Part shown: one piece after another, positions 1 through 40,746 of the stretch
Position numbering within the stretch: position 1 is the stretch's first letter
Layout of the letters: every line of letters begins with the position of its first letter
Source of the DNA: a virus
Virus record (IMG/VR): IMGVR_UViG_3300034774_000063
Location: 1 to 40,746 of that record
Length of the DNA stretch: 40,746 nucleotides
Reading direction: 5' to 3' (one strand)
Notes under the pieces: model-generated
The model's input: only the letters and a program-made list of their open reading frames with translations
Told to the model about the DNA's origin: nothing
Databases searched by the model: none
Translations under genes and position numbers: made by a program

Positions 1-165
1 AAGTTCATTGTAGCCACCTACTACAACTCCTTTCTCGTCAGAACGAAATACACATCCACATTCAGTACCTTTGAATATGTGTTTGCGTAGGAGTGCTTTG
101 GATGTTTCCTCTGTCTCTTCTCCCCCCATCCATTCGGACCACAGTTCTTTACAGTTGTTAATCAT
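1..165 (-). CDS. Hypothetical phage protein, C-terminal part beyond window edge
   Basis: An open frame begins at an ATG ending at 165 and continues without a stop to position 1, so only about 55 N-terminal residues are visible (starting MINNCKELWSEWMGG). It contains a Cys-x-Cys pair (GTECGCVF) followed by a short hydrophobic strand. The start overlaps the stop of the preceding gene as ATGA, typical of translational coupling, which supports this start. I do not recognise the family. The function is unknown. Confidence 0.7.
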   Translation of the reverse strand, partial: MINNCKELWSEWMGGEETEETSKALLRKHIFKGTECGCVFRSDEKGVVVGGYNEL

Positions 166-386
166 CAAAATAGTCTCTCCCAAAATGTAGGTTTCTTAGG
201 GAGGGGTTCGTACTCAGCGCAGTCACCCCTCCAGTTAATTTTTATGTAATCTCCACCAACTTGTTGCTCATCCAAATACCACTCCGCAGAGAAGTGCTTA
301 ACATTCTTACGATGATAGCACCCAGTCTCACGCGATTGATAAGGAGCAGTTCTCAAATGCTTACAATTAGAGCATTTGATTTTCAT
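165..386 (-). CDS. Small zinc-ribbon-like hypothetical protein
   Basis: A 73-residue protein beginning MKIKCSNCKHL. It has a CxxC pair near the N-terminus and two more cysteines further on (TGCYH, GDCAEY), so a four-cysteine metal site is plausible. The chosen ATG at 386 overlaps the end of the upstream gene by 20 bases; an upstream in-frame start at 425 would overlap it by more and adds no recognisable sequence. It lies in a tightly packed run of small minus-strand genes. The fold is inferred only from cysteine spacing, and the function is unknown. Confidence 0.65.
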   Translation of the reverse strand: MKIKCSNCKHLRTAPYQSRETGCYHRKNVKHFSAEWYLDEQQVGGDYIKINWRGDCAEYEPLPKKPTFWERLF

Positions 387-540
387 TAGCAAAATCCTCG
401 TAGTACTCATCAAACTTATCTTCACTAAGAGACTCGTAATGTTCGGTTAGCTTACTTGCAGCATATTCACAAAGAGTTTGCATATCCGCTCCATCAACCC
501 AATCGTTAACCATTACCTCAATCTTATCATCTTTATTCAT
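367..540 (-). CDS. Small acidic hypothetical protein
   Basis: A 57-residue, strongly acidic protein (MNKDDKIEVMVNDW...). The start at 540 is chosen because it forms a TGATG overlap with the stop of the short membrane-peptide gene just upstream; the longer frame from 564 lies inside that gene. Composition and the Glu/Asp/Tyr-rich C-terminus resemble small helical phage proteins of unknown role. No motif allows a function to be named. Confidence 0.6.
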   Translation of the reverse strand: MNKDDKIEVMVNDWVDGADMQTLCEYAASKLTEHYESLSEDKFDEYYEDFANENQML

Positions 541-665
541 CAATCTATCAATCCCATAAACCATAGAAGGTAGGTAACAAACATAGCACCATAAGAACAG
601 GCACCCAAAACAAGAAATGCTGCCATAGCTTTCTTCAACAATCCATCAGTAACTTCAAACTGCAT
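540..665 (-). CDS. Predicted 41-residue single-span membrane protein
   Basis: A short frame starting MQFEVTDGLLKKAMAAF and ending LLWFMGLID. Residues of about 14-37 form a continuous hydrophobic stretch rich in Ala, Leu, Val, Phe and Trp, long enough to cross a membrane once. It overlaps the 3' end of the methyltransferase gene upstream by 11 bases, and its TGA stop overlaps the next ATG as TGATG. Both features support real translation. It could be a small holin-like or membrane-modulating peptide, but nothing in the sequence proves that. Confidence 0.55.
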   Translation of the reverse strand: MQFEVTDGLLKKAMAAFLVLGACSYGAMFVTYLLWFMGLID

Positions 666-1143
666 CCATATACTCCTGTGGCTTGTCTAAGTTAAACCAA
701 GATTCAAGCCTATAAATAATATAACCACTAGTTTTGTGAACAATAGGGAGAGGCAGATCAACAAATGTTTGATATGTCCCACTCTTAGTCCACCCGTTTA
801 AATTCTTCTTGTCGTTTCTCACCGTGAGGTAAGCATTTCCCTCTGGTGTAAGATGATTTTTAATGTGTGAGATAACCTGCATACGCTCGTTCTCACTAGG
901 AATTACATTCAATACATACGAACAGAGGATGGTATCAAACTTATCGTACCTATCAAGAGGTTCATGCTCCCCACCATTAATGTCCCATCCCCTGATTCCA
1001 AAGTATCGTGCATCAGTACCTCGACCACAACCGTAGTCCAGAGTGTCCTCATCTAAATCAAAGCCCATGTTATCGTAAAGCCATCTAGCAGGAGCAGAAG
1101 CTTTGCTTCTCGTTCTAGCAGTTTTGTGAAAGTTAGTTGTCAT
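655..1143 (-). CDS. SAM-dependent methyltransferase (class I)
   Basis: A 162-residue protein whose first third carries the SAM-binding motif I (LDYGCGRGTDARYF, about residues 35-48). A following segment DTILCSYVLNVI is typical of motif IV in small-molecule class I methyltransferases. The order TARTRS-KASAP-ARWL before motif I resembles short methyltransferases often found on phages and beside DNA-modification genes. Its substrate cannot be read from the sequence. Its ATG overlaps the preceding stop as TAATG, so it is translated with the small gene upstream. Confidence 0.8.
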   Translation of the reverse strand: MTTNFHKTARTRSKASAPARWLYDNMGFDLDEDTLDYGCGRGTDARYFGIRGWDINGGEHEPLDRYDKFDTILCSYVLNVIPSENERMQVISHIKNHLTPEGNAYLTVRNDKKNLNGWTKSGTYQTFVDLPLPIVHKTSGYIIYRLESWFNLDKPQEYMDAV

Positions 1144-1346
1144 TAGAATGGCACATCCTCAGTATCATTACAGGTCTGGTAAATGTCATAGAAAAGGGTA
1201 AATGCTTCCTCTGCCAAGTCAGCAGCACGAACCGTATAAGGGTCTTTGGATGGGGAACCATCATGTACCTCATCCATGTCTGCCATCCAAGTACACACAC
1301 GGTCATACAAGTCTTTGTTGCCGTTGATTTTGTTTAAATTGTCCAT
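1143..1346 (-). CDS. Small hypothetical protein, first gene of a transcription unit
   Basis: A 67-residue acidic protein (MDNLNKINGNKDLYDRV...) with no family I recognise. A TATAAT box ends 6 bases before the ATG, so the transcript probably starts at or next to the start codon. Its TAA stop overlaps the ATG of the methyltransferase, which makes it the promoter-proximal member of the group of small genes that runs off the left edge. Confidence 0.65.
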   Translation of the reverse strand: MDNLNKINGNKDLYDRVCTWMADMDEVHDGSPSKDPYTVRAADLAEEAFTLFYDIYQTCNDTEDVPF

Positions 1347-1351
1347 GCCCC

Positions 1352-1359
1352 TATTATAC
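1352..1359 (-). promoter_or_regulatory. TATAATA promoter box before the 67-residue gene
   Basis: The minus strand reads GGTATAATA here, a variant of the CTATAATA box that recurs between transcription units in this window. The hexamer TATAAT is followed by only six bases before the ATG at 1346. No clear -35 element was identified. Confidence 0.55.
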
Positions 1360-1400
1360 CATACTCTTCGGCCTATGTCAACCTATCCCTTAGCAAAAAC

Positions 1401-1706
1401 TCACGATTCGTCTAAGTCCTTGTCTTTACTAGAGTTATGACGATTCATAGCCAACAGGCCATAGCCTACAATATCTTGGTAGGGATTTTCTTCAAAAGCG
1501 TTAGCATCATTAGCTATTCTAAAGAGCTTATCTAGAATCCTGGCAATTGTAAGCAAATCGTCATACTGTTCAGGCTTAATACCGTCTGGGAACATCTGTC
1601 TTAGACACTCTCCACTCCTACCAAAAGAGTCTCCATAAGCCTTCTGCTTGCGGCCTACCAATTCTCCTACATCAAACCCCAATCCAGCGAAATCTTTTTT
1701 CTTCAA
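1401..1706 (-). CDS. DUF1599-like phage protein
   Basis: A 101-residue protein with the conserved run GRKQKAYGDSFG, then FPDGIKPEQYDD, IARILDKLFRIA and an ending around YGLLAMNRH. This pattern matches the DUF1599 family, which is associated with phage nucleotide metabolism or modification loci; the biochemical role is not established. Translation probably starts at a TTG at 1706 whose bases overlap the upstream stop as TTGA. It lies two genes below the MptE-like protein and near dCMP deaminase, consistent with a nucleotide-related role. Confidence 0.6.
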   Translation of the reverse strand: MKKKDFAGLGFDVGELVGRKQKAYGDSFGRSGECLRQMFPDGIKPEQYDDLLTIARILDKLFRIANDANAFEENPYQDIVGYGLLAMNRHNSSKDKDLDES

Positions 1707-1978
1707 CTTATTCTCCAGTCGTGCCAGCCTTCGTCTGGTCCTGTAATCCCCTGTAGTCTTTCAACATCTTTCTGCAACAGTTTAATCTGTCTCATTAGTT
1801 CTTTACGGTCTAAGTAATTAACTATTGCCAACGCTACTATCTGACGAGATCTAATTGAGCCCTCTACTAGTCCCGCATTAGTCTCAATGTCATCTAAGTA
1901 GTTACGCAAATCCAGATGTAGTTCTTCTACACCTAAAATCTCCATCGCACAGTCATGAATCCAGTAGTGTAAAGGCAT
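1703..1978 (-). CDS. Hypothetical protein
   Basis: A 91-residue protein starting MPLHYWIHDCAMEILG and ending WHDWRIS. I chose the ATG at 1978, one base after the upstream stop; longer starts (2005, 2014) would reuse the lysine-rich coding tail of the upstream gene in another frame. The sequence is helical, with a possible short coiled coil in its second half. I do not recognise a family. Confidence 0.6.
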   Translation of the reverse strand: MPLHYWIHDCAMEILGVEELHLDLRNYLDDIETNAGLVEGSIRSRQIVALAIVNYLDRKELMRQIKLLQKDVERLQGITGPDEGWHDWRIS

Positions 1979-1979
1979 A

Positions 1980-2747
1980 CTAGGCTTTCTTCTTTTCTTT
2001 TTCATTGTTATCAACCTCTATAACATACGGGAGGTCTCCTTTTTCTAACATAGAGGTTTCTATTTCTTTATTTAAATCATCTATCTCTACAAATTCTAAA
2101 AAGGAATTAATCTTTGAGTCTGGACTTAAAGAATATATAGATACCCCATGTCTTTTTGCTTCATGAACCAACCACGCTAAATAGGAAGAAAGCTCATCAT
2201 ACAACTTCGCGTTCCGTGCCTTATGTTCTTTTATTAGGGTTACTTCGTTAAAATAATCGTCTTTAGAGTTGTCTAAATCACAACCTGCTAAATAAATTTC
2301 CTTACACCCCATCCAAATCATCACATGGATAGCTGTAGCCATAGAGTTTTTATGCCAAACAAACTTAATATCATGGTCTCTTCTTTTAAATAATTCAGAC
2401 CAATCACACTCTTCTACATCTAGGTAATAAGTATTAACCTTATTGTTGAGTCGCACTCCATCTCTATACTCATCAGGAAAACCTCCCCTTCTGAATTTCA
2501 TAAAAGGTTCATCAAACACTCTTCCATTATAACAAGCCGCCTTATCTAAACCAAACCAAACATCAGGAATTACATCAGGATAAGTGTTATTGAGTCCAAA
2601 TACTCTTTTTCCTGCTCCTCTAAGTTTAGATTTATCAATCTTGTTTAATGACGGACCCCCTCCTACTAGTATACCTTTTAAATTAGATGAGTCCATAGCA
2701 AAGGACGCTTTTCTCCAATGCCTACCTGTATTATACCAAGTTGCCAT
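1980..2747 (-). CDS. MptE/Maf-like (DUF115-type) protein, possible sugar transferase
   Basis: A 255-residue protein. An early glycine-rich motif GILVGGGPSLNKID (about 25-38) is followed by VFGLNNTY, then IPDVWFGLD, a central block with the conserved WHKNSMATAIHV, and MGCKEIYLAGCDLD. This order matches the phage branch of the MptE/DUF115 and flagellin-glycosylation Maf fold, related to GT-A-like nucleotide-sugar binding proteins. The sugar and acceptor are unknown. It lies 8 kb away from the main glycan cluster. The tail is very rich in Lys and Glu. It is followed directly by the small gene at 1703-1978. Confidence 0.6.
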   Translation of the reverse strand: MATWYNTGRHWRKASFAMDSSNLKGILVGGGPSLNKIDKSKLRGAGKRVFGLNNTYPDVIPDVWFGLDKAACYNGRVFDEPFMKFRRGGFPDEYRDGVRLNNKVNTYYLDVEECDWSELFKRRDHDIKFVWHKNSMATAIHVMIWMGCKEIYLAGCDLDNSKDDYFNEVTLIKEHKARNAKLYDELSSYLAWLVHEAKRHGVSIYSLSPDSKINSFLEFVEIDDLNKEIETSMLEKGDLPYVIEVDNNEKEKKKA

Positions 2748-2951
2748 TTAAATCCTCACAGGGATAGGATCCCCTAGTTGTTTACACACTTCGGATAGTT
2801 CTAAGTAAACCTCATGGTTTTTCTTACAAGAATCTCTATACGCACCCTCACTAGGATTGTTCATATTATATTTTGTACAATGGGCTTTTTCTAACCTCTC
2901 CAGCTTGCTTTCTAACTCTTCCCTCTTCTTCTGCAATTCGTTTTTGTTCAT
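2748..2951 (-). CDS. Small coiled-coil hypothetical protein
   Basis: A 67-residue protein whose first 25 residues (MNKNELQKKREELESKLERL) form a heptad-like charged helix. A GGAG Shine-Dalgarno sequence lies seven bases before the ATG at 2951, which supports translation even though the start sits inside the 3' end of the upstream frame. Its stop abuts the ATG of the MptE-like gene (TAAATG). The function is unknown. Confidence 0.55.
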   Translation of the reverse strand: MNKNELQKKREELESKLERLEKAHCTKYNMNNPSEGAYRDSCKKNHEVYLELSEVCKQLGDPIPVRI

Positions 2952-3132
2952 CTAGTTTCTCCTCTTGGTTAATAAATTCTAACACTTCTATATAAGCGTT
3001 TAATCGTCCCTTTGCATACTCAATCATGGAAGACCCTGCATCTGTTTTATAATTAAGATTAAGGTTACTTTGCCACCTTTCAATTTTTTTAGAAATATGC
3101 TCTTTAAACTGTAGATAAGTAAGGTTTTTCAT
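2866..3132 (-). CDS. Hypothetical protein overlapping its neighbour by 86 bases
   Basis: An 88-residue frame starting MKNLTYLQFKEHISKK. The central segment looks like ordinary helical protein and the last 35 residues are highly charged. It overlaps the end of dCMP deaminase by about 29 bases and the downstream coiled-coil gene by 86 bases, an unusually long overlap. The alternative start at 3150 is possible. I cannot name a function. Confidence 0.5.
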   Translation of the reverse strand: MKNLTYLQFKEHISKKIERWQSNLNLNYKTDAGSSMIEYAKGRLNAYIEVLEFINQEEKLDEQKRIAEEEGRVRKQAGEVRKSPLYKI

Positions 3133-3559
3133 ACTCATAGATACTAACAATCCCTATATTAGCCTTTTTTAACAAATTCAAGCCTAAAACACTATGATAC
3201 CTTTCTTTGTATACCACACGCTTAATTCCTGCTTGAATAATTAATTTACTGCACTCATAACAAGGAGCCAATGTGACATATAAAGTAGACTGACTAGAAG
3301 AGTTTGTAGATCTAGCAAGTTTAGTGATTGCATTAGATTCCGCATGAAGAACCTCGGGCTTAGTGTATATCTCATCGAGATGATTGTAGTATTCGCAGGA
3401 GTTATCGAAACCTGCGGGAGTCCCATTAAATCCCTCTGATATAATCTGGGTGTCTTTAACAATGAGACAGCCAACCTTTCTTCTTTCTGCATATGATAGT
3501 TCGGCAAGCTCTTCTGCCATCCTCATGTAAGTTTTATCTAAATTTTCTTGTGTTGCCAC
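3104..3559 (-). CDS. Deoxycytidylate (dCMP) deaminase
   Basis: A 151-residue zinc enzyme expected to convert dCMP to dUMP, feeding dTMP synthesis. The catalytic HAE motif is at residues 72-74 (LHAESNAI), and the zinc ligands are in PCYEC (Cys100 and Cys103). The N-terminal segment VGCLIVKDTQIISEGFNG and the Asn-rich NGTPAG loop are typical of the family. The start codon is GTG at 3559, preceded by an AGGGG ribosome-binding site. Together with dUTPase and the reductase it completes part of a pyrimidine supply route. No thymidylate synthase is seen in this window. Confidence 0.93.
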   Translation of the reverse strand: MATQENLDKTYMRMAEELAELSYAERRKVGCLIVKDTQIISEGFNGTPAGFDNSCEYYNHLDEIYTKPEVLHAESNAITKLARSTNSSSQSTLYVTLAPCYECSKLIIQAGIKRVVYKERYHSVLGLNLLKKANIGIVSIYEYEKPYLSTV

Positions 3560-3586
3560 TAATTACCCCTAAAGCTACTAAGTAAT

Positions 3587-3642
3587 GTCCAAGAGACGGT
3601 CTAGGATCGCCCCTGCTGGACTTTAATGAACAGGGACGACCC
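3587..3642 (-). promoter_or_regulatory. Candidate structured RNA (hairpin with possible pseudoknot) before dCMP deaminase
   Basis: On the minus strand, bases 3642-3631 (GGGUCGUCCCUG) pair with 3615-3604 (CAGGGGCGAUCC) in a 12-base-pair stem that includes two G-U pairs. The loop is 15 bases long. Five loop bases (GUCCA, 3621-3617) can pair with UGGAC at 3591-3587, forming an H-type pseudoknot. No uridine tract follows, so this is not a standard terminator. It sits 28 bases before the deaminase start codon. A 36-codon frame (3534-3644, ATG after an AGGGGG sequence) runs through the same region and is an alternative explanation for the conservation of these bases. Confidence 0.4.
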
Positions 3643-3682
3643 ATATGACCCCCTAATTTTGGAGCCCTTAGAGAGCAAGTTT

Positions 3683-4519
3683 TTATTTACTGTCGCCATC
3701 CCAATTATTAATATCAAAGGGGCCAGAGTTCATGGGAGTACCATCGAACCAGTAATTACGATCAATAGAGATTCTACGCTGTCTCCAGTTATACCCTCTA
3801 AAAGACTTTCCTGTTAAGACTCCATACCTAAAATCAGGTCCGAAGTAGTTATCGTGGATAAAGTTGTTCTCATTTACGAAATTACCAGTCTTGCCCGTTT
3901 CGCCAAAATATATAGAATAGTTTCCACCTTCGAAGCGGTTGCCGTACACTTTTACGGATTTCATGTCTCCGACTTCGGCACTAAACATTAAACAAGCATT
4001 AGACTTGTAACCTTGTGATTCCCATTTGATAGCCATGTCCATAATATTATAACGGATGGTAACATTAGAGCCACCTCTACATTGAACAGCATCTGCATGA
4101 GGACTACCATTCTTATTGATTCCACATCTGGACAAATGACAATACTCAATGGTAGTTCCATCTTCACACTTAATCGCGTCTGCGCCACAATCATAAACAA
4201 TGCAGCGGCGAATGGTGGAGTAGTGAGCGTAAATCCCACAAGACACAGCACCGCGCACATCACAATCTTCAATCAGATTACCTGTGAATGGCTTGCCCGT
4301 ATTCTTATCAAAGTGCCTAGCATGGATTCCATACCAACTCCCGTTAGTACCATCACCAACAATAAAAGTACACCGACGAAGAATACAGTTATTCGCCTTA
4401 ATATTCAGTTGACCCGTGAAAGTTTGATCCTCAATCACAGTACCGTCCACAGTAATGTCTCCGAACGCAGGGGCAATAACCCCCATTAAACATAGCATAG
4501 CCATCATTAGTTTCTTCAT
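3683..4519 (-). CDS. Secreted right-handed parallel beta-helix protein
   Basis: A 278-residue protein with an apparent Sec signal peptide: MKKLMMAMLCLMGVIAPAFG followed by a likely signal peptidase I site after AFG. The mature part contains repeated short strands with Cys, Asn and Gly turns (CILRRCTF, IEDCDVRG, IRRCIVYDCG, IEYCHLSRCG, VYGNRFEGG, IHDNYFGP), the pattern of pectate-lyase-like parallel beta-helices. Such folds bind or cleave polysaccharides; no catalytic residues can be assigned. An AGGAG ribosome-binding site at about 4526 precedes the ATG, with a small hairpin (4531-4545) just upstream. A signal peptide would direct export from the infected cell rather than assembly into the virion. 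Confidence 0.75.
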   Translation of the reverse strand: MKKLMMAMLCLMGVIAPAFGDITVDGTVIEDQTFTGQLNIKANNCILRRCTFIVGDGTNGSWYGIHARHFDKNTGKPFTGNLIEDCDVRGAVSCGIYAHYSTIRRCIVYDCGADAIKCEDGTTIEYCHLSRCGINKNGSPHADAVQCRGGSNVTIRYNIMDMAIKWESQGYKSNACLMFSAEVGDMKSVKVYGNRFEGGNYSIYFGETGKTGNFVNENNFIHDNYFGPDFRYGVLTGKSFRGYNWRQRRISIDRNYWFDGTPMNSGPFDINNWDGDSK

Positions 4520-4550
4520 CTTTTTCTCCTCTCACTAGATGTGAGATTGT

Positions 4551-5171
4551 TCAACGCAGTTTAGGCCCTGAAACCCACACTACTAGCGATATTCGCTTCC
4601 CCTTAGTAACATTTTTAACTTCATGTCTTAGGAAAGAGGGAAACATTATTGCTGATCCTTTAGTGAGGTAGGAACGATCAATAATTCCCTGATAATCCAA
4701 CCAAAAATCACCACCTGAATACTCATCTTGACCTGTAAGCATTATAGAAAAACTAATTTTTCTCTGGTTATGTACTGGGCCTATATCTTGATGAGATCTA
4801 TAATAAGCGTCTTCTTGTGTTCCATCATATATGCCAAATTGAATTGGTTCAGCAAAACCTCTAATATCAAAATCCCAAAAATTTGTTTTACAGGCAGAAC
4901 TAAAAATCCTATCATACAACCATTCAAAATTTTCAACGGGCATCCATGCTATGTCAGTTTTGCGTACTGCATTATTCGATCCCTGAACCTCCCCTGACAT
5001 TACTGTTGCATCCCGTAAAACAGAGGTTTTGCCCCATTCTACAATCCTATCACACTCCTCATGGCTAAGAAGAGCCTTAAAATAATAGTAGGGGTTACTA
5101 ACATAGTTTGGTCCCTCCCTCCACTCCTCTGGGATATAAAATCTTAAAGCTGGCTTAGTCTGGGGGTTCAT
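4551..5171 (-). CDS. 2-oxoglutarate/Fe(II) dioxygenase, prolyl-4-hydroxylase type
   Basis: A 206-residue enzyme of the P4H/PiuC class common in marine phages. The iron ligands are His127 and Asp129 (SHQDIG) and His183 (LRHEV); Arg193 in GKRISLVVWV is placed to bind the 2-oxoglutarate carboxylate. The segment GGDFWLDYQG matches the jelly-roll core. It uses O2 and 2-oxoglutarate to hydroxylate a substrate, possibly a prolyl or lysyl residue of a phage or host protein; the substrate is unknown. The ATG follows a TATAAT box by only five bases, so the mRNA is probably leaderless. It is downstream of the tRNA cluster. Confidence 0.88.
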   Translation of the reverse strand: MNPQTKPALRFYIPEEWREGPNYVSNPYYYFKALLSHEECDRIVEWGKTSVLRDATVMSGEVQGSNNAVRKTDIAWMPVENFEWLYDRIFSSACKTNFWDFDIRGFAEPIQFGIYDGTQEDAYYRSHQDIGPVHNQRKISFSIMLTGQDEYSGGDFWLDYQGIIDRSYLTKGSAIMFPSFLRHEVKNVTKGKRISLVVWVSGPKLR

Positions 5172-5175
5172 AATA

Positions 5176-5183
5176 TATTATAG
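5176..5183 (-). promoter_or_regulatory. CTATAATA promoter box before the dioxygenase
   Basis: The minus strand reads CTATAATA followed by TATT and then ATG at 5171. The TATAAT hexamer is separated from the start codon by five bases (ATATT). The predicted start of transcription therefore falls on the start codon. Confidence 0.6.
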
Positions 5184-5190
5184 TCGTCTT

Positions 5191-5267
5191 TGGTACACCC
5201 ATCAGGACTTGAACCTGAAATCTACAGATTAGAAGTCTGTTGCATTATCCAATTATGCTATGGGTGC
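5191..5267 (-). tRNA. tRNA-Arg(UCU)
   Basis: A complete cloverleaf can be folded. The acceptor stem is GCACCCA/TGGGTGT (one G-U pair) with discriminator A and an encoded CCA end at 5193-5191. The anticodon loop is CTTCTAA (anticodon TCT) on an ACAGA/TCTGT stem, and the T-arm carries GGTTCAAGTCC. It reads AGA, a codon favoured in AT-rich phage genes. It lies five bases after tRNA-Leu. Confidence 0.95.
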
Positions 5268-5272
5268 TTAGT

Positions 5273-5349
5273 TGGTAGGACGAGCGGGACTTGAACCCGC
5301 ACTTGACAGATTTTAAGTCTGTTGCCTCTGCCAATTGGGCTACCGTCCC
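5273..5349 (-). tRNA. tRNA-Leu(UAA) with a short variable arm
   Basis: The acceptor stem is GGGACGG/TCGTCCT (with G-U at both ends), discriminator A, and CCA encoded at 5275-5273. The anticodon stem ACAGA/TCTGT encloses CTTAAAA, giving anticodon TAA, which reads UUA. The T-arm is GCGGG-TTCAAGT-CCCGC. The variable region is only five bases (CAAGT). Bacterial leucine tRNAs normally carry a long variable arm, so this is an atypical class I form. Identity as leucine rests on the anticodon and A73. Confidence 0.9.
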
Positions 5350-5350
5350 G

Positions 5351-5578
5351 TTACTCTTCTTCCTGCTCCTCTTCTACGAGCTTGAGATCAGAAGCTTCTT
5401 CCTCTTCTAAGCCCAACAGATTTTTAAGTTCAGCAATAGCAGTTGTCATTTCATCTTTCTGCTCTTGCATCATACCCAATTGTTGTTCTGCCCCTTCAAG
5501 GGCCGTAACTACCTGCTTCAAGCCGCCTTCTGCACCCTCTAGCATCCTGGAGAGATATTTTTCCGTAAGTTCATCCAT
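5351..5578 (-). CDS. Small acidic coiled-coil protein between tRNA genes
   Basis: A 75-residue protein (MDELTEKYLSRMLEGAEGG...). The central part, with repeated LEGAEQQLGMMQEQKDEM and AIAELKNLLGL, fits a coiled coil, and the last 20 residues are almost all Glu, Asp and Leu. An AAGGAAT ribosome-binding site precedes the ATG. Its stop lies one base before tRNA-Leu, so the message and tRNAs are probably processed from one transcript. The function is unknown. Confidence 0.7.
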   Translation of the reverse strand: MDELTEKYLSRMLEGAEGGLKQVVTALEGAEQQLGMMQEQKDEMTTAIAELKNLLGLEEEEASDLKLVEEEQEEE

Positions 5579-5608
5579 ATTAAATTCCTTTTATTGTTAT
5601 AATGTGAT

Positions 5609-5684
5609 TGGTAGGACAGGGTAGAGTTGAACTACCTGCCAAAGCCTTATAAGGACTCTGCTCTAACCGATGAGCTACTGTCCC
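5609..5684 (-). tRNA. tRNA-Ile(UAU)
   Basis: The acceptor stem is GGGACAG/CTGTCCT with discriminator A and encoded CCA at 5611-5609. The D-stem is GCTC/GAGC. The anticodon stem GAGTC/GGCTT encloses CTTATAA, giving anticodon TAT, which reads AUA, a codon many hosts decode poorly. The T-arm is GGTAG-TTCAACT-CTACC. A CTATAATA box places the predicted transcription start almost at base 1 of the tRNA. Confidence 0.95.
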
Positions 5685-5690
5685 ATGCAG

Positions 5691-5698
5691 TATTATAG
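5691..5698 (-). promoter_or_regulatory. CTATAATA promoter box before the tRNA cluster
   Basis: The minus strand reads CTATAATA, and the TATAAT hexamer is followed by seven bases before the first base of tRNA-Ile at 5684. It lies directly downstream of the terminator of the preceding operon, so the tRNA group has its own promoter. Confidence 0.6.
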
Positions 5699-5715
5699 AG
5701 GCAGCGCGGAGCTTT

Positions 5716-5753
5716 ATAAAAAAAGCTCCCCTTAAATTTCTTTAAGGGGAGCT
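5716..5753 (-). terminator. Rho-independent terminator after the Clp-like gene
   Basis: On the minus strand, bases 5753-5741 (AGCTCCCCTTAAA) and 5736-5724 (TTTAAGGGGAGCT) form a perfect 13-base-pair stem with a GAAA tetraloop. A run of seven T residues (5724-5718) follows at once. This is the strongest terminator in the window and separates the Clp-like operon from the tRNA unit. Confidence 0.93.
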
Positions 5754-5790
5754 AATAGCGAAATTCCCACTCCGCAGAAAGGCGTAGAGC

Positions 5791-7131
5791 CTACCCCGCA
5801 GCTTGGTCTTCTATTTCCTGTAACACTTCTTGAATGTCTACAATCCTAAATTCATTATTTTTAATTTTTGGAGTATACAAATCTCCCTTCTTTTGGGGTA
5901 ATTTTCGCTCTAACAATGCCTGAGCAACTTTTGTAGCTATCTTATTTTTAATGAATCGTTTAATATTCCTAGCACCGTACTCCTCAGAATACCCATTCTC
6001 TACAATAAAATCTAATAGTGCCTTATACCGTTTAATAGGTATACCTCGTAAGGCTAACTTAGCAATTTTTCGCACACTATCTTTATCTAAAGTATTAAAG
6101 AAGATATAGTTGTCTATCCTGTTCATAAACTCAGCAGGAAACCTAGACTTTACTGAAGTTTTAATTTCATCTTTACATCCTGATACTCCAACTTCCTCAT
6201 TCCCAAAACCTAGTCTTCTGCCAGTCTTAGCTGTAGAAACACCCTGGTTAGAAGTAAATATAAAGATAGACTCCGTAAAATCTAGTACCCTACCCATGTT
6301 ATCTGTACAAGTCCCCTCATCTAACAAAGACAAAAGAAAATCATAAAACTTATGGTGGGCTTTCTCTATCTCATCAAAAAGAATAATCCATCTATTACTC
6401 TTCTCAGCTTTTTCAGACATAAGACTATTCTCGGAATGTCCTACATAGCCTGGGGGAGAACCAATTAACTTGGCATACTCATGAGCATTAGCATATTCAG
6501 CGCAGTTAAGCTTCCAGAAGTTACCGCTATACTTATTACCCAGCAACCTAGCAAGTTCTGTCTTTCCTACACCTGTAGGTCCAATAAAGAAAAAGGAAGC
6601 ATTTTTATACAAGCCACTCGCTATCAGCTTAACACTATCTACAATCCCTTCAATAGCTTCCTCTTGCCCAATTAGATTCTTTCTTAAGTAAGAGTCTAAA
6701 GTGTTTATGTCAGCTAAAGTATTAAGAGCTTTAGGAGAGGAGCTAGTTGGGGGAGTATCCCCCAGAGGACCAAAAATATCTCCTAAGTATGCTTGAATAC
6801 CTTCAACAAAAGTACCGTTGTTAATATCGGTACATACAAAAAACAAATCAAAGGTAGGATAAGCCTCTACAATAGATTTATATACCGCTTTAATTATAGG
6901 TACTCTATCTTCATCTTTGGGGAGGTTATTAAAAAACTCCTCTGGATTATGCAATAGCTTGTGCAGTAAAAAAGACTGATAACTTTCAATTGTTATAGGC
7001 TTCTTTAATAGACTAATTTTCTTTTTTATAGAAAAATATTGCTTCTTCTCTTCCTCCATACTAAGCTTTTTAATAAGGAGGACTAAATCAATTTCTTCGC
7101 ATACTACTTTATAAAACTTTTTATCGCTCAT
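5791..7131 (-). CDS. Clp/Hsp100-family AAA+ unfoldase with a ClpP-type docking loop
   Basis: A 446-residue protein with one AAA+ module like the second ATPase domain of ClpA/ClpC. It has Walker A GPTGVGKT (184-191), the pore loop GSPPGYVGH (224-232), Walker B IILFDEIEKAH (249-259), sensor 1 FTSNQG, an arginine finger in FMNRIDN, and sensor 2 in YGARNIKR. The tripeptide LGF (307-309) lies between sensor 1 and the arginine finger, where ClpA, ClpC and ClpX place the loop that binds ClpP. ClpB lacks this loop. The first 140 residues are not a Clp N-domain or first ATPase domain and I do not recognise them. It may unfold proteins, alone or with host ClpP. The ATG overlaps the upstream stop (ATGA) and a strong terminator follows. 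Confidence 0.88.
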   Translation of the reverse strand: MSDKKFYKVVCEEIDLVLLIKKLSMEEEKKQYFSIKKKISLLKKPITIESYQSFLLHKLLHNPEEFFNNLPKDEDRVPIIKAVYKSIVEAYPTFDLFFVCTDINNGTFVEGIQAYLGDIFGPLGDTPPTSSSPKALNTLADINTLDSYLRKNLIGQEEAIEGIVDSVKLIASGLYKNASFFFIGPTGVGKTELARLLGNKYSGNFWKLNCAEYANAHEYAKLIGSPPGYVGHSENSLMSEKAEKSNRWIILFDEIEKAHHKFYDFLLSLLDEGTCTDNMGRVLDFTESIFIFTSNQGVSTAKTGRRLGFGNEEVGVSGCKDEIKTSVKSRFPAEFMNRIDNYIFFNTLDKDSVRKIAKLALRGIPIKRYKALLDFIVENGYSEEYGARNIKRFIKNKIATKVAQALLERKLPQKKGDLYTPKIKNNEFRIVDIQEVLQEIEDQAAG

Positions 7132-7454
7132 GTAAGATTATCAAGCTGATTGTAAAGTGAATCTGTTTCACCCTTACCGTCTGCTCCTTTTTGTTGGGAT
7201 GCTTCTAATTTAATTAGAAGATCAATTACCTTTAAGATACTACCTTTAGATGTTTGGGCTAACTTTAAGCAGTCAACCATCAAATTTTTAGCAGCAGCAT
7301 CCTGTGGGTTCTCGTCCAACATTTGGCGAAAAAATCTATGCGTATCCAGAGCAAGTTTTCTATCTTCGTTTGCTTCGTCAATAACCTTCTTACAGGTCTT
7401 TTGAATTCTATTTTTATCAATTGGGGAAGTTTTTAAAACATAGGGGCTAGGCAT
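7128..7454 (-). CDS. Hypothetical protein upstream of the unfoldase
   Basis: A 108-residue, mostly helical protein (MPSPYVLKTSPIDKNRIQ...). The segment NPQDAAAKNLMVDCLKLAQTSKG is likely conserved in phages, but I cannot assign a family. Its stop overlaps the start of the Clp-like gene as ATGA, so the two are translationally coupled and may act together. Confidence 0.7.
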   Translation of the reverse strand: MPSPYVLKTSPIDKNRIQKTCKKVIDEANEDRKLALDTHRFFRQMLDENPQDAAAKNLMVDCLKLAQTSKGSILKVIDLLIKLEASQQKGADGKGETDSLYNQLDNLT

Positions 7455-7587
7455 TGTTGTGTCTCTCTATATAACTTTGAACAAAGTAAGTAACCATTTC
7501 TTCATACTCACTAAGTTTGATCTCCCCTGCTGGGTGCCAGGGAAGTTTTACTATAATCTCATCTCCGTTTAGGTTTAAATTTTTCAA
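7447..7587 (-). CDS. Short protein with probable TTG start
   Basis: A 46-residue frame (LNLNGDEIIVKLPWHPAGEI..., ending SYIERHNNA). It fills what would otherwise be a gap between its neighbours, overlapping the upstream gene by 29 bases and the downstream ATG by 8 bases. No ATG or GTG is available; TTG at 7587 is proposed, with a weak GGAG sequence about 14 bases upstream. The peptide composition looks protein-like. Function unknown. Confidence 0.45.
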   Translation of the reverse strand: MKNLNLNGDEIIVKLPWHPAGEIKLSEYEEMVTYFVQSYIERHNNA

Positions 7588-7732
7588 AATCTTCGTAATT
7601 TTCTCCTAAGTCGTCATACTCAGAGGCAGAGGACTTATTCTCTTTTTTAGCGGTGGAAATCTTATTTTTAGGTTTCTTGTATCTCTGTTTTGGTCTTCCC
7701 CAATCTCTATCATGCTTAAATGTTCTACCCAT
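7559..7732 (-). CDS. Small basic hypothetical protein
   Basis: A 57-residue, Lys/Arg-rich protein starting MGRTFKHDRDWGRPKQRYKK. The start at 7732 overlaps the upstream stop as TGATG, so I prefer it to the longer start at 7750. The composition suggests nucleic-acid binding, but no motif supports this. Confidence 0.65.
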   Translation of the reverse strand: MGRTFKHDRDWGRPKQRYKKPKNKISTAKKENKSSASEYDDLGENYEDFEKFKPKRR

Positions 7733-8082
7733 CAGATCCCAGCACTCCAAGAATCCTCACCGTCAGACTCTTCAGATCTATTAGCATGAATCAAGCTTGA
7801 TAGCGCATCTGCTACATCTCCCCGTTCTGGGTATCCTATAGCTAATGCCTCAGTAGAAGTATCCCAATACATTATAGCGGCTTCCTCGTTCTCCTCCATA
7901 ATATCAGAAACTAAGTTATACACCCTACACTTATCGTAATAATCTAAAAATTCAGGGTCGGCAGCTTTAAATTTCTCAGAGCCTTTACTACGATTAAGCC
8001 AAAATTGCATTTGACCAACCGTAATGTAAGTACCATCAGGTTCTTTATTTAAAGGCTCTCTAAATCCAAATTTATTATACAT
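7732..8082 (-). CDS. Hypothetical protein
   Basis: A 116-residue protein (MYNKFGFREPLNKEPDGTYITVGQ...) with aromatic residues in the first half and an acidic, Ser-rich tail. No signal peptide or metal motif is visible. It is the first gene after a candidate terminator at 8091-8130 and starts the group of small genes leading to the Clp-like unfoldase. Function unknown. Confidence 0.7.
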   Translation of the reverse strand: MYNKFGFREPLNKEPDGTYITVGQMQFWLNRSKGSEKFKAADPEFLDYYDKCRVYNLVSDIMEENEEAAIMYWDTSTEALAIGYPERGDVADALSSLIHANRSEESDGEDSWSAGI

Positions 8083-8090
8083 AATTAATA

Positions 8091-8130
8091 AAAAGCGAAA
8101 GTAGGGAGGGGAAAACTAACTTCCCCCTCC
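8091..8130 (-). terminator. Candidate terminator after the DUF932 gene
   Basis: On the minus strand GGAGGGG (8130-8124) pairs with CCCCTCC (8111-8105) across a 12-base loop. The T run (CGCTTTTTATT) begins about ten bases further on and may be brought closer by an outer AAGCG/CGCTT pairing. The spacing makes this weaker than the terminator at 5716-5753. Confidence 0.45.
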
Positions 8131-8137
8131 TGTAAAC

Positions 8138-8917
8138 TTAGTTAACGCTTATACTATATGTACTCGCCAAGTCCCATAGTTCCGAATTAAATTTAACATC
8201 TTTCTGAATATTAGAAATAGGACGAACCATGCGATTAGTAGTTCCATTACGGAATCCACCCCTAATCAGATTCTCTTGTGCCACATTAAATGTACGCCAA
8301 AGGTCATCCCCACGATCTGCTTCTCTCCGAACCTTAGAGATTTCTTGGATAATATCATCGGAAGGATCATCGAAACGAATCTTTGCAGCATCAGCAAAGA
8401 AATCCTTTTTAGAACGGGGAGTCAGGTCAGTTTCCTGCCAGTTTCCAATCTTTTCTGCAATCTTAGAAGAGTTCATAACAAGCTCACGGGACGCTTCTTG
8501 AACCTGCTTCGCCTCAAACCCGATGTGACGAATGTGAATCTTACCGAAGTCCTGCTCAGAAATAACCATTCCATTAGAGCAAACCATACGGAAGATACCT
8601 CCTTGAAGGGTATAACCCCCAAGCCCATTGTGAGCATTGATAAGAAGCATCTCAGGAAAGGAGTCTCCAACCCCAAAAGATTCTTGAGTCATGTCTTCGT
8701 GACGAAGACGGATAATATGCTTGGCGTGATCCTTGCTCCATGTACGAGCAGTCACCTGTTGAGCCTTCCATGCCGTCCAGCCCTCGTCCTGAAGGATCTC
8801 AAGGATCTCAGTAGTAGGGAGGAAGGAGTACCGATCCGATACCCGTCCATCCTCTGGAGCCTCTGCAAAAGCAGCAGGAGCGTAAGTACGCAGCATTTCT
8901 TCATTCTTAATTACCAT
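8138..8917 (-). CDS. DUF932 family phage/plasmid protein
   Basis: A 259-residue protein. The order RYSFLPTTEILEIL, GWTAWKAQQV, a histidine-rich HIIRLRHED, LINAHNGLGGYTLQGGIFRMVCSNGM and a long helical C-terminus is diagnostic of the DUF932 (TIGR03299-like) family, found on many phages and plasmids. Its role is not known; links to replication or recombination have been suggested only from gene neighbourhoods. An AGGAGG ribosome-binding site precedes the ATG, which overlaps the upstream stop as TGATG. Confidence 0.85.
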   Translation of the reverse strand: MVIKNEEMLRTYAPAAFAEAPEDGRVSDRYSFLPTTEILEILQDEGWTAWKAQQVTARTWSKDHAKHIIRLRHEDMTQESFGVGDSFPEMLLINAHNGLGGYTLQGGIFRMVCSNGMVISEQDFGKIHIRHIGFEAKQVQEASRELVMNSSKIAEKIGNWQETDLTPRSKKDFFADAAKIRFDDPSDDIIQEISKVRREADRGDDLWRTFNVAQENLIRGGFRNGTTNRMVRPISNIQKDVKFNSELWDLASTYSISVN

Positions 8918-9180
8918 CAGTTTGTACCTCCTAAGTACATTTCAGAAAAAGCCTCATCACGGGAAAGTCCCCGCTCTTTTTGGTTTTTGGTCATGCGAAA
9001 TCGCTTACCAGTCTGGGCAGTATAGTCCTCAATGGACTCGTAAAGGTTGGGGAAATGATCCCTTGCAGAATCGTTAGTAGTTTCAGGTTGTGTTTCCATC
9101 TTTTCTTCCTTCTTATAGTGAGAGTTAAAGGCATCGTCAATAATACCCATAAGCATCTCTAGTGTTTTTTCATCATTCAT
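8917..9180 (-). CDS. Hypothetical protein, cotranscribed with DUF932
   Basis: An 87-residue protein (MNDEKTLEMLMGIIDDAF...) rich in charged residues, with a short basic stretch (GKRFRMTKNQKERGL) in its second half. A CTATAATA box at 9204-9211 and a GGAG sequence precede it, giving a normal leader of about 20 bases. The stop overlaps the DUF932 start. Function unknown. Confidence 0.7.
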   Translation of the reverse strand: MNDEKTLEMLMGIIDDAFNSHYKKEEKMETQPETTNDSARDHFPNLYESIEDYTAQTGKRFRMTKNQKERGLSRDEAFSEMYLGGTN

Positions 9181-9203
9181 GGGGTTGTTCTCCGTTGTTG
9201 CTC

Positions 9204-9211
9204 TATTATAG
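9204..9211 (-). promoter_or_regulatory. CTATAATA promoter box of the DUF932 unit
   Basis: The minus strand reads CTATAATA, followed by about 23 bases with a GGAG ribosome-binding site before the ATG at 9180. This is a member of the recurring box family with a normal untranslated leader. Confidence 0.6.
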
Positions 9212-9234
9212 CAAAGTTTTGTGCGAATGTCAAG

Positions 9235-10218
9235 CTAACCTTCTAAAAAATTTGCAAGAGGCTCCATCCCCTCATCCTCATCCTGCATCAGATGTACAAA
9301 TTCTTTAGACTGAAACTTCTTGCCTGTGGAGGTAACTGTGTACCATGCTCCATTACGCTCGACATGACCATCTGCCTCAAATTGCTTGAGGAGTCCTGCG
9401 TAGGGGTTTAACCCCTCATTGTACAACAGTTCAAACTCACACTCTCTAAAGGGTATGGAGCATTTATTCTTAGTGTTGCGTAATTTACCTTGAATCCCTA
9501 TAACATTTTTAAGGTCGTCTTTAAGGAGATCGCTAGTTTTATTAGAAATACATTTCAAATTTACCCCAAGGTAATACTCTAATGACTTGCCCCCTGCTGC
9601 CATCGTATCTGGGCTACCGTACATTACGCCAATCTTATTTCTTATCTGGTTAATCACCACAAGTGCAACCTTATGTTTTCTCATCAAAGGATTAATCTTA
9701 CGCAAACAAGCACCAGTAGACTTAGCCCTGATAGCTCCCTGCATATTATTACCCTCATATCCTTCCGCTTCATACTCTGCTTTTGAGGGAGAGACAGCAA
9801 TGCTATCGTACACTACTACAATTGGAGTATCCTTATCTGTTTCTCTAATAGCAAGAATAGTATCCTCAATTACTTGGAAACAATCTTCCAAAGTTTCAGG
9901 TGCAGCATAGATCAACTTTTTTGGATCAATTCCAAGATGAGATGCAAACTCAGGGTTGTAAGCATTCTCCGAATCTACCATCATAGAGTAGTAACCCTTT
10001 TCCTGTGCCTCTTTAAGTATGTGAGTTCCAAACACAGTTTTAGCTGTAGAAGCTTCGCCATGAAATTGAGTAATCATTCCTAGCGGGATTCCTTTTGTAT
10101 AGTTACCCGAAATAATTCTATTGAGAGCAAAGCTCCCAGTCCCAACAAACCCCAAATCAGGGACTTGTTCGGACAGCAATCCTGCATTCTTTAATCGTTT
10201 TAAAACACTTTGATCCAT
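9235..10218 (-). CDS. uvsX: RecA/UvsX-like recombinase
   Basis: A 327-residue strand-exchange protein. The P-loop GEASTAKT (54-61) lacks the usual glycine before the lysine, as in some phage UvsX proteins. Walker B is VVVYDS (134-139). The segments YDSIAVSPSKAEYE, LRKINPLMRKH, VVINQIRNKIG and GGKSLEYY correspond to the RecA core including the DNA-binding loops. It should form filaments on single-stranded DNA in recombination-dependent replication with SSB and the UvsY-like candidate. A TATAAT box five bases before the ATG implies a leaderless transcript separate from the glycan cluster upstream. Confidence 0.93.
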   Translation of the reverse strand: MDQSVLKRLKNAGLLSEQVPDLGFVGTGSFALNRIISGNYTKGIPLGMITQFHGEASTAKTVFGTHILKEAQEKGYYSMMVDSENAYNPEFASHLGIDPKKLIYAAPETLEDCFQVIEDTILAIRETDKDTPIVVVYDSIAVSPSKAEYEAEGYEGNNMQGAIRAKSTGACLRKINPLMRKHKVALVVINQIRNKIGVMYGSPDTMAAGGKSLEYYLGVNLKCISNKTSDLLKDDLKNVIGIQGKLRNTKNKCSIPFRECEFELLYNEGLNPYAGLLKQFEADGHVERNGAWYTVTSTGKKFQSKEFVHLMQDEDEGMEPLANFLEG

Positions 10219-10222
10219 ACTA

Positions 10223-10230
10223 TATTATAG
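10223..10230 (-). promoter_or_regulatory. CTATAATA promoter box of the recombinase gene
   Basis: The minus strand reads CTATAATATAGTATGG: TATAAT, then five bases (ATAGT), then the ATG at 10218. No ribosome-binding site can fit between the box and the start codon. Confidence 0.65.
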
Positions 10231-10245
10231 AAGTTTTGACTTATT

Positions 10246-10950
10246 TCAGGGGCGAATTATCTCTTTTATATGCTCTTTATATTTTTTATATACATAATGA
10301 AAGCTAATTTGATCTTGAATCCCACACTTCTCTATCTCCTCCATCCAATGTTCACAAATTTCTTCAACCAGAGGATCATTCATCTTTCTAAATAAGTAAC
10401 CGCATTGAAAGAATATTTCGCAATCAGTACCGTATTTTTCCAATACTTCTTTGCTAAGAATATATTTACCAATTTTAGCACTTTGATCTAAATATCTTTT
10501 CTGAAGAAAAGATTCTTTAACTTCATCGTCCAACGAATTTCTCCTCTGAAAATGTTTAAATACTCCAAATTTCAAATCTGGTGTAAAAGTACTTTTAATA
10601 AAGTCCTCTGTTAGAGTTACTCCCCATGCAGGAGTATTTATTTCTAATTTGGTATCTAGATATAAAGTGTAGTCGTACTCTTTTAACTCTGGAATTTTAT
10701 GAGGAAGAACTTTATAAAATTTACCCACCATAGTATGGTCAATTTGGGAAGTAGCGTCACACCCAATCAACCTACATTTTAAATCAGGGACTAAAGAAGC
10801 TCTTTTAAAAACTTCTTCGTTTTGAGTGAAGAAATAAAAATCTATGGGGTTATGAATTTTACACACTACGGGTATTTTAGGGATCACCGCAGACGGATAA
10901 GTTGATTCTCCGATAAAACAGTAGTAAACCGCTATTCGTTTATTATTCAT
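10246..10950 (-). CDS. DUF616-like putative glycosyltransferase
   Basis: A 234-residue protein. HKIPELKEYDYTLYLDTKLEI contains an aspartate-rich YLD motif, FGVFKHFQRRN a conserved His/Arg block, and GIQDQISFHYVYKK the C-terminal DQ motif. Together these match the DUF616 (TOD1/MUCI70-type) glycosyltransferase-like domain. It is the last gene of the glycan cluster; its start abuts the upstream stop (TAAATG). Sugar and acceptor are unknown. Confidence 0.65.
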   Translation of the reverse strand: MNNKRIAVYYCFIGESTYPSAVIPKIPVVCKIHNPIDFYFFTQNEEVFKRASLVPDLKCRLIGCDATSQIDHTMVGKFYKVLPHKIPELKEYDYTLYLDTKLEINTPAWGVTLTEDFIKSTFTPDLKFGVFKHFQRRNSLDDEVKESFLQKRYLDQSAKIGKYILSKEVLEKYGTDCEIFFQCGYLFRKMNDPLVEEICEHWMEEIEKCGIQDQISFHYVYKKYKEHIKEIIRP

Positions 10951-12201
10951 TTAAATTCTCAACCCTCCTGGTAAACGAGGTCCTGTTTTTACACAGGATA
11001 ACCAAGTCGTTACACACGGGGCTTCCATTCTTTTATAAAAAGGGCTCGGAAAATGGGTTTCTAAGCGGTAAGATTGAAATCTTATATCGGTATTTCGTAT
11101 AAATTGAGCTTGATCCATATCGGTGTAGTATAGAAAGCTGTTCTCATTCCAATAACTAACATGAGTGGGGTCCATCCAAGCCCCTCTTCCATCTGTGCTA
11201 GGGACTTCTATCATCGCCCAACCTCCATGACATAAAACTCTGTGTATTTCTCTCATAGTTTTAATAGGATCTTTAAGATGTTCTATTATATGACTAGCCC
11301 TCAGAACCCCTACACTATTATCCTCTAATGGAATTCCTTTATCTAAATCACAACAAATATCAGCATCTTCTTTATCTACAGTCATATAACCCTGGTAGGG
11401 ATAGACACCTCCTCCTAAATCTACTTTTAATAACCCCTTTAGCTCTGCATCTTTTTCTGCTAATCGAAAAGCATATTTCTGAAAAGTTTCCACACTCAAA
11501 TCTCTAATTTTTGTAGTATTTTGTAACCACGAATTATTTCCATCAATTCTGTATATATACAAAACTTTAGGAATATAATAAAATTTAGAAATCAAATAAG
11601 TCCTCACCACCAATTCGTAATCATCACAAACATCTAATTCTAGATTATGCCCTCCAACCTCGTTGTAAACAGTAGATCTCCAAGCGCGAACATGGTCAGG
11701 AGCAAAATAAATAGTACTCATAGCCTGACTACTAGGAGAAAACCCTTTCATATATATGAGAGATTTGTCTTTCCACTTAAACCTACCATGTTTCCATCCC
11801 TGATCCGATCTATAAGGAATAAAATTATCATCTAATTTTGCATTATCGCTATAAGCAAACCCAATTTCAGTATCTTGAAAAGCTAAATTTAATTCCGATA
11901 AACAATCACTAGTTAATAAATCATCATGATCTACTTCCACTAAAATCTCCCCCCTCCCTTGAGAAAATGCATTTCTTTTAATATATCCTATATTATTATT
12001 ATCCTCTTTACTAGTAAAAATTTCAACTCGTTCATCTTCTTGAATTACTGTAGGAACATCCTCTAGAGTTATTCCATTATTCAACCATAAAATCCACTCC
12101 CAATTCTTATAGTCCTGAGCTTTTATAGTTTCATATAACTCTAATAAATAAGGAGATTTTCTATGAGTAGGAGTTATTAAACTAAACTTATACTTAATCA
12201 C
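10951..12201 (-). CDS. Fusion of GT2 glycosyltransferase and SAM methyltransferase
   Basis: A 416-residue two-domain protein. Residues 1 to about 235 are a GT-A family 2 transferase: KFSLITPTHRKSPYL, QDYKNWEWILWLNN, ILVEVDHDDLLT (metal-binding acidic motif) and VCDDYELVVR. From about 260, LKVDLGGGVYPYQGYMTVD, VLRASHIIEHLKDP and MREIHRVLCHGG form a methyltransferase-11-like domain. One polypeptide could add a sugar and methylate the product or a nearby position. The start codon is GTG at 12201, just after the dUTPase stop (TAATGTG). Confidence 0.85.
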   Translation of the reverse strand: MIKYKFSLITPTHRKSPYLLELYETIKAQDYKNWEWILWLNNGITLEDVPTVIQEDERVEIFTSKEDNNNIGYIKRNAFSQGRGEILVEVDHDDLLTSDCLSELNLAFQDTEIGFAYSDNAKLDDNFIPYRSDQGWKHGRFKWKDKSLIYMKGFSPSSQAMSTIYFAPDHVRAWRSTVYNEVGGHNLELDVCDDYELVVRTYLISKFYYIPKVLYIYRIDGNNSWLQNTTKIRDLSVETFQKYAFRLAEKDAELKGLLKVDLGGGVYPYQGYMTVDKEDADICCDLDKGIPLEDNSVGVLRASHIIEHLKDPIKTMREIHRVLCHGGWAMIEVPSTDGRGAWMDPTHVSYWNENSFLYYTDMDQAQFIRNTDIRFQSYRLETHFPSPFYKRMEAPCVTTWLSCVKTGPRLPGGLRI

Positions 12202-12202
12202 A

Positions 12203-12631
12203 TTAAACTCCTGTAGAACCTAACCCCCCTCCATCCCGCTGTGTGGAGGAGAGGGTGTGTACTTCTTCAAATTCTATAGAAAATGTTTGACTTATTTCAA
12301 ACTGAGCTATCCTGTCCCCTGTCTTAATACCCACTAATCCTTCAACTCTCTCATTACGAATTAATATTTTGATCTCCCCTCTATAATCAGAATCAATCTT
12401 CCCAGGTGCATTAGCTACTACAACCCCTTGAGAAGATAAACCACTTCTAGAATAAATCTCCCCCTTCCACCCTTCTGGGATCTCTAAAGCAATACCAGTT
12501 CCTACTGCTAAAGTTTCTCCAACAGGAATGTAGGCAGACTCAACCGCATACAAATCATAAGCTGCTGCCCCCTTACTCCCCTTAGTAGGGAGTATAGCCT
12601 TGGGGCGTAATCTTTTAAACTTTATTATCAT
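12203..12631 (-). CDS. dut: dUTP diphosphatase (dUTPase)
   Basis: A 142-residue homotrimeric-type dUTPase hydrolysing dUTP to dUMP. Motifs are visible in order: AAAYDLYA (I), YSRSGLSSQG (II), GKIDSDYRGEI (III, catalytic Asp), GDRIAQFEI (IV) and RDGGGLGSTG (V, phosphate-binding arm). The length is normal. It lies inside the glycan cluster but has its own CTATAATA box, five bases before the ATG, overlapping the end of gmd. With dCMP deaminase it provides dUMP and keeps uracil out of DNA. Confidence 0.97.
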   Translation of the reverse strand: MIIKFKRLRPKAILPTKGSKGAAAYDLYAVESAYIPVGETLAVGTGIALEIPEGWKGEIYSRSGLSSQGVVVANAPGKIDSDYRGEIKILIRNERVEGLVGIKTGDRIAQFEISQTFSIEFEEVHTLSSTQRDGGGLGSTGV

Positions 12632-12635
12632 AAGG

Positions 12636-12643
12636 TATTATAG
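12636..12643 (-). promoter_or_regulatory. CTATAATA promoter box of dUTPase
   Basis: The minus strand reads CTATAATACCTTATG, placing TATAAT five bases before the ATG at 12631. The box overlaps the last codons of gmd. This would allow dUTPase and the two genes after it to be transcribed apart from the rest of the glycan cluster. Confidence 0.6.
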
Positions 12644-13609
12644 CCTCGCTTGTACCATTTCTTCAATCATACTTTGAAAAGTATATTCAGGTCTCCACCC
12701 CAAAATCTTGCGTAGTTTGGTAGAATCTCCCTTCAGGTCAGTAAGCTCCGTGGGTCTAAAATACTTCTCATCAATAACTACATAGTCTTGATAATCTAAT
12801 CCTAAGTGCCCAAAGACTTCAGCACATAGGTCTCTAATAGAATACGAGGATCCCATAGCACACACAAAATCATCAGGCTCATCTACCTGAAGCATCAGCC
12901 ACATAGCTCTCACATAATCTTTAGCGTGTCCCCAATCTCTAGTAGCATTTAAATTACCTAGAGCTAGTTCTTGCTCCTCCCCCTTATAGATTTTAATAGC
13001 TCCATCTACTACTTTGTTAGTAACAAAGTTTAACCCTCTTCGTGGAGATTCATGATTGAACAGAATCCCATTAGTAATGAACATATCATACGAAGTACGA
13101 TATGTTCTACATAAATTAAAGGCATACAACTTAGCACATCCATAAGGACTCACAGGACGCATAAGAGTTGTCTCTCTCCTAAAACCATCCTCATCATGCT
13201 CATTACCGTACATCTCAGAAGATCCAGCCTGATAGATCTTAGCTGACGGACAACATAGCCTAGCTGCTTCCAAAACATTAAGAACCCCATTCGCATCAGC
13301 CAAAGTTGTAAACGCTGGTTGATCAAAACTAATTCTTACATGGGACTGTGCGGCAAGATTATAAATTTCATGAGGCTGTATCTTCTGAAACAAATGAGCT
13401 AAAGAAGGGAGGTCTAATAAATCTCCATACTCTAAATAGAGATTAGGAGCTTTAGCAAATAACCCTACTTCGTTTAATCTACTAGTTTGATTCTCAGGAA
13501 TAGAGTGTCTGCGTAACAGCCCCCAAACTTCATAACCTTTTTCCAAAAGTAACTCAGCTAAGTAGGACCCATCCTGCCCACTAATTCCCGTTATTAATGC
13601 TCGTTTCAT
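12638..13609 (-). CDS. gmd: GDP-mannose 4,6-dehydratase
   Basis: A protein of about 323 residues of the extended short-chain dehydrogenase family. The nucleotide-binding motif TGISGQDGSYLAELLLEKGY and the substrate-binding GLLRRHS are diagnostic. The catalytic YxxxK is in SPYGCAKLYA, and TRDWGHAKDYVRAMWLMLQ and EKYFRPTELTDLKGD match the family end. It converts GDP-mannose to GDP-4-keto-6-deoxymannose. The start at 13609 begins right at the Rossmann fold; 13618 is an alternative. It overlaps the end of the GDP-fucose synthase gene. Confidence 0.96.
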   Translation of the reverse strand: MKRALITGISGQDGSYLAELLLEKGYEVWGLLRRHSIPENQTSRLNEVGLFAKAPNLYLEYGDLLDLPSLAHLFQKIQPHEIYNLAAQSHVRISFDQPAFTTLADANGVLNVLEAARLCCPSAKIYQAGSSEMYGNEHDEDGFRRETTLMRPVSPYGCAKLYAFNLCRTYRTSYDMFITNGILFNHESPRRGLNFVTNKVVDGAIKIYKGEEQELALGNLNATRDWGHAKDYVRAMWLMLQVDEPDDFVCAMGSSYSIRDLCAEVFGHLGLDYQDYVVIDEKYFRPTELTDLKGDSTKLRKILGWRPEYTFQSMIEEMVQARL

Positions 13610-14483
13610 ACCATTCATAAGTAGCTCTTAGTCCATCTTTATATGGAGTAAATTCAAAAGAGGGTAACAACTTCTTTAACTCGTCGTTAACTGCGTCCTT
13701 TCTAAATTGTCCTGGCAAATACCCATTGAAAGAAAAAGAAGAATTCGATCCCACAACTTCTTTGCATAGAGAAGCCATTTCCTTAATATTGATTGTTTCA
13801 TCAGGGGAGATAATAACAGGAGTGTCGGTGTGGTGCTTATCCAGAAGCTCAGGAATTGCTCTGCATAAATCATCAATAAACAAAAACTGTCTAATAGTAT
13901 CCCCTGTCCCCCAAAACTCTAAAGCTTCTCCATTGGCTTCACGAAATTTCTTTAATGCAGCAGGGATAAAGTGAGAAGTCTCTGGATCAAAGTTATCCTC
14001 AGGTCCGTATAAGTTGGTAGGACTAAAACAAGAATAATCTAACCCGTACTGCTTTCTATATGCCATAATTTGGACATACAAAGCTCTCTTGGTAAACCCG
14101 TAAGCTAAATTAGTTTCTGCTGGGGGTCCACTCATGATACTAGATTCATCGAAAGGATACTCAACCTCGTCAGGAAAAGCACAAGTACTCAAACATGCTA
14201 AGAGCCGTTTAATTCCTGCGGCTTTAGCTGCCCTTACTACATGTGTGTTGATCAATACATTCGCATCATAAAAATCAGCAGGGTGTTTAGCATTGTCTTG
14301 AATCCCTCCTACACGGGCAGCAAGATGAACTAGAGCATCAGGGCTTTCTGTCCTAAAAAAGGCTAAGGTATCATCGTAAGACATAAAATCTACATCCTTT
14401 GAGGACACATAGACCCAATCAGGCTTAACTAGCTTAAGCCTTTCTCCTAAAAATCCTGTTCCACCTGTAACTAATACTTTCAT
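13581..14483 (-). CDS. fcl: GDP-L-fucose synthase (3,5-epimerase/4-reductase)
   Basis: A 300-residue enzyme that turns GDP-4-keto-6-deoxymannose into GDP-L-fucose. MKVLVTGGTGFLGERL is the NAD(P)-binding motif and LAYGFTKRALY holds the catalytic Tyr and Lys. CLSTCAFPDEVEYPF, SPTNLYGPEDNFDP, SHFIPAALKKF and WGTGDTIRQFLFIDD are specific to the Fcl/WcaG family. The start at 14483 forms a TAATG overlap with the upstream stop and is preferred to 14498. Next to gmd it makes a complete two-step GDP-fucose pathway. Confidence 0.95.
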   Translation of the reverse strand: MKVLVTGGTGFLGERLKLVKPDWVYVSSKDVDFMSYDDTLAFFRTESPDALVHLAARVGGIQDNAKHPADFYDANVLINTHVVRAAKAAGIKRLLACLSTCAFPDEVEYPFDESSIMSGPPAETNLAYGFTKRALYVQIMAYRKQYGLDYSCFSPTNLYGPEDNFDPETSHFIPAALKKFREANGEALEFWGTGDTIRQFLFIDDLCRAIPELLDKHHTDTPVIISPDETINIKEMASLCKEVVGSNSSFSFNGYLPGQFRKDAVNDELKKLLPSFEFTPYKDGLRATYEWYETSINNGN

Positions 14484-15169
14484 TATGTTTTCTTCCAAAA
14501 AATGCTAGGAAAAGCGGGAGGATTATCTATAAGAACTATAGGATCTTCAATACCCTGCTGCGACCTATAATGGTCAACAGCAAGTTTGCATGGTCCTAAA
14601 CCGTAATCATCAATAATACACAAACCACCCTTTTCCAATTTAGGATATAGATGTTCTAATACATCTATAGTGCTTTCATACATATCCCCGTCAAGACGCA
14701 ACACAGCAATCTTGTCTATAGTATTCACAGGCATAGTATCCTTAAATAATCCTTTAACCAAGAGTACATTGTCATCTAAAAGGTTAAAGCGTTCGAAATT
14801 AGTCTTAACCTCTTCTAATGAAACGGCTAACCCTGCGATAGCATGGTGCCTATCTCCTGCGTCAGCAGGATACTTCTCTGCATTGCCCATAGGAAGTCCC
14901 TCAAACGAGTCGAACCCCCAAACCTTTCTATCCTCATCAAGATCTTTTAATACAGCAGTTGCCAAAATACAAGCACCTCCTCGCCAAATACCCGTCTCAA
15001 CAAAATCTCCCTTAATACCTTCAAGGACTACTTCACGAATACAATCCTCTATATTTTGCAAGGTCTTTCTAGGTAGCATCGTGATTTCATCGGAGCCGAA
15101 GCTAGGGGGTCGGTCTGCTGCTCTTCCACGCTCACCTAATAATTCATTTTTAAGTTCTTCTAAATTCAT
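14483..15169 (-). CDS. TylF/MycF-type O-methyltransferase
   Basis: A 228-residue class I methyltransferase. GDFVETGIWRGGACILA is the SAM-binding region, VWGFDSFEGLP the acidic loop, and LRLDGDMYESTIDVLEHLYP followed by GGLCIIDDYG carries the metal-binding aspartates of the MycF/TylF sugar O-methyltransferases. Members methylate hydroxyls on deoxysugars. The ATG overlaps the upstream stop as ATGA, with AAAGGA as ribosome-binding site. Confidence 0.9.
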   Translation of the reverse strand: MNLEELKNELLGERGRAADRPPSFGSDEITMLPRKTLQNIEDCIREVVLEGIKGDFVETGIWRGGACILATAVLKDLDEDRKVWGFDSFEGLPMGNAEKYPADAGDRHHAIAGLAVSLEEVKTNFERFNLLDDNVLLVKGLFKDTMPVNTIDKIAVLRLDGDMYESTIDVLEHLYPKLEKGGLCIIDDYGLGPCKLAVDHYRSQQGIEDPIVLIDNPPAFPSIFWKKT

Positions 15170-15723
15170 AATAATATCCTTTTTTTAATAAAGGATAAGG
15201 AAGGATAGGTATCATTTAAAATCTCATACCCATACTTACTTTTTAAAGGAAACATCTTTGGTTTAGAAAACTTATTCATCCACCAACATTCGTCTCTTGT
15301 CTCTGTCCCCCCTTCAAAGAGTACAGGGCATTCTAACTGATAAAATATAGGTAACAAGTCTCCATTATTATTAATATCCACATGTAAAAGATCCACAAAG
15401 CGGCTTTCCTTCTCTTTAACCCAAGTGAGAAAATCTCCTCGTTTTAGCTCTACAAATTCAGATACTCCATATTGTTCTAAAGTTTCTTCAACAGCTTTCA
15501 AGTTCTGACCGTGACCAAAAGGAGCATCTTCCCACAGGTCGTAAGCCAATATTGTGCCACTTCCTACCTCTTTGAGAGCTTGCGCCATACATACAGTAGA
15601 GTACCCATTAAGAACTCCAAATTCTGCTATAACTTTAGGCTTATGTTTTAAAACATAATCATATAAAGTTTTTCCTATTCCTGTCCCGAAATAAGAAGAT
15701 TGAAGACTGGGTTCTTTATACAA
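15166..15723 (-). CDS. Class I SAM-dependent methyltransferase (MT_24-like)
   Basis: A 185-residue protein: VIAEFGVLNGYSTVCMAQAL is the SAM-binding motif, TILAYDLWED the acidic loop, and VDLLHVDINNNGD the following acidic strand. It resembles methyltransferases found in polysaccharide clusters. Translation appears to start at TTG (15723), two bases after the aminotransferase stop. The position between an aminotransferase and a TylF-type enzyme suggests a sugar substrate; the methylated atom is unknown. Confidence 0.75.
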   Translation of the reverse strand: MYKEPSLQSSYFGTGIGKTLYDYVLKHKPKVIAEFGVLNGYSTVCMAQALKEVGSGTILAYDLWEDAPFGHGQNLKAVEETLEQYGVSEFVELKRGDFLTWVKEKESRFVDLLHVDINNNGDLLPIFYQLECPVLFEGGTETRDECWWMNKFSKPKMFPLKSKYGYEILNDTYPSLSFIKKRILL

Positions 15724-15724
15724 A

Positions 15725-16861
15725 TTACCACCCCGCCTTAATACACTCTACGATATAATTTCTATCCTTTTCTGTTACCCACCATCCATTAGGAATACAA
15801 ATCATTTCAGAGGAAATCTTATCAAGGTTGGGTAAGAAAGATTTAAACTCTGATACACACGAATGCTTGTCATTCCTCTCATGAACTCTACTAGCCATAA
15901 TCCCCTTATTACTCATATGTCTCATAAAATTATCTCGATCTTTAACCTTAATGGTATAGATCCAATCAGAGGACCAAGCTCGGGAGTCTCTCTTTAACAA
16001 AGTAACTCCCTCTACATCTTGAAGTTCTTTTTGATAAAACTCAGCATTATCATGATGTTTTTGAATATTATCTAATGCTTCAGGAAGATTGTGTATTCCT
16101 ATTACCGCATTGATATCATTCATATGAAACTTATATCCCCACTCCAAAATGTCATCTTCACATCTAAAATCTTTGGAGTTAGTCTCTCTATCAATGCCAT
16201 ACCATCTTAAAAGTTTAGACCTGTTATAAAGCTCTTGATGGGGGAGAATTAATATACCACCATCACCACTTGTAAAGTGTTTAATTGCTTGGAAACTATA
16301 AAAGGCTAGATTGCCATGATTTCCTAACAGTTTGCCATTAAACCTAGTGCCAAATGAATGAGCGCAATCCTCAATAATCGCTGGTTTAAATCCAAAAAGA
16401 TCCTTAGCTCTTTGTTGAATTTCTTTTAGACGGTCAAGATCCACAGGATTGCCACCCCAATGAACCACTAGAATCGCTTTAGTCTTTTTTGTAATCTTTC
16501 TTTCTAAATCATCTAAATCCATATTACAAGTCTCTGGGTCAACATCTACCCACTTGATACTGTAACCATTAGCTAGGATAGGCCAATTCGTTGCTGTACA
16601 AGTGAGTGGAGTAGCTAAAACCTCGTCACCATCCTCCATCCCTTCCCACTCTTGGTGTGGCTTACGAATAAGATGTAACGCTAAGTGGTCACTTGCAGTA
16701 GCCGAATTTGTTGTAACCAACAGATGATTATGAAAATGATCTTTTAGAAGCTTCTCAAACTCTTCAACTTTTGGACCTTGACCAATAAAGCCTGACATAA
16801 GAACTTTATTAAGTGGCTCTAGGACTTTTTCACTCATAAAAACTTTAAATAATGGTATCAT
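15725..16861 (-). CDS. DegT/DnrJ/EryC1 PLP-dependent sugar aminotransferase
   Basis: A 378-residue fold-type I aminotransferase. The N-terminal MSGFIGQGPKVEEFE and SATASDHLALHL bind the cofactor phosphate and substrate. EDCAHSFG (Asp165) contacts the pyridine nitrogen, and Lys194 in FQAIKHFTSGDGG is the predicted Schiff-base lysine. These enzymes aminate nucleotide-linked keto-sugars. The product of the neighbouring gmd (GDP-4-keto-6-deoxymannose) is the known substrate for GDP-perosamine synthases, so a second GDP-sugar branch is possible but unproven. ATGA overlap with the upstream gene. Confidence 0.9.
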   Translation of the reverse strand: MIPLFKVFMSEKVLEPLNKVLMSGFIGQGPKVEEFEKLLKDHFHNHLLVTTNSATASDHLALHLIRKPHQEWEGMEDGDEVLATPLTCTATNWPILANGYSIKWVDVDPETCNMDLDDLERKITKKTKAILVVHWGGNPVDLDRLKEIQQRAKDLFGFKPAIIEDCAHSFGTRFNGKLLGNHGNLAFYSFQAIKHFTSGDGGILILPHQELYNRSKLLRWYGIDRETNSKDFRCEDDILEWGYKFHMNDINAVIGIHNLPEALDNIQKHHDNAEFYQKELQDVEGVTLLKRDSRAWSSDWIYTIKVKDRDNFMRHMSNKGIMASRVHERNDKHSCVSEFKSFLPNLDKISSEMICIPNGWWVTEKDRNYIVECIKAGW

Positions 16862-17625
16862 AATAAATTAAGTCTCTTCGCTCGTTCAAATATAATAGGA
16901 AAATCTTCTTCAATTATATTTTTTTTACTGAGGTGTTTTGTTATACAATATCGAGTGTCCTCCTCTACAACAGCAGGATTAATTTCAGTGTTAGTAATCC
17001 CTCCCGCTCTCAAACGGGTAACTATACAAGGATCGTATACTAAGGCTGGATACCCCACTCGTTCCCACATCCTATAATAGAATTCCACATCCATTAACCA
17101 TACTAAAAACTCATTAAAATATTCAAAAATATTACGATACAGTACCACGCTGGGGGTGCCTAGAGTATTATATCCCTTAACCCATTCACCAGCAGATGTT
17201 GGGAGGTAGGCAGGGTGGTGGTGGTGTAGGACTTCGATAAGATCCTCTGTACAATGGAGAGTCGCCGCAGCAACCCAACCTGCCGAAGAAGAGAGCATTG
17301 CTTCCATCATCTTTTCAAGTGCTTCTTTTCCGTTGAAAAAATCATCTTGAAGCATAGGTTTGATATACTCCCCTGTCGCCAACTTAATAGCATTATTTAA
17401 ATTAGCTTCACAGGAACCTCTATTCTGTTTATTATAGTGATGAACTATATTCATAGAATAAGTATCGCACAGTTCTTTTAATACCGCATCTTCTGAGTGA
17501 TCTGAAATAATAATTTCAACATCAGTGTATGTCTGTATAGAAATAGAATCAAGAAGAGTTTTAAGATAACTCTCTCCGTTTCCCCCGCAAGCGAAGGTAG
17601 GAATACAAATAGAAACCTTAACCAA
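16858..17625 (-). CDS. Family 2 glycosyltransferase
   Basis: A 255-residue GT-A enzyme: VSICIPTFACGGNGESYL, YTDVEIIISDHSED, NRGSCEANLNNAIKLATG and MLQDDFFNG in the place of the usual DxD metal site. The second half has the acceptor-side features LMDVEFYYRMWERVG and CIVTRLRAGGITN. It starts at TTG 17625, overlapping the upstream stop by eight bases. Its sugar and acceptor are unknown. Confidence 0.87.
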   Translation of the reverse strand: MVKVSICIPTFACGGNGESYLKTLLDSISIQTYTDVEIIISDHSEDAVLKELCDTYSMNIVHHYNKQNRGSCEANLNNAIKLATGEYIKPMLQDDFFNGKEALEKMMEAMLSSSAGWVAAATLHCTEDLIEVLHHHHPAYLPTSAGEWVKGYNTLGTPSVVLYRNIFEYFNEFLVWLMDVEFYYRMWERVGYPALVYDPCIVTRLRAGGITNTEINPAVVEEDTRYCITKHLSKKNIIEEDFPIIFERAKRLNLL

Positions 17626-18772
17626 TGTTTTTCACTCCGTATACTACAGGGTGGTCATAGCTAGTAGGGCCATAATCCACTCTCTTTACCGAATACCCAT
17701 ACTTTTGTATAAGCTCCTCTGCGCGAGTGATGGAACTATCTCTTCCCAACTGTCCCCCGTGACCATTATTAGCCTGTAAGAAAATCTCTGGTGTGTGTTC
17801 ACTTACATCTCTAATAATCTCTTCCATGCGCTGTGCGCCCAGATGGTATAAAACACAACAAGAAAAGAAGATATCATACCTTTCTTTCGTAAAATCGTGA
17901 GTCATTAAATCTGTTTCATAAAAGTTTACATGTGGAAATTTTTTTCCATAATAATCCTCACACAAGTTCTTAACAAAGTATGCCTGTTGAGGAACACTCT
18001 GAGAACCTATGTTGTGATTGTTGGGTTGAACTATGTCTGGTCCCCTATCAAAACCATCTACTCTTTTGGCTCCTAACCTTCCCATTTCTATAGAAAAAAT
18101 ACCAATATTAGCTCCTATATCACAGACTGTTTTTCCTGTTAAATCAGGTAGATTAGGTTTAATAATTAACTCCCACTTTTTATATCCCATAGTATCATCT
18201 TCTAACGACTCAATCCTATTAGTAAAAGTAGGATAAGTTCTAGCAGGAATTGATATAGGCCCTAAGGTAAAACAAGAGTACCACTCTGGGAAAGTATCTT
18301 TATGCTGGTTAATATATGATTCTATATTAGCAGGAATGTGGGTCTTATGATTAGTCGGTGCAACCCGTAAAACAGGAGCGTGAGTAATCCCCAGTTGTGT
18401 TAAGAGGGATGCTCGATGAACTCCATCTCTAATGATATAATCATCATGTATAATGAAGCTATCTTCTCCTGCATATCCGTTATACTTTTTATGCGAAGAA
18501 TCTAGGTAATCTAATTCACTGTTAATTAGATACTCAAAACTTGATATAGACTCATTATACTCATTAGGATGATCTTCCCGTAAAAAATCTAAGTAGGGTT
18601 GTTTATTTCCTAAGACATATTGATAATGAGGGGTTTCTTTTATGGGAGTAATAGTTCCTCGCTTATCAGTTACTTTAAGCTTATTTATCTCAATAATATG
18701 TGGATGGTTGTCTCCCCTATAATCATCAATATGACTTCGCATTACTGCTTCGTTTCTAGTATACCCTTTCAT
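17618..18772 (-). CDS. ParB-like domain fused to a class I methyltransferase
   Basis: A 384-residue protein. The first half contains IIEINKLKV and a ParB/sulfiredoxin-like motif IIRDGVHRASLLTQLG. From about residue 180 a methyltransferase follows: LTGKTVCDIGANIGIFSIEM (SAM site), VDGFDRG, YDIFFSCCVLYHLG and EIFLQANNGHGG. The start at 18772 makes an ATGA overlap with the fucosyltransferase stop; a longer upstream start at 18838 would lie in that gene. Such fusions occur in phage and bacterial polysaccharide clusters, but their role is not established. It might sense or bind a partner and methylate the glycan. Confidence 0.72.
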   Translation of the reverse strand: MKGYTRNEAVMRSHIDDYRGDNHPHIIEINKLKVTDKRGTITPIKETPHYQYVLGNKQPYLDFLREDHPNEYNESISSFEYLINSELDYLDSSHKKYNGYAGEDSFIIHDDYIIRDGVHRASLLTQLGITHAPVLRVAPTNHKTHIPANIESYINQHKDTFPEWYSCFTLGPISIPARTYPTFTNRIESLEDDTMGYKKWELIIKPNLPDLTGKTVCDIGANIGIFSIEMGRLGAKRVDGFDRGPDIVQPNNHNIGSQSVPQQAYFVKNLCEDYYGKKFPHVNFYETDLMTHDFTKERYDIFFSCCVLYHLGAQRMEEIIRDVSEHTPEIFLQANNGHGGQLGRDSSITRAEELIQKYGYSVKRVDYGPTSYDHPVVYGVKNIG

Positions 18773-19491
18773 ATTACTAACCAATCCTCTACATATAAGT
18801 CCTGTGTCTGCATATGAGAATATGCAGGGCCAAACCACTTAGCAGGAGCTACTACTCTTTTATCTTTATTGTGACCTAACCACGCAGACCACCAACTAAA
18901 GCTGCTGTTAGCTATAATATGATGTTCACACCAACTCATAAGCTCTAACTCCTGTGAAGCATCTTCAAGTAGAGACACTTGAACATTATCTTGTTTAAAA
19001 TTTTCCTTACACCATTTCTTATCATCTGTACACACTAGGAAGTTATATCCTTTGAACTCTGACATTGCTCTATTATAGTAATCCATAGAGCAGAGAGGGT
19101 GGTGGTTAGGGTGTTTCATATAATCTCCTCTTCGCACATGAATACTTACCGTATTCTCTAGTAGAGTAAACTGTTGGGGGTTTCTAAAAGAAAATTCCTT
19201 CTTCACTTCCTCCCTACAGTCCTCGAAATATTTTTCAGACTGAAAGTAACCATGCAGTACCAAATCCTTAACATCTATAGGAAGTGGGGAAAAATGAAAT
19301 CCCGCTTCTCGTAAAATAGGAGCAGAATGTTCACGGATATTAGCCGATAAAGGAAATATATCATGAAGATTTGGGCTCTTAGCAGGAAAAGCACACGAAA
19401 CACCTATGCGTTTACTTAAAGCAAAGGTGGCTGCGTACTGAAACATCTGATTTCCTAACCACCCGTAATAACCATCCTTAAAAGAAATCAT
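18769..19491 (-). CDS. Family GT11 alpha-1,2-fucosyltransferase
   Basis: A 240-residue enzyme predicted to transfer fucose from GDP-fucose. The GT11 signatures are clear: WLGNQMFQYAATFAL near the N-terminus, LHGYFQSEKYF, the GDP-binding HVRRGDY at 118-124, and IIANSSFSWWSAWLG with VVAPAKWFG near the C-terminus. Length is slightly under typical bacterial members. Together with gmd and fcl in the same operon it gives a full route from GDP-mannose to a fucosylated product. ATGA overlap with the upstream gene. Confidence 0.94.
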   Translation of the reverse strand: MISFKDGYYGWLGNQMFQYAATFALSKRIGVSCAFPAKSPNLHDIFPLSANIREHSAPILREAGFHFSPLPIDVKDLVLHGYFQSEKYFEDCREEVKKEFSFRNPQQFTLLENTVSIHVRRGDYMKHPNHHPLCSMDYYNRAMSEFKGYNFLVCTDDKKWCKENFKQDNVQVSLLEDASQELELMSWCEHHIIANSSFSWWSAWLGHNKDKRVVAPAKWFGPAYSHMQTQDLYVEDWLVI

Positions 19492-20081
19492 GTATTCAAT
19501 ACAATATTAGTATCATTGGGTAAGCCTTCTTGATAAACCATAGGTTTATTAGGAGTAAGAACAATAAACTCTTTTTGAATTTTTGCCATCCCCAAATCAA
19601 AAGGTATATTTTCATTTAAACATGTCTCAATTATATTACTAGCTGCTTTTATAAAGTCTTCATTAAGATATAAAATAGCATGGGTGGAACACATATTAAA
19701 AACTCTCTTCCAAGAAGATGTATATTGAGAGGCCAAAACACAATCATTAAAAGCTCTAGTTGGGTTCAAAGGAAGACGACCCCAGCGGGAAGCTCCTAAG
19801 TAGATTGCATCAGCTTCGTCTGGTATCTCTAAAATAGGATTCCAATCCTCGGTAAAAACCACATCATCTTCTAAAACAAGCGTATCGGGCGTTATTTGGG
19901 ACAGTATAGAGAAGTGAGACATACCACACCCTACAACTCCTTTACTATGAAGTACTCCAGAAAATCTTTCAAAAGATATTCCTACTAAATCTAATCTTTC
20001 TTTTACAGAAGCCAAGCGTTGAACTTGCGAATCCAGATTAAGTAATAAGCTAGGTACTGCTCTAAGATCTAAGGTCTTCAT
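19488..20081 (-). CDS. Family GT25-like glycosyltransferase
   Basis: A 197-residue protein beginning MKTLDLRAVPSLLLNLDS. QRLASVKERLDLVGISFERF, GCGMSHFSILSQI and LVLEDDVVFTEDW follow the order seen in LPS-type GT25 transferases; EDDV is the metal-binding acidic motif. The start at 20081 is chosen because the longer frame from 20126 only adds sequence overlapping the upstream gene. Sugar and acceptor are unknown. Confidence 0.82.
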   Translation of the reverse strand: MKTLDLRAVPSLLLNLDSQVQRLASVKERLDLVGISFERFSGVLHSKGVVGCGMSHFSILSQITPDTLVLEDDVVFTEDWNPILEIPDEADAIYLGASRWGRLPLNPTRAFNDCVLASQYTSSWKRVFNMCSTHAILYLNEDFIKAASNIIETCLNENIPFDLGMAKIQKEFIVLTPNKPMVYQEGLPNDTNIVLNT

Positions 20082-20703
20082 AATTATTTTTAGATGGGAT
20101 GGTGGACATGTAATATTGCTCCCCATACACTTTATCTTTACCCTTATAATCTGCTCCAGTATAGTGCTGCGGAATAAAATACCAACTGGGGTAAATTCTT
20201 AAAGAAGTATATACATGGTGTTGAACTACCTTAGTTAATAGAGTTGGGCCTACTGTTTCCCATGCAGATCCTGTAGGAAAACCCTTCATAACAGACTCTG
20301 GTACTTTACTAATAGTCTGTATAAGAAAATTCATTAATCTATTTTCTTTAGTGGCTCCTAAATATCCATTTGCCATTAAACCAGTTCTAGTGTATTCATT
20401 TTCCCAACAACAAAACGAATCATTGTCTAATAAAAAATCCTCTAGAGGTTCCAGAGCTTTAGAATCAGCATCAATATAAAACCCCCCTTCATTAAAAAGA
20501 ATCTCATATCTCAAAATATCAGCCTTCCCAGCTAAATCTTTCATAGCATCAAACTGTTCTTGACATTGAAGCTGTGGCATGTTCTCTTCAGTCCATACTT
20601 TATACTCCCAAGTAGGATTCATTTCCTTCCAGGTTTTCATTAAAGAAGAGGGGCGCATAGCCTGATCTCCCAGCCAAATTTGGTGAATAACCTTAGGTAT
20701 CAT
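20062..20703 (-). CDS. Family GT32-like glycosyltransferase (DXD sugar-binding)
   Basis: A 213-residue enzyme: IPKVIHQIWLG at the N-terminus, NPTWEYKVWTEE, and KADILRYEILFNEGGFYIDAD, whose DAD is the metal and nucleotide-sugar site, are diagnostic of the OCH1/GT32 group. A start at 20703 begins directly at the family's usual first residue; 20715 is an alternative. The end overlaps the next gene by 20 bases. Confidence 0.9.
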   Translation of the reverse strand: MIPKVIHQIWLGDQAMRPSSLMKTWKEMNPTWEYKVWTEENMPQLQCQEQFDAMKDLAGKADILRYEILFNEGGFYIDADSKALEPLEDFLLDNDSFCCWENEYTRTGLMANGYLGATKENRLMNFLIQTISKVPESVMKGFPTGSAWETVGPTLLTKVVQHHVYTSLRIYPSWYFIPQHYTGADYKGKDKVYGEQYYMSTIPSKNNYEDLRS

Positions 20704-21340
20704 TTCCTCTCCCATTCACGGATTCAATCCCATCTACATCCTCTAAATGCGGTCTCACAAGATAAATAACTTCTTTAAACCAATCTACTTTATAACCCTT
20801 TTGGGAGCAGGTAAGTATATGAATATAATCAGTTAACCTATTAAACTCTTCTTTAATATTATTCATAAAAGGAATAGCTTCAAAAATACTAGTTCTATAG
20901 GTAGGCATACAAGCATTTCCTTCTACTACTCCCTTCTCGGGCCAAATAGCAAAATCAGTCCCTCTGTATGTTTCTTCTCCTGTTTCTACATTCCTCATTA
21001 TTACATCTCTAGAATATCTTACCCCCCCAACCCAGATATCAACCTCTGGTTTTTCTTGAAGATTTCTACGAATTATATCCCCCGCCCCTGAAACAAAAAC
21101 ATCATCATCATCTAAAAAGGTAATAAAAGGGGTAGTGGCTAGGGCTGCACCGACATTAGCACACATACCTCCATAGTACCCCCACTTCCTTCCTAGTTTA
21201 ACGAGTCTCGCGCCCTGTGCGCTCACCTTAGCCCCATCGCTAACCACTATGACCTTGAACCCCTCTCTCTTCGCAGATCTAATAGCAGCCTTTAGAGAGG
21301 GCCTACCTACAGTCTTAATAATAACAGTTGTCTCACTCAA
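20693..21340 (-). CDS. Family 2 glycosyltransferase
   Basis: A 215-residue GT-A protein: TTVIIKTVGRPSLKAAIRSA, FKVIVVSDG, a Gly-Tyr-rich loop GRKWGYYGGMCANVGAAL, and FITFLDDDDVF with the metal-binding aspartates. The C-terminus is short. It starts at TTG 21340, overlapping the upstream stop by eight bases, with GGAG nearby. Specificity unknown. Confidence 0.85.
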   Translation of the reverse strand: MSETTVIIKTVGRPSLKAAIRSAKREGFKVIVVSDGAKVSAQGARLVKLGRKWGYYGGMCANVGAALATTPFITFLDDDDVFVSGAGDIIRRNLQEKPEVDIWVGGVRYSRDVIMRNVETGEETYRGTDFAIWPEKGVVEGNACMPTYRTSIFEAIPFMNNIKEEFNRLTDYIHILTCSQKGYKVDWFKEVIYLVRPHLEDVDGIESVNGRGNDT

Positions 21341-22553
21341 AACTCCACTCCGTATTAAAGTTCACCCCACTAGTATTCATATCCCTGCTCAGAACTAAAC
21401 CCATAGCTTGTTCGTATAACTCCAACCGATGCTTAGATACTTTGTTTAAATCAAAGTACTCTTCTGTAATTTTATGTAAATTCTCTCCCATCTCTTTTAC
21501 ATGTTCTGGATTTTTAATACACTTAGTTAATACTTTTACCCACTCACTTTTTGGTGCGTCTGGTGGAAGGAGATATCCAGTTTTTCCATTAATAATAGTC
21601 TCATCATAGCAACCAACATCAGATGCAATTAAAGGTACTCTATATCTTCCACACTCAGCCACCTTAATTTCAGACTTAGAATCATTAAAAGCGTTCATTT
21701 GAAGAGGAGCAATAGCTATATCCATCTGAGCGTAAATACCACCATAACTGTCAGGAGATAAGGCATTATAAATCTGCCAATTAGGGGCTCCCTTAAAACC
21801 CGATAACAGAATTTTCTTATAATTTTTCCATACCTGATGCTGCCATTCCTCACTTTTCTTATCTTGGCTAGGAAGAGGAGCCCCATAAAAACCCCAATGA
21901 ACATTTTGTCTACCCACTCTTCCATTCACCATATGGGGTACGCCAGCAAACTCCTTAACATCCTCTTCATGATGTATCCCTCCTGCCCAACCAACCCTTA
22001 TCATTTTTTTACGAGGAGAGGGTCTCTTAGGAACACTCCAACAAGGAAGGTTGTAATCAATAGCATTTTTAACAATAGCTAAAACCCCTCCACAATACTC
22101 CTTAACTCTTTCAGCAAATTTTCTTTGTGTGACTGTAACAAGATCAGCATTAGCATAAATAAACTTAGTAAGATCTTGTAACCCTCTTTCTTTATAAGTA
22201 TCATACAACCGATGACCCTTATATAAATCAGTAAGTAGATCATCTGTATCATAATGAACAAACTTACCAAACTCTTTTGCTTTACCTACTAATCTAGCTG
22301 TGTAAGGTCCACCCCAATTAGAGATATTATTGGTCCAAACAATATCAGCCCATTTCATATCCTCAAAATCCCAATTCTCTTTCCACTTTCCTTGATTAGG
22401 CCCATCTACTTCGATGCCTAAAGGATTTAAATTAAAGCGCATCTCTACTTTATCAGGATAAAGCTCAACGAGCTTCTTAATAGGAGCAATCACTCGATAG
22501 TACGCGCACCCTCCTTCGTTTGCAGGGCTGGCTAGTATTCTTAATTTTTTCAT
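21333..22553 (-). CDS. Family GT4-like (GT-B) glycosyltransferase
   Basis: A 406-residue GT-B protein and first gene of the glycan cluster. The N-terminal domain carries GGCAYYRVIAPIKKL, and the C-terminal domain has IRVGWAGGIHH, then DSKSEIKVAECGRYRVPLIA and IINGKTGYLLPP, which match the donor-binding region of GT4. The ATG at 22553 starts directly at MKKLRILASPANEGG; a start at 22574 would lie in the terminator hairpin and is rejected. No Shine-Dalgarno sequence is evident. Confidence 0.88.
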   Translation of the reverse strand: MKKLRILASPANEGGCAYYRVIAPIKKLVELYPDKVEMRFNLNPLGIEVDGPNQGKWKENWDFEDMKWADIVWTNNISNWGGPYTARLVGKAKEFGKFVHYDTDDLLTDLYKGHRLYDTYKERGLQDLTKFIYANADLVTVTQRKFAERVKEYCGGVLAIVKNAIDYNLPCWSVPKRPSPRKKMIRVGWAGGIHHEEDVKEFAGVPHMVNGRVGRQNVHWGFYGAPLPSQDKKSEEWQHQVWKNYKKILLSGFKGAPNWQIYNALSPDSYGGIYAQMDIAIAPLQMNAFNDSKSEIKVAECGRYRVPLIASDVGCYDETIINGKTGYLLPPDAPKSEWVKVLTKCIKNPEHVKEMGENLHKITEEYFDLNKVSKHRLELYEQAMGLVLSRDMNTSGVNFNTEWSFE

Positions 22554-22557
22554 GGTA

Positions 22558-22593
22558 TAAAAACAGGAAGGCACCCAAGACAGATGCCTTCCT
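22558..22593 (-). terminator. Terminator after the lipoprotein gene
   Basis: On the minus strand AGGAAGGCA (22593-22585) pairs perfectly with TGCCTTCCT (22573-22565); after one G there is a run of five T residues (22563-22559). The 5' arm begins inside the CTATAATA box at 22593-22600, so transcripts reading through from the lipoprotein gene form the full hairpin, whereas transcripts started at the box would not. Confidence 0.85.
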
Positions 22594-22600
22594 ATTATAG
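22593..22600 (-). promoter_or_regulatory. CTATAATA promoter box of the glycan cluster
   Basis: The minus strand reads CTATAATAGGAAGG. The predicted start, six or seven bases after TATAAT, falls at about 22587 and leaves about 33 untranslated bases before the first glycosyltransferase gene. The box overlaps the 5' arm of the terminator. Confidence 0.55.
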
Positions 22601-22616
22601 TCTAATAATTAATTTA

Positions 22617-23162
22617 TTAAGCTTCTTCTTCTACATCCCACTCTTCTTCTTCATCAAATGCTGCTTCAGAAACAACAGATGAGTGTGACATACCAAGAGC
22701 AGAGGCAAGACTGCCTACAGCACTCCCAAAGTCCATGTTCTTATCAGTAGGAACAATAGCCTTCAGAGCTTTACCATAGTGCTTACGCTTACGCTTACTA
22801 AAGAGAGTAACCATACCCTCCCACGCAGCAAGCCCAGGAATAAAAGCCTTAGCAATACCAAAAGCAGCATCAATGGCACCCCCAGCATCTTCACCAGTCA
22901 TAGGACCAGCAGAAACATAAGCAGCATCAGCTTTCAACTGATCTTTGGTTGCCATAACAAGCGAAGTTCCAGCAGGGATCTTTGCTTTAACCGCAGCAGG
23001 AAGCTGGTCGAAAGGAATAATTGCTCCCTCCTGACCCTCCACAAGCTGATCCGAAGTAGTAAATACTGTACCTTCCCCGAAGAAGTCTTCAAGAGCAGCG
23101 CAGGAACCCAACCCCACACCTAATACAGTAGTAAGTAAAAGGGTAATAATAATATTTCTCAT
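22617..23162 (-). CDS. Predicted lipoprotein of unknown function
   Basis: A 181-residue protein with a lipoprotein signal peptide: MRNIIITLLLTTVLGVGLGSC, with Cys21 as the lipidation site (lipobox LGSC). The middle has a Gly/Ala-rich hydrophobic segment AAFGIAKAFIPGLAAWEGMV, which could be membrane-associated, followed by the basic KRKRKHYGKALKA. The tail is very acidic (EEEEWDVEEEA). It lies between SSB and the glycan cluster. It could act at the host envelope, for example in exclusion or lysis, but the sequence does not decide. Confidence 0.75.
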   Translation of the reverse strand: MRNIIITLLLTTVLGVGLGSCAALEDFFGEGTVFTTSDQLVEGQEGAIIPFDQLPAAVKAKIPAGTSLVMATKDQLKADAAYVSAGPMTGEDAGGAIDAAFGIAKAFIPGLAAWEGMVTLFSKRKRKHYGKALKAIVPTDKNMDFGSAVGSLASALGMSHSSVVSEAAFDEEEEWDVEEEA

Positions 23163-23168
23163 AGTTAA

Positions 23169-23906
23169 TTAACTTTGCAGTTTAGAGAGGTAATCATTGT
23201 CGGAGACATTTTCTGCCGCAGACGGGTTCTGACTACTCCCTTCGTGAGATGGAATCAAACCTTGAGCGGAATTCTTCACATCCTCATAATCCTCCAGCTT
23301 AACAAGAGCATGAATATCGTGGAGGGAGTCCATCCATGTTGCTACTTCCGCTTTACTCCCAGCCTCAGAAGACTTGGGACGGGGTTGAGATTGATCATAC
23401 TTAGGCCATTGACCCTCCATGATCTTAACGATTTTAAAATCGTTTCCAGACTCAAGATCGGTAATATCACCGAAGTCTTCATCTAGCATAGCGGCAATAA
23501 TCTTTTTGAAAAGAATAACACCGATGGAAAGGATTTTCACATCACCAGTTTCACGATCCACCACATTCATGTAGTAACGAGCGCGGGGCTTAATCTGACG
23601 GGCAAGATCCTCATCTTTGTTAGGCTCTTTCCAGAGCGAATAGTAAGTATCACACAATGGGCAAGGCTCTCCGTGAATCTTGCGACAATGTACATTCTTT
23701 ACTTGTCCATCCCCAGAAGGAACCCTATGAATCTTCGTCTCTGCGTAGAACATAGAGTCTTCATCCTTACCAGGAAGAATACGAACAGTATTCATTCCTT
23801 CCATAAGTTGGACGGACTTAGAAAGAAAATCGGAATTAGCGTTTCCGCTACCAGGGTTGCTGAGTTCAGCGTGTTTTGCCCGAAGGGCATCTAAATCAAT
23901 AGCCAT
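23169..23906 (-). CDS. ssb: Single-stranded DNA-binding protein, T4 gp32-like
   Basis: A 245-residue protein with a zinc motif like that of T4 gp32: His60, Cys74, Cys82 and Cys85 (IHRV, VHCRK, EPCPLCDTY), spacing H-13-C-7-C-2-C. Basic and aromatic residues around ARYYMNVVDRETG fit the OB-fold DNA-binding cleft. The C-terminus is Ser/Asn/Glu-rich and acidic, as in SSBs that recruit partners. A CTATAATA box 37 bases upstream and a perfect AGGAGG ribosome-binding site suggest high expression. It protects unwound DNA and should work with UvsX, the helicase and the polymerase. Confidence 0.9.
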   Translation of the reverse strand: MAIDLDALRAKHAELSNPGSGNANSDFLSKSVQLMEGMNTVRILPGKDEDSMFYAETKIHRVPSGDGQVKNVHCRKIHGEPCPLCDTYYSLWKEPNKDEDLARQIKPRARYYMNVVDRETGDVKILSIGVILFKKIIAAMLDEDFGDITDLESGNDFKIVKIMEGQWPKYDQSQPRPKSSEAGSKAEVATWMDSLHDIHALVKLEDYEDVKNSAQGLIPSHEGSSQNPSAAENVSDNDYLSKLQS

Positions 23907-23942
23907 GTTAAAACCTCCTATGGTCAGTTGTGGCAGTTACAG

Positions 23943-23950
23943 TATTATAG
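23943..23950 (-). promoter_or_regulatory. CTATAATA promoter box of the SSB gene
   Basis: The minus strand reads CTATAATA about 37 bases before the ATG at 23906, leaving an untranslated leader of about 30 bases that contains AGGAGG. This differs from the leaderless arrangement of other genes with the same box. Confidence 0.6.
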
Positions 23951-23973
23951 TCGTAGTTTGCGAAGTTGTTAAA

Positions 23974-24414
23974 TTATCTGTATAAATTTGTCTCGGCGCG
24001 ACGATTAGAGGATAGCTGCACTAGCATATCCTTCTTATGCTCTAACGACGATACCAAACCTTTTAGTAGTGTATATTTGAACTGTGCATCATTCACATTC
24101 TTAGTATATAGTGCAAAATCAGGCTCTGCCATCACAAAATCATCCAAATCTTTAGCAGTCTGTTTTGTAGTAGAAGAGCTTTTCTTCTCCTTTCTAGCAA
24201 TAGCACTAAATTTGGTTAAATTAAGATTAGCCTCATCTAACCTGTTTTTGGCAACAGACAACAGACCTTGATAATAAGAATAAATAGAGGCTTGCCTAGC
24301 CATCTCATTATCAATCTCATGCGTATCATATTGCGTAACACTATCTGCAATGTCTACATAATTTTCCCAGGTAAGATCCTCTAACGCTTCTAGTAAATTC
24401 TGTGCTTTGTTCAT
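23974..24414 (-). CDS. UvsY-like recombination mediator candidate
   Basis: A 146-residue, helical, highly charged protein. The length, the location between helicase and SSB genes, and the C-terminal pattern LEHKKDMLVQLSSNRRAETNL resemble T4-type UvsY mediators, which load UvsX on SSB-coated DNA. The central Lys/Ser/Thr run KKSSSTTKQTAKD looks like a linker. Sequence similarity of UvsY proteins is low, so this is an inference. ATGA overlap with the metallopeptidase gene upstream. Confidence 0.5.
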   Translation of the reverse strand: MNKAQNLLEALEDLTWENYVDIADSVTQYDTHEIDNEMARQASIYSYYQGLLSVAKNRLDEANLNLTKFSAIARKEKKSSSTTKQTAKDLDDFVMAEPDFALYTKNVNDAQFKYTLLKGLVSSLEHKKDMLVQLSSNRRAETNLYR

Positions 24415-24785
24415 AGTAATAGCTCCTTGGCTAGTTCTGGGTTAAGTCTCGCAAATAACATAATTGCTCGGGACATTGTTATAGTCACCCTCTCGTTAGA
24501 TTCCCAAATATATTCCTCATTTTCATCATCACCCCCGCCCATGCCACATAATTCCAATAAAACATGACAAATCTCATGAAAAAGAGTCTCCCTCGCTGGG
24601 CCATCCTCCATCTTTTGTTCTAAGTGGATCTCATAAGTATCAAAATCACAAGTACCCCAGCAGTTCTGTGTACCTGCTTTTAGTCCTTTCTGAATTTTAA
24701 TATCAAAAGTGGCCCAACCCCCATTAACAGTTTGAAGGTTTTTATTCTCTGCTAAAATATCAAAAATATGGGTCTTACTCGTCAT
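24411..24785 (-). CDS. Zinc metallopeptidase-like protein (HExxH)
   Basis: A 124-residue protein with a zincin motif: HEICH at residues 70-74 within ARETLFHEICHVLLELCG. The preceding segment CDFDTYEIHLEQKMEDGP is typical of small phage ImmA/IrrE- or SprT-like peptidases. The third zinc ligand could be a Glu in ENEEYIWES. The substrate is unknown; it may process a phage protein or cut a host regulator. It overlaps the end of the helicase gene by 11 bases, with GGAG as ribosome-binding site. Confidence 0.75.
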   Translation of the reverse strand: MTSKTHIFDILAENKNLQTVNGGWATFDIKIQKGLKAGTQNCWGTCDFDTYEIHLEQKMEDGPARETLFHEICHVLLELCGMGGGDDENEEYIWESNERVTITMSRAIMLFARLNPELAKELLL

Positions 24786-26076
24786 CAGTTGAATAATCTC
24801 CTTCGCTCATTTTAAGTACATGGTAATCTATATTCATAGGAACCGTAAACCTGGGGCGACCATTTCTAGACTTAACCACATAAGCCCTCATTCGCCCTTC
24901 GTCAAATTCCTGCTCACTTTGATTCAAGGACACTGCAAAATCACAAGTACGAATCTTGCCATAGGAATCTCCAAGTTCGGCATCTGTAATAATCTTAACC
25001 GCTCGTCCTTGTCTATTGGTTTGAGTAGCAGTCCACAAAAGAACTTTAGTCTCCATAGCCAACCCCCGCAACTCTTCAGCAATCCTCTGTTGAGCTTGGT
25101 ACTCATGTTGGTTCTCTCGGACAGGACGCAACAGTTCAAGATAATCCACTATGATAACATCAGGAATAAAATCATCGTAATTTCGTAGCTGTACCAAGAG
25201 TGCCCGTAAACTATTAACATTTGCCGTGCCCGTAGGAAACTCTTTAATAACAAGCTTACTACCAGGGAAGTTACTTTGGAAAATACTTAGCCTTTCTGAT
25301 ACTTTAAGTTGCGCGGCGGGAGCCTTCAATTGGCCTTGTGGGATTAATGATACTACTGAGTCGAAGCGTTGTGCAATCTTATCCTCACTCATCTCTAATG
25401 AAACATACAAAACCTTCCTTCCTTCTACCATGCTTTGAACAGCTTGATTAACCAGCCATAACGATTTACCTACCCCTGGAGGGGCAATGACCATAGCTAA
25501 CTCTTTACTCCCCAAACCTCCTTCTAAGGACTGGTTCAAAGAAGGTAACAAAGTTTTATATTTATCAACTGCGTCTGCATTATGCGTCCTATCCCACCTA
25601 TCACTAATATCCGCAAAATACTTCTGACCTACATTTACTTCTCGGCTAACAGTTAAGGCATTCCGTACTAAGGTCTCCGTCTCCTCCATCCTGTCTTCTT
25701 TAATCAGGACTAGAGATTGCTTAATAGCATCTTTCATTGCCTCTCGTTTGGCAAAGCTTTCAATCAAATCTAGATAATAATCCTCTCCATCAATAGCAGA
25801 AGTGTCTAGTCTGTTAATATACTCAAGCTCATCAGTGTAATCATGAATAGACTCTCTTTCATTTTTACTAGAATGCAACTGCTGCTCAATAAAATCATCA
25901 TTAGGAAGTTTCTTATACTTCTCATAATGATCCCTAACAGCAGAAAAGATTTTACTATGAGAAGGAAATTCAAAATACTCAGGCTTAACCAAGTTAACAA
26001 TTTGAAGATAAAAATCCTTATCAGACTTCAAGAGGTATAAAATACCTCGTTGAATATTCTCGTTGAATGCGTACAT
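24775..26076 (-). CDS. dnaB: DnaB-family replicative helicase
   Basis: A 433-residue hexameric-type helicase. The first 100 residues match the helical DnaB N-domain. The RecA-like core has Walker A APPGVGKS (198-205), VLYVSLEMSEDKIAQRF, Walker B DVIIVDYLELL (306-316), the sensor-like TATQTNRQG (349-357) and the arginine-finger region VVKSRNGRPRF. It unwinds the fork in the 5' to 3' direction ahead of the polymerase. No primase is recognised in this window, so that function must come from elsewhere in the phage or the host. Confidence 0.94.
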   Translation of the reverse strand: MYAFNENIQRGILYLLKSDKDFYLQIVNLVKPEYFEFPSHSKIFSAVRDHYEKYKKLPNDDFIEQQLHSSKNERESIHDYTDELEYINRLDTSAIDGEDYYLDLIESFAKREAMKDAIKQSLVLIKEDRMEETETLVRNALTVSREVNVGQKYFADISDRWDRTHNADAVDKYKTLLPSLNQSLEGGLGSKELAMVIAPPGVGKSLWLVNQAVQSMVEGRKVLYVSLEMSEDKIAQRFDSVVSLIPQGQLKAPAAQLKVSERLSIFQSNFPGSKLVIKEFPTGTANVNSLRALLVQLRNYDDFIPDVIIVDYLELLRPVRENQHEYQAQQRIAEELRGLAMETKVLLWTATQTNRQGRAVKIITDAELGDSYGKIRTCDFAVSLNQSEQEFDEGRMRAYVVKSRNGRPRFTVPMNIDYHVLKMSEGDYSTDDE

Positions 26077-26088
26077 TAGGTCTAACTA

Positions 26089-26514
26089 CTACTGGGGTTT
26101 ATAGATGTTGGTGGGGTCAATCCCCGCCTTATCATAGGTCGTATCCATAATTTTTCGCGCTGATTCCATCTTTTGTTTGGATTCTCGGGGAGTTAATTTC
26201 CTAGCTCTATCAAGAACTTTTTGAGGAGGAGTATATTTAGCGTAATGTTGCCACCCTGATTCCATCCTTTCCTCACACCCCCGTTGTAGTTCCAGATTAA
26301 CTACATCAGAACCTCCAGACTTATTAAAACCTGTTTTCTTATTAACACCTGTCCAACCTGCTCCTTTAAAAATAACAGGAGGGGCTACATCCCACTTTCT
26401 TTGTGAAAGCTTTTTACATTCTGGGCACCTAGTCCTGTCTGGGGCATCTCCCATCTTGTACTCTCTGTCCCAAAAAATCTTGCATTCTTTACACACCCAT
26501 TCATATACTGCCAT
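26089..26514 (-). CDS. FmdB-like zinc-ribbon protein
   Basis: A 141-residue protein starting MAVYEWVCKECKIFWDREYK, with CxxC at the N-terminus and CPEC about 18 residues later, the four cysteines of an FmdB/CxxC-type zinc ribbon. APPVIFKGAGWTG is the usual continuation in this family. The C-terminal half is Lys/Arg-rich and helical. The start at 26514 makes a TAATG overlap with the reductase stop. The role is not known. Confidence 0.75.
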   Translation of the reverse strand: MAVYEWVCKECKIFWDREYKMGDAPDRTRCPECKKLSQRKWDVAPPVIFKGAGWTGVNKKTGFNKSGGSDVVNLELQRGCEERMESGWQHYAKYTPPQKVLDRARKLTPRESKQKMESARKIMDTTYDKAGIDPTNIYKPQ

Positions 26515-28400
26515 TAGCACTCACCTCCTGCCACGGAACATATATCTCCGCTTGCAATACTAGTATCTGCAAACACCGTCATATGCTCCTCAATGTTATC
26601 CTCCGTCAAAGGAATCGCTGTAAGGGGTTCCCCTTCTTTAGCTCCTGCTCTATACACCGTCAACCCTTTCAGGTACGGAGCATAATCCAAAGCCGCTTGA
26701 GAGAACTCTTCAGGAGTAGAAGTGGCAGGAAGATTAATAGTTTTCGAGATACAGGAGTCCATGTACTTTTGGATCGTCGCTTGGACCCGAATGTGGTCTT
26801 CGGGGGCCACATCATAGGCTCCGACGAAACACTCAAGCGATTTATCTTCTTCATAGTATTCTCGGAAGAGGGGGTCAACAACTAATTTCTCTTTCCAAAT
26901 ATTGTTATGCCTATACCTACGGGTATACATAGCAGAAAAAATAGGCTCAATGCCTGAACTAACCCCGTGGAGCATAGAGATAGTACCGCAAGGAGGGATA
27001 GTAAGCATAACAGCATTTCTGACCCCGTATCGCTTGATAAGCATTCTAATACGAGCAGGGAGAGTTTTTGCGTAATCTTCATTTAGAAATTGTTTGTATT
27101 CAAATTCTGGGAATGGGCTCTTGTCCCTTGCTAGATAAATGGACTGCTTGTACGATTCATCTCGTATGGTAGTGAATAGTCGATCTAAAAACTCAAGGCA
27201 CTTTTCACTACCGTATGTAATCCCCAGTTTAATGAGCATATAATGTAGACCCGTTACGCCTAACCCAATCCTGCGAGACCTTTCTCCAACCCTTTTGCAT
27301 GTGTCCGTAGGAAACTTATTAACAGTAAGTACATTGTCTAGGAAGCGAATACCCGTGCGAACTGTTCTTGCAAGACGCTTCCAATCCACATCAGAACCAT
27401 CATCAAGTACCATATTAGAAAGATTAACATTGCCGAGGCAACAGTTCCCATAAGAGGGTAACGAAATCTCACCACAAGGATTCGTTGAATCCAGCCTTTC
27501 AAAGTATGAAACATTAGTGTACCTATTGGCTAAGTCGATATTATATATGCCTGGATCACCAGATTCTACCGAATTTTTCCAAATTATATTCCACAAATCT
27601 CTAGCTTTTATATCATCAATACAGATTACCTCAAAAGTATCCTCAAAATGTTCCTTATAAAAGTTATCAGCACGGGAGATAGCATCTTCTTCGTCTTGAG
27701 CTACGACCTTCAGATTACTCTCCCCATTACGCACTAAATGATAAGTGTGGTACTCTTTGTTGTTAAAAGTAAAATGCCAGTCTTCTTCCAACTCTACAGC
27801 TTCAAGAAATCTATCGGTGATGGCAACAGAGATATTGAAATTGTTAAGCTCCCCCTTATCCAATTTAACATGGAGAAATTCCATAAGGTCAGGATGAGTA
27901 ACATTAAGAATGCCCATAAGAGCAGTTCTACGATTTTTTCCCGCTCGTACATGTTCACCTACCTCATTGATCATTTTTAGGACGGAGACGGACCCTGGGG
28001 CTGAGTGGAGGACGCTGCCGATGTGATCTCCTTTCGGACGAATCTTTGAAACATTAAATCCGACACCCCCTCCCGCACAGGAGATTCTATACATATCTTG
28101 GACGGTCTTCCCGATAGAATCAACACTATCTTCTGGGTTAATGACATAGCAATTAAGCAGATTATGATGGCCCCTATTGCGACCAGCCCCATAAATAATC
28201 CTACCGCCAGGGATAAAGTCTCCCGAACCGATAGCCTCATAGAAGTATTTTTCAATTTTTTCTTTCTCCTCATCTCTTTCTGCGGAAGCTACAGTTTTCG
28301 CTATAACTTTAGCTCGTTCAGACCATTTAGTTTCTCCTGGATAGGCATAACGGGATTCAAAAATTTCCTGACCAAGTTCGTTTAGATTTGCGTTTGCCAT
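26514..28400 (-). CDS. nrdJ: Class II (adenosylcobalamin-dependent) ribonucleotide reductase
   Basis: A 628-residue single-chain reductase making deoxynucleotides from ribonucleotides. NCYVINPEDS (Cys84), the active-site NPCGE (307-311), GNCCLGNVNLSN, RRIGLGVTGLHYML and the phosphate-binding IPPCGTISML followed by SSGIEPIFSAMYTRRY place it in the class II family. Two C-terminal cysteines (CSVAGGEC) can serve as the reducing pair. No ATP cone is present. Residues of about 204-262 look like an extra segment compared with short class II enzymes. It needs adenosylcobalamin from the host, not oxygen or a small subunit. Confidence 0.93.
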   Translation of the reverse strand: MANANLNELGQEIFESRYAYPGETKWSERAKVIAKTVASAERDEEKEKIEKYFYEAIGSGDFIPGGRIIYGAGRNRGHHNLLNCYVINPEDSVDSIGKTVQDMYRISCAGGGVGFNVSKIRPKGDHIGSVLHSAPGSVSVLKMINEVGEHVRAGKNRRTALMGILNVTHPDLMEFLHVKLDKGELNNFNISVAITDRFLEAVELEEDWHFTFNNKEYHTYHLVRNGESNLKVVAQDEEDAISRADNFYKEHFEDTFEVICIDDIKARDLWNIIWKNSVESGDPGIYNIDLANRYTNVSYFERLDSTNPCGEISLPSYGNCCLGNVNLSNMVLDDGSDVDWKRLARTVRTGIRFLDNVLTVNKFPTDTCKRVGERSRRIGLGVTGLHYMLIKLGITYGSEKCLEFLDRLFTTIRDESYKQSIYLARDKSPFPEFEYKQFLNEDYAKTLPARIRMLIKRYGVRNAVMLTIPPCGTISMLHGVSSGIEPIFSAMYTRRYRHNNIWKEKLVVDPLFREYYEEDKSLECFVGAYDVAPEDHIRVQATIQKYMDSCISKTINLPATSTPEEFSQAALDYAPYLKGLTVYRAGAKEGEPLTAIPLTEDNIEEHMTVFADTSIASGDICSVAGGEC

Positions 28401-28401
28401 A

Positions 28402-29988
28402 TTACTTCTTTATTTGAGAGATACCTTTGTGTTTTATAATAGTAACTCGCTTGGAAGAATCCAAAAGAGTTTTCAAATGTTTATTATGTGTAATAATAAA
28501 AATAGTTTTGTCTTTCTTAATTTCTTGAAGAAGTTGGAACAAACCTTGCACCCCTTCTTCATCTATATTTTCCGCTACCTCATCAAAGAATAGTAAATCT
28601 ACATGAGATTTATCTGTAAGAAGAAGAAGATCTTTTAGGCCCAGCATGATAGCTAGGTTTACTTTTCTCTTCTCCCCTCCAGACAAGGATATATACGGAA
28701 GAAGCCTACCACTTGTCTCAATTTTTTCAGTTAATTCTTGATCAAATTCTACAGAATATTTAGAATTTGTTAAATATGATACATAGTAGTTACATCTTTC
28801 ATTAAAATACTCTAAAACATTATTTATTATATATTTAATAACTCCCTGCTCTGAGAAAGCCTTCTCCCAAAAGCGCATTACTTCATACTGTATCTTGTTT
28901 TCTTCCTTATCCTTCTGGGCACACGCTATGGACTCCCTAAAAGTTTCTTTAAGCTCATTATAATTAGTCTCATCTCTACAAAGCTCTCTATAGTCTAAGA
29001 ACTGAGCGTAATCCTTAGAGGAAATACTCACTTCTATAACCGTATTTTGTTGGTGATGTAGACTTCTCTCTAACTCTCCCAAGTCTACTTCATGTGTATT
29101 TATCTGATTGGATAACTTATCGTCTGTCTCTGATGCTAATGGTTGATTACAAGTCCAACAGGTTCTCTCCTTAAAAGGAGTTTTTAATATATTGGTAAGT
29201 TTTTCTATAGATTTTTGTTCTTTACCTACCCTATCTTTTAGTTTTTTTATTTGCCACTTGGTAGCCTCTGCTTCCTTCTCAGTATTTACTATTTCTTCTA
29301 AGGTTAAAGAGGTAGGGTACTTATCAAACCGACTGTACTGATCCTTAGCTTTTTCCAGTTTGGTAATTTTTGTATTGAAAAGATCTATACTTTTTTGATT
29401 TTCTTCAATAATAGCATCTTTAGTTTTAGCATTTTGATAGTAAGTTGATTTAAGAGTACGAATCCTATCTCTCATCTCAAATATATCATCTAAATTTAAA
29501 AAGTTTCTAATAATAGTTCTCTTATCATCAGCACTACAGTCTAAGAAGTTAACATCATTAGATTGCCCGAAGAACATAGAAGCTAGTAGAACCTTGTGAT
29601 TAATATTCAAAAAGGAATCAATCTCTGCCTGTGTAGTAAATACTGATTGCTGAGTTCTATTCTCTCCCCCCACTAAAAATTCAAGCTTAGTGGGCTTTTT
29701 TCTACGGGTAATTACCACATATTGATTCTTATGTGTAAGATGTATCTCCACCATACATTGTTTTTTAGATTGATTATTAACTAAACTATCTTCTGTACTT
29801 TTACGAATGGTCTTACCAGTAAGCCCAAAGTAAACAGCCTCAATCAGGACACTCTTCCCTGCTCCGTTAGACCCCTTGGTATCTTTATTAATTCCTTTAA
29901 TTAGGGTAAGACCAGTATAGTCTCCTAAAGGAAACTCTTGATCTTTAAAAGAATAAAAATTTTGTATCTTAATTTTTTCAATCTTCAT
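28402..29988 (-). CDS. 46: SbcC/Rad50-like recombination ATPase (T4 gp46)
   Basis: A 528-residue SMC-type ATPase. Walker A GSNGAGKS is at 39-46, a coiled coil runs from about 180 to 370, and a zinc-hook CWTC lies at 277-280. The ABC signature LSGGEKR is at 435-441 and Walker B DLLFFDE at 464-470. It forms the SbcCD (Mre11-Rad50-type) complex with the overlapping upstream gene and prepares DNA ends for UvsX. Overlap with the nuclease gene is 11 bases. Confidence 0.95.
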   Translation of the reverse strand: MKIEKIKIQNFYSFKDQEFPLGDYTGLTLIKGINKDTKGSNGAGKSVLIEAVYFGLTGKTIRKSTEDSLVNNQSKKQCMVEIHLTHKNQYVVITRRKKPTKLEFLVGGENRTQQSVFTTQAEIDSFLNINHKVLLASMFFGQSNDVNFLDCSADDKRTIIRNFLNLDDIFEMRDRIRTLKSTYYQNAKTKDAIIEENQKSIDLFNTKITKLEKAKDQYSRFDKYPTSLTLEEIVNTEKEAEATKWQIKKLKDRVGKEQKSIEKLTNILKTPFKERTCWTCNQPLASETDDKLSNQINTHEVDLGELERSLHHQQNTVIEVSISSKDYAQFLDYRELCRDETNYNELKETFRESIACAQKDKEENKIQYEVMRFWEKAFSEQGVIKYIINNVLEYFNERCNYYVSYLTNSKYSVEFDQELTEKIETSGRLLPYISLSGGEKRKVNLAIMLGLKDLLLLTDKSHVDLLFFDEVAENIDEEGVQGLFQLLQEIKKDKTIFIITHNKHLKTLLDSSKRVTIIKHKGISQIKK

Positions 29989-30943
29989 CTTTGAGAGACC
30001 TATACCCTTTCATTAAAGTTTCTTTAGGAATTATAGAATTAGCCCTGTCAACATAGTCTTCAATAATCATTTCATTAATAGAAAATAAATTTCGCTCAGG
30101 TTCGTAAGCGGATATCTCCTCTTCATTAAATATGGGATTATACTTCACATCAATGTAAGGCACTTGCAGTTTATCATAGGGGATAGGGTAGTGATCTATG
30201 TCAACAAGGATACGAAGCATAGTAAACCACTCTGGGTCATTAATATCCTCTAAATTAGCTTCAATATCCTTAGCGGCATATACTAGATGACGGGGGCCAT
30301 GATTAAGGGTGCGAAGTGTAACCCCCTCATCTAAGATAGCATAAAAACTATCCTTAAATGCTTCTCCAAAGTTAGTGGTATAGGGAGTGCCTAGAATTGT
30401 AACATTTTCTTTCTCCAAGTATCCGTGAACATGACCCAAGAAAGTAGGAGTACGAAAATCAGAAAGCCTAATATTAAAATCAGCATCCCCAACAGAGTTA
30501 AGGGAACCATAATAGCCAAAGTGACCATAGACAGTATACCCAGCAGGAACTTCTTTAAGCAGTTTTTTAATATAATCTTCATCTTCGTAGTGAGGAATCC
30601 AAGCCCTCTCCCATTGGTGATCCACAGAATACTCTGTAATCACATCAGCATGATAATTATATAGACTTAAAGCAGTCACCCCATCATCAGCTTTAGTCTC
30701 GCTATCATGGTTTCCTCTAAGAATGGTTAGAGGTACATCCTTTCTCTTTAAATAATCTACAACTTCTTTAAGCGCGAGAAGAACACTAGGAGAAGGCTTT
30801 CTATACATCATTAAATCTCCCATGATGATAACCTCTGTAGGCTTCTCTTCTTGGAGAAGCCTAAGAATGCACTTCTTCTGTGCCTCTAGTAACCCTACAG
30901 GCTTATCTGTAAAATGAAGATCAGTTATTAGTAGAAGTCTCAT
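29978..30943 (-). CDS. 47: SbcD/Mre11-like nuclease (T4 gp47)
   Basis: A 321-residue metallophosphatase-fold nuclease. The five motifs are visible: ITDLHF (Asp8, His10), GDLMMYRKP (42-50), GNHDSE (77-82), YGHFGYYG (139-146) and LGHVHGY (169-175). The remaining C-terminal domain likely binds the Rad50-like partner encoded next. The ATG overlaps the upstream polymerase stop as ATGA, linking end processing to replication. Confidence 0.95.
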   Translation of the reverse strand: MRLLLITDLHFTDKPVGLLEAQKKCILRLLQEEKPTEVIIMGDLMMYRKPSPSVLLALKEVVDYLKRKDVPLTILRGNHDSETKADDGVTALSLYNYHADVITEYSVDHQWERAWIPHYEDEDYIKKLLKEVPAGYTVYGHFGYYGSLNSVGDADFNIRLSDFRTPTFLGHVHGYLEKENVTILGTPYTTNFGEAFKDSFYAILDEGVTLRTLNHGPRHLVYAAKDIEANLEDINDPEWFTMLRILVDIDHYPIPYDKLQVPYIDVKYNPIFNEEEISAYEPERNLFSINEMIIEDYVDRANSIIPKETLMKGYRSLKDED

Positions 30944-32025
30944 AATTGGGGTTTTCCATCCTTAAATTCTACGGGTTTTCCATCACCAAAAGAAGAACCC
31001 ACTTCAGCATCAATTGCTAAGGGCACATCAAAATGAATGTTAAAAGTGTCCTTAACAAAGGGGTAGTTTACAAGCTCATCATAGAGAATTTCTAGACATT
31101 TTTCAACATGGTTATCTTTACATACTACTTCTATACTATCGTGGACGGTAGCTACGGGGTAAGCCTCCACACCTTCCTCTCTAAGCCTTCTGTAAGCTCC
31201 CAGGAGCCCACATAAGAGAATATCTGACGCAGTAGACTGGATAGTGAAGTTAAGTCCCTGACGGAGCGCACGATTGACCACAGAGAAGTCCTTAGAATCT
31301 ACATTAGGAAGGTTTCTTCGTCTTCCAAAGATAGTGTATGCATGTTTATTAGTTTTAATATACTTATTCACGAAATCCATATACTCAAAGATTCCTGGGT
31401 ACACATTCTTGTAGTTAGCAATGATCTTCTTAGCTCTAGGGAGGGAAATGCCCGTAGTCTCGGCTAAGTTAAACGCCCCTCCTCCATATACAATAAGGAA
31501 AGAGACTGCTTTAGAGATTTGCCTCTCCTCTTTAGAGATTTTTTGCTTGTTAAATAGCATTCTAGCTGTATAAGTATGAAGATCCTCTCCATTATTAAAT
31601 GCTGTTTGCATATTACCTTCCTGGGCAATATGAGCTAGGACTCTAAGCTCCATAGCTGCATAGTCAATGGTGATAAACTTGTATCCCTTAGGGGCTATAA
31701 ACAAACTACGGATATTAGTATTAGTATCTCTAGGTAGTGTGTGAAATGAAACCCCCATAGCCTTTTGGGCTGAGTATGCTGCACAAGATAATCTACCAGT
31801 AGCAGTACCATCAAATCTATAATCTACATAAACCTTTGGTCTTTCATTATACTTAATGGCATTGGAAGTTCCTTTGATATAAGTCTTCTCCAGCTTTTGA
31901 GACTTGCGAAGTTCTAAAAGACCTTTGATAAAGTTTTGCGAAATTCTTAGGTCTTCTGTACTTTTCTCTTGGAGCAGAGCTTGGCTAATCCTTTTCCCCT
32001 CATCCCTATAGTTCCACTTACCCAC
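30940..32025 (-). CDS. polA: DNA polymerase A, C-terminal polymerase part (third of three frames)
   Basis: A 361-residue frame holding the palm and fingers of a family A polymerase. Motif A is DYAAMELR (121-128). Motif B has Arg168, Lys172, Phe176 and Tyr180-Gly181 in the normal spacing. Motif C is VHDSIEV with HDS at 295-297 where many family members have HDE. RFDGTATGRLSC-like sequence and NRALRQGLNFTIQSTASDI complete the domain. The start is GTG at 32025, overlapping the middle frame's stop by eight bases (GTGGGTAA). It needs the two upstream frames to make a normal enzyme. Confidence 0.93.
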   Translation of the reverse strand: MGKWNYRDEGKRISQALLQEKSTEDLRISQNFIKGLLELRKSQKLEKTYIKGTSNAIKYNERPKVYVDYRFDGTATGRLSCAAYSAQKAMGVSFHTLPRDTNTNIRSLFIAPKGYKFITIDYAAMELRVLAHIAQEGNMQTAFNNGEDLHTYTARMLFNKQKISKEERQISKAVSFLIVYGGGAFNLAETTGISLPRAKKIIANYKNVYPGIFEYMDFVNKYIKTNKHAYTIFGRRRNLPNVDSKDFSVVNRALRQGLNFTIQSTASDILLCGLLGAYRRLREEGVEAYPVATVHDSIEVVCKDNHVEKCLEILYDELVNYPFVKDTFNIHFDVPLAIDAEVGSSFGDGKPVEFKDGKPQL

Positions 32026-32497
32026 GCTTTTCTAATTCCTCTTCTATCTGTGCTAGTAATAGCTTTAGAGTGGGGGCAGATACAGACGGTGCCCCCTTCC
32101 CCGTCCTGTCAGGAGGGTACATCTCAAAGGCTCCCTCCCTAGTATATAATATCTCAATCAGATCGTTATTTGAAGACAGATTATCAGAAGTTTTTACCTC
32201 ATCAAACGCATACAAGCCATCTTCTTCGGTAATATTAGCATCTCTCAATTGTTTCCCTACAACTTTAAGCTGTTTCTCAGAAACATCCATCCCCTTGTAC
32301 TCCATAGCAACAAACATAGGGAGTGCTGGCATGATTAACTTTTCTAGTATCTTATCCATCCCCATCTCTGATAGCTTCTCGCTAATGAGATCAAAGATTT
32401 TAAGGGTAAAGTATGCATCAGCAGCATTACCCTCCACGCAATCAGAAAGAGCCATATTAGCCCAATCAAAAGTCTTAGGATTATTAACTGTAAGCAT
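32018..32497 (-). CDS. polA: DNA polymerase A, middle part (second of three frames)
   Basis: A 159-residue frame in a different reading frame from the parts on either side. It contains the exonuclease III-like motif around GNAADAYFTLKIF, whose Asp is a metal ligand of the 3'-5' exonuclease. Next comes the conserved MPALPMFVAMEYKGMDV segment that opens the polymerase domain, and the PSVSAPTLKLLL region. It starts at an ATG overlapping the upstream stop as TAATG. Alone it cannot fold as a complete domain, so association with the other two products, or a frameshift, is needed. Confidence 0.88.
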   Translation of the reverse strand: MLTVNNPKTFDWANMALSDCVEGNAADAYFTLKIFDLISEKLSEMGMDKILEKLIMPALPMFVAMEYKGMDVSEKQLKVVGKQLRDANITEEDGLYAFDEVKTSDNLSSNNDLIEILYTREGAFEMYPPDRTGKGAPSVSAPTLKLLLAQIEEELEKRG

Positions 32498-33519
32498 TAA
32501 AGATTCTCCAACTCATCAGAAAAGTATAGTTTTACGAGGTCCATCAGCCCTTTCGGAGCATTCTCATTAATAAAGTGATGCATAACTTTTGTATCCCAAA
32601 CATTACAAACCTCAATTCCATAGTTTAAAAGAAATTTAAGGTCAAACTTAGCATTGTGAAACACCTTCTTATTATTAGGGTTATTTAACATCTTCCTGAG
32701 AAGAACCCAAACCCTAGCGTAGTGGGGTTCCCCTTTTCGGAAGGGACTATCCTTATGATCCAAAGGAATTACCCAGTTAGTATCATTAGAAGAGAAAGCA
32801 ATCGTCTGAATACTATCCGTAAGGAAGTTCAATCCAGTCGTCTCAATATCAATAGCTACTGTGTCGGAAGTAGTTGATAGATAATCGGTTAGCTCCTCTA
32901 ACTCTCCTGTATCCTCCACCATCTTATAAGTAAAGTTTCCTTGGCTTTCTTTGCCGAGGATGTATTTTTCGTATGCGTTTCGTATGTCCGTTTCAAATAA
33001 GTATCTATGGCTAGGTTCTTTAAGAACAGAATAAGGATGATAGATAGGTACAACGATGCAAGAATGCCCACTATCTGTAATGTACTCATAAGAAGAACCT
33101 CTCTTCCCCATAATGCCGCTCTTTTTAACGAGCATCTTCATAGCTAAATTACCACATGCATAGATTAAGCGTGGCTTTACTTTATCTACTGTAGCTTCTA
33201 AGTGTTTCCTACATAAATTCATATTATCAGGAGACATATCTCCCTCTTTAACGGAGGGACATTTAATAGAAGCCGTGTACTGAACTCTACCAGGGTATAA
33301 ACTTTCCAGTAATTCCTTCTCTTTGTTAGAGAAAGGGTTCATAGATCCATACTTATACTTGAACGAGTCTGCGACGAAAAGAACATCTCCTTGAGAGAGT
33401 TTCTCATAATCCATGTAGGAATACTCTGGTTTATTCTGAGTTAAAACCGTACAGCCTTCGCATAAATCATTACTACAACTAGGTTTAAGACCAGAGTAAA
33501 GGTTTTCAAGCTCTTTCAT
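32497..33519 (-). CDS. polA: Uracil-glycosylase-like domain plus partial 3'-5' exonuclease (first of three DNA polymerase frames)
   Basis: A 340-residue frame. Residues 1-190 resemble family 4/5 uracil-DNA glycosylases: Cys20, Cys23, Cys87 and Cys103 keep the spacing of the iron-sulfur ligands, and YHPYSVLK resembles the HPS motif. The GEAPG-type catalytic loop is replaced by ADSFKYKYG. From 220 the exonuclease begins: DIETTG (224-229) and HNAKFDLKF (288-296). The frame ends before exonuclease motif III, which is in the next frame. Fusions of a glycosylase-like domain to phage family A polymerases are known. A CTATAATA box precedes the ATG by six bases. Confidence 0.9.
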   Translation of the reverse strand: MKELENLYSGLKPSCSNDLCEGCTVLTQNKPEYSYMDYEKLSQGDVLFVADSFKYKYGSMNPFSNKEKELLESLYPGRVQYTASIKCPSVKEGDMSPDNMNLCRKHLEATVDKVKPRLIYACGNLAMKMLVKKSGIMGKRGSSYEYITDSGHSCIVVPIYHPYSVLKEPSHRYLFETDIRNAYEKYILGKESQGNFTYKMVEDTGELEELTDYLSTTSDTVAIDIETTGLNFLTDSIQTIAFSSNDTNWVIPLDHKDSPFRKGEPHYARVWVLLRKMLNNPNNKKVFHNAKFDLKFLLNYGIEVCNVWDTKVMHHFINENAPKGLMDLVKLYFSDELENL

Positions 33520-33524
33520 AACGC

Positions 33525-33532
33525 TATTATAG
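33525..33532. promoter_or_regulatory. Shared bidirectional TATA box between polymerase and sigma-factor genes
   Basis: The sequence TATTATAG on plus is CTATAATA on minus. On minus the hexamer lies six bases before the ATG at 33519. On plus TATTAT lies five bases before the ATG at 33536. The two start codons are only 16 bases apart. Divergent transcripts from one nearly symmetrical box would both be leaderless. Confidence 0.6.
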
Positions 33533-33535
33533 GGT

Positions 33536-33892
33536 ATGGGTAAGAAGATGCATTACATTAACAATAAAAGATTTGAAGAAATCATCCCCTTGTACTTACA
33601 AAATCCAAGTGAGTACGAGGATGAGTTAATGGAGCTATTTGATCTCTTGATAACTAACATTCTAGAAAGCTTTAAATTTAAAATTGATAAAGATGATGCG
33701 AAACAGGAATGTTTTTTACTAGTACTAAAAACTCTTAAGAACTTCAAACCATCAAAAGGAAGTGCATTCAACTACTTTACTACGGTAATAGTGAATAATT
33801 TAAAATTGCTATACACTAAAAATAAAAAGTACCGCCAGAAGCTGGAAGAATATCAAGATCGTTTAGGAGATTCTAACCCTAGACTTCTATAG
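33536..33892 (+). CDS. gp55-like late transcription sigma factor candidate
   Basis: A 118-residue protein on the opposite strand to most genes. DDAKQECFLLVLKTLKNFKP followed by KGSAFNYFTTVIVNNLKLLY (about 53-93) fits sigma-70 region 2 as it appears in compact T4 gp55-like late sigma factors. There it binds RNA polymerase and melts a TATAAATA-type box. T4 gp55 is somewhat longer, and no region 4 is visible here, as in gp55. The start at 33536 is leaderless; ATG at 33548 is an alternative. It converges on the next minus-strand gene with a 40-base overlap. Confidence 0.6.
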   Translation: MGKKMHYINNKRFEEIIPLYLQNPSEYEDELMELFDLLITNILESFKFKIDKDDAKQECFLLVLKTLKNFKPSKGSAFNYFTTVIVNNLKLLYTKNKKYRQKLEEYQDRLGDSNPRLL

Positions 33893-34176
33893 ATTTGAGA
33901 TAAATAATCCTCCGATCTTAACTCCCTCCTACCTAGGGTTACTAGGTGGGGTAGCTTAGTGGTGTTATAAATAACAAAAGCATGTGGCATTGTAAAGCTA
34001 TTCACAACATACACAGGTTTTTTACCTGTCCCTTTTTTAAGCTTCTCAACTAAAACATTGGAAAACTTATCCCACAAAGATACAAAGAGAATTGATAGCG
34101 GTTCTCTTGTCCTTTTCTGCTGGCGAATGAGTTTGTTAAGTTGATTTTCTGTTTTCAAGAAAATAGGAGTATACAT
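33853..34176 (-). CDS. Hypothetical protein, possible thioredoxin-like fold
   Basis: A 107-residue protein. The pattern PLSILFVSLWDKFSNVLVEKLK, VYVVNSFTMPHAFVIY is reminiscent of a thioredoxin fold with a cis-proline loop, but there is no CxxC, so redox activity is unlikely. The last residues are basic. Its 3' end overlaps the convergent sigma-factor gene by 40 bases. Identification is tentative. Confidence 0.55.
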   Translation of the reverse strand: MYTPIFLKTENQLNKLIRQQKRTREPLSILFVSLWDKFSNVLVEKLKKGTGKKPVYVVNSFTMPHAFVIYNTTKLPHLVTLGRRELRSEDYLSQIYRSLGLESPKRS

Positions 34177-34179
34177 TAA

Positions 34180-34533
34180 TTATTCAACTACTTCAATAGA
34201 GCCTTCGGCAACCTCTTCATCAACACCTGTTAGCTTACCCTCTTCATCAAAAGTAAACCCTGAAGCTTCATAATCATCACGGTTCTCTTCCATGTGCTTT
34301 ACTAGATTGCTGGTAATGCTCTCTTCGATAGCACGAATCCCTGCGAAAAAGATAGACCGCACGAAGTCGTTCATCTGAACATTGTCAGGCTTGACGCTGT
34401 TAGCGAAGTTGGTAAAAGCCTCAGCTTCCTCTTGATTTAGTTTTACTTGAAATTTCATTCTGTTTCTACTCCGTTCAATGGTTTTAATCTTCCACTCGTC
34501 AGGGTGGAATTCAAATTTGAGATCTTGGGTCAT
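34180..34533 (-). CDS. Hypothetical protein, possible ribbon-helix-helix DNA-binding region
   Basis: A 117-residue protein. KFQVKLNQEEAEAFTNFANS followed by a helix FVRSIFFAGIRAIEESI looks like a ribbon-helix-helix unit; the C-terminal 40 residues are acidic. A box at 34546-34553 and a GAGGGA ribosome-binding site precede the ATG at 34533. It is transcribed away from the neighbouring nuclease gene. Function is inferred only from shape. Confidence 0.6.
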   Translation of the reverse strand: MTQDLKFEFHPDEWKIKTIERSRNRMKFQVKLNQEEAEAFTNFANSVKPDNVQMNDFVRSIFFAGIRAIEESITSNLVKHMEENRDDYEASGFTFDEEGKLTGVDEEVAEGSIEVVE

Positions 34534-34545
34534 GGCGATTCCCTC

Positions 34546-34553
34546 TATTATAG
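34546..34553. promoter_or_regulatory. Shared bidirectional TATA box between the RHH-like gene and the nuclease
   Basis: TATTATAG on plus is CTATAATA on minus. On minus it lies 13 bases (with GAGGGA) before the ATG at 34533; on plus TATTAT lies 18 bases (with CGAGG) before the ATG at 34570. Both directions therefore have room for a ribosome-binding site. Confidence 0.55.
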
Positions 34554-34569
34554 TACGAGGCCAACACTT

Positions 34570-35085
34570 ATGGAAGACAATTACGATTTATCTAACCTTC
34601 GCAAAAAACCTAAGCGTAAGAACAGTAGGGCGAAGGGCAGCACCTTTGAAAGGCAGATAGCTAAGATATTCAATGATCGTTTTAAAACTGAAGAGTTCTG
34701 TAGGAGCCCTGGATCAGGAGCATTTGCTACTACCCATACATTACCAGAGTATCTAAAGATATATGGAGATCTAATAACCCCTATTAAATTTAAATATTGT
34801 ATAGAATGTAAGAAAGGATACAATAAAGAAAGCTTATATAGTTTATATAATTATAGCTCAGATACCTGGAAATTCATAAAACAATGTGAAAAAGATTCAG
34901 AAAAATGTAATAAGGTGCCAATGGTTATCTTCAAACAAGACAGACAAAAGACTCTAGCTATAGTACCTTCAAGTAATGATTTTTATATAGATAAATATAT
35001 AGAAATCCATAACGATAACAAAAAATATAAAGTATATCTGTTCGAAGAAATTCTAAAGTGCTGGGATTCTATGTGGTTTGACTAA
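34570..35085 (+). CDS. PD-(D/E)xK nuclease, Holliday-junction-resolvase-like
   Basis: A 171-residue protein, one of two plus-strand genes. The basic N-terminus (RKKPKRKNSRAKG) precedes the nuclease core: Glu27 in STFERQIA, Asp67 in YGDLIT, and the ECK motif (Glu79-x-Lys81) in KYCIECKKGY. This is the order of catalytic residues in PD-(D/E)xK resolvases. It could resolve recombination intermediates made by UvsX, but may instead be another DNA-cutting enzyme. The ATG at 34570 follows CGAGG; a start at 34447 would cover a gene on the other strand. It overlaps the 965-residue gene by 17 bases at the 3' ends. Confidence 0.8.
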   Translation: MEDNYDLSNLRKKPKRKNSRAKGSTFERQIAKIFNDRFKTEEFCRSPGSGAFATTHTLPEYLKIYGDLITPIKFKYCIECKKGYNKESLYSLYNYSSDTWKFIKQCEKDSEKCNKVPMVIFKQDRQKTLAIVPSSNDFYIDKYIEIHNDNKKYKVYLFEEILKCWDSMWFD

Positions 35086-37966
35086 GAAGTTTTTCAAGAA
35101 GATGCTGTTGACCTTGTAAGAATTGAACAAACATATCCTCTTTCCTCAGAGCTAATTCAGCATCAGTATCCTCATCACCAAGCGTCCGATACAGATCTTT
35201 AGCACCACCAGTCCTTACTTTATACTCACCTCTTTCTGGAGCTAGGGAAGCTCTTCTTTGATTTTCCTGCTCCATTCCTGGGTCTACAATAGTAGTAGTT
35301 CCACCCCAGGCTGTTTGTGCAGCCCAAGGAGATGGATCCCCCAATTGTGTTCCTGTAGGTTGTACTTTCGTAGGTAGTTTAGGATCTTTAGGTTTTCCAC
35401 TTTTTGATGGTGCAACAGGAGCGGGAGGACCCTCTGGTTGGACCGTCTTTTTAGATCTTCTAAACTGTACCCTTGGGTTGCCAAGGTTAGCTTCAATTTC
35501 AGCATTGCGTAAGCCAGCCTTTTGTATATTATCCGCTAACCCTCTCTTTTCATTAAGAACTTCTTGGTCAGAACCAGCTACAGATAGATACATTGTTTGT
35601 AAATAAGCTTTACCTTTACCAGACACAAGCCCCTCAGAGTCTGTATATTTATCCAACTCACGATTGGTTATTAAGTTTTTTACTTCGAATCTTAATTTAT
35701 CTAACTCTTTACAAGATTTATCATCACCTTTATTTTTTAAACATTTTTTTGCTTCTTCTGCTCTTTCTTTATCTCCTGTAGAGGGGGGTTGTTGCTTATT
35801 ATTAAGCCATTGATCTATGTAACCTTCTGAGGCACCCTCCATAGCTTTCCCATCCTCACCCTCAACCCAACTTCCAGGAGTTAGTATAGCATCCACTCTG
35901 TCTAATCGAGGAGCTATATCCTCCATGAACTCTACAGCCTTTTTCACAGTACCTTTACCCACACACTCTTCTAAAGTGGTCTTTACAACCTTTAGCCTCT
36001 CTATTTCTGCATCTTGTAACCCATCACTAGACTCCTCCCCAAGATACCTAAACATATCTCTTTGCTTTTGGTGTGACATTTCCCCCAAAGTGGAAGGGTT
36101 TTTAGAATCAGTGTGTGTCTTAGGTTCTCTTCCTATAACTAAACACCCTTTATCATCTCCCACCCCATCTTTAATCATACTATCAATTGCTGCATCTATA
36201 TTCGCCTCCCTTTTCTCCTCCTTGGTCTGAGGCTTCTCTCCTTTCTTCGGTCGGGTAGAGTTTCCTTTTTCATTTAGCCCACCATTACACCTACTAGGTT
36301 GAGCATAATGATCTAACTGTTCGGGACTTAAAATTTTCTCTCTAATATTCGTAACTAATGCTTTCCTTAATTTTATAGGATCTTCTTCTAAGTCCCCCTC
36401 TCCTGGACAGTAAACATCTTCAACATCTTTTTTAGCACCAATAACATTTGAAGCTCTTTCTTCTCCCCCACTTTCCTGTCCTTGACCCACTCCCTTAGTA
36501 CGGGTTGGAATAATAGCTCCATGAACTTGAGCAGAAAACTTTCTATTAGCCATCACTACTAAAAGAAGTGCTTTAGGTCCATCCTCATCCGCAACTACCT
36601 TTTCTACAAAAGCTCTAGCATCTTCTCTACTTAACTTCCCCCCAGATTGTGCAACTAACCTATCAATAATAAAGTTAGTGGCATTACGATCAAAATCTTC
36701 TTTGGGTCCAGTTAAAATTAGACTATCATCTGCTAACAATCCAATCTGTAATGCTTCTAACAACTCTTCAAAACTAGCTCCAACCTTTTTTCCACAAGCC
36801 TTCTTAGAAATACCTGCCTTCTTGTCTTCTTTACACTGCTCCCAGTCTTCTCGCAATTTAATAGAACTAAAAACCTCCTTACTAAAAGATTCAGCACATT
36901 CCACCATTTCTTCTCGGCTCTTCTTACCTAAGCACCTCTCTAACATAGGGGCTAAGTTGTCTGCATCCTCAATAGCTACCCCTCTAATAGCATCCTTCCT
37001 TCCTTGACTCATTGGTTTCTTTGGTATGCTTTTAGCAATACTAGCTTTACCATTTTGTTGTCTATCTTTTTTTTGTATCTCTTCTAGTTGGGGACCGAAC
37101 TCTGCTAAAGCTTTGTAGGTAGGAGTATCTCCACGACAAAGAGCTATACTTATTTCATCAAAATAAAGACACCCATCTTCATCTTTAGTTATTTTATACT
37201 TTTCAATTAAGTCATTAATTTTGCCAGAAAACCCCATCGGCCCTGCCATACCTGGGTTGTTAGCTATGTCATCACCTAATCTTAAAAGATCGTTCACACC
37301 ATTAAAGGTTTCTACAACAGTCTCCTCATCAATACCAGTCAGCATACCTGTATTAAGAGCAACTTCTTTTAATCTTTCTGTCTCTTCTAACCACTTCTCT
37401 TCCTTTGCTTGGACTAAGGCTTCTTGCTCCTCGTCTTCTACCTCTGGATCATCACTCCCAAGTTCATCCTCTGCTACATTAGAACGAACTTTGCCTAAGG
37501 TATCTCCTAAGGAGTCTGCTGCTTTATCTGAGGGGCTTTCTTCTGGTGCAAGCTCCTCCCCAGGTTGAGCCTCCCCACCCTCTTCCTCTTCTCCCGCACC
37601 TTGCTCCCCTCCCTGTGGCGCACCCCCACCAAACCACTGCTCCAACTCACCCATATTTGTACGGCGCGTTAAAGAAGACCCTACTAAATCCCCAGAATCA
37701 GCCTTTGCAAAATTCCTACCAAAACCTTTCCCAAAATTTACTTTAATAAAGCCTTTATCTGTAACCTCTGCTGTAGCAGATTTCTTAGGATCTTGAGGAT
37801 GTGCAAACTTTTTTGTTGATCCAGGAGCTTGTCCTACCATAGCTTTAATCAGAGAGTCAGCGTCTGCCACCCTCTCTCCCTGTTCCTCCTCTTCACGAAG
37901 AGATAATTTAAACTTTCTGCGCTTTAGGAGTTCGTAACTTTCTAATAATGAATAGTAGTAGTCCAT
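35069..37966 (-). CDS. Very large unknown protein, probably structural
   Basis: A 965-residue protein I do not recognise. A basic/aromatic N-terminus (MDYYYSLLESYELLKRRKFK) is followed by an acidic, Gly/Pro/Glu-rich stretch at about 110-205, then a Lys/Glu-rich helical body with scattered cysteines (CLGKKSREEMVEC, CKEDKKAGISKKAC). A Pro-rich linker follows near 860-890, and a short helical end LQGQQHLLEKLLSQ. A TATAAT box lies five bases before the ATG. Its place next to tail tube and sheath suggests a virion or assembly role. T4 has the portal near this position, but portal signatures are absent. Confidence 0.75.
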   Translation of the reverse strand: MDYYYSLLESYELLKRRKFKLSLREEEEQGERVADADSLIKAMVGQAPGSTKKFAHPQDPKKSATAEVTDKGFIKVNFGKGFGRNFAKADSGDLVGSSLTRRTNMGELEQWFGGGAPQGGEQGAGEEEEGGEAQPGEELAPEESPSDKAADSLGDTLGKVRSNVAEDELGSDDPEVEDEEQEALVQAKEEKWLEETERLKEVALNTGMLTGIDEETVVETFNGVNDLLRLGDDIANNPGMAGPMGFSGKINDLIEKYKITKDEDGCLYFDEISIALCRGDTPTYKALAEFGPQLEEIQKKDRQQNGKASIAKSIPKKPMSQGRKDAIRGVAIEDADNLAPMLERCLGKKSREEMVECAESFSKEVFSSIKLREDWEQCKEDKKAGISKKACGKKVGASFEELLEALQIGLLADDSLILTGPKEDFDRNATNFIIDRLVAQSGGKLSREDARAFVEKVVADEDGPKALLLVVMANRKFSAQVHGAIIPTRTKGVGQGQESGGEERASNVIGAKKDVEDVYCPGEGDLEEDPIKLRKALVTNIREKILSPEQLDHYAQPSRCNGGLNEKGNSTRPKKGEKPQTKEEKREANIDAAIDSMIKDGVGDDKGCLVIGREPKTHTDSKNPSTLGEMSHQKQRDMFRYLGEESSDGLQDAEIERLKVVKTTLEECVGKGTVKKAVEFMEDIAPRLDRVDAILTPGSWVEGEDGKAMEGASEGYIDQWLNNKQQPPSTGDKERAEEAKKCLKNKGDDKSCKELDKLRFEVKNLITNRELDKYTDSEGLVSGKGKAYLQTMYLSVAGSDQEVLNEKRGLADNIQKAGLRNAEIEANLGNPRVQFRRSKKTVQPEGPPAPVAPSKSGKPKDPKLPTKVQPTGTQLGDPSPWAAQTAWGGTTTIVDPGMEQENQRRASLAPERGEYKVRTGGAKDLYRTLGDEDTDAELALRKEDMFVQFLQGQQHLLEKLLSQTT

Positions 37967-37970
37967 AATT

Positions 37971-37978
37971 TATTATAG
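37971..37978 (-). promoter_or_regulatory. CTATAATA promoter box of the 965-residue gene
   Basis: The minus strand reads CTATAATAAATTATG: TATAAT, five bases, then ATG at 37966. It follows directly after the tail-tube terminator, so this long gene has its own transcription start. Confidence 0.6.
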
Positions 37979-38021
37979 GAGAAAAGCCCAACCCAGAAGA
38001 TTAACTCTAGGCTGGGCTTTT
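37979..38021 (-). terminator. Terminator after the tail tube gene
   Basis: On the minus strand AAAAGCCCA (38021-38013) pairs with TGGGCTTTT (37990-37982) across a loop of about 22 bases that can pair partly. The T residues at the end of the stem form a short uridine tract. The inverted repeat is symmetrical enough to work in both directions. Confidence 0.8.
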
Positions 38022-38054
38022 GTTATTTAATTTATTTATTAAAGCTGTTTAATA

Positions 38055-38693
38055 TTAGATAGCAGCGTTCACAGGAGAAGGAACTTTTTTCATACCCGTC
38101 TTGTCCGTCTGCTCCATGAAGTCATAGCGGAATACCATCTCAATAGTGTGAAACTCGTTAGTACCATAATTAAACTCAGCAGTCTTCCAGGAAATGGGCA
38201 TAACCCCATAAAGTCTAGTTTCAGCCTGCGGTTGTCCTTGTGCATCTAGCTGAAGAATGGTGCATACAATTGCTTTAAAATTAGCCTTCTTTTTGGACGG
38301 ATCAAACTCACCAAGTTCTCCTAAAAATCTACCAGTCAAAGGGTTGTAGATACGAGAGTACCAACGCCAAAGCGATGCAGCTACTTGAGGTTGATAAAGG
38401 TTATCAAAAGTAGCCGTAAGCTCTTCTGTTTGCCCCTTTCCAGGGTAGAAAACCTTGTCATTAACACGATGCACTTCAATCGGTTCAATAGTAAACCCAA
38501 CGGATGTCAGTTGCTTACAGGCTAAAACTAAATCATGTTGCAAAGTCGAATCAGAACCAGGAACCCCTTGAAAATGCATTTCCCATTGATAAGTCCGTAC
38601 AGAGTCTAATCCCTGAGAAATAACAGGAAGACCAGTACCTACTTTCTCTCTTTTACTACTGCCACCATCGGTATAATAATTATCTAAAGCCAT
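38055..38693 (-). CDS. 19: Tail tube protein, T4 gp19-like
   Basis: A 212-residue protein that should polymerise as hexameric rings forming the inner tail tube. DSVRTYQWEMHFQGVPG, IEPIEVHRVNDKVFYPGKGQ, ELTATFDNLYQPQVAASLWRW and NEFHTIEMVFRYDFME follow the gp19/phage_T4_gp19 pattern of beta-barrel ring subunits. AAGGAG precedes the ATG. It lies 11 bases after the sheath gene, the usual gp18-gp19 order. Confidence 0.9.
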   Translation of the reverse strand: MALDNYYTDGGSSKREKVGTGLPVISQGLDSVRTYQWEMHFQGVPGSDSTLQHDLVLACKQLTSVGFTIEPIEVHRVNDKVFYPGKGQTEELTATFDNLYQPQVAASLWRWYSRIYNPLTGRFLGELGEFDPSKKKANFKAIVCTILQLDAQGQPQAETRLYGVMPISWKTAEFNYGTNEFHTIEMVFRYDFMEQTDKTGMKKVPSPVNAAI

Positions 38694-38704
38694 TTATATT
38701 CTCC

Positions 38705-40746
38705 TTAAAATTGTGCTGATTGGTTAGTGAGGTTAAGTTCAAATATCACCATCTCAGCAGTTTTGGTGGGTTTAATCAGCACTTTACACCACATCTCATT
38801 CCTATCAACCCGTACTGGGGTATTTACTGATGCGTCACAAATAACTCTGTATTCAGTGATGCCTCTTCTATTTGCAATATCACCTAATAGAGGGTTAACT
38901 AGGTCTTGAACTCTCGCCCAAGTAAATCTATCGTTAGGTTCAAAGACAAGTCTTTGAGTAGAAGCAAGAAGAACCTTCTTGATGTAAATCATCAAGCGTC
39001 TAACATTAATTCTATCTAACGCAGTAGGTTGTCTTTGAGAAGTTCTTTGTCCAAAGATAGCTATACCATTCTGGGGGAAGTTAACAATCGGGTTAAGACA
39101 GTTACCACCAGAGTACATAGAATCCCTATCACCTTGGTTAAGAATAACTTCCACATCCGTAGGCTTAGTTAAACGACCTCTAACGAATCCAGCAGGAGCC
39201 CACCAAGGGTCTGCAACCTCATCAGTATAGGTCATCTGTCTTGCTGCAAAGATCTCTGGAGCAAGCCAACGATTTACTCCATCGGCTACAGAAAAGACTT
39301 GAAGCCAAGGCCAGTAGATCGCAGCATAAGAACTATTAACAGCCGAATCTCTAGTAGTAGCAAATCCGTTAGACCAATCAATCGCATCTCCAGGTCTGCC
39401 AACAGCGTAAGGGGGAGAGATTAGTGCCAGGAAATTAGAAGTAGCTTCGGCTTTAGTAATCAGAGCATTTTGAACAGTTTGAAGATCTCCAACCCCAGTA
39501 CCTGGAGCAAGAGCTATAGAAATGTTAAGAACATCATCATCTAAGGCTTCAATACCTGTCTTACCACCATCACTTTCTACCTCACCTATAACAGCAGTAG
39601 CCACCCCATTTTCAGTAGCAGGGATTCCATTAGTACCCGCAGCTAAATTATAAGTACCTTGAACTAACTTAGCAAAGCGAGGGTTAGAGTCAACAGTAGC
39701 GACTCCTCCTTGAGTACCTGCTAAAGTACCTAATGCTCCTAAGTCTTTTAATGGTTTTTCAAAAGAGGTAAGAGCAGTCACAGAAACACCAGCCCCATCA
39801 TCAATGTCTATAGCAGCAGTAATATAATCAGAGGTTCTACCAGCGTAAGTAGTTCCAATATCTGTTTCTAAGAAAGCAGAGGATAACATCCCAGTTTTAT
39901 AGGTTTCAACAGCAGTTCCTAAGTTATTTACTTGATCAACATTAGTATTAGCTCCATTTACTTGAACCTCAAAAGAAACTCCACTAGTAGATCCATCAGC
40001 CTCAGTCCCAGCATTGTATCCTTCTCCAGGCCAAAGGCTTTGAACAAGATAAGCAGCATCCTCGGTATTAATACTCAGCCCAGAAGCAGTAACAGAGGCT
40101 ACACCAACACCACCCCAGCCTCCCTGATGATTAACGACTTGGAAAATAGGTCCTGGAACATAGGTACCATCAGCTTGTTCAATTCCTGCACTAAGTTCCA
40201 TAGTACATAATCCACCAGCAGCAGGGTTAACAATGAAAGTGGAAGCATCAACAGAACTACTATCAGAAAAGATTCCAATCCTATCTGCATCCATAGCACC
40301 CCCTAAGATTTTACTTAAGCCTTTCATAGTAGTAGCACCGTTAGAGGCAGATACACTAAGAGTACCTTTAGGAATATTATAAGTTCTAGAACTTATAGTA
40401 GCTGCTCTTAGTTGATCATAGCAAGTAGCAATGATTCTAACATCAGAAGTACCTAGATCCGCTCCACCAATAGCAGACATACCAGCATCAAGGGTGTGTA
40501 TTCTAATAGGACTAGCAGCAGTACCACTTACTGTAACCGCAGGACACCCCCCTAAAGTAACAGCAGCAGAAGCTTCTTGGGCAGTAGCATCAGCAACACG
40601 AATGAATCTCATAGAGTTGGTAGTCTCTAAAATCTCTTGAGCCCCCTCAAGGGCTTGGCCTTTAATACTTTCGGAAGGCTTTCCAAAAATATCCACTAGC
40701 TGTTGGATGCTTGTAATTAAGGTGGCCTTCTGCCCACTTTGACCAG
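38705..40746 (-). CDS. 18: Contractile tail sheath protein, N-terminus beyond window edge
   Basis: The open frame continues from the stop at 38705 to the right edge, so about 680 residues are visible and the true start lies outside. The first visible residues (GQSGQKATLITSIQQLVDIF then GKPSESIKG) are typical of the early sheath region, so a GTG at 40696 is not the start. The C-terminal third carries sheath hallmarks: VNRWLAPEIFAARQMTYTDE, WWAPAGFVRGRLTKPTDVEV, NGIAIFGQRTSQRQPTALDR, INVRRLMIYIKKVLLASTQ and FEPNDRFTWARVQDLVNPLL. The middle is a Gly/Thr/Ser-rich variable domain. It contracts around the tube during injection. Confidence 0.95.
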   Translation of the reverse strand, partial: GQSGQKATLITSIQQLVDIFGKPSESIKGQALEGAQEILETTNSMRFIRVADATAQEASAAVTLGGCPAVTVSGTAASPIRIHTLDAGMSAIGGADLGTSDVRIIATCYDQLRAATISSRTYNIPKGTLSVSASNGATTMKGLSKILGGAMDADRIGIFSDSSSVDASTFIVNPAAGGLCTMELSAGIEQADGTYVPGPIFQVVNHQGGWGGVGVASVTASGLSINTEDAAYLVQSLWPGEGYNAGTEADGSTSGVSFEVQVNGANTNVDQVNNLGTAVETYKTGMLSSAFLETDIGTTYAGRTSDYITAAIDIDDGAGVSVTALTSFEKPLKDLGALGTLAGTQGGVATVDSNPRFAKLVQGTYNLAAGTNGIPATENGVATAVIGEVESDGGKTGIEALDDDVLNISIALAPGTGVGDLQTVQNALITKAEATSNFLALISPPYAVGRPGDAIDWSNGFATTRDSAVNSSYAAIYWPWLQVFSVADGVNRWLAPEIFAARQMTYTDEVADPWWAPAGFVRGRLTKPTDVEVILNQGDRDSMYSGGNCLNPIVNFPQNGIAIFGQRTSQRQPTALDRINVRRLMIYIKKVLLASTQRLVFEPNDRFTWARVQDLVNPLLGDIANRRGITEYRVICDASVNTPVRVDRNEMWCKVLIKPTKTAEMVIFELNLTNQSAQF

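Follow-up and report, generated by a model that had tools for sequence, protein, structure and literature searches.

How does a DNA polymerase gene come to lie in three overlapping reading frames, with its exonuclease domain cut between two catalytic motifs? This question is raised by the window, by which we mean the whole stretch of viral DNA analysed here (40,746 nucleotides, IMG/VR record IMGVR_UViG_3300034774_000063). In textbooks, family A polymerases consist of a single chain. A preliminary description of the locus had proposed three explanations, namely peptides that assemble into one polymerase, ribosomal frameshifting, or two single-base errors, with a preference for a real arrangement.

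Three reading frames for the parts of one polymerase

On the minus strand of the window, three genes (A, B and C) jointly correspond to one family A DNA polymerase, according to their open reading frames, Pfam matches and structure-sequence matches. The genes and their junctions are the following.

32497..33519, minus strand: gene A, 340 aa; family-4-like UDG domain and 3'-5' exonuclease up to motif II (ORF, Pfam, PDB)
32495..32499, minus strand: A/B junction TAATG, 1-nt overlap (sequence)
32018..32497, minus strand: gene B, 159 aa; exonuclease motif III, start of the polymerase domain, first thumb helices (ORF, profile match)
32018..32025, minus strand: B/C junction GTGGGTAA, 8-nt overlap, within a thumb expansion of about 40 residues (sequence, alignments)
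30940..32025, minus strand: gene C, 361 aa, GTG start; thumb helix I, palm and fingers (ORF, Pfam)

These frames and both junctions are as first described, including the starts: the ATG of TAATG opens B, and the GTG in GTGGGTAA opens C. The domains and catalytic residues recognized within the three products are listed next.

33007..33303, minus strand: UDG-superfamily match, A residues 73-171 (Pfam, alignment)
32842..32850, minus strand: exonuclease motif I, D224-x-E226, invariant in the eight-sequence alignment of A
32641..32643, minus strand: exonuclease motif II, D293 (HNAKFD), invariant in the eight-sequence alignment of A
32417..32419, minus strand: exonuclease motif III aspartate, D27 (EGNAAD), invariant in the eight-sequence alignment of B
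31663..31665, minus strand: polymerase motif A aspartate, D121 (DYAAMELR), invariant
31138..31143, minus strand: polymerase motif C, H295-D296 (VHDS), invariant

Protein A matched the Pfam families UDG (1.9e-7) and DNA_pol_A_exo1 (5.6e-20), and also the UDG structure 4zbx (2.1e-12). It carries the four cysteines typical of family 4 UDGs (C20, C23, C87 and C103, invariant in the eight-sequence alignment), which we take to be ligands of the iron-sulphur cluster. Its catalytic motif 1 is degenerate, with VADSFKYKYG in the window compared to GEAPGEQED in MW202455, and because this GEAPG-type motif is missing A was not classed as an active UDG. The protein ends, at about 340 aa, in an ELENL-like tail.

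Protein B alone had no Pfam match. A profile built from eight B sequences, on the other hand, matched polymerase I structures (Klenow chain positions 165-292, E ~1e-4; Bst positions 166-245), which identifies B as the middle segment of the protein to which A and C belong. It begins just upstream of exonuclease motif III (YxxxD), in which the usual tyrosine is replaced by glycine, and its thumb residues, such as PSVSAPTLKLLL, are invariant except at one position in the eight-sequence alignment. The four carboxylates of a DEDD exonuclease (PF01612) are thus distributed over two products: A carries D224, E226 and D293, B carries D27, and each is invariant. The exonuclease is indeed cut between motifs II and III, and the proofreading active site is predicted to be divided between A and B.

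Protein C matched DNA_pol_A (PF00476, 1.8e-74), Bst polymerase (1.6e-49) and Klenow (1.9e-42), and contains motifs A, B and C of family A polymerases, with D121, R168, K172, F176 and H295-D296 invariant in the eight-sequence alignment. All catalytic motifs are therefore present and in order across the three genes, as had been claimed, and both the carboxylates and the polymerase residues are invariant.

The position of the B/C cut was established by alignment of a joined B-C sequence with Bst polymerase. Similarity extends up to residue 118 of B (chain position 244) and resumes at residue 29 of C (position 272); between these points there are 69 residues in B-C versus 27 in Bst, which places the cut inside a thumb expansion of about 40 residues. 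This expansion is absent from the fused polymerases of FF47, Cozz, LysYB1 and MW202455, in an alignment in which the conserved PS(V/T)..(T/V)L segment was placed by eye, MAFFT having misplaced it. A thumb and catalytic domain on a single chain is usual in family A, without being strictly defining; here the thumb is split between B and C in all loci. The cut sites may tolerate interruption by being at surface loops. AlphaFold models of B and C predicted singly from eight-sequence alignments were too poor for use (pLDDT 49 and 56).

The same breaks in related phages

A search with C retrieved 13 relatives. When alignments of each of the three proteins served as queries, the collection grew to 83 distinct loci in which both B and C are present; their sources are IMG/VR and a single-cell genome. 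They come from many assemblies and belong to uncultured viruses of bacteria. Clean A, B and C genes divided at the same residues were found in all of the first 13 relatives except L014, which contains many frame breaks that may be assembly or read errors. Both breaks were at the same place in 83 of 83 distinct loci, more than expected by chance, and no fusion at A/B or B/C was detected among them. The preliminary description had proposed a search for the same breaks in related phages, and had named relatives with one uninterrupted frame of the same sequence as an observation that would speak against it; the breaks recur and no such relative appeared. One of the split loci is on a Prochlorococcus single-cell genome contig, an independent data type. 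The start regions of B and C are conserved in the alignments. As for irregular cases, L078-like phages, considered as a fused lineage, turned out to be split as well, the apparent oddity of L319 is only a truncation by the contig end, and L059 and L303 have a lesion in B that may be an assembly or read error.

The nearest sequence relatives are the fused UDG-exonuclease-PolA proteins of FF47, Cozz, SPO1-like phages and PaBG, in which the domain order equals A-B-C (identities of 31-34% for C and 25-31% for A). The PolA of PaBG is known to carry a UDG domain (PMC7412058). The polymerases of FF47, Cozz, LysYB1 and MW202455 are each a single uninterrupted gene lacking the thumb expansion, whereas the A/B/C enzyme is split and has it. 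Separate reading frames for parts of one ancestral protein are thus found in 83 of 83 loci, and the nearest relatives examined are fused.

Inserted genes and variable offsets at the junctions

The A/B junction was a 1-nt overlap in 39 of the 78 loci scored, of the TA(A/G)TG type and once TGATG, and contained inserted DNA in the other 39. Most of the A/B inserts examined were whole unrelated genes of about 150-2400 bp. Their content was diverse: in L002, a membrane-like protein of 91 aa whose gene is coupled to both neighbours; a 62-aa coil-like protein, coupled via ATGA and TAATG, in L012; a glycosyltransferase plus an opposite-strand gene in L011; and an opposite-strand lipoprotein-like gene in L005 and others. 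The proteins of the window and L002 are 94% identical, yet the A/B junction is an overlap in the former and holds a 275-bp insert in the latter. In L268, whose B is 61% identical to that of the window, a 2OG-Fe(II) oxygenase gene occupies A/B and a DUF6445 gene (5399-6001, 200 codons) occupies B/C, with C starting at ATGA, so that all three pieces are separate there. A homing endonuclease was considered as the cause of the A/B split and rejected, none being present among ten inserted proteins scanned.

The B/C offset was +8 in 54 of the 83 loci, +1 in 11, +4 in 7 and +23 in 5, with -2 and others in the remainder, so the phase of C relative to B varies among loci. The equal phase of A and C noted in the preliminary description is therefore true of this genome and no feature of the arrangement, as the phase of C relative to B differs in 18 of the 83 loci (those with offset +4 or +1).

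Expression signals

Three further elements in the window bear on expression.

32506..32509, minus strand: Shine-Dalgarno-like GGAG, 8 nt upstream of the B start and inside the last A codons (sequence)
33524..33532, minus strand: CTATAATAG, promoter-like element 4 nt upstream of the A start, common to the divergent sigma-like gene (sequence)
33536..33892, plus strand: divergent gene with a weak sigma-70 region 2 match (Pfam Sigma70_r2, 3.1e-5, just past the cut-off); context, outside the polymerase

Among coupled (overlapping) loci, 28 of 33 have a Shine-Dalgarno core upstream of B, versus 4 of 29 loci with inserts. An element of the CTAT..ATAG type is present upstream of A in 57 of 63 loci and directly upstream of the B start in 27 of 34 insert loci (background 0.5% in both cases); it was found upstream of B in none of 35 coupled loci and upstream of C in none of 69. 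Lying between divergent starts, it could serve either strand or both, and in insert loci it may serve the opposite-strand gene rather than B. The motif TATWATAG occurs 25 times in the window versus 7.6 expected (sd 2.8).

Selection and origin of the cuts

Comparison with L002 gave dN/dS values of 0.08 for A, 0.04 for B and 0.04 for C, pointing to purifying selection on all three. A tree of A+B+C, made by a quick method and with long outgroup branches, placed 68 split loci on one side and four fused outgroups on the other, and the simplest reading is that both cuts had one origin from a fused UDG-PolA. Between overlap and insert, the A/B junction switched about 12 times in total, and at least 8 of these switches are on well-supported branches. 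No intermediate state toward both cuts was found among the relatives. DNA_pol_A gave one match per record in the six records searched, and five contigs of 92-131 kb yielded neither PolB nor PolIII-alpha; these contigs may be incomplete, so that another polymerase could be missing from them.

Three separate genes and the alternatives to their proposed assembly

Errors are excluded because 83 distinct loci, drawn from many assemblies and one of them on a single-cell contig, are broken at the same places, and frameshifting is excluded as a shared mechanism by the genes inserted at A/B (half of the loci) and B/C (L268) and by the varying B/C offset, which leaves three separately initiated peptides. 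The initial preference for a real arrangement over these two is thus borne out by shared breaks, inserts at the breaks and variable offsets. Each of A, B and C is separately started and stopped, and the cuts are fixed across the clade. As the proofreading site would be divided between two proteins, the three pieces presumably must assemble into a working enzyme. We therefore favour, with a probability of about 0.82, that A, B and C are genuine separate genes, all three derived from one family A UDG-exonuclease-polymerase gene, whose products are likely to assemble non-covalently into the phage replicase.

According to this proposal, A, B and C would join without covalent bonds to form the replicative polymerase of the phage, with B as a bridging subunit that completes the exonuclease of A by its motif III aspartate and gives the palm and fingers of C their thumb base. 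For the window we propose that synthesis of B starts by coupled re-initiation at TAATG, where GGAG lies 8 nt upstream, and that of C likewise at GTGGGTAA. A more specific version, to which we give even odds, is an obligate three-subunit family A replicase throughout the clade, with the exonuclease site and the thumb each built from two chains and with B bridging, possibly in a regulatory role, and coupling polymerase and exonuclease.

The main rival is that C alone is a working minimal polymerase, with A as a separate DNA-binding or exonuclease protein and B as a loose accessory, and no stable three-part enzyme. Every polymerase motif lies within C, and the exonuclease is separately encoded in some phages, e.g. 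Kuravirus-like ones (PMC9965538). However, without B the exonuclease of A misses the motif III aspartate and C misses the first thumb helices; moreover, B is constrained like C (dN/dS 0.04) and keeps thumb residues such as PSVSAPTLKLLL with that single variable position. We consider this rival unlikely.

Frameshifting at both junctions, yielding full-length polymerase in part of the products, could fit the short overlaps and the equal phase of A and C in the window, but is highly improbable given that the parts are separated by whole genes (at A/B in half of the loci, at B/C in L268) and that the B/C offsets would require shifts in different directions. The codon before the A stop also varies (CTC, CTG, CTT, CTA, TTG, TTC), with no common slippery site at A/B, so neither the conserved slippery site nor the fixed shift direction of a programmed frameshift was found. 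The GGAG followed by CTT TAA in the window resembles the RF2 +1 frameshift site; a shift of this type was rejected because the phase of B is -1 and relatives differ in the codon.

That the polymerase is decaying, with replication by a host or other enzyme, would agree with the damaged B of one locus (L059), but is scarcely plausible for an arrangement retained in 83 loci, with purifying selection on A, B and C, invariant catalytic residues and large contigs that yielded no other polymerase. An intact gene with two one-base errors from sequencing or assembly would show just such paired compensating breaks, the classic look of indel errors; this explanation has a negligible probability in view of 83 distinct loci with the same breaks, including the single-cell contig, the conserved start regions of B and C, and inserted genes sitting exactly at the breaks. 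Joining of the pieces by split inteins, or of the RNA by a group I or II intron, both known in phage genes (PMC10580990, PMC3322345), has next to no chance of being correct, as none of the three proteins has an intein domain in Pfam, the protein ends lack extra residues of intein size, Rfam gave no intron match for the window or for nine relatives, and coupled loci have no intervening sequence at all.

Comparison with known split enzymes

Assembly of A, B and C is proposed by parallel with two phage enzymes encoded in pieces. In Aeromonas phage 25, the two chains of the split polymerase, 43A and 43B, co-purify and show polymerase activity; phage Aeh1 has an NrdA that is split at the gene level and is active as two chains (PMC2988022). 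Like A/B/C as proposed here, 43A/43B (T4-like Aeromonas phages 25 and 44RR) is a phage replicative polymerase in separate chains; it belongs to family B and has two pieces with an untranslated spacer or homing endonuclease at the split, whereas A/B/C is a three-piece family A enzyme. NrdA is a ribonucleotide reductase split by the homing endonuclease mobE, in contrast to the inserts of A/B/C, free of endonuclease in the ten scanned.

A family A PolA divided into two ORFs that flank a small one has been described in the marine OM43 phages MEP401 and MEP402 (PMC10580990). It has no UDG, is only remotely similar to A/B/C, and breaks directly after the motif A aspartate in our alignment, whereas the A/B/C breaks are in the exonuclease and the thumb; MEP401 was accordingly rejected as the same split. 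No Rfam intron was found around the MEP401 split. Two-piece phage polymerases are thus known. A family A polymerase in three pieces whose proofreading site is divided was not found in a search of the open-licence literature, which is weak evidence of absence.

If true, a natural three-chain family A polymerase, stable over large sequence distances, would provide naturally tested cut points for split polymerases, and its polymerase and proofreading functions could be studied and controlled separately. It would also mean that breaks within an active site and within the thumb need not cost a replicative polymerase its function. Finally, polA surveys of virus communities that require a full-length gene would overlook the clade with this split polymerase.

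Inserted genes at the polymerase cuts and a lesion in B

In some relatives, additional genes separate the parts of the divided family A DNA polymerase, as in locus L268, where both the cut between the first and middle genes (A/B) and that between the middle and third genes (B/C) are occupied:

L268 4289-4846: 2OG-Fe(II) oxygenase gene, inserted at the A/B cut
L268 5399-6001: DUF6445 gene, inserted at the B/C cut

The inserts of L047, L050, L053, L059, L066 and L067 encode differing proteins, which have in common a stretch like MNxYExIGESIWNTYRSM and diverge after it; this stretch may be a leader that directs internal virion proteins to the head. At L059 5590-6001 (the same contig as L303), B has suffered a deletion and loss of frame while its overlap with C is intact, a lesion attributable either to natural decay or to an assembly error.

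Other split polymerases

The published PolA split of the OM43 phage MEP401 (L234 6111-8221) differs in lying directly after the motif A aspartate, and no known intron family was detected at it. DNA polymerase I of Rhizobium phage L338C (L237 3848-6675) is annotated as two overlapping ORFs, with the break inside the N-terminal UDG-exonuclease part, representing either another split or an error.

UDG domain and promoter-like element

Window 33034-33462, minus strand: UDG domain of A (residues 20-162)
Window 33524-33532: promoter-like CTATWATAG element

Because the UDG domain no longer carries its usual catalytic motif 1, it may be non-catalytic, with a DNA-binding or structural role; its four cysteines, which we take to be likely Fe-S ligands, are invariant.

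The CTATWATAG element adjoins a gene with a weak sigma-70 region 2 match (33536-33892). TATWATAG occurs at 25 sites in the window, an enrichment of more than 3-fold, and CTATWATAG is found 0-6 nt upstream of several starts and also between divergent genes. Possibly, it marks a class of promoters specific to the phage, whose transcripts would have a very short leader or none.

tRNA genes and host

Window 5194-5684, minus strand: three tRNA genes

A member of this clade (L241 / L139; contig QCKN01000003.1, 130,604 bp) is contained in the Prochlorococcus single-cell genome AG-409-P03. Allowing for a possible co-sorted or contaminating virus, this provides Prochlorococcus as a host lead.
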